A DNA stretch of 33,664 nucleotides from Candidatus Kaiserbacteria bacterium (GCA_020428685.1 JAGQMJ010000010.1:1-33664), one strand, 5' to 3'; shown: positions 1-33,664, counted from the first letter of the stretch. Notes: a model not told the origin generated them from the sequence alone. Numbers and translations are program-made.

Positions 1-16
1 TCGGGGCCGGCCTTTT
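1..16. terminator. Right half of a repeated GC-rich hairpin
   Basis: The window opens with the loop remnant and the arm GGGGCCGGCC followed by TTTT. It matches one arm of the complete hairpin at 26092-26126 and the copy at the right edge. It would terminate a gene lying left of the window. Confidence 0.6.
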
Positions 17-26
17 AAAATCTAAT

Positions 27-146
27 TTAGAATAAACCACTTCCGCCAGAATAAGCAAAAATCATACTGAAAATAATCAAAATAGCGATTACTCCCCATA
101 CCCATTTGATAGCCTTCTTGGTCTTTTGATGAAATAAAAAACTCAT
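27..146 (-). CDS. 39-aa single-pass membrane peptide, unknown function
   Basis: A short open frame begins MSFLFHQKTKKAIKW and ends SGGSGLF. It has a basic N-terminus followed by one hydrophobic segment (about residues 15-33), so it should be a small membrane-anchored peptide. On the minus strand a TAGAAT box (153-158) lies 6 nt before the ATG with a TTTACT box 16 bp further up. That is the same leaderless layout as confirmed housekeeping genes in this window and is the main reason to call it real. The next gene is divergent, so the two share a roughly 65-bp promoter region. I do not recognise a family. Length and hydropathy are seen; membrane location is inferred. Confidence 0.6.
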   Translation of the reverse strand: MSFLFHQKTKKAIKWVWGVIAILIIFSMIFAYSGGSGLF

Positions 147-211
147 GGCGCTATTCTACCGTAGTATAGCAATTAGTAAAAGTGGGTAGTTTTCAGGTAA
201 AATAGTTAGAT

Positions 212-589
212 ATGTTTGATTTTCATCAAAAAAGAAAAATCAGAGAAGTAATCAATTCTCCTTTTACACAAGGTCTAATCCTTGTGTTGGTTTTGGTTGT
301 GGGTTGGAGTGCGTATATCAGGTTTGAAACCGCAATGGAAATGAGAGAAAGACGAGAGAAGGCCGAAGAGGAGGTTGTGATGCTTCAAGACAGAAAAGAT
401 TCACTGGAAGAGCAGGTGCAGTATTTGTCAGACGATAGAGGTATCGAAGCAGAGATGCGACGGCAGTTTGATGTGGCTTTGGAGGGGGAAAAAGTGGTGG
501 TTATTTTAGATGAAAAGAAAGAAAACGTGGAGCCTCTGGCGACCAGTACCGTGGAGACAGAAAAGAAGTGGTACCAGTTTTGGCGGTAA
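212..589 (+). CDS. FtsB/DivIC-like septum formation initiator
   Basis: This 125-aa protein has a short cytoplasmic N-terminus, one transmembrane helix (about residues 20-38), then a heptad-rich coiled coil (about 40-90) and a short acidic tail. That is the architecture of FtsB/DivIC, bitopic proteins that bridge FtsL and FtsQ/DivIB in the division complex. The region after the coil, with YLSDDRGIEAEMRRQFDVA, resembles the family's conserved stretch. A TAAAAT box (198-203) sits 8 nt before the ATG and there is no Shine-Dalgarno sequence, suggesting a leaderless message. The glutaredoxin gene follows after 40 bp with its own promoter. The family call is fairly safe; FtsB cannot be told from DivIC by eye. 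Confidence 0.8.
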   Translation: MFDFHQKRKIREVINSPFTQGLILVLVLVVGWSAYIRFETAMEMRERREKAEEEVVMLQDRKDSLEEQVQYLSDDRGIEAEMRRQFDVALEGEKVVVILDEKKENVEPLATSTVETEKKWYQFWR

Positions 590-615
590 ACTGATATACT
601 ATATTTCGTTAAGAT

Positions 616-621
616 TATAAT
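616..621 (+). promoter_or_regulatory. -10 box for a leaderless glutaredoxin message
   Basis: TATAAT lies 8 nt before the ATG at 630, so transcription would start at or next to the initiation codon. No clear -35 box is visible. Confidence 0.55.
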
Positions 622-629
622 TATTTGTT

Positions 630-869
630 ATGGATACTTCAGTTACAATTTACAGCACTCCAGTTTGTCATTTTTGCCAGTCAGCAAAAGAATTTTTCAA
701 GGAAAATAACGTTGACTACACAGAACATGACGTTGCAGCTGATGCTGAAAAGCGAGAAGAAATGATTAATATGACTGGACAAATGGGTGTGCCAGTTATC
801 AAGATTGGAGACGATGTTATCATCGGTTTCGATGAGCCAAAGCTCAAGGAGCTCTTGAAGATTGAGTAG
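630..869 (+). CDS. Glutaredoxin family protein (NrdH/Uxx-star type)
   Basis: A 79-aa thioredoxin-fold protein with the redox pair Cys13-His-Phe-Cys16 right after the first strand (TIYSTPVCHFC), the cis-proline motif MGVPVIKIGDDVI near residue 54, and the GF(D)EPKLKELL C-terminal helix. These are the glutaredoxin hallmarks and the length is normal for the small NrdH-like branch. It should act as a cytoplasmic dithiol carrier, possibly reduced by the thioredoxin reductase at 32381-33304, although that partnership is inferred. It is monocistronic: its own TATAAT lies 8 nt upstream and a strong bidirectional terminator follows. Confidence 0.9.
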   Translation: MDTSVTIYSTPVCHFCQSAKEFFKENNVDYTEHDVAADAEKREEMINMTGQMGVPVIKIGDDVIIGFDEPKLKELLKIE

Positions 870-878
870 GTCATAAAG

Positions 879-924
879 ACATATAAAAACAAAACCACCA
901 AAAGGTGGTTTTGTTTTTATATGT
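879..924. terminator. Perfect 21-bp bidirectional terminator
   Basis: Arms 879-899 and 904-924 are exact reverse complements around an AAAA loop. The stem core is CCACC/GGTGG flanked by A- and T-rich ends, so it gives a U-run on either strand. It closes the glutaredoxin gene (+) and overlaps the stop codon of the SGNH hydrolase gene (-). Confidence 0.9.
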
Positions 925-1705
925 GGTAACCATTCTCAGACATTTTGCGCCATAGTCTGTTATACCAAAGTCGGTATCCCTCTGAGCTAGGGTGTATGCC
1001 ATCAGTAGCAAATAGTGAATCAGGATCTTTTGCAAAAGGATTGTTTCTGTCTTTAGAAAAAAGATTGATTGTTGGTACCTCATATTCATAAGTAACTTCG
1101 CGTATTACTCCTTGCACTTTATGACAACGTTTTTTTAAGAAATGTTGAATAATTGAAGGGAAGATGGGGGCCGAACCAATGTTGTTGTAGATTAAGAAAA
1201 TAACTCTATGGTCACTCAGTTTGGTGAGTTGAGGAATTATTTCGTTGAGCTGTTTTCGTAGTTTCTTTAGTCTGGTCATGTGCCAGACATCATTGCCTCC
1301 AGCGCTAACAATAATAAAGTCAAAAGTTTCATTATTGAGTTCTTTAATTTGGTTATTAAGGTTCCCAACTAATCCGCCATTTTCTGCTTTATTATAAATT
1401 CTTGCTTCTGGAAAGTCGTGTGCGAGTCTACCGGCTATGGTGTCCTCTGGCCTGCTGGCTCCTGTTCCTACAGCAGTACTGTCTCCTAGGATAAGAATTT
1501 TTTTACCGCTCGTGTCTGTCCTAGAAAAAGGAGCAGTGGTAAGCCCGAGTATTTTATTTTTAGATAGTCGCACTATCATGCTGACGATTCTAATAACAAG
1601 AAGGGTAATGGCCGAGTTAATTAAAAATACAATCAACTCCTCGTTGTTTGTCGGTACGAGTGATTTAGTAAAGTCTGTCAGCCAATTTAAGATGTTCTGT
1701 GTCAT
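917..1705 (-). CDS. Membrane-anchored SGNH/GDSL hydrolase
   Basis: This 262-aa protein has an N-terminal hydrophobic segment (about residues 23-45) and then an SGNH hydrolase domain. Block I is ILGDSTAVGTGAS with the nucleophile Ser, block II is carried by ENGGLVGN, block III is SAGGND with the oxyanion Asn, and block V is DGIHPSSEGY with the catalytic Asp and His. All four family residues are present, so it is probably an active esterase, lipase or thioesterase facing outward from the membrane. It is the downstream gene of a pair, 2 nt after the paralogue at 1708-2454. The pair diverges from an acyltransferase/ACP operon, suggesting a role in acyl-group removal or transfer; the substrate is unknown. 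Confidence 0.85.
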   Translation of the reverse strand: MTQNILNWLTDFTKSLVPTNNEELIVFLINSAITLLVIRIVSMIVRLSKNKILGLTTAPFSRTDTSGKKILILGDSTAVGTGASRPEDTIAGRLAHDFPEARIYNKAENGGLVGNLNNQIKELNNETFDFIIVSAGGNDVWHMTRLKKLRKQLNEIIPQLTKLSDHRVIFLIYNNIGSAPIFPSIIQHFLKKRCHKVQGVIREVTYEYEVPTINLFSKDRNNPFAKDPDSLFATDGIHPSSEGYRLWYNRLWRKMSENGYHI

Positions 1706-1707
1706 GG

Positions 1708-2454
1708 TTATTTGTGAAGCTCTTGAAGTTTATGAATAGAAACTGATTTGATTCTCTCGTACCAAATGCTGTAGCCTGTGTCGTTTGGGTGTATACAGTC
1801 GTGAGCAAAATGGTGACGTCCTTTTTCTATCAGAGGTTCGTCTTTGAATTCTGTAAATAAGGGCACATGCACTGCACCTTGTTCTCTGCAGATACTCTCA
1901 CATAATCTTGAGAGTTGGCGACTACGATAGGTAAAAATAGCACTGATAGGAAAATGAAAGATTGGGGCAGTGCCGACGTTGTTCATTGAAATGATGATAG
2001 TAGAAGAGGCTCCCATCTCCTTAGTGTAGGCTAGAATTTTCTCAAGTTCAGCCTTGAAATTTCTAAATGGAGTGAAAGACAAAGTATCTATCCCTCCAGT
2101 ATTGATCATGACAATATCAAAATGTTGATCTAGTAAAGTTTCGATTTTTTCACGAGTTCTTTTTATGCTCATAGAATTCTCAGATTCGTTTACAAGTGAA
2201 AAGCGAGGGAAGTCTCTAATGAGCATGCCAGCAATTGAGGATGAGGCTTCCGAAGCGCCTGTCCCAAGAGCTGTGCTGTCCCCGATTACTAGTATCCTCG
2301 CTGATTCATTTTCAGCTTTATTTGCTGCGGCTCTAGCTTGTTTACCAGCTTTAATAGCCCTTCGTAATCTAATGCTAATCCAGACAGTCTCAAAAGCTAT
2401 GGCTAGAAATAAGAATAATAATCCGATTTTGGTTAGAATTTCCAGATTATCCAT
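1708..2454 (-). CDS. SGNH hydrolase-fold paralogue with degenerate oxyanion blocks
   Basis: A 248-aa paralogue of the downstream protein: N-terminal transmembrane helix (about residues 4-26) and block I VIGDSTALGTGAS with Ser, while HDCIHPNDTGY keeps the DxxH pair. Block III reads NTGGIDT where the sister has SAGGND, so the oxyanion Asn is Ile, and the block II Gly region ENGGLVGN has become ENSMSIKR. It may therefore be a pseudoenzyme or use other chemistry. The ATG at 2454 is preferred over a GTG 15 nt upstream because TATAAT (2461-2466, minus strand) lies 6 nt before it and would overlap the longer frame. It is probably co-transcribed with the gene at 917-1705. Confidence 0.8.
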   Translation of the reverse strand: MDNLEILTKIGLLFLFLAIAFETVWISIRLRRAIKAGKQARAAANKAENESARILVIGDSTALGTGASEASSSIAGMLIRDFPRFSLVNESENSMSIKRTREKIETLLDQHFDIVMINTGGIDTLSFTPFRNFKAELEKILAYTKEMGASSTIIISMNNVGTAPIFHFPISAIFTYRSRQLSRLCESICREQGAVHVPLFTEFKDEPLIEKGRHHFAHDCIHPNDTGYSIWYERIKSVSIHKLQELHK

Positions 2455-2565
2455 GACAAAATTATACACTAATACTCAAAAATATCTTATTTGCCAATGC
2501 TTTTCATGTGGCTGCATAAGTGTCATAATTTTTTGCACCAATACGGAGTCTATTAAATTTGGTAC

Positions 2566-2571
2566 TATACT
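2566..2571 (+). promoter_or_regulatory. -10 box of the acyltransferase-PPTase-ACP-FeeM operon
   Basis: TATACT is followed after 8 nt by ATG at 2580, the same spacing as other leaderless starts here. The divergent SGNH promoter lies about 100 bp away. Confidence 0.5.
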
Positions 2572-2579
2572 TAGATAAT

Positions 2580-2597
2580 ATGAAAATAATTTATTAG
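2580..2597 (+). CDS. Five-codon leaderless mini-ORF (MKIIY) before the acyltransferase
   Basis: ATG-AAA-ATA-ATT-TAT-TAG begins 8 nt after a TATACT box and ends 2 nt before the acyltransferase ATG at 2600. That ATG lacks a good Shine-Dalgarno sequence. A ribosome that loads on the leaderless mini-ORF would terminate beside the real start, so translational coupling is plausible. This is inference from layout only. Confidence 0.4.
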   Translation: MKIIY

Positions 2598-2599
2598 GC

Positions 2600-3235
2600 A
2601 TGCTAAAGAAAGATTGGATCCTAGTTTGTACTCAAATGCTTGCATATATTGTAGCAGCAATACCTCTTCGTCTTTTTTATGATGTAAAAAGAAGATTTGT
2701 TGGAGATATTGGAAAAATCAGAAAAGGTTCACTGATTATTTCCAACCATCAATCAATGGTTGACCCCTTTCTTGTTTTAGCTTGTCTACCACTTAAGGAT
2801 TTTTTAAGATTGTTGCCAATAAGATTTCCGGCTTCAGATGTCATATATAAAAACCCGCGCTTCAATCCAAAAATTTTCCCCATAATGACTCTGCTTGGAT
2901 GCTTCTCAATCGGTGGAACAGTTTCAGAGAGAACTCATGCGATTTTCTATATTAGAGATTTGCTCAACAAAAACAAAACCGTCTTTCTTTTTCCAGAGGG
3001 TGCCATCAGTCGAGAAGATAATGTTTTAAACTTAAAACAAGGAGTAGACTTCTTTATTAAGAATACTCACAGTGTCATGTTTGTACGTCTTGAAGGACTG
3101 AATCATAAAGTAAGAGGGGTCGAAAAGACAGGGCACTATGTGACGTTTGGTGAAGTATTTGATCCGCCGCCCGCTATGTCAGTCGAAGAGATGAAAGATT
3201 ATCTAGAGAGCTTACATCAACATGAGCTATTTTAA
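2600..3235 (+). CDS. PlsC-like lysophospholipid/acyl acyltransferase
   Basis: A 211-aa protein with the glycerolipid acyltransferase signature: the NHQSMVD block (His50-x4-Asp55) carrying the catalytic dyad, and FPEGAIS (residues 131-137) matching the FPEGxxS acceptor-binding block. A hydrophobic segment at residues 5-26 suggests membrane association. Enzymes of this family move acyl chains from acyl-ACP or acyl-CoA to a hydroxyl or amine acceptor; PlsC itself makes phosphatidic acid. Here it is first in an operon with a phosphopantetheinyl transferase, an ACP and an N-acyltransferase. It may therefore finish a product, in the manner of ornithine-lipid O-acylation, rather than serve bulk phospholipid synthesis. 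It overlaps the next gene by 14 nt. Confidence 0.85.
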   Translation: MLKKDWILVCTQMLAYIVAAIPLRLFYDVKRRFVGDIGKIRKGSLIISNHQSMVDPFLVLACLPLKDFLRLLPIRFPASDVIYKNPRFNPKIFPIMTLLGCFSIGGTVSERTHAIFYIRDLLNKNKTVFLFPEGAISREDNVLNLKQGVDFFIKNTHSVMFVRLEGLNHKVRGVEKTGHYVTFGEVFDPPPAMSVEEMKDYLESLHQHELF

Positions 3236-3947
3236 TGACCTGTTTGTCCTAGATACTTTTACCGAACAAACTAAACTTTTTGAACTGATTAGTGTTGATG
3301 ATGTGTTGAAAATTCCGGTTGATAGTTTTTTGTCTGCTTATGAAATCAGTCTTTATGATTTGGTTGTCGCAAGTAAAAAAGATGAATGGTTGGCCGGAAG
3401 AAAAGCAGCTAAGAAGTGCATAGTTAGGATTTTGAATAGTCATGGGCACAAGACTGAGCAGAAAGATATTGAGATTAGAAATGATGATAAAGGAGTACCT
3501 TTTTTTACTTTGACCGAAAGTACAGATTCCTTGCTGATTGCTATGGTCAATGGCTATACTTCGTCCATATCTCACTGCGAAGGATTTGCTGTCGCTTCGG
3601 TGATGGATTCATCAGAAGGGGGTCTGGGTGTAGATATAGAGAAAATACAAAAGTTTAAAACTGGCACCGTTGAGGCTTTTATGAATAAGCAAGAATATGA
3701 TGAGTATGTCAAGCTCGAGCCATTAGAGCAAAACAAATGGGCTACTGTAGTCTGGTCTCTAAAAGAAGCTTATTTGAAGGCTATAAAGCAGGGTCTTCGA
3801 GTGCATCCCAAAGGTATTAGTTTTAGTAAAAATACCCCAAAAAACACTTTTTCACATATTGTGCATGATAATCAAAAAGCGGTACCAGCTTCGGTATACT
3901 GTAGTATATATAAGGAAGAATTCGTCATTACCTGTATAAAGATATGA
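3222..3947 (+). CDS. Sfp-type 4'-phosphopantetheinyl transferase
   Basis: This 241-aa protein shows the motifs of the Sfp/HetI branch: WLAGRKAAKK (residues 56-65), SISHCEGFAVAS (115-126), GVDIE (136-140) with the Mg-binding Asp138, and WSLKEAYLKA (178-187) with the catalytic WxxKEA. It should transfer phosphopantetheine from CoA to a carrier-protein serine, and the obvious partner is the ACP encoded immediately downstream. It overlaps the upstream gene by 14 nt and the ACP start by 4 nt (ATGA), so the three are translationally coupled. The length is normal for the Sfp type, which usually serves secondary metabolism rather than housekeeping fatty-acid synthesis (AcpS). Confidence 0.92.
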   Translation: MSYFNDLFVLDTFTEQTKLFELISVDDVLKIPVDSFLSAYEISLYDLVVASKKDEWLAGRKAAKKCIVRILNSHGHKTEQKDIEIRNDDKGVPFFTLTESTDSLLIAMVNGYTSSISHCEGFAVASVMDSSEGGLGVDIEKIQKFKTGTVEAFMNKQEYDEYVKLEPLEQNKWATVVWSLKEAYLKAIKQGLRVHPKGISFSKNTPKNTFSHIVHDNQKAVPASVYCSIYKEEFVITCIKI

Positions 3948-4198
3948 AATCATACGATGAAATAGTGAGTGAGGTGAAAGAATTGATTGCTTTAAAATTT
4001 AATTTTCCGCTAGAAGAAATTCAGCCTAGCAGTAATATCTCCACTCTAGCCAAGGACTCTATTCAGCTATTCGAGTTATTGCTTTCCTTTGAACAATATT
4101 ACCAAATGGAAGCGGCTTATGAAGATGTGGTACAGATGCATACAGTGGAAGATGTGACAAAATATTTAGCTAAGAACAAGTACGGTGTAACTCAGTAG
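3944..4198 (+). CDS. Acyl carrier protein
   Basis: An 84-aa four-helix carrier protein with the attachment motif KDSIQLFELL; Ser39 is the probable phosphopantetheine site (DSI instead of the usual DSL). The helix II region and the acidic C-terminal half fit the PP-binding fold. It lies between its likely activating enzyme (PPTase, 4-nt overlap) and its likely user (FeeM-like N-acyltransferase, 4 nt downstream). This mirrors the ACP-plus-N-acyltransferase pairing known from environmental FeeL/FeeM clusters. No acyl-ACP synthetase, ketosynthase or FabD-like gene is in the window, so the source of the acyl chain is unknown. Confidence 0.9.
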   Translation: MKSYDEIVSEVKELIALKFNFPLEEIQPSSNISTLAKDSIQLFELLLSFEQYYQMEAAYEDVVQMHTVEDVTKYLAKNKYGVTQ

Positions 4199-4202
4199 AG
4201 AT

Positions 4203-4853
4203 ATGATTCAATACAAAATCGCTACTACTGTCACCGAAAAAGAATCAGCGATTTCTCTGGTCAAAGGTGTGTATGTGAGAGAGGGGTATCTGAAGTCTGC
4301 ATCAGATGATGTTGCATCGATTAGTGATTATATAAATTTACCGGAAGCGGTTACTGTCCTGGCACAAGAGGGGGATTTTTTGGGAGGCACTATCACTATG
4401 GTGCTGGATTCTTCTGGCGGTCTGCCGATGGATATTATTTATAGAGCTGAATTATCTGAATTTAGAAGTGGCGGACATAAGCTGGCGGAGGTTTGCCAGT
4501 TTGCTGTGGACTGGGACTTGCATGATGACGGCGCGAGTAAGCATTCAAATCCCGAGGTGAGCCTAGGCTTATTGTCTCACGTCATCCATTCTGCCATTAG
4601 GTGTGATGTGACTCATCTTTGTTTTACTATCAATCCAAAACACGCAGGATTTTATCAGTCCATGGGTTGTGTCCAAATTGGGGGAGAGAAAGAATATCCT
4701 CTAGTGAACTCAGCACCTGCTTTAGCTTTTATGCTTGACCTCAAGGCAATTGTCGGCTCTATAAATGAGGGGGTTATGCCAAAATTTTCTCTAATCAAAA
4801 AGATGTACGATTTTAAACCAGCTGAATCGTTTTTTGATAAGCTTTCTAATTAG
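4203..4853 (+). CDS. FeeM/LuxI-like N-acyltransferase (putative N-acyl amino acid synthase)
   Basis: A 216-aa GNAT-fold protein resembling the N-acyl amino acid synthase and autoinducer synthase group. The N-terminal half has the V(Y)xxEGY-like loop (VYVREGYLKS), the middle has KLAEVCQFAVD (about residues 93-103), and the C-terminal half has the characteristic TINPKHAGFYQSMGC strand-helix (142-156) followed by EKEYPLVNSAPAL. Such enzymes take an acyl chain from acyl-ACP and place it on an amino group. The adjoining ACP and PPTase support that role. The acceptor (amino acid, homoserine, amine) cannot be read from sequence. It ends 5 bp from the convergent exporter operon. Confidence 0.7.
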   Translation: MIQYKIATTVTEKESAISLVKGVYVREGYLKSASDDVASISDYINLPEAVTVLAQEGDFLGGTITMVLDSSGGLPMDIIYRAELSEFRSGGHKLAEVCQFAVDWDLHDDGASKHSNPEVSLGLLSHVIHSAIRCDVTHLCFTINPKHAGFYQSMGCVQIGGEKEYPLVNSAPALAFMLDLKAIVGSINEGVMPKFSLIKKMYDFKPAESFFDKLSN

Positions 4854-4858
4854 TAGCT

Positions 4859-5608
4859 TTAATAAGTGGGAAGATTGATGGGTGCGACGTGTTCGACACT
4901 TCCTTTGGTGGTGTTTGTTAGCAGGTAATTTCTGTCCTCAATCTTTTTTACTACACCATCTTCAAGCCGAATGATCCGGTTGCAGTGATTGGCGTACTCT
5001 TCTTCATGTGTCACCATGACAATCGTTTGTCCCTCTTCATTTAGCTTTGCCAGTAGGTCTATCACGGAGCGTCCAGAAACACTGTCTAGGTTGGCCGTTG
5101 GCTCATCAGCGAAAAGAATTTTTGGTTTTCCAGCGATTGCTCTTGCAACCGATACTCGCTGTTGTTCGCCGCCGGATAATTGAGAGGGTAGGTTGTTGTA
5201 TTTTCCTTCCAGTCCAACAGAATCAATTACTTCTTTTGATATTTTTTGAGCTGTTTTCCAGTCTATACCACGCATCAGCAAGGGTGTAAGAACGTTTTCG
5301 GTAACATTTAAGTCAGGAATGAGGGCGTAATCTTGGAATATGTAACCTAGCGTGTACAGTCTAAAGTTTACCAATTCACTTTCGTCAAAATCTAGTATAT
5401 TCTTGCCATCAATGGTAATTTCTCCCGAGGTAGGCTTGTCTAAGGCTGACAGCTGGTAGAGTAAGGTGGATTTACCGGCGCCGGATTTACCCATGATTGC
5501 GACGAATTCACCAGCGGAAACTTCAATATCGATGTTTTTAAGCACCTTATTTTCAAGGGTGTCTTTGCCGTAGCTTTTACAAATATTTTTTCCGGTGATG
5601 ATGCTCAT
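4859..5608 (-). CDS. ABC transporter ATP-binding protein (MacB/LolD class)
   Basis: A 249-aa nucleotide-binding subunit with Walker A GKSGAGKST (residues 40-48), Q-loop FQDY (91-94), signature LSGGEQQR (144-151), Walker B ILFADEP with catalytic Glu169, and switch His in VTHEEEYA. The sequence style is that of the MacB/LolD/FtsE class, which pairs with FtsX-fold permeases. It is the last gene of a three-gene minus-strand operon (adaptor, permease, ATPase), with 5 nt between permease stop and its ATG. It converges on the acyltransferase operon, so the complex may export that operon's product; this is inference from position. Confidence 0.93.
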   Translation of the reverse strand: MSIITGKNICKSYGKDTLENKVLKNIDIEVSAGEFVAIMGKSGAGKSTLLYQLSALDKPTSGEITIDGKNILDFDESELVNFRLYTLGYIFQDYALIPDLNVTENVLTPLLMRGIDWKTAQKISKEVIDSVGLEGKYNNLPSQLSGGEQQRVSVARAIAGKPKILFADEPTANLDSVSGRSVIDLLAKLNEEGQTIVMVTHEEEYANHCNRIIRLEDGVVKKIEDRNYLLTNTTKGSVEHVAPINLPTY

Positions 5609-5613
5609 GATAT

Positions 5614-6861
5614 TTATTTACGACCCAAAATGGCATTTAGGGTATTTTGTCTAGTAATCATCCAGGCTGGCACAAATCCGGCAATAATGGTCACGATTAG
5701 TAGTGCTCCGGCACGAATCATCATGCCTTCAGGTGAGATGCTGAGAGAAGCGTTGGAAAAAGGGAAGTCGATTGGGTTTTCTATAAAATATGGAATTAAG
5801 CCAAACTGAGTGATGATTATGCCGAGTGTTGATCCAATGATTGTATAGAATATGGCTTGCGTGACGTAGGCGTATTCGATAGTGCGGCGAGTGATGCCTA
5901 TTGCCTTTAGGATACCAATCTGACGCCTCCTAGATAGGGCATTAATAAAAATAATGATAAAGATTGTGATAGATGCAACGGCGATTCCGATTGCGCCAAC
6001 AAAAAATCCAAGCAGAGTAAAAGTGCCTTTAATATCAACTACAAACTTAGGGATGTCGTCCGTAAACGAATTTATTTTTGCCAGCTCGGTTAAGTCACTT
6101 TCACGCAGTCTGTCTCTGACGGTAGTTTCATCGTATGGGTGATTGAGTCTGACTGATACTTGGTTTGCGTTGTGGTCTACTCGATCAAACATTCTCCGGA
6201 ATTCTCTTTCAGGTATGTAGACAGCTAATGATACTTGGTCCACTTTTGAGTCTACAATTCCTTTCACTATGAATTCGCGAGTTTGGTTATTGACTGTTAC
6301 TAGTACCGGATCACCAGGATAAATATTTTTAAGTGAATCAAACACGTCACCAAATTCAGCAGCGTATCTGTCCACGCTATATTTACCAAGTAGTATGTAG
6401 CCGCTTTCGTTTGGATTTAGATATTCTCCTTCAGAAACCAAGCTGCTTATGTTGGAAGTCTCATCCTCGGCTTCTGGGTCGATACCGGTGATATTGACCG
6501 CGATTATGTCTGGCTCAGCATTCAGGCTCCTTCTTTCTTTATAGTTGGCCTCAATAGTCGCCATACCAACATAACGCGGCGAAAAAGCAGCAATTTCATG
6601 GTATGAGCTTAGTTCAGAGATAAGCCTCTCAGTTTCTTTGATTCTAGTCTCACCGTCTAGTGGGTTGATACTAATGTCGCCAATGGCCTCTGTGCGCACT
6701 TCGTGCATGGCACCATCAACGATACCAATCAAAATACCACTAACACTCACTAAGTTTAGGAAGGTGAAAAGTATGACGGAGATAATAAGAAGGGTGGTCC
6801 AAAGACTAGCTCTTTGAATTTGTCGTAGTCCAAGAAATAATCCAATCCTTAATTCTCTCAT
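5614..6861 (-). CDS. FtsX/MacB-like ABC permease
   Basis: This 415-aa protein has the MacB plan: one N-terminal transmembrane helix (about 19-46), a large extracytoplasmic MacB-core-like domain (about 50-270), then three C-terminal helices (about 285-310, 330-356, 378-402) forming the FtsX domain. The sequence SRRRQIGILKAIGITRRTI between helices is the typical FtsX coupling loop. It should work by mechanotransmission with the ATPase encoded downstream and the adaptor encoded 2 nt upstream. No TolC-like channel is visible, in keeping with a single-membrane envelope. The substrate is unknown. Confidence 0.9.
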   Translation of the reverse strand: MRELRIGLFLGLRQIQRASLWTTLLIISVILFTFLNLVSVSGILIGIVDGAMHEVRTEAIGDISINPLDGETRIKETERLISELSSYHEIAAFSPRYVGMATIEANYKERRSLNAEPDIIAVNITGIDPEAEDETSNISSLVSEGEYLNPNESGYILLGKYSVDRYAAEFGDVFDSLKNIYPGDPVLVTVNNQTREFIVKGIVDSKVDQVSLAVYIPEREFRRMFDRVDHNANQVSVRLNHPYDETTVRDRLRESDLTELAKINSFTDDIPKFVVDIKGTFTLLGFFVGAIGIAVASITIFIIIFINALSRRRQIGILKAIGITRRTIEYAYVTQAIFYTIIGSTLGIIITQFGLIPYFIENPIDFPFSNASLSISPEGMMIRAGALLIVTIIAGFVPAWMITRQNTLNAILGRK

Positions 6862-6863
6862 GG

Positions 6864-8372
6864 TTATGGTAATAGAATGACGGTTCCAATAGGTAGGTCT
6901 AATAGTTCAATCATGCCGTCTGTGCTGGTTAGTCCGGTTTTGACCTCCGTCTTGATAGCCTGCTCACCATCTTTTTTTAGTACATAGGTCTTATTGTCTT
7001 CTATAAACACAAAACGCTTCGGCACTATATTTGCATTTGATTTGCTGGCGCTAACAACTTCAATATCAGCATTTAGCCCCTCTCTCATCCAAGGAATATC
7101 CTCAAGTAATTGTATTTGAGCATCATAGTAGGAAACTCCAGCAACGCTGGTTGATACAGGAGAAATGAATGTTACTTTAGCTTCGTATTGTTTTTCAGGG
7201 TTGGCGTCAAAATTTACTTTTACAGAATCGCCAACAGAAATCTTGGTTATGTCTATTTCTGGCACTTTTGCTTTTAGTTCATATTCTCCTTCAAAAACAA
7301 CTGTAACTGTATGTTGTGGTCCGGCTGGTTCTCCGATTTTCATATCTACTGCACTCACGACACCAGCAAAAGGCGAGCGAATAGTGAAGTCTGCGATTCG
7401 GGCTTCTTGCAAGGCTAGCTGAGCTCTAGCTTGGGCTATATTGGCGTCTGCTTGAGCAATGGCTTCTGAAGTGGGTGAAGCTCCGGTCAGATTTTCCATG
7501 TTTTGGGCTAGTACGATATCTTCTTTAGCTAGCTTAATGGCATTGTCTCTTTGTGTGACGAGTAGGTCGTAATCGTTTTTGATTGAGACATATGCAGGGT
7601 TTCTTTTGTTGGGGATCTCAACTGTCCAGTCGCTATTACGATAGAATTCATCCGCGTCGAATTGGATGTAAAGTCCGCAGTCGCCGAGAGGCTGAGCTGT
7701 GTCGATGTTTGATTCAAAGGTGCCGGTCGCTAAGCCAGACAGCTTGTAGGAATTGTTTGAGTTGGCAGATGATTTAAATATTGAGATTGTGTAAGTTCCT
7801 TCATTCTCACAAAGATAGTTACCGGAAATCGTTGGTGGTACGTCATCATTGTATTTGTACTCAGGGTAGGCCTGAAGATTTGATGATAGTAATTGCTTGC
7901 GAGCGTTTTGTAAGGCTTGCTCATATTCTGCTTCTATCTTCGCCAGGTTTGCTTCAGCAATTTGGACGTTGGTTTTGGAAACAGAGCGCTCTTCATCAAT
8001 AGAACCTCTTACAACGGCTTTCTTCTGTTGTTCAAAAAATCTCAGTCGTTCTAGGGCTGAGTTGTATTCAGCGATTTGGGTTTCATTAGTGATAGAGGCG
8101 ATAATGTCGCCCTCAACTACTTTTTCACCAGCAACTTTGTACACTTGCTGAATGGTGCCGGTAACAGGGAAGCCGAGTCGAGTAATTTTATTGGCTTCAA
8201 TCTTTCCAGACACAGTGACTGTTTGTTCGATGTTTCCGTTTATGACTTCTATGCTGTCGTCAAAAGTAATCTGGCCCGAGAACTGGGAAGTGTAAAAAAA
8301 TATACCTCCGGCAGAAAGTGCTAATACTAAAAATGTATATATCCAAAAGTGACGTGAAAAAAGGAAGCTCAT
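6864..8372 (-). CDS. HlyD/MacA-like membrane fusion protein with an inserted domain
   Basis: A 502-aa adaptor: N-terminal membrane anchor (about residues 10-30), a lipoyl half-motif (TRLGFPVTGTIQQVYKVAGE, 64-83), a coiled-coil hairpin (100-163 and about 263-325), the second lipoyl half (IRSPFAGVVSAVDMKIGEP, 331-349), then beta-barrel and membrane-proximal domains. Unusually, about 100 residues (165-262) replace the hairpin tip. That insert is rich in Ser, Asn, Tyr and acidic residues and has only two Cys (188 and 232), which could form a disulfide. In a TolC-less organism the tip may bind wall or substrate rather than an outer-membrane channel. It is the first gene of the operon; its minus-strand promoter should lie in 8373-8497, shared with the divergent nitroreductase gene. 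Confidence 0.88.
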   Translation of the reverse strand: MSFLFSRHFWIYTFLVLALSAGGIFFYTSQFSGQITFDDSIEVINGNIEQTVTVSGKIEANKITRLGFPVTGTIQQVYKVAGEKVVEGDIIASITNETQIAEYNSALERLRFFEQQKKAVVRGSIDEERSVSKTNVQIAEANLAKIEAEYEQALQNARKQLLSSNLQAYPEYKYNDDVPPTISGNYLCENEGTYTISIFKSSANSNNSYKLSGLATGTFESNIDTAQPLGDCGLYIQFDADEFYRNSDWTVEIPNKRNPAYVSIKNDYDLLVTQRDNAIKLAKEDIVLAQNMENLTGASPTSEAIAQADANIAQARAQLALQEARIADFTIRSPFAGVVSAVDMKIGEPAGPQHTVTVVFEGEYELKAKVPEIDITKISVGDSVKVNFDANPEKQYEAKVTFISPVSTSVAGVSYYDAQIQLLEDIPWMREGLNADIEVVSASKSNANIVPKRFVFIEDNKTYVLKKDGEQAIKTEVKTGLTSTDGMIELLDLPIGTVILLP

Positions 8373-8497
8373 ACTCTCTTATTGTTTAAGTATATCATTG
8401 CTAGATTGGCTATTTTTGTTTTTTCTGGATAATACTGAATAACACATAGATGTTGTTAATTGTGTATCTGTATTGTGTTAGAATTAATTAAGTAATT

Positions 8498-9574
8498 ATG
8501 AACTTGGTTAACGACATTAAAGCTATAATTCGCGCTGGTGTCAGTGCTCCGTCGGGCGACAACCTTCAGCCTTGGCGGTTTGTGGTGGTTGATAATGTGA
8601 TTGAAGTTCATGCCCTTACTCTAGGAGACGAGATCAAATTTGGTGGCTATTACGCCTTATTTATTACTCAAGGAGCATTGATTGAAAATTTAGTCATTGC
8701 TGCTGATCATTATGGTTATGACTCGGTTGTGTCGTTATTTCCTGACAAACAAAATCGCCTCCATGTGGCGTCTATCAATTTAAGATTTGACCCAATTGAT
8801 AGAGGGGTAGATTTGTTTAGGTTTTTTGATAAGAGGCTGACTGATAGACATGGTTATTCGCCTGAGCGTTTATCAAGTGATATTAAAAAAGCTTTGCAGG
8901 AGGCTGGCGAAGAAATGGTGGAGGGAAGCAGGTTGGTGTTTGTTGAAGATAAACAGGATATTTTTACTATTGCAAAATGCGTAGTGGGGCAGATTGAAGT
9001 ATTGTTTTCACATAAGACTTTGCATGAGCTGTTTTTCAAATCTCTCCGTTGGTCGGGGGCTGATGCGCACGGAACAGCTGACGGTCTAGATGTAAGGACG
9101 CTCCATCTAAACATCTTTAAGAAGTTCTTTTTCCACTATATGTTGAGGTCTTGGGTTTTTGTTAAGATTTTGAGTAAGCTTTATATCCACAAAGTTGCTG
9201 CCCTGATGGAGTCGGTTAGATATAAAGAAGCAGGGGCTTACTGCGCCTTAATCAAAAGCGGAGAACAAATAAATGATGAAGAAGCTGTGGCTGCTGGTCG
9301 GGCAATGGAGCGTTTTTGGTTGATGGCAACACGTCTTGGTTTGCGAGTGCAGCCAACATTTGCGGTTTTCTTGATTAAGCACTCCTTTGATTTTGACTTG
9401 TTTGATTATAGTGAAGCACAAAAGGAATTGATAGATATGAAGTCTAAAACCATGGAATCAATCTGCGGAGTTGGTGAGGGTGAAACATTGCTGTGGTTGA
9501 CCAGAATAGGCTATCCAAAATACAAAGAACAGTATCAAACATATAGAAAGAATCCGGAAGTAGTGTTTAAGTAG
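8498..9574 (+). CDS. Nitroreductase-fold flavoprotein, Rv1355c-like
   Basis: The 358-aa sequence begins with the FMN-binding nitroreductase motif APSGDNLQPWRF (residues 17-28) and includes a late helix RAMERFWLMATRLGLRVQPT typical of the family. It is longer than classic nitroreductases (about 200 aa) and has a middle insertion. The closest architecture I recall is the nitroreductase half of Rv1355c-type proteins, in which this domain is fused to a ThiF domain; here the ThiF protein is the next gene, 21 bp on. It probably acts as a flavin oxidase or dehydrogenase on a pathway intermediate. TAGAAT at 8479-8484 gives a very short leader with no Shine-Dalgarno. Confidence 0.75.
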   Translation: MNLVNDIKAIIRAGVSAPSGDNLQPWRFVVVDNVIEVHALTLGDEIKFGGYYALFITQGALIENLVIAADHYGYDSVVSLFPDKQNRLHVASINLRFDPIDRGVDLFRFFDKRLTDRHGYSPERLSSDIKKALQEAGEEMVEGSRLVFVEDKQDIFTIAKCVVGQIEVLFSHKTLHELFFKSLRWSGADAHGTADGLDVRTLHLNIFKKFFFHYMLRSWVFVKILSKLYIHKVAALMESVRYKEAGAYCALIKSGEQINDEEAVAAGRAMERFWLMATRLGLRVQPTFAVFLIKHSFDFDLFDYSEAQKELIDMKSKTMESICGVGEGETLLWLTRIGYPKYKEQYQTYRKNPEVVFK

Positions 9575-9582
9575 TATTAAAT

Positions 9583-9588
9583 TATAAT
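9583..9588 (+). promoter_or_regulatory. -10 box for a leaderless ThiF message
   Basis: TATAAT lies 7 nt before the ATG at 9596, in the short gap after the nitroreductase stop. The ThiF and DedA-like genes may therefore be transcribed independently. Confidence 0.5.
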
Positions 9589-9595
9589 TATATAC

Positions 9596-10459
9596 ATGGA
9601 CAATAACTCAGACACCTTTAACTATAATGAAGCTTTCTCGAGAAATATCGGTTTGCTAACAGAAGCTGAGCAGGAAAAATTGAGAGGTTTTACGATTGCG
9701 ATTCCTGGCATGGGTGGGGTTGGCGGCACTCACCTTATTTCTCTGGTGAGGCAAGGTTTTGAAAAATTCAAAATTTCTGACTTTGATGAATATGAATTTA
9801 AAAATTTCAATCGTCAGTATGGGGCAAGACTAGACACTGTGGGTCGAGCAAAGGCGGATGTGATGAAAGAAGAGGCTTTAAAAATAAATCCCAACTGTAG
9901 TATTGAGGTGTATAGGGAAGGTGTGTCAGAAGAAAATATCGACCGATTTTTGGCTGGAGTAGATTTATCGATTGATGCTCTAGATGCTTTTCAGATTGAT
10001 GTTCGTCGATTATTTATCAACAAATCAGTCGAAAAAAATATTCCTGTGATGACGGCTGGTCCGATTGGCTTTGGGACTGCGTTTTTGATTTTTATGCCCG
10101 GAGGTCCAAACTTCGACGATTACTTTGCTGTCAATGATGGAATGAGTTATCAGGACAGGCTCATTTCATTCTTTGTAGGTTTGGTGCCGAGCTTACTACA
10201 GCGTTCATACATGAAGGGAACAAATCTAGAAGACAAGCGAGGTCCATCTTCTATAGGAGCGATAAATCTATGCGCTGGTGTGATTACTATCAATGCTTTA
10301 AAAATTCTTCTCAACAAAGGTGAGGTCAAGGCGGTGCCATACTATCATCAATTTGATGTGATGAAAAATAAGTATGCTATGAAGCGGTTGTGGTTTGGTA
10401 ATCGAAATCCAGTCCAGAAAATTAAAATGGTGCTGGCTAAATACCTAGTTAAGGATTAA
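9596..10459 (+). CDS. ThiF/MoeB/E1-like adenylyltransferase
   Basis: A 287-aa Rossmann-fold protein with the nucleotide loop GMGGVGG (residues 38-44), the acidic and Arg motif SDFDEYEFKNFNRQ (61-74), Lys86 in GRAKAD, and the Mg-binding Asp of SIDALD (125-130). These are the adenylation residues of ThiF, MoeB and ubiquitin E1 enzymes. The zinc-binding CxxC pairs of MoeB/ThiF are absent and no ubiquitin-like partner is visible. It may therefore activate a small carboxylate or a peptide C-terminus. The Rv1355c family fuses ThiF and nitroreductase domains, which supports a joint reaction with the upstream gene. The substrate is not known. Confidence 0.85.
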   Translation: MDNNSDTFNYNEAFSRNIGLLTEAEQEKLRGFTIAIPGMGGVGGTHLISLVRQGFEKFKISDFDEYEFKNFNRQYGARLDTVGRAKADVMKEEALKINPNCSIEVYREGVSEENIDRFLAGVDLSIDALDAFQIDVRRLFINKSVEKNIPVMTAGPIGFGTAFLIFMPGGPNFDDYFAVNDGMSYQDRLISFFVGLVPSLLQRSYMKGTNLEDKRGPSSIGAINLCAGVITINALKILLNKGEVKAVPYYHQFDVMKNKYAMKRLWFGNRNPVQKIKMVLAKYLVKD

Positions 10460-10466
10460 TTCATTC

Positions 10467-11087
10467 ATGCAAAACTTTATCCATTATGTTACATCGTTTG
10501 ATTCAGCCACTAGTCTACTGGTGGCCTCAATTGAGCAGTATGGAATAGTGGTTCAAAGTATCGCGGTATTTTTGTTTGGAGAAGCGGCGGTTATTATTTC
10601 CTTACTCCTGACTCAGCAAGGTCTGGTCGGACTGAAAGAAATATTCATTGCTTCGATGATTGGTTCATTGGCGGCAGATATTTTTTGGTTTTTCATTGGT
10701 CGTTATTATCCTCAACAAACAATCCCAGAGTCTTTAAAGAGAAAGCTGCTACATCCAGTAAATGACGTCTTTACGAATTTCATCAATAACAGAATTTTTC
10801 TATCACTGATTTTTTTAAAATTCTTTTTTGGAGTCCGTTTGATAATAATTCTATATTTCGCACGACATTCAATTTCTTGGGGAAAGTTTTTGGTGTACAA
10901 CTTCTTTGGCACTTTGATTTACATGTTTGTGCTGACGGTGCTCTGTGTTTTCTTGGGTAAGTTCATCAATAATTTTTTACCAACTTTCCACGCGTTGACG
11001 AGTGTTTTGTCTGGAATTTTGATAATTGTTCTACTGTCTATGCTGACAAAGCATTTATTCTTTGTTCAGCCAAAGGAAGCTGATTAA
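10467..11087 (+). CDS. DedA/VTT-domain-like integral membrane protein
   Basis: A 206-aa polytopic protein with about five hydrophobic segments. Segments around residues 35-100 (FGEAAVIISLL then GSLAADIFWFFIGRYYP) and 110-150 (FLKFFFGVRLIIILYFARHSISWGKF) resemble the two halves of the DedA/VTT domain, including the Gly-rich re-entrant loop and the Arg after the F-x-R-like turn. DedA proteins are proposed lipid-carrier or phospholipid scramblases. It follows the ThiF gene by 7 nt and so belongs to that unit. In an acyl-metabolite cluster it could move a lipid across the membrane, but this is inference. Divergent from classical DedA. Confidence 0.6.
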   Translation: MQNFIHYVTSFDSATSLLVASIEQYGIVVQSIAVFLFGEAAVIISLLLTQQGLVGLKEIFIASMIGSLAADIFWFFIGRYYPQQTIPESLKRKLLHPVNDVFTNFINNRIFLSLIFLKFFFGVRLIIILYFARHSISWGKFLVYNFFGTLIYMFVLTVLCVFLGKFINNFLPTFHALTSVLSGILIIVLLSMLTKHLFFVQPKEAD

Positions 11088-11141
11088 TTGTTTTGGTTAC
11101 TAGTTTGAGGAGGTCGGAGTTTCTGAATATTTATTATTTTG

Positions 11142-11213
11142 TGCCTCCACTAGGAATCGAACCTAGATCGGCGCGTTAGGAGTGCGCTGTTCTATCCATT
11201 GAACTATGAAGGC
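11142..11213 (-). tRNA. tRNA-Arg (CCT)
   Basis: Read on the minus strand: acceptor GCCTTCA pairs with TGGAGGC (one G-T), D-arm GTTC/GAAC, anticodon loop CTCCTAA giving CCT, T-arm CTAGG TTCGATT CCTAG, discriminator A. CCA is not encoded. The anticodon stem has one A-C mismatch next to the loop. Confidence 0.93.
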
Positions 11214-11277
11214 TTGATGCATAGAGTAGCATAAACTACATTGTTTACTCCAGTCTTTGCTATAATGTACTGTAAAT

Positions 11278-11583
11278 ATGTTGCCAGATAAAAATGAAAA
11301 TCAGATTCTGCATGAGCTGATGCTTGAGAATCAGCGGTTGTTGATAGAGAATAATCAGCTTCTCAAAACTCTAAAACGGGCCACTGTTTGGTCTTTTTGG
11401 CTTAAGGTGGTTTGGTTTATGATTCTCATCGGGGCGCCGTTTGTGGTCTATTACTACTTGATTGAGCCTTATTTTTCCTCTCTAGGCTCTTCTTTTCAGA
11501 CATTTCAGTCAGGTTTGCAGGAAATTCCTGGTTGGAAACAATTTTATGAAGCAATTAGTGGCGGCAAGACTGGGGGAGAATAA
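11278..11583 (+). CDS. Small coiled-coil membrane protein, unknown
   Basis: A 101-aa protein with a polar heptad-like N-terminus (LHELMLENQRLLIENNQLL, residues 11-29), one or two closely spaced hydrophobic segments (about 37-65), then a short Ser/Phe/Gly-rich tail. TATAAT at 11261-11266 lies 11 nt before the ATG, giving at most a few nucleotides of leader, and there is no Shine-Dalgarno. It lies between two tRNA genes and is apparently monocistronic. I do not recognise a named family. Oligomerisation through the coiled coil and membrane localisation are inferred from composition. Confidence 0.75.
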   Translation: MLPDKNENQILHELMLENQRLLIENNQLLKTLKRATVWSFWLKVVWFMILIGAPFVVYYYLIEPYFSSLGSSFQTFQSGLQEIPGWKQFYEAISGGKTGGE

Positions 11584-11584
11584 T

Positions 11585-11612
11585 TTGAATTTCTGGTAAA
11601 AACGGGTACAAT
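11585..11612 (+). promoter_or_regulatory. Promoter of tRNA-Phe
   Basis: TTGAAT (11585-11590) and TACAAT (11607-11612) are separated by 16 bp and lie about 30 bp before the mature tRNA 5' end. Confidence 0.6.
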
Positions 11613-11641
11613 AGGCCGCACTGCACAAATGGTGCATTGAT

Positions 11642-11714
11642 GCTTGGGTAGCTCAGTTGGTAGAGCATTCGCCTGAAGAGCGAGGGGTCAGCAGTTCGAG
11701 CCTGCTCCCAAGCA
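11642..11714 (+). tRNA. tRNA-Phe (GAA)
   Basis: Acceptor GCTTGGG pairs with CCCAAGC; D-arm GCTC/GAGC; anticodon stem TTCGC/GCGAG around loop CTGAAGA giving GAA; T-arm AGCAG TTCGAGC CTGCT; discriminator A. CCA is not encoded. A terminator follows within 10 nt. Confidence 0.96.
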
Positions 11715-11721
11715 CAATGTG

Positions 11722-11753
11722 AAAATCCGTGAACTAATCAGTTCACGGATTTT
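11722..11753 (+). terminator. Terminator of tRNA-Phe
   Basis: A 13-bp perfect stem (AAAATCCGTGAAC/GTTCACGGATTTT) closes a 6-nt loop and is followed by CTTT. Confidence 0.85.
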
Positions 11754-11755
11754 CT

Positions 11756-11783
11756 TTGCATGGAAAGACGCATTTTGTATAAT
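11756..11783 (+). promoter_or_regulatory. Promoter of a short transcript with two mini-ORFs
   Basis: TTGCAT (11756-11761), 16-bp spacer, TATAAT (11778-11783). It is close to consensus and starts a transcript of about 170 nt ending at the hairpin 11941-11960. It overlaps the end of the tRNA-Phe terminator. Confidence 0.7.
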
Positions 11784-11832
11784 GTAAGTGCGTTAATGGT
11801 CATTTAGGATTGTTGATCGACAGGAGAACGAT

Positions 11833-11853
11833 ATGGGTGGTGATGCTTCATAG
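11833..11853 (+). CDS. Six-residue mini-ORF (MGGDAS)
   Basis: AGGAGAACGAT lies immediately before the ATG, a strong Shine-Dalgarno with ideal spacing. The same AGGAGAACG layout precedes the second mini-ORF 62 nt later. It may be a leader peptide or a regulatory ribosome-loading site; no larger gene follows on this strand. Confidence 0.35.
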   Translation: MGGDAS

Positions 11854-11894
11854 AGTAATATCTCAACTTATCATCAGATAAGAAGGAGAACGTC

Positions 11895-11933
11895 ATGAGT
11901 AATGAAATCCATCGGCCGAATAACGACGGCTAA
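11895..11933 (+). CDS. Twelve-residue mini-ORF (MSNEIHRPNNDG)
   Basis: It starts after AAGGAGAACGTC, a near-perfect Shine-Dalgarno in a window where most genes lack one, and stops 7 nt before a GC-rich hairpin. The ORF fills the space between ribosome site and terminator, so it may be the real product of this transcript or a translated sRNA. I know no homologue. Confidence 0.4.
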   Translation: MSNEIHRPNNDG

Positions 11934-11940
11934 ACAAAAA

Positions 11941-11960
11941 CCCCGCTCGGTAGAGCGGGG
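11941..11960. terminator. Terminator of prsW-hsp20, and of the mini-ORF transcript
   Basis: CCCCGCTC/GAGCGGGG (8 bp) with a 4-nt loop. On the minus strand it is followed by TTTTTG and closes the hsp20 gene; on the plus strand a weaker U-rich stretch follows. Confidence 0.8.
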
Positions 11961-11967
11961 TAAATTT

Positions 11968-12480
11968 TTATTTATGCCCAGCGTTGCTGCGGACTTTGAG
12001 TTGGGTGCTGCGGTGCTTGTCTAGCTTGGGAAGTTTGATTTCGAGTAGGCCGTGCTTTTCTTGGGCTTCTGCTTCATCGATGGCGACTTCTTCAGGTAGT
12101 AGTAGGGTGCGAGAGAAGCTGCCCCAGAAGAGTTCTCGGTGGAAGTAGCCATCATCATGAGCCTCTTGGTATTCTTCACGTACTCCACGCAAGGTCACCA
12201 TGTCGCGCGTGATAGATATCTCTAGCTCGTTTGGACTTACTCCAGCTACAAGAGCGCGAATAACAATCATGTCATCAGTCTGGTACATATCTACTGGAAG
12301 TTCACCTTCTTGAGGAGTGTGAGTAGATTCAGCCTCATCTTCCCATGTATCGTCCTCTTGATCCTCCTCAACAGACAAGTCATCATCTTCACCAAATTGG
12401 TGTTCGTCGTCCAAAATACGATCGTACTCGTCTGAAGATTGATTGCCAGTTAAGCGTTCTAAAAATGATGGTTTTTTCAT
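11968..12480 (-). CDS. Small heat-shock protein, Hsp20/alpha-crystallin family
   Basis: This 170-aa protein has a long acidic N-terminal arm (residues 15-60, mostly Asp and Glu) and then an alpha-crystallin domain (about 63-158). Recognisable segments are ADVxxNEL-like VSPNELEISITRDMVTLRG, YFHRELFWGSFSRTLLLPEEV and HGLLEIKLPK, the usual strand order. It should be an ATP-independent holdase in the cytoplasm. The acidic arm is longer than in most bacterial members. It is translated just after prsW (5 nt between stop and ATG), so the two form an operon ending in a strong terminator. Confidence 0.92.
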   Translation of the reverse strand: MKKPSFLERLTGNQSSDEYDRILDDEHQFGEDDDLSVEEDQEDDTWEDEAESTHTPQEGELPVDMYQTDDMIVIRALVAGVSPNELEISITRDMVTLRGVREEYQEAHDDGYFHRELFWGSFSRTLLLPEEVAIDEAEAQEKHGLLEIKLPKLDKHRSTQLKVRSNAGHK

Positions 12481-12485
12481 AATGA

Positions 12486-13184
12486 TTATTGTTGTTGAAG
12501 GTTATGGTTTTGTTCGAGTAGTTTAACTTTTTCGAAAAGCAGAAATAGGAGAATAATACCCATCCATACAAAGAGAAAGACGGCTAGGATTGTCTCTCCA
12601 CTTGCATCCATTATAAAAAAGTTAAATAAGGCATGCAATACGATGGCAATGAACAACCCAAGACAGCCAGCCAATAGCTGGATGGTTTTTGATTTGTAAT
12701 AAGACAAGGCTAAGAAGACACCGACTGTGCCAGAAGCCAAAACATGCAGTAAAGTAGCACCTAAAAAACGGAAGCCGCCTGTCATTACTGAGTTTAGGTA
12801 TTCGCCCATGACGAGAGGATTAAAGATGAATAGGGCATTCTCTAGAGCAGCAAAGCCCAAAGCAATGACTACCATGTAGATAATCATGTCGATTGGCTCG
12901 TCTACTTCTTGGTTCCACAGGACTATCGCGAGAGCAATGGCGTATTTTAGGAGTTCTTCGATAATGACCCAGATAAAGGCTACATTTGGCTCAGGATACA
13001 AATCAACCGCCAGCTTCTGAAGAGGGAGTGCGAGTGGGACTACAGCCATTCCGGCAATAAATGCAATTGCAATCAAGAAGTATGGCTCGGGTTTTTTGCT
13101 ATCTTCTCGCAACCAAAACCAAACCCAAAAAAGGGCAGGGATTAGTCCTGAGACAAATGCAATGGCAAAGTAGGTTGATTCCAT
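12486..13184 (-). CDS. PrsW-family intramembrane protease
   Basis: A 232-aa polytopic membrane protein with the PrsW motifs: EELLKY (Glu76-Glu77), the ALENALF helix with Glu115, His147 in LLHVLASGTVG, and His184 in LHALFNFF. The family (CPBP/PrsW type) forms a glutamate/histidine active site within the membrane; in Bacillus PrsW cleaves an anti-sigma factor. No anti-sigma factor is in the window, so the target is unknown. The promoter is an extended -10 TGC-TACAAT (TACAAT at 13193-13198) 8 nt before the ATG, predicting a leaderless message. Pairing with hsp20 suggests an envelope or proteotoxic stress unit. Confidence 0.88.
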   Translation of the reverse strand: MESTYFAIAFVSGLIPALFWVWFWLREDSKKPEPYFLIAIAFIAGMAVVPLALPLQKLAVDLYPEPNVAFIWVIIEELLKYAIALAIVLWNQEVDEPIDMIIYMVVIALGFAALENALFIFNPLVMGEYLNSVMTGGFRFLGATLLHVLASGTVGVFLALSYYKSKTIQLLAGCLGLFIAIVLHALFNFFIMDASGETILAVFLFVWMGIILLFLLFEKVKLLEQNHNLQQQ

Positions 13185-13203
13185 TTAAGTGTATTGTAGC
13201 AAA

Positions 13204-13232
13204 CCGCCGCGCAAGCTTTGCTTGCGCGGCGG
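13204..13232 (-). terminator. Hairpin downstream of valS
   Basis: A perfect 13-bp stem (CCGCCGCGCAAGC and complement) with a 3-nt loop lies 24 nt past the valS stop. Only TTT follows on the minus strand before the prsW promoter. Confidence 0.7.
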
Positions 13233-13255
13233 TAAGTTGGGGACTTCAGCGTTCC

Positions 13256-15412
13256 TTATTTTGGCCACTTGGCTACCATCAGGATTTCGTGGTCTTTCAT
13301 TTCCGCCGGTAATTCTTGCCAGATTGTCTCAGTCACGAACGGCATGAAAGGGTGAAGCATTTTTAGGGAGGTGGATAGGTAGTGAAGTAGTATTCGTTGT
13401 CGAGAAGCTCTCACTAGCCCTCCCTCTGCCAAGAGAGGTTTTGATTCCTCAAGAACAGTACTGGCAAAGTGGTCCCATACAAAGTGATAAATTTTTTCAG
13501 CTGCCAGGTCAAAGCGGTCTTTTTCCATGTACTGAGTTATTTCTTTGACTGCTGGCACGATAAATTCATCCTCAAATGCTTGGTCTTCAGGCGTATGCTC
13601 GCTGCCAGCTGGGTAGTCATGTGTGTTATCAAGCACAAACCGCGTAATGTTCCAAAGCTTGTTGGCAAATTTCTTGTACGCATTAACCTTGTCCGGATCG
13701 AGATTCATGTCGGTCCCAGGTGCATTGTTAACCATCAGTCCCATTCGCAAAGCATCTGTTCCATATTTTTCTTGAATTTCGCTTGGCGCAATCACATTTC
13801 CTTTACTCTTGCTCATTTTCTTTCCGTGTTTGTCGCGCACCATGCCGTGGAGATACACTTTACTGAACGGAGTTTTGCCAGTTTGATAAATTCCTAGCAT
13901 CACCATGCGTGATACCCAAAAGAAAATAATATCTTTCCCGGTCTCCATGACAGAAGTAGGGTAAAAGTCCTTAAAGTCTTGACTGTCAGGGAAGTCAGTG
14001 ACCGCCAGTGGCCATTGACCAGAAGAGAACCAAGTATCAAACGTGTCAGGATCAGGTTCAACAGCGCTTTGGCATTTAGCACACTCTGTAATACTGTCTT
14101 CTAGGTCAACCATCCCGTGTTGGCACTTGGTGCACACTTTGGCTGGGATTTTGATGCCCCAGGCAATTTGTCGTGATATATTCCAGTCTTCAATTTTAGA
14201 CATCCAGTCACGGAAAATTCGTTCATCCCGGTCAGTGGTAAATGACAGTTCACCAGAATCAACAGCTGCTACCGCTTGTTCCGCTAGTGGCTTCATGTGC
14301 ACAAACCATTGTTCACGAATTTGTGGTTCGATTTCTCGTTCGCATTTATAGCAACACGGGACAGAGTGTTCGTATTTTTCATCAACTTTTACGAGTAGGC
14401 CTTTCTGGTCTAGTTTCTCAACGATTTTTGCACGAGCTTCAGTAATATTCATTCCTGCAAATTCTTCGGCAATCGGGAGTAGTTTTCCGCGCCAGTCGAT
14501 GATTTGTTCGTAATCAAGGTTGTGACGCTTGGCAATATCGAAGTCGACACCCGAGTGCCATGGAGTAATGGTCATTGCTCCTGAACCCATTTCTGGGTCA
14601 CCTGCTTCATCTTTAATTACGGTTGCAGTAATTGGTCCATTAATCCATTCGAGCTCAATCTTTTGACCGTGCTCGTAGTCAGCGTAGCGGGCATCATCTG
14701 GGTGCATGACTACGTATTTGTCTCCGAACTTAGTTTCTGGTCGTGCTGTACCAATGACAAATGGTCCGTATTGGAAATAATAAAATGGGTCTGTGCGTTC
14801 TTTGTAATCAACTTCAAGGTTTGAAAGAGAGGTTTGGTGTTTTGGGCACCAGTTTACAATTCGTGCACCACGGTAAAGTAGACCGTCTTCCTCGAGTTTC
14901 TTAAACGTTTGGTAAACAACATTCACCACCCGTTCATCAAGAGTAAAGAGTAGCCGACTCCAATCGCAAGAAGCCCCCAGCTCCTTGATTTGGTTTATCA
15001 TGAACGCTTTATTCTCTTGAGTGAAATCCCAGATTTCTTTGTAGAGTTCCTCGTCTGTCATTTGGAAACGAGAACGGCCTTCTTTTTGTAGCTTTTTCTC
15101 GTACACTACTTGGGTTTCAAAACCCGCGTGGTCAGCGCCAGGAAACCATACTGTCTTTTTTCCGCGCATGCGCTCAAAACGCATCATAATATCTTGGACG
15201 GTGACAAACAACGCGTGCCCGGCATGAAGAGAGCCGTTAGCGTTTGGTGGAGGCATTACAATCGAAAACTTTTCAGTCCGCTCCCCGGGAAGATTATCGG
15301 GGTTAAAAAACCCTGATTCTTGCCAGAGGGTATATATGTTATCCTCATGGTTTTGAGGGTCGTAGGGGGACAAAAATACTTCGGGGATGTTGGGTTGTTG
15401 TTTTTCTTCCAT
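13256..15412 (-). CDS. valS: Valyl-tRNA synthetase, compact form
   Basis: This 718-aa class I synthetase charges tRNA-Val. The HIGH motif is SLHAGH (His63-His66) after PPPNANG, and KMSKSKGN starts at 532. The CP1 editing domain contains GTARPETKFGD (221-231) and GSGAMTITPWHSGVDF (276-291), where the usual AHD is WHS but the following Asp is kept. A zinc knuckle uses Cys427, 430, 444 and 447. The anticodon-binding domain ends soon after PFVTETIWQEL, so the C-terminal coiled-coil arm of typical 850-950-aa enzymes is missing. Specificity for Val over Ile or Leu is judged from overall pattern. tRNA-Val (GAC) lies at 22697-22769. Confidence 0.95.
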   Translation of the reverse strand: MEEKQQPNIPEVFLSPYDPQNHEDNIYTLWQESGFFNPDNLPGERTEKFSIVMPPPNANGSLHAGHALFVTVQDIMMRFERMRGKKTVWFPGADHAGFETQVVYEKKLQKEGRSRFQMTDEELYKEIWDFTQENKAFMINQIKELGASCDWSRLLFTLDERVVNVVYQTFKKLEEDGLLYRGARIVNWCPKHQTSLSNLEVDYKERTDPFYYFQYGPFVIGTARPETKFGDKYVVMHPDDARYADYEHGQKIELEWINGPITATVIKDEAGDPEMGSGAMTITPWHSGVDFDIAKRHNLDYEQIIDWRGKLLPIAEEFAGMNITEARAKIVEKLDQKGLLVKVDEKYEHSVPCCYKCEREIEPQIREQWFVHMKPLAEQAVAAVDSGELSFTTDRDERIFRDWMSKIEDWNISRQIAWGIKIPAKVCTKCQHGMVDLEDSITECAKCQSAVEPDPDTFDTWFSSGQWPLAVTDFPDSQDFKDFYPTSVMETGKDIIFFWVSRMVMLGIYQTGKTPFSKVYLHGMVRDKHGKKMSKSKGNVIAPSEIQEKYGTDALRMGLMVNNAPGTDMNLDPDKVNAYKKFANKLWNITRFVLDNTHDYPAGSEHTPEDQAFEDEFIVPAVKEITQYMEKDRFDLAAEKIYHFVWDHFASTVLEESKPLLAEGGLVRASRQRILLHYLSTSLKMLHPFMPFVTETIWQELPAEMKDHEILMVAKWPK

Positions 15413-15489
15413 AATTAAAATATCACGCGGTTATAAGGCGATATTAGCACGGAATTACAACGGTTTGAAGCTTTTTATTTTGGTATTGC

Positions 15490-18441
15490 TTAACGCAAAG
15501 CGATAGTTCGATTTTTTGTAAAATTCTGCCACCAAGATTTTACTTTGCTCCAAACACCGGGGGCTTTATCAATCGTTACAGAAGCAGGTTCAGTTGGGTC
15601 GTCGGTAAGATTTTTGTGACTATCGACTTTCTCTGCCGGTCGATTGTTCTGGGACAATATTACTGGCGGATTTTCATTCTTTGGTAGTGCAGGCGGGATG
15701 TTGTTAGTTTCAATAGCTACGTGATTTTGTTGCCGCATCAGATCTTTGAAGATAGCTATTTCTTGCTGCTGTTTCAAAGTGAGTGGGAATTGTTCAGTAT
15801 TGCCGCACATTATTTCGTTGATTTTCTTCTGAGTTGTGTAATACACAAATCCAGAATCTTTTTCTAGTCCCCAAGGACTCAAGACTTCATCTTGATAAAG
15901 TTTCTGAAAACCCCTTACTGCCAGCTCAGTAGCAACGTCAAAAGTACCGTTGATGACAAGGTTGGCGTTTAGGTGTGTGTTCAAGAAAGTTTGTAGTTTG
16001 ATTACTTCAACAAAATTATTGTTTTCTCCGTAGCGCAAGTATTCGGTTAGGTATGGTGTGCAGACGGAGCTTGAAATACCAAGGACTCTTCCTCTTGGTT
16101 CGACTCCCAAGTTTAGTGTGTGGGTAGAAATGTGTGATTCAAAAGGGGATTGATACTTCGTCTTGCGACTACCGTGAAATCCGACCAGCTGAGCGTGATT
16201 TTGGTAGGTGCCGGTTGCCATGCTTGATTCAAATTCCAGACTATAGGTGATAGTGATAGTTTCCCAGTTTTTTATTTCTCCTAGAGGCCAGGTTTGTTCT
16301 TGGATAATTTCGCCAGCGGTATTTTCTAGGTAGTCAGTCAGGAGGGCATCATAGAGCTGGCCCCCGTGATTGAAAAGTTTGATGGTGTAGTCGACAACGT
16401 CTCCTGGTTGAGCGTAGTCACGATTGGCTGTTTTTTCAATCGTAAAGTTGGCAGGGAAAGTGGAGCGAGTTGAGTTTGATTCCTCGGGTTTTTCGCCAAC
16501 ATAAATGGTCACTATTTCTTCATTGTCAGAAAAATCAGCGTCAGTCTGAGTGCTCCTAACTCGGCTGGTGAGAGGGATTGCAGAGACTGTATTGCGGTCC
16601 AAAGCGTTAGAAACCACGGCGGTGTAAGAAAACTCTCGAGTTTCTTTTGCTGCAATATCTCCAATCTCCCATAAATTGCTGTTGGTAGAAGTTGATAGAG
16701 GAGAATTGCTTTGAAAATCTAAAGCGTTATTTTCAAATATATTTTCTAAGGTCACGTCTGACGCCACGGAGTCTCCTTGATTGAATACGGTGTAGGTGTA
16801 GGTGACCATGGAGCCAGGCATAATGGGGCTGTCTGGCGATGATGCACTTACGCCGAGCCAAAGATTTGATTGACCGAAGCTGAGATTGCCGCTCCAATTG
16901 CCGTAAATATTAAATATCATATTCGACCAGTTGCTGCCGATGACGTTGGTGTTGGCTATGTTTAGGACTGAGCTGTTGGCGTAGCTATTGCCTGTGCTTA
17001 TGCTTGAATTGTCCCCGCTAGCTTTGTTGTCTCCGCTCAAAGCAAAGACTTTGACGTTATTATTTATGACTGCTTTGTTTGAAGTGGTTTGATTTAAGTT
17101 TGTAGACGAGGTTTGTCCGCTGCTTTGGCTGCTAGATATAATCTCGATTCCTTGGTCGGTTTCTCTCCAGCTTAGTCCAGCTGGTAGGCCGGTGATGGAT
17201 CCACTCCAGTCACCGTGTACTCGTATCAGCATACTAAAGGAGCCGCCGCCGATAATATTTTGGTTGACGGTGTTGGTGACTGAGCTGTCCGCATAATTAT
17301 TGCCGGTATTGATAGAGGTGTTGTCGCCAGATGCTTGGTTGTTGCCGCTGTCGGCTGTGGTCTCTAGGGTATTGCTTATGTTTGCTTCGTTATCAATATC
17401 TAGATTTAGGTTGGTGGCAGGCGCCGCTTTTGTGATTAAATTATTAAAGAATGAACTATTGGGTAAAACTATGTCTCCAGCAAAATCTGAGAAATTGTTA
17501 AATACCAGGAGTAAATAATTTGAGTCAGTGATGTTCGTGTTAGCGACATTGATTATATTGGCTGAAGCGTAAGTGTCGCCGGTCGAAATGTTGGCTGTAC
17601 CAGTCGCGCTATTGTTGCCGCTCGTGGCTTTGACTGTGATGTTGTTTTCGATGGTTGCGGTGTTGTCTGTATCTACAAAGGTGTTAGCGTTGTTGCAGCT
17701 TGAAAGGGAGCAGCTGTCGGTTGATTGGGAGGTGTTGAATTGATTGTATGCCAAGTCAAAATCAGAGCGCAGGTCAAAATTTTCGTAACCAAGAGTACTG
17801 TTTACGAATTTAATAAGCCCAGCTGAGTTTACGATATTTGTATTTACTACATTTAAAACATCAGTGTAGGCAACTGCCTGACCAGTATTGATGGTCACAT
17901 TTCCGGCTGAGGCTTGATTGTCTCCGGTAGAGGCTGTTGTGGTGGCGTTTGTGCTACTGGTAGCTGTGTTGCTGGCGTGAATTGCGAGAGTGTCAGGATT
18001 TGGGGAGGTGGTGGCTGAAGAGCTGCTGGTTGAAGCAGTCGTATCTTGTCCGGCAATACCAGATTCTTCGTTAGAATCAACAGCCTCAGAACTGCTGGCA
18101 GATTTGCTTGTTTCTATATCGTTGGAATTGATTTCATTTTTTATATCAAGACCGGCTACGGCATCGCCAGTATCTATGGTGGTAGTTCCAGTATTTGCCG
18201 CTTCATTGGATTGGGTTTGAGTAGATTGGTCTTCGCTTTCATCTTCCGGTTCTTCTTCTGGTCCGCTTACTACTTCTACAACAGCCTCAATAATTTCTGC
18301 TGTTTCGTTTGCAGTCTGTTCCTCTGTGTTTTCCGTCATACCAAAAACAATAGTAGGCGTTATGATTTGCAGGATTAATAACCCTGCTACAGCTTGGGCA
18401 GTGATTATGGTCCAAATTTTGTTATTTAAGTAGCGAAACAT
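15490..18441 (-). CDS. Large repeat-containing cell-surface protein with DUF11 and peptidoglycan-binding domains
   Basis: This 983-aa secreted protein has an N-terminal hydrophobic signal/anchor (about 10-34) and an acidic Ser/Thr-rich linker. Four full repeats follow at about 157-207, 256-305, 348-397 and 448-502, with a fragment at 77-105. Each has the pattern N-x-A...SG(D/N)N-x-A(S/T)G...I-(N/S)TG-(x4)-A-(x3)-V-x-N-x-x-N-x-N. Two DUF11-like beta domains follow (about 530-648 and 664-775), then a PG_binding_1-like module (about 793-879) with flanking Cys, and a basic tail. The repeats probably form extended beta structure and the PG module ties the protein to the wall. It is translated with a 20-nt overlap after the gene at 18422. 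Function is unknown; adhesion or S-layer-like surface display is likely. Confidence 0.85.
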   Translation of the reverse strand: MFRYLNNKIWTIITAQAVAGLLILQIITPTIVFGMTENTEEQTANETAEIIEAVVEVVSGPEEEPEDESEDQSTQTQSNEAANTGTTTIDTGDAVAGLDIKNEINSNDIETSKSASSSEAVDSNEESGIAGQDTTASTSSSSATTSPNPDTLAIHASNTATSSTNATTTASTGDNQASAGNVTINTGQAVAYTDVLNVVNTNIVNSAGLIKFVNSTLGYENFDLRSDFDLAYNQFNTSQSTDSCSLSSCNNANTFVDTDNTATIENNITVKATSGNNSATGTANISTGDTYASANIINVANTNITDSNYLLLVFNNFSDFAGDIVLPNSSFFNNLITKAAPATNLNLDIDNEANISNTLETTADSGNNQASGDNTSINTGNNYADSSVTNTVNQNIIGGGSFSMLIRVHGDWSGSITGLPAGLSWRETDQGIEIISSSQSSGQTSSTNLNQTTSNKAVINNNVKVFALSGDNKASGDNSSISTGNSYANSSVLNIANTNVIGSNWSNMIFNIYGNWSGNLSFGQSNLWLGVSASSPDSPIMPGSMVTYTYTVFNQGDSVASDVTLENIFENNALDFQSNSPLSTSTNSNLWEIGDIAAKETREFSYTAVVSNALDRNTVSAIPLTSRVRSTQTDADFSDNEEIVTIYVGEKPEESNSTRSTFPANFTIEKTANRDYAQPGDVVDYTIKLFNHGGQLYDALLTDYLENTAGEIIQEQTWPLGEIKNWETITITYSLEFESSMATGTYQNHAQLVGFHGSRKTKYQSPFESHISTHTLNLGVEPRGRVLGISSSVCTPYLTEYLRYGENNNFVEVIKLQTFLNTHLNANLVINGTFDVATELAVRGFQKLYQDEVLSPWGLEKDSGFVYYTTQKKINEIMCGNTEQFPLTLKQQQEIAIFKDLMRQQNHVAIETNNIPPALPKNENPPVILSQNNRPAEKVDSHKNLTDDPTEPASVTIDKAPGVWSKVKSWWQNFTKNRTIALR

Positions 18442-18793
18442 AAAGTGAAATTAGAACTTCTAATCTTTTTATCAGCGTCTTTAATTGCTCGTTGGTAAGC
18501 TCTCTTTGTGTCGTGGTTGAGTGTTGTGTCGAGGTGGTAGAGGTTTGGAAATTTGAAGAGTAATAAATCGCTTCAGAACTAGTAGTGGACCAGTTCTCAA
18601 CAACCTCTCCATTTATAATTGTTTGAACTGATGCGTGACTCTGCCCGCCAGAACTATTGGCGCTTATGTTTACCGAGTTTGTGACGACGGTTTCTGCCTG
18701 AGTGAAGGTTGGATTGATTATAAGAAATACCAATAATCCGACTAGGATGGTTTTTAAATTATCAAATCTTTTTTTGTAAAAATTTGTGATCAT
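18422..18793 (-). CDS. Small secreted protein sharing the surface-repeat motif
   Basis: A 123-aa protein from the ATG at 18793, which has GAGGG 8 nt upstream; a longer frame to 18868 would run through a hairpin. A signal peptide (KKRFDNLKTILVGLLVFLII...TQAE, about 6-33) precedes VNISANSSGGQSHASVQTIING, half of the repeat unit seen in its two neighbours. A Ser/Thr-rich stretch and an amphipathic C-terminal helix (ELTNEQLKTLIKRLEVLISLY) follow. It overlaps the large surface protein gene by 20 nt, so the products are probably made together and may interact. No known family. Confidence 0.75.
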   Translation of the reverse strand: MITNFYKKRFDNLKTILVGLLVFLIINPTFTQAETVVTNSVNISANSSGGQSHASVQTIINGEVVENWSTTSSEAIYYSSNFQTSTTSTQHSTTTQRELTNEQLKTLIKRLEVLISLYVSLLK

Positions 18794-18805
18794 ATATTTC
18801 CCTCG

Positions 18806-18838
18806 CTCAGGCCTCGTCATGAAATGACTAGTCCTGAG
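18806..18838 (-). terminator. Intercistronic hairpin in the surface-protein operon
   Basis: CTCAGG ... CCTGAG closes an inner imperfect stem (GTCAT/ATGAC). No U-tract follows on the minus strand, so it is more likely an mRNA-stability or partial attenuation element than a full terminator. It lies between the Gly-rich gene and the 123-aa gene. Confidence 0.45.
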
Positions 18839-18877
18839 TGGAGGGAGGGACAGAGTCCCTTCCACCACGCTGTCACA

Positions 18878-19645
18878 TTAAGCGTCCACCTCAACTTCGT
18901 CTTCATCGTCGCCATTTCCGACTCGGACTACGTTTCGGTTTACTATATTGGTAACCATTCCGTCAGCTCCGGCTGCACCGGTGCGGATTGTGCCGCCAGT
19001 ACCTCCAGAACCACCGTTGCCTCCATTACCACCATTGCCACCCTGGTTCATCCAGAACCAGGCAAGCCATGACCTACTACCTAGTGCATCGCCACCTGCA
19101 CCAGCTCCGGCACCTTTACCGCCATCAACTGTGTTGCGTCCGGTGTTGGCATCAACATCTAGTGTTGTGCCGACTCTAGCTGTATTGCTAGTGTCTACAC
19201 GCATTAGAGTACTATCGCCACTAAAGTGGAAGAATCGTGAGAATCTATCCATCTCGTCATCATCGTCGCAGCCGCAACCTTCGAAGGTTACATTGTTACG
19301 ATTGACGTCATTTTGAACAGTACCAATAGCGGTAGCGTTGCCAGACGTGACGCTGCCAGCATCTCCACCGTTGCCGCCATTACCACCACGACCAGCGGTG
19401 CCTCGAGTCGCATTGCCACCGTCGCCACCATGGCCTGAGCCGCCTCCGTCAGCGTGGTTGCCGCCAGAGTTGGCGTTTACTGATACGTTGTTGGTGACAG
19501 TACCGTTGTTGCTGGTTCTTACTACAGTACGGTCATCGTCCCCACCCATAAAAGCGGCGGCTTGAAATGTATAAAGACTAAAAGTGCTGGCGGCCAATAC
19601 TCCGGCCAAAGTAACAGCCGACAATTTTGAAATTGTTTTTGACAT
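18878..19645 (-). CDS. Secreted glycine-rich repeat protein
   Basis: A 255-aa protein with a signal peptide (residues 1-31, ending FQAAAF). Two Gly-rich blocks (about 66-93, with GGNGGNGGDAG, and 201-226, with GGNGGNGGNGGSGG) recall PGRS-like or polyglycine-helix regions. Around them are the same motifs as in the large neighbour: VTNNVSVNANSGGNHADGG, SGNATAIGTVQNDVNRN and VDANTGRNTVDGG. The middle has CGCDDDDEMD and the C-terminus is strongly acidic, which could bind Ca2+. It is the first gene of the operon, behind a leader of about 290 nt. AGGAGG lies 15 nt before the ATG, an unusually long spacing. Surface role inferred; no named family. Confidence 0.75.
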   Translation of the reverse strand: MSKTISKLSAVTLAGVLAASTFSLYTFQAAAFMGGDDDRTVVRTSNNGTVTNNVSVNANSGGNHADGGGSGHGGDGGNATRGTAGRGGNGGNGGDAGSVTSGNATAIGTVQNDVNRNNVTFEGCGCDDDDEMDRFSRFFHFSGDSTLMRVDTSNTARVGTTLDVDANTGRNTVDGGKGAGAGAGGDALGSRSWLAWFWMNQGGNGGNGGNGGSGGTGGTIRTGAAGADGMVTNIVNRNVVRVGNGDDEDEVEVDA

Positions 19646-19934
19646 AAATATTTTTTATTACCTCCTGATAACTGTTAAACCCTGTTCTTGTCTTCAAATT
19701 GAGGCAAGGAACAAATGGTGAACGTTACATCCCGGTATCGTTCACGGATTGGCATAGAATTATTGTCCCTGACAATCTGTGAAAGCTACAGAGTACTGGG
19801 CGCGGGTATGAAGTACGATAATAAAAAACTACGTAAAAACGTAGTTGAGAAACTGTGTGATTGTGACAGTGTTGAATTGTAGTGGAGAGAGAATTGAATC
19901 ATAAGAAAATACTATGACTCGTTTCCCCGACGAG
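19646..19934 (-). ncRNA. Long structured 5' leader of the surface-protein operon
   Basis: From the predicted start near 19934 to the ATG at 19645 there is no ORF but several stems on the minus strand: GGCTCG/CGAGTC near the 5' end, the attenuator-like hairpin 19827-19846, ATTGTC/GACAAT, and GTGAACG/CGTTCAC around a 14-nt loop. A leader this long is exceptional in a window where most mRNAs look leaderless. I cannot match it to a known riboswitch class. Confidence 0.5.
19827..19846 (-). terminator. Attenuator-like hairpin in the operon leader
   Basis: AACTACG/CGTAGTT (7 bp) with a 6-nt loop is followed on the minus strand by six T residues, the form of an intrinsic terminator. It lies about 90 nt after the start site and 180 nt before the first gene. 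Confidence 0.55.
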
Positions 19935-19940
19935 CCAATA

Positions 19941-19968
19941 ATTATATTCCTGTCATTCTAGATGTCAA
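19941..19968 (-). promoter_or_regulatory. Near-consensus promoter of the surface-protein operon
   Basis: On the minus strand TTGACA (19963-19968) and TATAAT (19941-19946) are separated by 16 bp. Both hexamers match the sigma-70 consensus exactly, the best promoter in the window, implying strong expression. Confidence 0.8.
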
Positions 19969-20004
19969 ATTTTTGTATTTTAATTTATATACAAAAAAGA
20001 AAAA

Positions 20005-20076
20005 CCCACCAAGGATCAGTTCACAGGGGAAAGCATCTTATGTTTAGTGAATGCTTGTGGACTGACCCTTGGTGGG
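20005..20076 (-). terminator. Long-stem terminator of tsaD
   Basis: CCCACCAAGG/CCTTGGTGGG forms the base, continued by TCAGT/ACTGA and CACA/TGTG with small mismatches and an inner AGCAT/ATGCT. TTTTTC follows on the minus strand. It lies about 80 nt past the tsaD stop. Confidence 0.75.
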
Positions 20077-20154
20077 CTCTTGAGCTTGAGTCGCTTTGAA
20101 TTAACTCGAATAAGTAATTTCTTTATAGCTCTTATTTTGTTTGAATGCAAGTGC

Positions 20155-21330
20155 TTATGCCAAAGAGCGGTTGCCGTCGGCACGGATGATGTCGGTTGAG
20201 TTGGGTGCAAAAGCGCTGGCAGCTCTGGCGTGACCAGCTAGAGCGATCATGATGCTGTTGTCGGTTGATAGACCGCGGCGGGGAAAGTAAGAGGTGACAT
20301 CTTCATGCGAGGTTAAGAGTGTAGCTTCAAACATTCTTTTTATGTGTTGGTTGGCACTTACGCCGCCGCCGACAATTAGGGTTTTAGCTCCGTATTCATC
20401 GATGGCCGCTAGAGTTTTTTTGAGCAAGACAGTAGTGACGGCGTCTTCAAAATCCCTAGCGACAGCAAGCACTTCGTCTTCGGTTAGGGATTTGTTTTGG
20501 ACTGCATAACGAACGGCGGTTTTGAGGCCCGAAAAAGAAAAGTCCAAATCGCCCGAGTGCAACATCGGCGCCGGTAGCTTCGCATATTCTGGCAGTTTTC
20601 TTTTTCGGGCCTCCTCAGCTTTCCCAGCTACAACCGGCCCACCTGGATAAGGAATATCCAGTAGTCTGGCGACTTTGTCGTATGCTTCGCCAACCGCGTC
20701 ATCACGGGTCTGGCCAATTTTTTCGTACTTGCCCCAATCGCGCATCAATATCAATTCAGTATGACCGCCGGAAATCAGAAGTGATATAGCAGGGAAAGGT
20801 ATTGGGGTAAGCTGGTCATCGAGCTCGGCATCATAGATACTGGCTAGTACGTGTCCTTCCATGTGATTGACGGGAACGATTGGTGTATTCCATAGCAGCG
20901 CTAGCGCTCGCGCAAAATTCACTCCGACCCAAAGCGCCGGCTCTAGTCCCGGTCCGCTAGTGACTGCAATCAAATCAATCTCCTGCGCTCCGTGTTCTGT
21001 ATGAAAAGTAAGTAGCTGGTCGGCAAGACCTGGTTCACGTTCGAGAAGCTTTTTAATTTGTTCAGCTAGTGCAGTGTCGATTTCTGGAGTGTAAGTCTTG
21101 TCTGTACAGTCTGCTTCGCTGATTACTTTTTCTAGCAATGGGACAATAGTGGCAGCGTGTTCACGCTTGGCGATAGCAGGGAAAACACCGCCATACTCTC
21201 TATGTATATCAATCTGAGACCACAAAGCATCGCCAAGTATTTCGTAGGTGGCGGAAGGGAATTCTCCCTTAGCTTCGATTAAGCTAACGGCTGTTTCGTC
21301 GCAAGAGGTTTCGATGGATAAGATTTTCAT
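20155..21330 (-). CDS. tsaD: tRNA N6-adenosine threonylcarbamoyltransferase TsaD
   Basis: The 391-aa product begins MKILSIETSCDET, the TsaD/Kae1 ATPase signature, has the iron-binding HxxxH as HMEGH near residue 169, and the phosphate loop ISGGHTELIL. It completes t6A37 formation on ANN-decoding tRNAs with TsaB/TsaE, which are not in this window. About 40 residues (roughly 84-123, charged, helical) are inserted before the strand IDLIAVTSGPGLEPALW, compared with typical 335-345-aa enzymes. The ATG at 21330 is chosen because TTGCAA-17 bp-TATAGT ends 6 nt before it, making a leaderless message; a start 15 nt further up would lie within the promoter. Confidence 0.95.
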   Translation of the reverse strand: MKILSIETSCDETAVSLIEAKGEFPSATYEILGDALWSQIDIHREYGGVFPAIAKREHAATIVPLLEKVISEADCTDKTYTPEIDTALAEQIKKLLEREPGLADQLLTFHTEHGAQEIDLIAVTSGPGLEPALWVGVNFARALALLWNTPIVPVNHMEGHVLASIYDAELDDQLTPIPFPAISLLISGGHTELILMRDWGKYEKIGQTRDDAVGEAYDKVARLLDIPYPGGPVVAGKAEEARKRKLPEYAKLPAPMLHSGDLDFSFSGLKTAVRYAVQNKSLTEDEVLAVARDFEDAVTTVLLKKTLAAIDEYGAKTLIVGGGVSANQHIKRMFEATLLTSHEDVTSYFPRRGLSTDNSIMIALAGHARAASAFAPNSTDIIRADGNRSLA

Positions 21331-21336
21331 GTCAGT

Positions 21337-21365
21337 ACTATACAAAAGACATTGCCAAATTGCAA
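21337..21365 (-). promoter_or_regulatory. Promoter of tsaD (leaderless)
   Basis: Minus-strand TTGCAA and TATAGT with a 17-bp spacer; the -10 box ends 6 nt before the ATG. Confidence 0.65.
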
Positions 21366-21408
21366 AAATGTGGTATTTTCTTGGCAGTAATTTGGGGAGG
21401 CGAAAGGA

Positions 21409-21648
21409 ATGCCAAATAAAAATCGCTACTTTACGCTTGATGAGCTGGGTAGATGGTTGATTTTCCCAGTCACATTAATCGGTCTTTTGTTCTTATTCGT
21501 CTGGTCATTTCCGTGGCCGGCCGCCGTAAAATGCTTTTTCATGGGTCATATCTGGCCTGAGAATCCTGATGTAAAGCCAGGGAAATGCAAGGGGAGGTGT
21601 GTACGGTGTGGCATAAAATATTATCAAGAGGATGATCGTAGGGGGTAA
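21409..21648 (+). CDS. Membrane protein with DUF1660-like zinc-binding tail
   Basis: A 79-aa protein with one transmembrane helix (about 17-36) and then KCFFMGHIWPE...CKGRCVRCG, in which a Cys/His pair and a later CxxC resemble the short zinc-binding DUF1660 proteins known mostly from phages. The 5' region GGGAGGCGAAAGGA supplies a good Shine-Dalgarno just before the ATG, unlike most neighbours. A terminator follows immediately, so it is monocistronic. It lies between divergent tsaD and MYG1. The function is unknown; zinc binding is inferred. Confidence 0.7.
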   Translation: MPNKNRYFTLDELGRWLIFPVTLIGLLFLFVWSFPWPAAVKCFFMGHIWPENPDVKPGKCKGRCVRCGIKYYQEDDRRG

Positions 21649-21649
21649 G

Positions 21650-21680
21650 GGCTGGCAGTTGTGTACTGTCCAGCCTTTTT
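21650..21680 (+). terminator. Terminator after the DUF1660-like gene
   Basis: GGCTGG(CAGT)/(ACTG)CCAGCC with a one-base bulge and a short loop, followed by a T-run. Confidence 0.8.
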
Positions 21681-21699
21681 TATATAATAGTGGGTTATT

Positions 21700-22638
21700 A
21701 TGAAAGGAATGATTACCGTAGCAACCCATAGTGGCAATTTTCACCCAGATGAAGTTTTTGCTATAGCCACTCTTCAGCTTTATCTTGGAAAAGAAAATCT
21801 AGAAATTATCCGTACTCGAGATGATTCTGTTATTAAGGAAGCTGTTTGGGTCGTGGATGTGGGTGGGGTCTATGACGCTGTAAACAATCGCTTCGACCAT
21901 CATCAGTTGGGTGCGCCGGTGCGAGAAAATGGTCTACCGTACTCTGCTTTTGGTCTTGTGTGGAAGCATTATGGTGAGTTCGTGGCTGGTACAACAGAGG
22001 CGGCGGAAAGTGTAGAAAGACAGCTGGTTTTGCCAATAGATGCCGGAGACAATGGGGTCAATTTGTATACTTTGAATGACATGCAACTGGCACCAGCTGA
22101 GTTATTTTCCGTAGTGTCTTCTTATCGTCCAGTGTGGGGAAGTGATGAAAGTTGGGACGATGCATTTATGAAAGCTGTTGCATTTGCTTATGATTTGCTG
22201 GTTAGAAATATCGACCAAGCAAAAGCTGCCCTAAAACAAAAAGAGTTTGTGCAAAGTGTGTATGAACAAGCTCTTAACAAATCAATTATTGAATTGCCGA
22301 TGTCTGTAAATCGTAACGCTTTTGTGGAGTATGGAGATGTGAAGGTAATTGTGTATCCATCTGCTTCAGACGAGGGTGAGCGCTGGAAGGCCGAAGTGAT
22401 ACCTAAGAAATACAATTCTTTTGAGAATCGGGTTTTGTTTCCTTTAAATTGGGGTGGCTTACGAGATGAAGAGTTGGCCAAGGTTTCTGGTTTGAGTAGT
22501 GCTATCTTCTGTCACAAAGCCTGTTATTTGTTTGCTGCTTGGGATAGAGAAGATGTGTTAAAGGCAGCAGAATACGCTCTTCAATACGAGAGCTTCGATG
22601 TGGAGTTTGATGAGGTGAGGGTAGGAGAGGTGGTGTAG
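21700..22638 (+). CDS. MYG1 family (UPF0160) DHH-type metal-dependent phosphohydrolase
   Basis: This 312-aa protein has the MYG1 signature: ATHSGNFHPDEVFAIATL (residues 6-23) with His and Asp metal ligands, IIRTRDD, VDVGGVYD and RFDHHQ (DHH-like), then an ELPMSVNRNAF-containing C-terminal domain. Eukaryotic MYG1 is a 3'-5' RNA exonuclease; bacterial members are presumed nucleases or phosphoesterases, of near-identical length. TATAAT at 21683-21688 lies 11 nt before the ATG. A second ATG at 21709 (MITVATHSG) is an alternative start. A perfect 20-bp terminator follows, shared with tRNA-Val on the other strand. Confidence 0.9.
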   Translation: MKGMITVATHSGNFHPDEVFAIATLQLYLGKENLEIIRTRDDSVIKEAVWVVDVGGVYDAVNNRFDHHQLGAPVRENGLPYSAFGLVWKHYGEFVAGTTEAAESVERQLVLPIDAGDNGVNLYTLNDMQLAPAELFSVVSSYRPVWGSDESWDDAFMKAVAFAYDLLVRNIDQAKAALKQKEFVQSVYEQALNKSIIELPMSVNRNAFVEYGDVKVIVYPSASDEGERWKAEVIPKKYNSFENRVLFPLNWGGLRDEELAKVSGLSSAIFCHKACYLFAAWDREDVLKAAEYALQYESFDVEFDEVRVGEVV

Positions 22639-22649
22639 GTGTGTGGGGG

Positions 22650-22692
22650 AGTAAAAAGCTGGGCAATCCGAAGGATTGCCCAGCTTTTTACT
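22650..22692. terminator. Perfect 20-bp bidirectional terminator
   Basis: Arms 22650-22669 and 22673-22692 are exact complements around GAA (core AAGCTGGGCAATCC). It serves MYG1 (+) and tRNA-Val (-). Confidence 0.9.
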
Positions 22693-22696
22693 TTTG

Positions 22697-22769
22697 TGAC
22701 CGATACAAGACTTGAACTTGTGACCTCTACAATGTCAATGTAGCGCTCTACCAGCTGAGCTAATCGGTC
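22697..22769 (-). tRNA. tRNA-Val (GAC)
   Basis: On the minus strand: acceptor GACCGAT/ATCGGTC, D-arm GCTC/GAGC, anticodon stem CTACA/TGTAG around TTGACAT giving GAC, T-arm ACAAG TTCAAGT CTTGT, discriminator A. CCA is not encoded. Confidence 0.96.
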
Positions 22770-22894
22770 TTACGTTTGAACGGAGACATTTTACAACGTA
22801 AGTCAAAAAAATGCACTTTTTAAAAATATCCTACAATAGTCCATGTTCTGTGTATTGCTTAAGCTTGCTAAAGAGTAGGATTGAAGTGTGTATA

Positions 22895-22923
22895 TTGACA
22901 CATTAGTATTTATATATTATGTT
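22895..22923 (+). promoter_or_regulatory. Promoter upstream of the 91-aa unknown gene
   Basis: TTGACA (22895-22900) with TATGTT 17 bp downstream (22918-22923), in an A+T-rich stretch. The transcript would start about 20 nt before the ATG. Confidence 0.55.
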
Positions 22924-22950
22924 TTAAAAAGTCAATTTTAGGGGCTAATC

Positions 22951-23226
22951 ATGAGGCCGCATAAAAAACCTGAGACTGTTCGGTTGCAAGTGGACGGTCT
23001 TACTCTCTCAGTTCCTCAAGAGCTCTATCAAAAAATTGAGCTCTTGGCCTGCTATACAAAAAAATCCGTTCCGGATTATGTTCGGCTTCTTTTATCTAAT
23101 GAATCAACCCGGTTTCCTGGGTGGGAAAATTATCCGGCCGAAATCGAAGCACTTTTGCGGCTGTATCGCTTTTGTTTAGATGACTGCACAAAAACACATA
23201 GTGCAAAAAATAACCTTCATGCCTAA
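22951..23226 (+). CDS. Small basic protein, possibly ribbon-helix-helix-like, unknown
   Basis: A 91-aa protein whose N-terminal half (ETVRLQVDGLTLSVPQELYQKIELLACYTKKSVPDYVRLLL, about 9-49) has a beta strand, a 'VPQELYQKIELLA' helix, and a 'SVPDYVRLLL' helix. That order and spacing are reminiscent of ribbon-helix-helix repressors and antitoxins. The rest carries two Cys and a hydrophilic tail. AGGGG upstream is a plausible Shine-Dalgarno. It has its own promoter and terminator and is convergent with the 302-aa unknown gene. No toxin-like partner is adjacent, so a toxin-antitoxin role is unsupported. Confidence 0.65.
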   Translation: MRPHKKPETVRLQVDGLTLSVPQELYQKIELLACYTKKSVPDYVRLLLSNESTRFPGWENYPAEIEALLRLYRFCLDDCTKTHSAKNNLHA

Positions 23227-23232
23227 GACGGC

Positions 23233-23261
23233 AAATGCTCCACGAATTCTGTGGAGCATTT
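23233..23261. terminator. Terminator between convergent unknown genes
   Basis: An 11-bp stem AAATGCTCCAC/GTGGAGCATTT with a 7-nt loop, followed by TTT on the plus strand, 7 nt after the 91-aa gene. Confidence 0.85.
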
Positions 23262-23267
23262 TTAGTA

Positions 23268-24176
23268 TTACAAATTAAGCATTCTGGCAAGCTCGTTCTT
23301 AATACCTACGTTAACTTTGTCACTAAGTGCTTCAGAATCCAGCATCACGATGTTTTTACGTTCCTTTATTTCCTTGTAGAGTTTTAGGACCGAGTTGTAT
23401 ACTTGTCTGTAGCGAGCCGCCACCTCGTTTTTATGATGTCTTTTAGCAATTATTTCGTACACCTCGGATTGTTGTTCAATTTGCCTCAATATCATTAATA
23501 GTAAGTGGCTATCTTGAATTCTTTCTTGCTCATCACCTATCCATAGCTCAGACAGTTCTGTTAAATGCTCCGCATCCATTCCTACTACTATTTTAGGCAT
23601 TCCTTGTAGTTTTCCATGTACATGTGGAGGGTTACCAAAAGGAGATTCGTAAAAAATAACATCATGTAAAAGTCCAGCTTCAATACTTTGTACGATCTTT
23701 TCCATTTTTTTCTCAGGATGCCCAAAAGTAAAATCTAGCGCGCACCCAATGTAAGTTGATCCGTTCTCATCTTGTCTTTCAAGAACTTCATCTATCCCTG
23801 TATAATAATCGTCGTATGGAGCCGTAGATACGCCTCGCACATCATCACCGTAAATACCTTGATTGATTTGGTCGTGGAGCAATGCTTCCAGGGTTTTTCC
23901 AAAAATCTCAGCTCTTTTCCAAGCAATATCGCTTTCACGTCTTTCTTCAAACTTGCGTTCACAGTTGGTGACATAATTAGCGCATTTGGTAAGTAAAGCC
24001 TCACTATAAGTTTCGCTAAATTGTTCAGGCTTAATTGATTCTCTTTCAAGTATCCCAATTGCCTTTTCATAGGCCTTACTCATTACATAAGCCTCGTGTT
24101 CGCTTTTAAAAACTGGGGCTTCAATGCTTTCAAGGTTGCTTGTTCTGTCTAAATTTTGTGCTCCTTCAAATCCCAT
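23268..24176 (-). CDS. Conserved-looking soluble protein of unknown function, 302 aa
   Basis: I do not recognise this protein. It is mostly helical and charged, without signal peptide or membrane segment. The central part (about 100-190) contains DDYYTGIDEVLE and TYIGCALDFTFG, an Asp/Glu-rich beta-hairpin-like block. The C-terminal half has long helices and RHHKNE. The Asp pattern could suit a metal-dependent nuclease core, but no complete PD-(D/E)xK motif is visible, so I assign nothing. The ATG at 24176 is preferred over a GTG 18 nt upstream: TGA-TATCAT (24185-24193, minus strand) forms an extended -10 that ends 8 nt before it, the leaderless pattern of this window. Confidence 0.75.
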   Translation of the reverse strand: MGFEGAQNLDRTSNLESIEAPVFKSEHEAYVMSKAYEKAIGILERESIKPEQFSETYSEALLTKCANYVTNCERKFEERRESDIAWKRAEIFGKTLEALLHDQINQGIYGDDVRGVSTAPYDDYYTGIDEVLERQDENGSTYIGCALDFTFGHPEKKMEKIVQSIEAGLLHDVIFYESPFGNPPHVHGKLQGMPKIVVGMDAEHLTELSELWIGDEQERIQDSHLLLMILRQIEQQSEVYEIIAKRHHKNEVAARYRQVYNSVLKLYKEIKERKNIVMLDSEALSDKVNVGIKNELARMLNL

Positions 24177-24279
24177 ATGACTTGATGATATCACTTGCCA
24201 GCCTCATGTTCTAGTTTTAGTTATGTGAGCATGGGTTAAATCACCATCTTATACCTACTTTTTAATAATGTTGTAAGAA

Positions 24280-24288
24280 TGGTACACT
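24280..24288 (+). promoter_or_regulatory. Extended -10 box of the ABC exporter gene
   Basis: TGG-TACACT carries the TGn extension; a weak TTTAAT lies 17 bp upstream. The leader would be about 16 nt with no Shine-Dalgarno. Confidence 0.45.
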
Positions 24289-24310
24289 TGAACCGTCTTC
24301 AGAAACACTT

Positions 24311-26083
24311 ATGGAAAAACAGGAGGAATTAAAGAGGAGGTATTCTGATTTGCCACGAACACCGCTGGCATTTTTTCTCTATGTCTCAAAACCAAAAAAA
24401 TGGTGGGCGATAGGCGCGATTGTTGCTGTTATCTTTGCGTCCGCTACTAGTCAGGGTACAAACTACTTCTTTAAATTGATTGTGGATGCGGTCGAAGCAA
24501 AAGACTATGATGCGGTTTTATTATTTGCTCTCTTGTACCCAGTGGCTGAGTTTTTGGTGCAGCTTTTGTATCGACTCAGTGCATACTTTGGGCGCAACTG
24601 GTCATCAAATTCACGCAAGTACACCTACGACCAAATGACTGCATATACTCTTGGTCACAGCCATTCGTATTTTATGAACCGTTTTGCTGGTTCGGTAATG
24701 AGTAAAATATCCAACGTAGTGACTGGTATCGATACTTTGATTCCTGATATTTTGTGGACTCACATAAACTCAGCTGTGGCTTTTATAATCACTTTTGTCT
24801 TTATAATAAAAGCCAGCTTGTTGGCGGGAGCTACATTTGCGGCACTGGTTGTGATGTTGTTTTATTTGAACAAAAAAATGGCTCCCAAGAAAGCTGAGCT
24901 GTCTAGACTAAATGCTGATAGTAAGACTGAGTTGAGCGGTAAGATAATTGATGTTTTTAGTAATATTCAGGCGGTTAGACAATATTCTAGACGTCATAAC
25001 GAACAAACTGAAATTGAATCCGTTTCTTCTCGCGTGCGAGACGCTCATTACAATAACTGGGGCTACACAGAATTAATGCTGTTTTGGAACGGTGTGGTTT
25101 TGTTTATTTTTAGTTTTGCAATGTTTTGGTTTTTGACCCAAAGTTGGCGTTCGGGTGAGATGGGTACTGGTGACTTTGTGTTGATTATTTCACTTTATGC
25201 TCAGATTACTGGTACTTTGATTTTCATTGGACGAGCCTTTAATAGTACTGCTCAAGCGGTCGGTGAGATGAGAGAAGGGCTTGATGATTTGTTGTTGCCG
25301 CATGAGATTTTGGACAAAGCGGATGCAGAGCCACTGGTAGCTAAGAAGGCAGAAATTAATTGGAATAACGTCAGTTTTTTGTTTGACGGCAAGCCAGTCT
25401 TTACTGATTTTAATTTGAAGATTCCGGCCGGCCAAAGACTGGGCTTGGTTGGTCAGTCTGGAGCTGGTAAAACTACTTTTGTTTCGCTGCTTTTGCGGCA
25501 GCATGAGATTGAGGCTGGCTCGATTGAGATCGATAGGCAGGATATTGCGCATGTTACTCAAGATTCACTACGGAGTAGTATTGCGGTTGTGCCACAAGAG
25601 CCAGCCCTATTCCATCGTTCTATTAAAGATAATATCTTGTATGGAAAACCAGGCGCTACTGAAGCTGAGGTGATAGAAGTGGCAAAGAAGGCTCAGGCTC
25701 ATGATTTTATTTCTGAGTTGCCAGAAGGTTATAACACTATGGTAGGAGAGCGTGGTATCAAGCTTTCTGGTGGTCAGAAGCAGAGAATCGCTATCGCGCG
25801 CGCGATGCTCAAGGATGCCCCTATCTTGGTGCTAGATGAAGCTACGTCAGCTCTTGATAGTGAAAGTGAGGTTGAGATTCAGTTGGCGCTTGAGACATTG
25901 ATGGAAGGAAGAACGGTGATTGCGATTGCTCATAGACTGTCTACCTTGCGCAAAATGGATAGGATTATAGTTTTGGAAACAGGAAAAATAGTGGAAGATG
26001 GTGATCATGAGACCCTGAGTAAGGCTGGTGGAATTTATCAGAGATTGTGGAATCATCAGGCCGGAGGATTTTTGTTGGATTAG
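24311..26083 (+). CDS. ABC exporter, fused membrane and ATPase domains (MsbA/MDR-like)
   Basis: A 590-aa half-transporter. Its N-terminal membrane domain (about residues 30-320) has the usual six helices and a conserved AGSVMSKISNVVTGIDTLI segment. The nucleotide-binding domain has Walker A GQSGAGKTT (near 384), Q-loop VVPQEPALF, signature LSGGQKQR, Walker B ILVLDEATSALD and switch IAHRLST. The length is standard. Such homodimeric exporters move lipids, peptides or drugs; the substrate is not predictable. It is monocistronic, ending 8 nt before the GGCCGGCC hairpin. It is a second exporter, distinct from the three-gene MacAB-like one at 4859-8372. Confidence 0.93.
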   Translation: MEKQEELKRRYSDLPRTPLAFFLYVSKPKKWWAIGAIVAVIFASATSQGTNYFFKLIVDAVEAKDYDAVLLFALLYPVAEFLVQLLYRLSAYFGRNWSSNSRKYTYDQMTAYTLGHSHSYFMNRFAGSVMSKISNVVTGIDTLIPDILWTHINSAVAFIITFVFIIKASLLAGATFAALVVMLFYLNKKMAPKKAELSRLNADSKTELSGKIIDVFSNIQAVRQYSRRHNEQTEIESVSSRVRDAHYNNWGYTELMLFWNGVVLFIFSFAMFWFLTQSWRSGEMGTGDFVLIISLYAQITGTLIFIGRAFNSTAQAVGEMREGLDDLLLPHEILDKADAEPLVAKKAEINWNNVSFLFDGKPVFTDFNLKIPAGQRLGLVGQSGAGKTTFVSLLLRQHEIEAGSIEIDRQDIAHVTQDSLRSSIAVVPQEPALFHRSIKDNILYGKPGATEAEVIEVAKKAQAHDFISELPEGYNTMVGERGIKLSGGQKQRIAIARAMLKDAPILVLDEATSALDSESEVEIQLALETLMEGRTVIAIAHRLSTLRKMDRIIVLETGKIVEDGDHETLSKAGGIYQRLWNHQAGGFLLD

Positions 26084-26091
26084 GTGAGCAG

Positions 26092-26126
26092 AATAAAGGC
26101 CGGCCCCGAAGGGGCCGGCCTTTATT
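26092..26126 (+). terminator. Complete copy of the repeated GGCCGGCCCC hairpin
   Basis: A perfect 16-bp stem (AATAAAGGCCGGCCCC and complement) with loop GAA. It terminates the ABC exporter gene. Partial copies occur at both window ends. Confidence 0.9.
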
Positions 26127-26185
26127 CGAAACTATATTCACTTGGCAATGGTAATATATAGCATATACGCTATTAAATAATCATT

Positions 26186-28000
26186 ATGTGTGGAATCTTT
26201 GGATACGTTGGAAAAAAGCCTGCCGCACCGATACTTATTGAGGGTTTAAAAACCCTTGAGTACCGTGGTTATGATTCGGCTGGAATATTTGTTCCTGGTT
26301 TTGGAGTGGTAAAATCAGTCGGTCCAATAGCAAATCTCGAGAAGAAAATCACTTCAGACATAAAGGGGGATTCTGGTATAGCTCACACTAGATGGGCGAC
26401 CCATGGTCCGCCAACAGAATTAAACGCTCATCCACATTTAGACATGTCTGGCTCTGTGGCACTGGTACACAATGGCATTATTGAGAATTTTCGCGAACTA
26501 AAGGAAAGTCTGGTGGTACAAGGAGTTACATTTAAATCAGACACAGACACTGAGGTTTTGATTAAGCTGATTGGTTCACTTTACGCTGGAAATCTATACG
26601 AAGCGGTAAAAAATGCACTCAAGCGAGTCCGTGGTACATATGGAATTTTGGTGCAGGATGAACATAGGCCAGATGTGATTGTGGCAGCTAGGATGGGGAG
26701 TCCGATAGTTTTGGGTGTTGGGGCCGACGGGAACTTTGTTTCATCAGACCCGTCGGCCCTTCTAACTCACACCAAAAAAGTAATTTATCTAAATGATGGC
26801 GAGTGTGCGGTAATAAAAAAAGATAGTTATGAAATTCTCAATCTCGCTGGTAAGAAGCTTCAGAAAAACCCAGAGACAGTCGAGTGGGATTTGGAGTCTG
26901 TGCAGAAACAAGGCTATGAACACTTCATGCTGAAAGAGATTTTTGAGGCTGGAGAGGTGATAGAAAGTACAATCCGAGGTCGTCTGATACTGGAAAAAGG
27001 GAAGGTAAGGCTGGGCGGTATGGATGCAGTTTTGCCCAAGTTGGCTAGCTTGAATCGTCTAGTGATAGTTGGCTGTGGTTCTGCCTACTATGCTGGGCAG
27101 GTCGGCCGCTGTATGTTGGAAGAGTATGCTGGTTTGCCGGTAGAAGTTGAACTGGGTAGTGAGTATCGCTATAAGAGAAATTTGTCGGATAAGAAAACTG
27201 CTGTATTGGCAGTGACTCAGTCGGGCGAAACGGCAGATACTTTGGCCTCGCTACGCTCGGCAAAAAAACTAGATCTGCTTACTCTTGGTATCGTAAATGT
27301 GGTTGGGTCTACAATCGCTCGCGAAACAGATGCTGGAGTATACAACCACGCTGGTCCCGAAGTAGCGGTTGCTTCGACCAAAGCCTTTATTTCTCAGCTA
27401 GTTGTGTTTGCAATGCTGACGGTTTTGATTGCTCGTGAAAAAGGTATGTCTCAGGCTGAAGCCAAGAAAATTTTAGATGAATTAAATGCTTTGCCATCGG
27501 TCATAAAAAAGTATTTGTCTGATACCAAGGACATTAAGAAAATCGCCAAGAAGTACTCGGGGTATAAAAACGCTATGTATATTGGTCGCAAATTCCACGC
27601 TCCAATTGCCAGTGAAGGGTCATTAAAATTGAAAGAGGTGACTTATATCCACGCAGAAGCTTTTGCTGGCGGGGAACTAAAGCATGGCTCAATTGCTCTT
27701 CTCGATAAAGATTTTCCAGTTATCGCTATTGCTCCAAAAGATGATGTGTATGAAAAAATGATTTCAAATATTGAAGAAGTAAAAGCTCGAAGCGCGCCTA
27801 TTTTAGCGATAGCTACAGAAGGTGATTCTCATATTACTGATGTGGCTGACGATGTGATTTTTATACCCAAAGTCCATCCGATTTTGCAGCCAATCGTGTC
27901 TACGATTCCGCTTCAGTTGCTGGCTTATTATGTGGGAGTGGAGAAGGGTCTAAATGTAGATAGGCCAAGAAATCTGGCTAAGTCTGTCACTGTGGAGTAG
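26186..28000 (+). CDS. glmS: Glutamine-fructose-6-phosphate aminotransferase
   Basis: This 604-aa enzyme makes glucosamine-6-phosphate for peptidoglycan. The N-terminal glutaminase starts MCGIFGYVG, with Cys2 as nucleophile after Met removal, followed by RGYDSAGI, THTRWATHG-like AHTRWATHGPP, and NGIIENF. The C-terminal part has two SIS domains with GCGSAYYAG, VTQSGETADTL, EVAVASTKAF and the terminal LAKSVTVE. The length matches the family (about 608). No glmS ribozyme is visible in the 60-nt upstream gap and there is no Shine-Dalgarno; TTAAAT (26173-26178) ends 7 nt before the ATG. Its end overlaps the convergent DUF2127 gene by 14 nt. Confidence 0.97.
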   Translation: MCGIFGYVGKKPAAPILIEGLKTLEYRGYDSAGIFVPGFGVVKSVGPIANLEKKITSDIKGDSGIAHTRWATHGPPTELNAHPHLDMSGSVALVHNGIIENFRELKESLVVQGVTFKSDTDTEVLIKLIGSLYAGNLYEAVKNALKRVRGTYGILVQDEHRPDVIVAARMGSPIVLGVGADGNFVSSDPSALLTHTKKVIYLNDGECAVIKKDSYEILNLAGKKLQKNPETVEWDLESVQKQGYEHFMLKEIFEAGEVIESTIRGRLILEKGKVRLGGMDAVLPKLASLNRLVIVGCGSAYYAGQVGRCMLEEYAGLPVEVELGSEYRYKRNLSDKKTAVLAVTQSGETADTLASLRSAKKLDLLTLGIVNVVGSTIARETDAGVYNHAGPEVAVASTKAFISQLVVFAMLTVLIAREKGMSQAEAKKILDELNALPSVIKKYLSDTKDIKKIAKKYSGYKNAMYIGRKFHAPIASEGSLKLKEVTYIHAEAFAGGELKHGSIALLDKDFPVIAIAPKDDVYEKMISNIEEVKARSAPILAIATEGDSHITDVADDVIFIPKVHPILQPIVSTIPLQLLAYYVGVEKGLNVDRPRNLAKSVTVE

Positions 28001-28484
28001 GCTGTTCGGCATCTATTCCGCGACGAATACGGTATTTGACGTACTCTTTTTTGATCAACCAAAGTACCAGAATGTCTGTGATAATAACAAAGAAAAGAAT
28101 TACAGAGTGCGTATGGAAAAGACGGAATAACTCATAGAAAATAAAAATACTGATTAGGTACATGCTAAGGGGAAAGGCCCACATCTTGTGCATTAGAAGC
28201 TTGATGGAAAGAATGATGTCTAGAGTGCCCCAGAATATTAAGTAGCCAGTGACAAAATATGTCACATGGACTGGATGGGTTTCTAGGAACGAATTGATGT
28301 TGAATAGAATCGCGTTTGCTTGCTCGGCGGTTATTTCTAGTCTGGTCAGAGATTGGAATACTTCGGAAAAAGGACGATGGATAAACTTCAGTAAAATTAA
28401 TCCAGTGATTACTCTGAATAGACCATAAGCAATACGCCAGAACATGGCGTATTTAAAAAGTTGATGAGCGCGCGCGTCTTTCAT
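27987..28484 (-). CDS. DUF2127-like integral membrane protein
   Basis: A 165-aa protein with four hydrophobic helices (about 12-34, 75-98, 103-120, 122-145). Its layout, with an N-terminal KYAMFWRIAYGLFRVITGLILL helix start and a YLIFWGTLDIILSIKLLMHKMWAFP segment in the middle, resembles DUF2127 proteins. The role is unknown. An extended -10 (TGG-TATTCT, minus strand) ends 9 nt before the ATG, close to leaderless. The stop codon lies inside the last codons of glmS on the other strand, so the two genes overlap tail to tail. Confidence 0.75.
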   Translation of the reverse strand: MKDARAHQLFKYAMFWRIAYGLFRVITGLILLKFIHRPFSEVFQSLTRLEITAEQANAILFNINSFLETHPVHVTYFVTGYLIFWGTLDIILSIKLLMHKMWAFPLSMYLISIFIFYELFRLFHTHSVILFFVIITDILVLWLIKKEYVKYRIRRGIDAEQPTPQ

Positions 28485-28529
28485 TTTAGATACAGAATAC
28501 CATGAGTAATGAATTGTTTTAAACGAAAT

Positions 28530-28553
28530 GCGCCGCCAGCAAGCTGGCGGCGC
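28530..28553 (-). terminator. Terminator of the 62-aa gene
   Basis: An 11-bp GC-rich stem GCGCCGCCAGC/GCTGGCGGCGC with a 2-base loop, overlapping the tail of a short gene transcribed on the minus strand; ATTTCGTTTAAAA follows. Confidence 0.6.
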
Positions 28554-28555
28554 GT

Positions 28556-28744
28556 TTAATGAATAGTCCGATCTGGACTTTTTTCTGGCGCTCGACCCCC
28601 GGGAATATTGTTTTCATCGCTCAGATCTTCACCGATGATACTGAGGATAGACGGCCCGTGTGGCTCTTCACTGGGCTGCTCTTGCAGCCCAGTGTCAGGT
28701 GTCATGTCAGGCGTCATTTCGGGAGGGTATTTATCTCGGATCAT
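28556..28744 (-). CDS. Small acidic proline-rich protein, unknown
   Basis: A 62-aa hydrophilic protein with a tandem MTPDMTPDTG repeat near the N-terminus and an acidic, Pro/Gly-rich, probably disordered remainder. AAGGAG lies 8 nt before the ATG, a textbook Shine-Dalgarno, with TACAAT just upstream and a GC-rich hairpin at the end, so a defined gene is likely. Codon choice is richer in C-ending codons than in the flanking housekeeping genes, as in the next gene upstream (28900-29481). I know no homologue. Confidence 0.6.
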   Translation of the reverse strand: MIRDKYPPEMTPDMTPDTGLQEQPSEEPHGPSILSIIGEDLSDENNIPGGRAPEKSPDRTIH

Positions 28745-28854
28745 GATGGACTCCTTATTGTACTTAGGACGTGTGTTCCTTCTAATTAAAACACTACGCC
28801 TATTTGGGTAGGTTGTAAATAGTTGAAGGTGCTTTAGTGAATTCTTATAAATGA

Positions 28855-28880
28855 AAACGACCCTTGGGTAAGGATCGTTT
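28855..28880 (-). terminator. Terminator of the 193-aa unknown gene
   Basis: AAACGATCC/GGGTCGTTT (one G-T pair) around an 8-nt loop, followed by TTC on the minus strand, about 20 nt after the stop. Confidence 0.65.
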
Positions 28881-28899
28881 GTGCAGGCCGGCCAGAAGT

Positions 28900-29481
28900 T
28901 TATGCTGCTTTCGCCATGCGGGCTGGAAAGCCTCTGAATGCAATCATGCTCAAGATGGCCGCGTTGCTTTTTCGAGCATTCACGACTGCTGCCAGGTTGA
29001 AGTTTTTACCCTTCTTGTCTCCCGCATACATTTCCTCGATTGCTCGGAAGAACAATTCTTCCGAGATGTATCCTTGGTACTTGAGCTTATTTGCTTCTGC
29101 ATACCGCAGACCACGTTCGCTCAGGTAGTGAGAAGCATTGAGAGTGATACACATGCAGGTTGTAACGCTGCCACCACCAGCTTTGGTGACTGCAGTCACG
29201 AGCGGACGACGGTCACGAGCGATTTCTGCCATCTTCTTTTTCGAAGAGTGGGGAAGCTCGCGGACGTTTGTCCTTTGGTACATGTACGACCACATGGCAT
29301 ATCCTGCCTTGAGATCATACTTCTCCTTGGCTTCGATAATTTTGAGGTGGACCATGATGGACAGAAAGCTGCTCCACGACATGATTCTTCCGCGGAGCTT
29401 TCCGGGACGGTACTTGTAGCTCAAGCAAATGAGGTACAGGTCGAACATGCGCTTGCACTCTTTTTGGGTAACTTCGGGCAC
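28900..29481 (-). CDS. Basic protein of unknown function with atypical codon use
   Basis: This 193-aa product starts at GTG 29481, chosen because AAGGAGG lies 8 nt upstream, the strongest Shine-Dalgarno in the window. A TTGCTT-16 bp-TATAAT promoter (29517-29544, minus strand) precedes it and a terminator follows. The protein is rich in Lys, Arg and Tyr, mostly helical, with segments such as SSFLSIMVHLKIIEAKEKYDL, RPLVTAVTKAGGGSVTTCMCI and a C-terminal RGFPARMAKAA. Codons are strongly C-ending (GAC, TAC, CTC, AAG), unlike engB upstream, suggesting high expression or acquisition from elsewhere. I recognise no domain; nucleic-acid binding is possible from its charge but not shown. Confidence 0.7.
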   Translation of the reverse strand: MPEVTQKECKRMFDLYLICLSYKYRPGKLRGRIMSWSSFLSIMVHLKIIEAKEKYDLKAGYAMWSYMYQRTNVRELPHSSKKKMAEIARDRRPLVTAVTKAGGGSVTTCMCITLNASHYLSERGLRYAEANKLKYQGYISEELFFRAIEEMYAGDKKGKNFNLAAVVNARKSNAAILSMIAFRGFPARMAKAA

Positions 29482-29516
29482 CTAAAGAACCTCCTTGGTT
29501 GGGAACAATTTTCTGG

Positions 29517-29544
29517 ATTATACAATATTTTATAAATAAAGCAA
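29517..29544 (-). promoter_or_regulatory. Promoter of the 193-aa gene
   Basis: Minus-strand TTGCTT and TATAAT with a 16-bp spacer, leaving a leader of about 30 nt that contains AAGGAGG. Confidence 0.65.
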
Positions 29545-29545
29545 G

Positions 29546-30109
29546 CTAGAGCAGCTCGGCCAAAAGATCATTCACTCCAACTTTTGTTTTTGAGGAGTAG
29601 GGGACGACTTTGTGGCCGCGAAATCTCTCGGACAGCTTTTTGATATGGTTCAAATAGTGTGACTTCTTAATCTTGTCTACTTTATTGGCCACAATAACAA
29701 TTTCTTTTCCGGTATTTTCTAGTTCGCGTAACATCTCTAGATCATCTTCGGTTGGGCCGACAATAGAGTCTATCAAGAGAACCACCTTTGGATTGTAGCC
29801 TGATTCGAAAAGGTACCAATAAATCAAATCACCGAGTTTTTCTAAAGTTTCTCCACTGGCTTTGGCATAACCATATCCAGGCAAGTCCATAAAGTAATGA
29901 GTGTTGTTGATGAGAAAAGCGTTGATTTCTTTGGTGCGACCAGGGGTTTTACTGGTGATGGCTAAGTCCTTCGAGTTGGTTAGGGAATTCAATAAGCTAG
30001 ACTTGCCGGCATTGGAGCGACCAATAAAAGCAATTTGGGGTATTTCGCTTTCTAGAATTGCTGCTGGCCCAACAATTCCCTGAATAAATTTAGCTGACGT
30101 AATTTTCAT
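29546..30109 (-). CDS. engB: Ribosome-biogenesis GTPase EngB/YsxC
   Basis: A 187-aa GTPase with G1 GRSNAGKSS (residues 30-38), G2-region TPGRTKEIN, G3 DLPGYGYAKAS and G4 NKVDKI, and the SSKTKVG-like G5 near the end. These are the marks of EngB, needed for 50S assembly; the length is typical (about 190-200). An extended -10 TGC-TAAGAT (TAAGAT at 30116-30121, minus strand) ends 6 nt before the ATG, so the message is predicted leaderless. The upstream region is shared with the divergent DUF397-like mini-gene. Confidence 0.95.
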   Translation of the reverse strand: MKITSAKFIQGIVGPAAILESEIPQIAFIGRSNAGKSSLLNSLTNSKDLAITSKTPGRTKEINAFLINNTHYFMDLPGYGYAKASGETLEKLGDLIYWYLFESGYNPKVVLLIDSIVGPTEDDLEMLRELENTGKEIVIVANKVDKIKKSHYLNHIKKLSERFRGHKVVPYSSKTKVGVNDLLAELL

Positions 30110-30255
30110 ATCCGAATCTTAGCAATAAATAGCAGATATAGCGACTTAGGTGCTCTATAGCGACATGTTTTGACTTACTTTATAAGAGCTTGTCAGAAAA
30201 TGACTTAGGTATTCTTCGAAGCATCAACTGTGATAGTGTCTATTTTAGGTTGCAA

Positions 30256-30264
30256 TGCTACAAT
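30256..30264 (+). promoter_or_regulatory. Extended -10 of the DUF397-like mini-gene
   Basis: TGC-TACAAT, identical to the prsW extended -10, lies 10 nt before the GTG at 30275. No good -35 is visible, as expected for extended -10 promoters. Confidence 0.5.
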
Positions 30265-30274
30265 TGGAGACACT

Positions 30275-30382
30275 GTGGACATTCGTGATACCAAGAGTCC
30301 GAACGGACCGACAATTTCCTACAGCAAGGATGAATGGTCCGCTTTCATCAAGGGTGTCAAAAACGGCGAGTTCGACGTCTGA
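30275..30382 (+). CDS. Miniature DUF397-like protein
   Basis: The 35-codon frame from GTG reads VDIRDTKSPNGP, then ISYSKDEWSAFIKGVKNGEFDV. This matches the C-terminal half of DUF397 (VRDSKDPDGP...F(S)PAEWxAFxxGVKxGEFD), a family I know mainly from Actinobacteria, where it sits beside XRE-type regulators. The usual N-terminal half (the W-x-K-S-S-Y and Cys part) is absent, although the frame is open back to 30209. GTG 30230 or 30236 are alternative starts but would precede the promoter. Codons are C-ending and Lys/Asp-rich. An 11-bp terminator follows at once, so it is an independent mini-gene. The role is unknown; regulatory partnership is speculative. Confidence 0.6.
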   Translation: MDIRDTKSPNGPTISYSKDEWSAFIKGVKNGEFDV

Positions 30383-30392
30383 ACTTTGTCTC

Positions 30393-30423
30393 CAGAGGGT
30401 GGGCTCAACCCACCCTCTGTTTT
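30393..30423 (+). terminator. Terminator/attenuator between DUF397-like and hydrolase genes
   Basis: CAGAGGGTGGG/CCCACCCTCTG (11 bp) with a 5-nt loop and TTTT. Its 3' end lies only 7 nt before the ATG of the next gene, so readthrough or its folding would control that gene. Confidence 0.8.
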
Positions 30424-30426
30424 AAT

Positions 30427-31014
30427 ATGAAGAAAAACAAAATATTTTTTTTAATACCAGGCTTTAAGGAGCAAATATCTGATAATCAATATCGGTGGCT
30501 AGTTAATTATATAAAAGTAGCAGGATGGACTGTAGTCAAGGTTCCTGTAGTTTGGGATTATAGTACAGTTTCAAAAAATGCAGATGACTTCATTTCGTTT
30601 TTCAATGAAAATAAGGGTCAGGAAAATCGTGTTTTAGGATTTTCATATGGAGCTGTAATTACTCTGCTGACAGCAACAAGATTGCAGCCAGATAAAGTAT
30701 ACCTTTGCTCACTCAGTCCTGATTTTAAGGAAGACATTATTTTCATGCCACCATGGTTAAAAAAATATATTGGTAAAAGAAGGCTGGCAGATATTGCTAC
30801 CCGTAGTGGAATAGATTTGGCCAAGAAACTAAATGTTCCAGCGATTATTTTTTATGGGGAAGCTGAAGGTTGTGAATACCCAACTCTTAAAAAAAGGTGT
30901 GAGGAGACTGCTCGTTATGCTAAAAATTCAAAACTAGTGGTTGTAAAAAATGCATCACACAGAATAAATCATCCTCAGTATGTTGAAGTTATAAAAAAGG
31001 AGTTAAGTCTTTAG
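30427..31014 (+). CDS. Alpha/beta-hydrolase-like protein
   Basis: This 195-aa protein begins MKKNKIFFLIPGF, with the oxyanion-type PGF turn, and has the nucleophile elbow LGFSYGA (Ser73), an AIIFYGEAEG strand-turn where an acidic catalytic residue would be, and a late His in NASHRINHP. These positions suit a small serine hydrolase of the RBBP9/YdeN or dienelactone-hydrolase kind. The ATG at 30427 is preferred; a longer frame from 30334 would be read through the DUF397-like gene and the terminator hairpin and is therefore unlikely. There is no clear promoter of its own, so expression may depend on terminator readthrough. Substrate unknown. Confidence 0.7.
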   Translation: MKKNKIFFLIPGFKEQISDNQYRWLVNYIKVAGWTVVKVPVVWDYSTVSKNADDFISFFNENKGQENRVLGFSYGAVITLLTATRLQPDKVYLCSLSPDFKEDIIFMPPWLKKYIGKRRLADIATRSGIDLAKKLNVPAIIFYGEAEGCEYPTLKKRCEETARYAKNSKLVVVKNASHRINHPQYVEVIKKELSL

Positions 31015-31030
31015 TCAAGACTTCTATGTG

Positions 31031-31102
31031 TGATCCCACGGAGAATCGAACTCCGATTTCCAGGATGAAAACCTGGCGTCCTGACCATTAGACGATGGGA
31101 CC
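31031..31102 (-). tRNA. tRNA-Glu (TTC)
   Basis: On the minus strand: acceptor GGTCCCA/TGGGATC (one G-T), anticodon stem CCAGG/CCTGG around TTTTCAT giving TTC, T-arm CGGAG TTCGATT CTCCG, discriminator A. CCA is not encoded. The upstream hydrolase ends 16 nt from its 3' end on the other strand. Confidence 0.95.
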
Positions 31103-31106
31103 AAAT

Positions 31107-31127
31107 AATGTCCGGGGGACATTTTTG
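31107..31127 (+). terminator. Hairpin AATGTCC/GGACATT with T-run
   Basis: A 7-bp stem, GGG loop and TTT on the plus strand, directly 5' of tRNA-Glu. It may end transcription that passes from the hydrolase gene antisense through tRNA-Glu. Confidence 0.5.
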
Positions 31128-31150
31128 GGTGGCAGTACCTCCGAGGTGGA

Positions 31151-31194
31151 GATAGTGCGCACTTGTTTTGATATCAAAACAAGTGCGCACTATC
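31151..31194. repeat. Perfect 44-bp palindrome without loop
   Basis: The half-sites GATAGTGCGCACTTG... and ...CAAGTGCGCACTATC are exact reverse complements over 22 bp each, centred between 31172 and 31173. The flanking bases break the symmetry. It lies between tRNA-Glu and the VIT1-like gene. It has no U-tract, so it is not a standard terminator. Confidence 0.9.
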
Positions 31195-31244
31195 ATAGCA
31201 AAAAAGTCAAAAAACACCAGCCCCTAAGAGCTAATTGTGTTATT

Positions 31245-31280
31245 ATGGCGTTGTTATTGAATTATTTGCATTATTTATGA
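31245..31280 (+). CDS. Eleven-residue mini-ORF coupled to the VIT1-like gene
   Basis: ATG at 31245 opens MALLLNYLHYL, whose stop TGA overlaps the ATG of the transporter gene (ATGA at 31277-31280). The transporter start has no Shine-Dalgarno, so coupling is plausible. The only -10-like sequence 7 nt upstream, TAATTG, is weak. Confidence 0.35.
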   Translation: MALLLNYLHYL

Positions 31281-31981
31281 AAGAAAAATTCGCGGAATAC
31301 TTTAAGGAGGTTATATACGGAGGAATCGACGGAATCGTAACTACTTTCGCTGTGGTGGCTGGTTTTGCTGGAGCAGCCCTGTCGAATGATCAGACGACCC
31401 AACTATCTTTTGCGATTGTTCTTCTCTTTGGTCTAGCCAATCTCTTTGCCGATGCGGCTTCAATGGGTTTGGGAAACTTTCTGTCTGTTCGGTCCGAGAA
31501 GGATTTGTACCGTGTGACTAGAGATAAAGAAAGAAAAGCAATTGTTGAGAATCTGGAAAAAGAAAAATCTGACACTGAGCGAATACTAATGAGTAAAGGC
31601 TTTACTGCTACAGACGCAGCTACTCTTGCATCTGTGTATCAGCATAATGAGGAATACTGGCTTGACTTCATGATGCATCACAAGCAAGAAATGTCTGATC
31701 CTCGTGGAGAGAATGAAGTTTATACTGGACTGGCTACCTTTATTTCCTTTATGGTTTTCGGATCGATTCCACTGATGCCTTTTATTTTGCAAGAGAGTGG
31801 TGACCCATCAACAACTTTCTTTTACTCATCAGTCGGTACGTTTATTGCCTTGGTTGCACTTGGGTTACTGAAGTGGCGAGTGATTGGAGCCAAGTTCAAG
31901 GCTTCATTGATTGAAGTGGTGGCAGTGGGTGGAACGGCGGCAGTACTGGCGTATTTTGTTGGAACTTTCTTTGCTTTGTAG
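31277..31981 (+). CDS. VIT1/CCC1-family iron/manganese transporter
   Basis: The 234-aa product opens with the family signature FKEVIYGGIDGIVTTFAVVAGFAGA (first helix, residues about 9-33), then the second helix AIVLLFGLANLFADAASMGLGNFLSVRSEKD. A cytoplasmic metal-binding helical region (about 75-145, KERKAIVENLEKEK, EYWLDFMMHHKQEM) and three C-terminal helices follow. These proteins move Fe2+ or Mn2+ out of the cytosol in exchange for protons. The ATG at 31277 is preferred over a start at 31235, because the family N-terminus begins at MKEKFAEYF. A strong terminator follows. The 44-bp palindrome lies about 80 bp upstream and could be an operator; that is speculation. Confidence 0.9.
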   Translation: MKEKFAEYFKEVIYGGIDGIVTTFAVVAGFAGAALSNDQTTQLSFAIVLLFGLANLFADAASMGLGNFLSVRSEKDLYRVTRDKERKAIVENLEKEKSDTERILMSKGFTATDAATLASVYQHNEEYWLDFMMHHKQEMSDPRGENEVYTGLATFISFMVFGSIPLMPFILQESGDPSTTFFYSSVGTFIALVALGLLKWRVIGAKFKASLIEVVAVGGTAAVLAYFVGTFFAL

Positions 31982-32003
31982 GGAAGTGGAGTGGTGAAAT
32001 TTT

Positions 32004-32035
32004 AAAGGCCGCCAGCTTTGCTGGCGGCCTTTTTT
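32004..32035 (+). terminator. Terminator of the VIT1-like gene
   Basis: A 13-bp stem AAAGGCCGCCAGC/GCTGGCGGCCTTT with loop TTT and a run of T. Confidence 0.92.
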
Positions 32036-32065
32036 AACAAATTTTCACTAACAATCTGCACACAC

Positions 32066-32131
32066 TTATGCAGGGGTTTATACACGATTTTTACACTAGT
32101 TGTTAAGTAGTCATCCACAGGTTTATGCACA
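32066..32131 (+). other. Cluster of four DnaA-box-like 9-mers
   Basis: On one strand: TTATGCAGG (32066), TTATACACG (32078), TCATCCACA (32111) and TTATGCACA (32123). The last fits the consensus TTATNCACA exactly; the second and third have one mismatch and the first two. They form two pairs with 12-bp spacing, 33 bp apart. The region is noncoding, between convergent VIT1-like and trxB genes, and A+T-rich on both sides. It could be a DnaA titration or regulatory site, or part of an origin. No dnaA or dnaN gene is in the window. Confidence 0.5.
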
Positions 32132-32192
32132 GGTTTGTCCAAAAATAAGGTTATTCTAGCAAATTGACTATTTGTCTAGGTGTGAGAATCTG

Positions 32193-32312
32193 TATAAAGG
32201 TTTGCGCGGTGGTGAAGTATTCAAAATACATGCTCGAGGCTACGAGCAAAGCGCGCAGGCCGAACTCTACGTTGTACAAAGTGAAAGCGCCCTGGAGGGG
32301 GCGCTTTTACGT
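32193..32312 (+). ncRNA. Candidate small structured RNA
   Basis: After a -10-like TATAAA at 32193, the sequence folds as a three-way junction. TGCGCG (32202-32207) pairs with CGCGCA, enclosing hairpins GTATT-CAA-AATAC and GCTCG-AGGCTA-CGAGC. A terminator-like 11-bp hairpin follows at 32281-32310. There is no gene downstream on this strand, so it would be a stand-alone RNA of about 110 nt. A competing 31-codon ORF (from ATG 32231) overlaps the same region. No known RNA class recognised. Confidence 0.4.
32281..32310 (+). terminator. Hairpin ending the candidate small RNA
   Basis: GTGAAAGCGCC (32281-32291) pairs with GGCGCTTTTAC (32300-32310), with one G-T and an 8-nt loop; the 3' arm itself carries TTTT. 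Confidence 0.55.
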
Positions 32313-32339
32313 TGTGTGGAGTTAAAGTCTTGGAAATGC

Positions 32340-32372
32340 AAAACCGCTCGGCACTTCGTACCGAGCGGTTTT
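32340..32372. terminator. Terminator of trxB
   Basis: AAAACCGCTCGG/CCGAGCGGTTTT, a 12-bp stem with a 9-nt loop, lies 8 nt past the trxB stop; the terminal A/T pairs make it usable on both strands. Confidence 0.88.
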
Positions 32373-32380
32373 GGTCTATT

Positions 32381-33304
32381 CTACTTTGCCTTCAAGCTTA
32401 CATAAATATCTTCAAGCGCTCGTACTCCGTCACCAGCTGAGATATTATTTTGGTGATACTTTACATTGGTACAGTCGCCAGCCGCCCAGATATTTTCGGC
32501 TGAAGTTTTTTGGGTCCAAGGGTCAATTTTAATTCGCTTGTATTCATCTAGTTCTACCACTTCAGAAGCGAAGTCTGTATTTGGAATCATTCCAATCTCA
32601 ACGAAAATTCCAGTGACTGGAATAGTCTTTTCTTCGCCCGAAACGCTGTCTAGATATGAAAGACCATTCACAAACTTGTCTGCAGTCACAGCTTTGGTTT
32701 CTGCATTTAGAATGCCGGTCATGTTTTCGTGTGCTAAAACCTTCTCAACAGTGACTGGATCAGCCTTGAATTCTGGTCCTCTTTGGAGAAGGGTAACGCT
32801 TTTTGCATAAGCAAGCAGCTGAGCGGCTGTTTCAAAACCTGCGTTACCACCACCAACAACAGCTACGTCCTGACCAGCAAAAATTGGGCCGTCACAACTT
32901 GCACAGTATGTTACTCCTTTGTGTTCAAATTCGTCCGCGCCAGGAATCTCCAGTCGGCGTCGTTTTGAGCCAGATGAAATCAAAATAGCTTTTGCTTCAT
33001 GAGTGCTTCCGTCACTCAAGGTAGCTTCGTAGCCAGCTTCAGTTTTTTTAAGATTTGAAACCAGCTGATTGTCTATGATGTCTACAATGCCATTGGCGTA
33101 AGTTTCTAGGTGTGAACGAAGGTCACTTGCTAGCTTGTCTCCGCTGATAGAAGGGGTGCCGATCCAGTTTTGGATGTCAGTCGATACTGTGCTTTGGCCG
33201 CCCCAGTCCTTGGTGATAAATAGAGTTTTTAGTTGCTTACGTGAAGCATAAACGCCTGCTGATGTTCCTGCTGGTCCGCCACCGATAATTAATAAATCGT
33301 ACAT
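32381..33304 (-). CDS. trxB: Thioredoxin reductase (NADPH-FAD disulfide reductase)
   Basis: A 307-aa flavoprotein with the FAD loop IIGGGPAGTSAGVYASR (residues 6-22), the redox-active CASC pair (Cys134 and Cys137) in VTYCASCDGPIF, the NAD(P)H loop VAVVGGGNAGFETA (147-160), and the C-terminal FAD motif IWAAGDCTN. The order and length match low-molecular-weight thioredoxin reductase, and the C-terminal part (YHQNNISAGDGVRA) leans toward the AhpF-like branch. It should reduce thioredoxin or the glutaredoxin-like protein at 630-869. The gene is monocistronic with a strong terminator. It lies beside a CstR-like thiol-type repressor on the opposite strand, with about 90 bp between the starts, so co-regulation is possible. 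Confidence 0.95.
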   Translation of the reverse strand: MYDLLIIGGGPAGTSAGVYASRKQLKTLFITKDWGGQSTVSTDIQNWIGTPSISGDKLASDLRSHLETYANGIVDIIDNQLVSNLKKTEAGYEATLSDGSTHEAKAILISSGSKRRRLEIPGADEFEHKGVTYCASCDGPIFAGQDVAVVGGGNAGFETAAQLLAYAKSVTLLQRGPEFKADPVTVEKVLAHENMTGILNAETKAVTADKFVNGLSYLDSVSGEEKTIPVTGIFVEIGMIPNTDFASEVVELDEYKRIKIDPWTQKTSAENIWAAGDCTNVKYHQNNISAGDGVRALEDIYVSLKAK

Positions 33305-33359
33305 ACAAATTCCGAAATAGTCATTAAAATATTAAGTGCCACTAGAATAACATATATAG

Positions 33360-33389
33360 TTGACTCTACATACCCCTAGTAGGTATAAT
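33360..33389 (+). promoter_or_regulatory. Promoter and probable operator of the CsoR/CstR-like gene
   Basis: TTGACT (33360-33365) and TATAAT (33384-33389) have an 18-bp spacer, and the -10 ends 6 nt before the ATG. Between and across them lies ATACC-CCTAGTA-GGTAT, an inverted repeat of the kind bound by CsoR-family repressors, so autoregulation is likely. trxB starts about 55 bp away on the other strand. Confidence 0.65.
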
Positions 33390-33395
33390 CCAGCT

Positions 33396-33629
33396 ATGTC
33401 TGATATTAAACTACAAAATAGATTAAAGCGTTTATCTGGTCAGCTTGAAAAACTGCAAGCCAATATTGCAGCTGATCAAGACTGTGCTGAGGTAGTGCCA
33501 CAGTTTTTGGCCGTAAAAGGCGCTATAGCGGGTGCGTTTGAGGAATACGTGAAGTTATCCTTAGATTCATGTGCAAAGTCTGATAAGAAGAAAATTGAGC
33601 GCTTGATAGCCTTGTTGGTGAGGGTTTAG
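33396..33629 (+). CDS. CsoR/RcnR/CstR-family repressor, Cys-Cys type without the copper His
   Basis: A 77-aa three-helix protein with the family core NRLKRLSGQLEKLQANIAAD, then Cys30 in DQDCAEVV and Cys59 in LSLDSC, 29 residues apart as in the family. The His that precedes the second Cys by four residues in copper-sensing CsoR is Ser55 here. Two Cys without that His is the pattern of the persulfide sensor CstR, so a thiol or sulfur signal is more likely than Cu(I). The ATG at 33396 is chosen because the promoter ends 6 nt before it; a longer TTG frame would include the promoter. No target gene lies downstream in the window; trxB is the nearest candidate. Confidence 0.8.
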   Translation: MSDIKLQNRLKRLSGQLEKLQANIAADQDCAEVVPQFLAVKGAIAGAFEEYVKLSLDSCAKSDKKKIERLIALLVRV

Positions 33630-33640
33630 GAAGGAAGACA

Positions 33641-33664
33641 AAAGGCCGGCCCCGAAGGGGCCTG
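33641..33664 (+). terminator. Truncated copy of the repeated GGCCGGCCCC hairpin
   Basis: AAAGGCCGGCCCC-GAA-GGGGCC followed by TG at the window edge. It starts 12 nt after the CstR-like stop and is the terminator of that gene, cut or altered at the end of the window. Confidence 0.7.

Follow-up and report, generated by a model that had tools for sequence, protein, structure and literature searches.

A recurrent three-gene cassette of putative surface proteins with a shared repeat in Candidatus Kaiserbacteria and other Patescibacteria

Genes and features of the locus

The window is the whole stretch of DNA that we analysed, 33,664 nt from Candidatus Kaiserbacteria bacterium (GCA_020428685.1 JAGQMJ010000010.1:1-33664), with positions counted from its first letter. 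Three genes stand on the minus strand, in the transcription order Gly-rich 255-aa gene, 123-aa gene and 983-aa gene; they are followed by valS, and tsaD lies upstream. The open reading frames of the 983-aa and 255-aa proteins run in the window as the earlier note had drawn them (15490-18441 and 18878-19645, both on the minus strand). For the small gene, the 123-aa reading starts at the ATG at 18793, within a 148-aa frame that opens with GTG (18422-18868, minus strand), and its last 20 nt are also the first 20 nt of the large gene. As read from the sequence, all three proteins have signal-peptide-like N-termini. The features, in the order of transcription, are as follows.

19941..19968, minus strand: sigma-70 consensus promoter TTGACA-16-TATAAT (12 of 12 positions; 0/100 shuffles)
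19827..19846, minus strand: terminator-like hairpin and T run in the ~300-nt leader, kept in congeners with compensatory changes
18878..19645, minus strand: Gly-rich protein, predicted secreted, 255 aa; two units of the repeat, both split, plus an acidic tail
19439..19510, minus strand: unit 1, first half, aa 46-69 (profile matches)
19355..19456, minus strand: Gly block 1, aa 64-97, GGX pattern (period analysis)
19289..19354, minus strand: unit 1, second half, aa 98-119 (profile matches)
19268..19279, minus strand: GCGC cysteine motif, aa 123-126 (alignment A3)
19118..19189, minus strand: unit 2, first half, aa 153-176 (profile matches)
18980..19042, minus strand: Gly block 2, aa 202-222, GGN/GGS/GGT triplets (period analysis)
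18920..18991, minus strand: unit 2, second half, aa 219-242, ending at the conserved VNxNxTRxxR position (profile and alignment)
18881..18919, minus strand: acidic tail GNGDDEDEVEVDA, not conserved (alignment)
18422..18793, minus strand: small protein, predicted secreted, 123 aa, with a C-terminal amphipathic Leu-rich helix (family alignment)
15490..18441, minus strand: large repeat protein, predicted secreted, 983 aa, with signal peptide, half repeat, 4 full repeats, 2 DUF11 domains, PG_binding_1-like domain and amphipathic C-terminus
18109..18207, minus strand: half repeat, aa 79-111 (12.4 bits; confident strands in the model)
17797..17970, minus strand: repeat 1, aa 158-215 (profile matches)
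17491..17664, minus strand: repeat 2, aa 260-317 (profile matches)
17215..17391, minus strand: repeat 3, aa 351-409 (profile matches)
16903..17079, minus strand: repeat 4, aa 455-513 (profile matches)
16504..16851, minus strand: DUF11 domain 1, aa 531-646 (PF01345, E 6.1e-14, two stretches)
16324..16434, minus strand: DUF11-type repeat 2, aa 670-706 (TIGR01451, 32.2 bits, cut-off 24)
15895..16008, minus strand: peptidoglycan-binding-like domain, aa 812-849 (PF01471, 19.4 bits, below the cut-off of 23)

The promoter, a perfect sigma-70 match, precedes the Gly-rich gene by about 300 nt. It is strong in some congeners and not above shuffles in many relatives, so we do not claim it as a feature of the family. 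In the leader hairpin, 6 of 7 base pairs have changes on both sides among seven congeners, and these paired changes suggest attenuation or a small RNA; the element was not found beyond seven genomes of the genus. An Rfam scan of the window returned tRNAs only. We rejected a phage, plasmid or viral origin of the cassette because the locus had no match among phages, plasmids or viral contigs.

Wall-binding and DUF11 modules had been read in the large protein. DUF11 is secure, with PF01345 at 52.8 bits against a curated cut-off of 24.6, but the wall-binding match stays below its cut-off here and rises above it in two orthologues (27.4 bits in L043 and 25.3 bits in L047). Across relatives, the C-terminal part of the large protein is either a peptidoglycan-binding-like domain or a membrane segment. 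The anchors vary while the repeat part stays constant, which argues that this constant part is the functional core of these proteins.

A repeat unit shared by the large and Gly-rich proteins

The motif spacing in the earlier note, TG-x4-A, gives zero regex matches as typed; the true spacing is TG-x3-A, one residue fewer. With TG-x3-A-x3-[VI]-x-N-x2-N-x-N there are 5 matches in the large protein and 1 in the Gly-rich protein, against 0.0005 and 0.0025 expected from shuffles. The whole unit is about 58 residues long, and its consensus is N-x-A-x-I-x-N-x-x-x-V-x-A-x-T-G-x-N-x-A-x-(G)-...-I-x-T-G-D-A-x-A-x-A-N-V-x-N-x-x-N-T-N.

The four repeat units of the large protein (alignment A1) served as a search profile. 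In the large protein it picks out four complete repeats and a further half, which bears out the four to five copies counted before; in the Gly-rich protein it picks out two units, as had also been described, each split in the middle by a glycine block of GGX triplets. Searched against the organism's own genome, this profile found nothing beyond the window genes at E<=1. A second profile was built from 152 repeat units taken from large proteins only, those of the window and its relatives. It gives the Gly-rich protein 39.7 bits, where the best of 50 local shuffles reaches -2.5. Among 45 proteins retrieved by the Gly-rich profile, 44 outscore all of their own shuffles; the exception, in L060, is a small-gene product. 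Invariant repeat positions are kept across families in the alignments. Going by their sequences, the Gly-rich and large proteins carry one and the same repeat unit.

For the 123-aa protein, the earlier note had proposed a partial repeat, and this does not hold in the window: the 152-unit profile gives -2.1 bits, within the shuffle range (29 of 50 shuffles equal or exceed it). With the same profile, a half repeat is detectable in some orthologues of the small protein (L053 at 22.0 bits, L057 at 29.6 and L066 at 19.6). No Pfam, NCBIfam or PHROGs family matched the repeat, the 123-aa protein or the Gly-rich protein, and a search of PDB by sequence gave no credible match for the repeat.

The fold prediction that had been proposed as a check came out confident for the repeats. 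AlphaFold2 gave the repeat region of the large protein, from a 37-sequence alignment, a pLDDT of 79.5 and a pTM of 0.74, with the repeats themselves near 95 and all-beta, and a similar strand series occurs four times in the model. The half repeat is also modelled confidently, even though it is set apart by a disordered linker. This suggests that the isolated half repeat is docked.

These results bear on whether the repeats are a chance likeness among low-complexity stretches rich in Asn, Thr and Gly. The proteins do abound in N, T, S and G. However, local shuffles never reach the score of the Gly-rich protein, the invariant positions are retained across families, and the repeat region has a confident predicted fold; we rejected the idea on these grounds and give it almost no credence. 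The outcome that would have told most against the earlier proposal, a repeat confined to Asn/Thr runs with no fold, is not what we found, because the shared repeat module has a predicted fold.

The Gly-rich protein is modelled weakly (pLDDT 52). At this low confidence, matching strands appear in both units (E40-59/63-66/99-112 and E148-167/171-174/220-233), and the Gly blocks have no helices and largely no strands, with pLDDT of about 55-73. In most orthologues the block interrupts the unit at the same point, with half 1 corresponding to about positions 1-24 of the profile and half 2 to about 15-47. The GCGC cysteine motif after unit 1 is kept in most orthologues of alignment A3. Both the polyglycine blocks and the acidic tail described earlier are present, but the tail is a local feature, since most orthologues terminate at TRxxR without it. 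Over 94 blocks, the probability of a glycine at i+3 given one at i is 0.78, against 0.52 in shuffled blocks (sd 0.012). We infer from this three-residue GGX period that the blocks have the pattern of a polyglycine-II bundle and would not be disordered glycine.

Compared with PDB by Foldseek and VIA-align, the repeat-region model had no match at E<=0.001 and a best VIA Z of 3.6, for a query that was longer than 400 residues and not a single unit. Against viral models there was likewise no match at E<=0.001. The best Foldseek match, which is insignificant, is FapC with its Greek-key layers (9nqd, E 0.33), and CsgA is third; the curli beta-solenoid structure 8c50_A is also insignificant (Foldseek E 3.1, VIA Z 2.3).

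Another explanation is a true functional amyloid, in which the large protein would be the nucleator and the Gly-rich protein would polymerise into cross-beta fibrils, as in FapC/FapB and CsgA/CsgB. FapC has three imperfect repeats, each forming one layer, and the layers are joined by variable linkers (PMC12392863). Like the Fap proteins of Pseudomonas (FapB/FapC), the subunits of the cassette carry only a few, imperfect repeats in which Asn and Gly are conserved, being invariant in the repeat, and the linkers vary; there are likewise two related repeat proteins per operon. Unlike Fap, it has a Gly block splitting each unit and a presumably wall-bound DUF11 protein as partner, and no Fap machinery was recognised beside the cassette genes. 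Curli (CsgA/CsgB) resemble it in having a major repeat subunit together with a surface-bound repeat protein that could template; here the repeat is longer and in two parts, the host lineage is another one, and so is the export route. Searching PDB chains with profile A5 brought up no FapC at E<=10, and Pfam and NCBIfam gave the window proteins no curlin match at E<=1. The fold matches fall far short of significance, and each Gly-rich protein has just two units, interrupted by Gly blocks. We consider an amyloid clearly unlikely. The cassette may be likened to curli and Fap in overall design, and the sequence searches gave no relation to either family.

Distribution of the cassette and its variants in relatives

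We scanned the large-protein profile over 84,980 species genomes and obtained 39 loci, nearly all in Patescibacteria-type genomes (Kaiserbacteria, Taylorbacteria, Zambryskibacteria and other Parcubacteria; two are titled just 'bacterium'). Large-protein repeats occur in 17 of 188 sampled genomes of the class. The search of CPR genomes with a repeat profile, which had been suggested as a further check, found them in 33 of 380 sampled across the phylum, mostly outside the class. We treated as complete the 36 of the 39 loci in which 1.5 kb or more of sequence precedes the large gene. A Gly-rich relative lies just upstream of the large gene in all 36, and the small gene is detected in 25, often with an overlap of about 20 nt with the large gene, and undetected in the other 11. 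Of 38 genomes of the genus, 14 carry the large gene, and none of these 14 lacks the Gly-rich gene. At the tsaD-valS site of six cassette-free genomes of the genus, the two genes are directly adjacent in five and have an unrelated gene between them in one. Because of this co-occurrence and the adjacent tsaD and valS in genomes without the cassette, we conclude that it is present or absent as a unit. A literature search found no description of the operon in the papers that it covered.

Loci of other classes differ in the partner: before the large gene stands the gene of a putatively secreted protein that has two to four repeats and no Gly blocks, and in most of the fetched loci it is directly upstream. 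This bears on another explanation, in which separate surface proteins standing side by side would each use the repeat, a shared ancestral beta domain, as a spacer or stalk, with the operon reflecting co-expression only and no mixed assembly. The large-protein repeats are 30-50 residues apart and could be independent domains, and DUF11 is a common stalk domain. On the other hand, the strict gene order and co-occurrence, the partner of two to four repeats beside the large protein across classes, and the half repeat that is confidently predicted next to a disordered linker all favour repeat-repeat contact and make us regard the spacer or stalk explanation as rather unlikely.

A sortase adjoins several loci of other classes, repeat paralogues in other lineages have LPATG/LPVTG tails (L101, L102 and L108), and genes for a sortase and a SpaA/SdrD_B-like protein lie downstream of the operon in two congeners. 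In this respect, other Patescibacteria classes and the two congeners resemble Gram-positive sortase-anchored surface proteins and pili. The window's own genome (88.5% complete) differs, as its best PF04203 match is 17.3 bits, below the cut-off of 26.6, and none of the three window proteins has an LPxTG-type C-terminal signal with a hydrophobic tail. There is also a likeness to TasA/SipW-type matrix fibre proteins. L063 and L077 each encode, near the operon, a protein in which one full repeat comes after a TasA-like leader, and these fusion proteins had no NCBIfam match; SipW-type proteins occur near repeat genes in L038 and L100. The window proteins differ here as well, since none of the three matches the SipW-type signal TIGR04088 at E<=1.

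Some Gly-rich paralogues have N-terminal passengers: VWA in L055 (4.7e-9), and ice-binding-like (Ice_binding, 3.7e-22) and PA14-like (2.7e-5) domains in L064. All passenger-bearing paralogues end in a Gly block, a half repeat and a TRxxR-type terminus. Because these adhesin-like passengers sit on the block-plus-repeat module, we believe that the module may be a display platform.

The ice-binding-like passenger (PF11999, L064) and the GGX period of the Gly blocks could also be taken for an antifreeze or ice-structuring surface system. The snow-flea antifreeze protein, a Gly-rich PPII bundle (PMC8409303), shares the GGX triplet period. In the cassette, however, the blocks are inserted inside a beta repeat and the bundle fold is weakly predicted. 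Ice-binding-like domains are also found in ordinary adhesins, and here the domain is in only one relative, so we think an antifreeze system very improbable.

A possible wall-anchored assembly

Our main reading is that the three-gene cassette is a modular wall-anchored surface assembly of Patescibacteria, a coat or fibre with a likely role in contacting host cells or surfaces, and we put its probability at roughly 0.55. It is probably an uncharacterised surface coat or fibre of these ultrasmall bacteria, whose cells live attached to other microbes, because the repeat is shared and about one in ten of the phylum's sampled genomes has the gene set.

In such an assembly, all three proteins would be exported. 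The large protein would be held at the wall through its C-terminal part, with the help of the peptidoglycan-binding-like domain here and, in other lineages, of a membrane segment or a sortase encoded nearby. The repeats in its row may stack as similar beta layers, leaving a free edge that accepts matching units of the Gly-rich protein. Because the free edge would receive their units, Gly-rich subunits could add to one another and to the anchor, and they would be the main material of the assembly. The GGX blocks would protrude from the loop in the middle of each unit, probably as polyglycine-II-type bundles, and the blocks and passengers would provide the exposed function. The small protein may cap or escort subunits.

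The earlier note had offered a common assembly of the surface proteins as a hypothesis. The shared repeat, the conserved operon, the secreted or wall-associated designs and the predicted fold agree with this. That the repeat itself joins the proteins in one assembly is our inference from co-occurrence, gene order, overlapping genes and the sortase/LPxTG versions elsewhere. A role in host contact is plausible as a guess from lifestyle. We also put forward tentatively, at less than even odds, a broader possibility: one undescribed beta repeat would be a universal connector across several Patescibacteria classes, with wall-bound large proteins templating stacks of small subunits and one and the same terminal module presenting glycine bundles or interchangeable adhesin domains to host cells.

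How Patescibacteria bind their hosts has been stated to be largely unknown (PMC12206443). For this question, the cassette supplies a defined, recurrent surface operon and an unnamed repeat family, and it offers concrete targets for expression, imaging and knock-out. Should the assembly model be true, the cassette would be a further design for bacterial surface fibres, one with exchangeable passengers.

Leader RNA and Trp-rich stretch of the Gly-rich gene

Downstream of the promoter, the Gly-rich gene has a structured leader of about 130 nt, and its product has a Trp-rich stretch.

Window 19818-19945 (-), leader; homologues at relatives' loci L043, L044, L045, L047, L048 and L049
Window 19046-19072 (-), Trp-rich stretch SWLAWFWMN, directly ahead of the second Gly block

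In the window and in congeners, the leader carries a terminator-like hairpin with a T run, and a comparison of seven congeners found compensatory changes in 6 of the hairpin's 7 pairs. A second hairpin (GTGAACG...CGTTCAC) lies closer to the gene. The leader had no match in Rfam; it is possibly an attenuator or a small RNA.

Several orthologues of the Gly-rich protein have similar Trp-rich stretches.

Other carriers of the repeat

Gly-rich paralogues at four loci of relatives have N-terminal passengers (PA14-like, ice-binding-like, VWA and an unnamed type), with the split-repeat module C-terminal to them. In two further proteins, one full repeat copy and a CxC motif come after a TasA/SipW-like leader; neither protein matched anything in Pfam or NCBIfam. 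Their genes are on the strand opposite to the operon, 1-2 kb past its downstream end.

L064 2461-5335 (+), paralogue with passenger
L055 3253-6049 (+), paralogue with passenger
L038 8276-9292 (+), paralogue with passenger
L051 4812-6050 (+), paralogue with passenger
L063 6496-7647 (-), TasA/SipW-like leader protein
L077 10327-11556 (-), TasA/SipW-like leader protein

Sortase neighbours and a sigma factor locus

The operon is followed in two congeners by genes for a SpaA/SdrD_B-like protein and a sortase, joined in one by a CAP-domain protein.

L141 1282-4297 (-), SpaA/SdrD_B-like protein, sortase and CAP-domain protein, 3' of the operon
L143 175-2299 (-), SpaA/SdrD_B-like protein and sortase, 3' of the operon
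G000:C64 (own genome), L042 34-5713 (+), genes for an ECF-type sigma factor, a 320-aa product and a 1426-aa protein

At the last locus the sigma factor gene precedes the 320-aa gene. The 1426-aa protein has SdrD_B-like and PG_binding-like domains, and over its C-terminal part it shares 41% identity with the 983-aa protein of the window. These genes may form a second locus for surface proteins, equipped with a sigma factor of its own.
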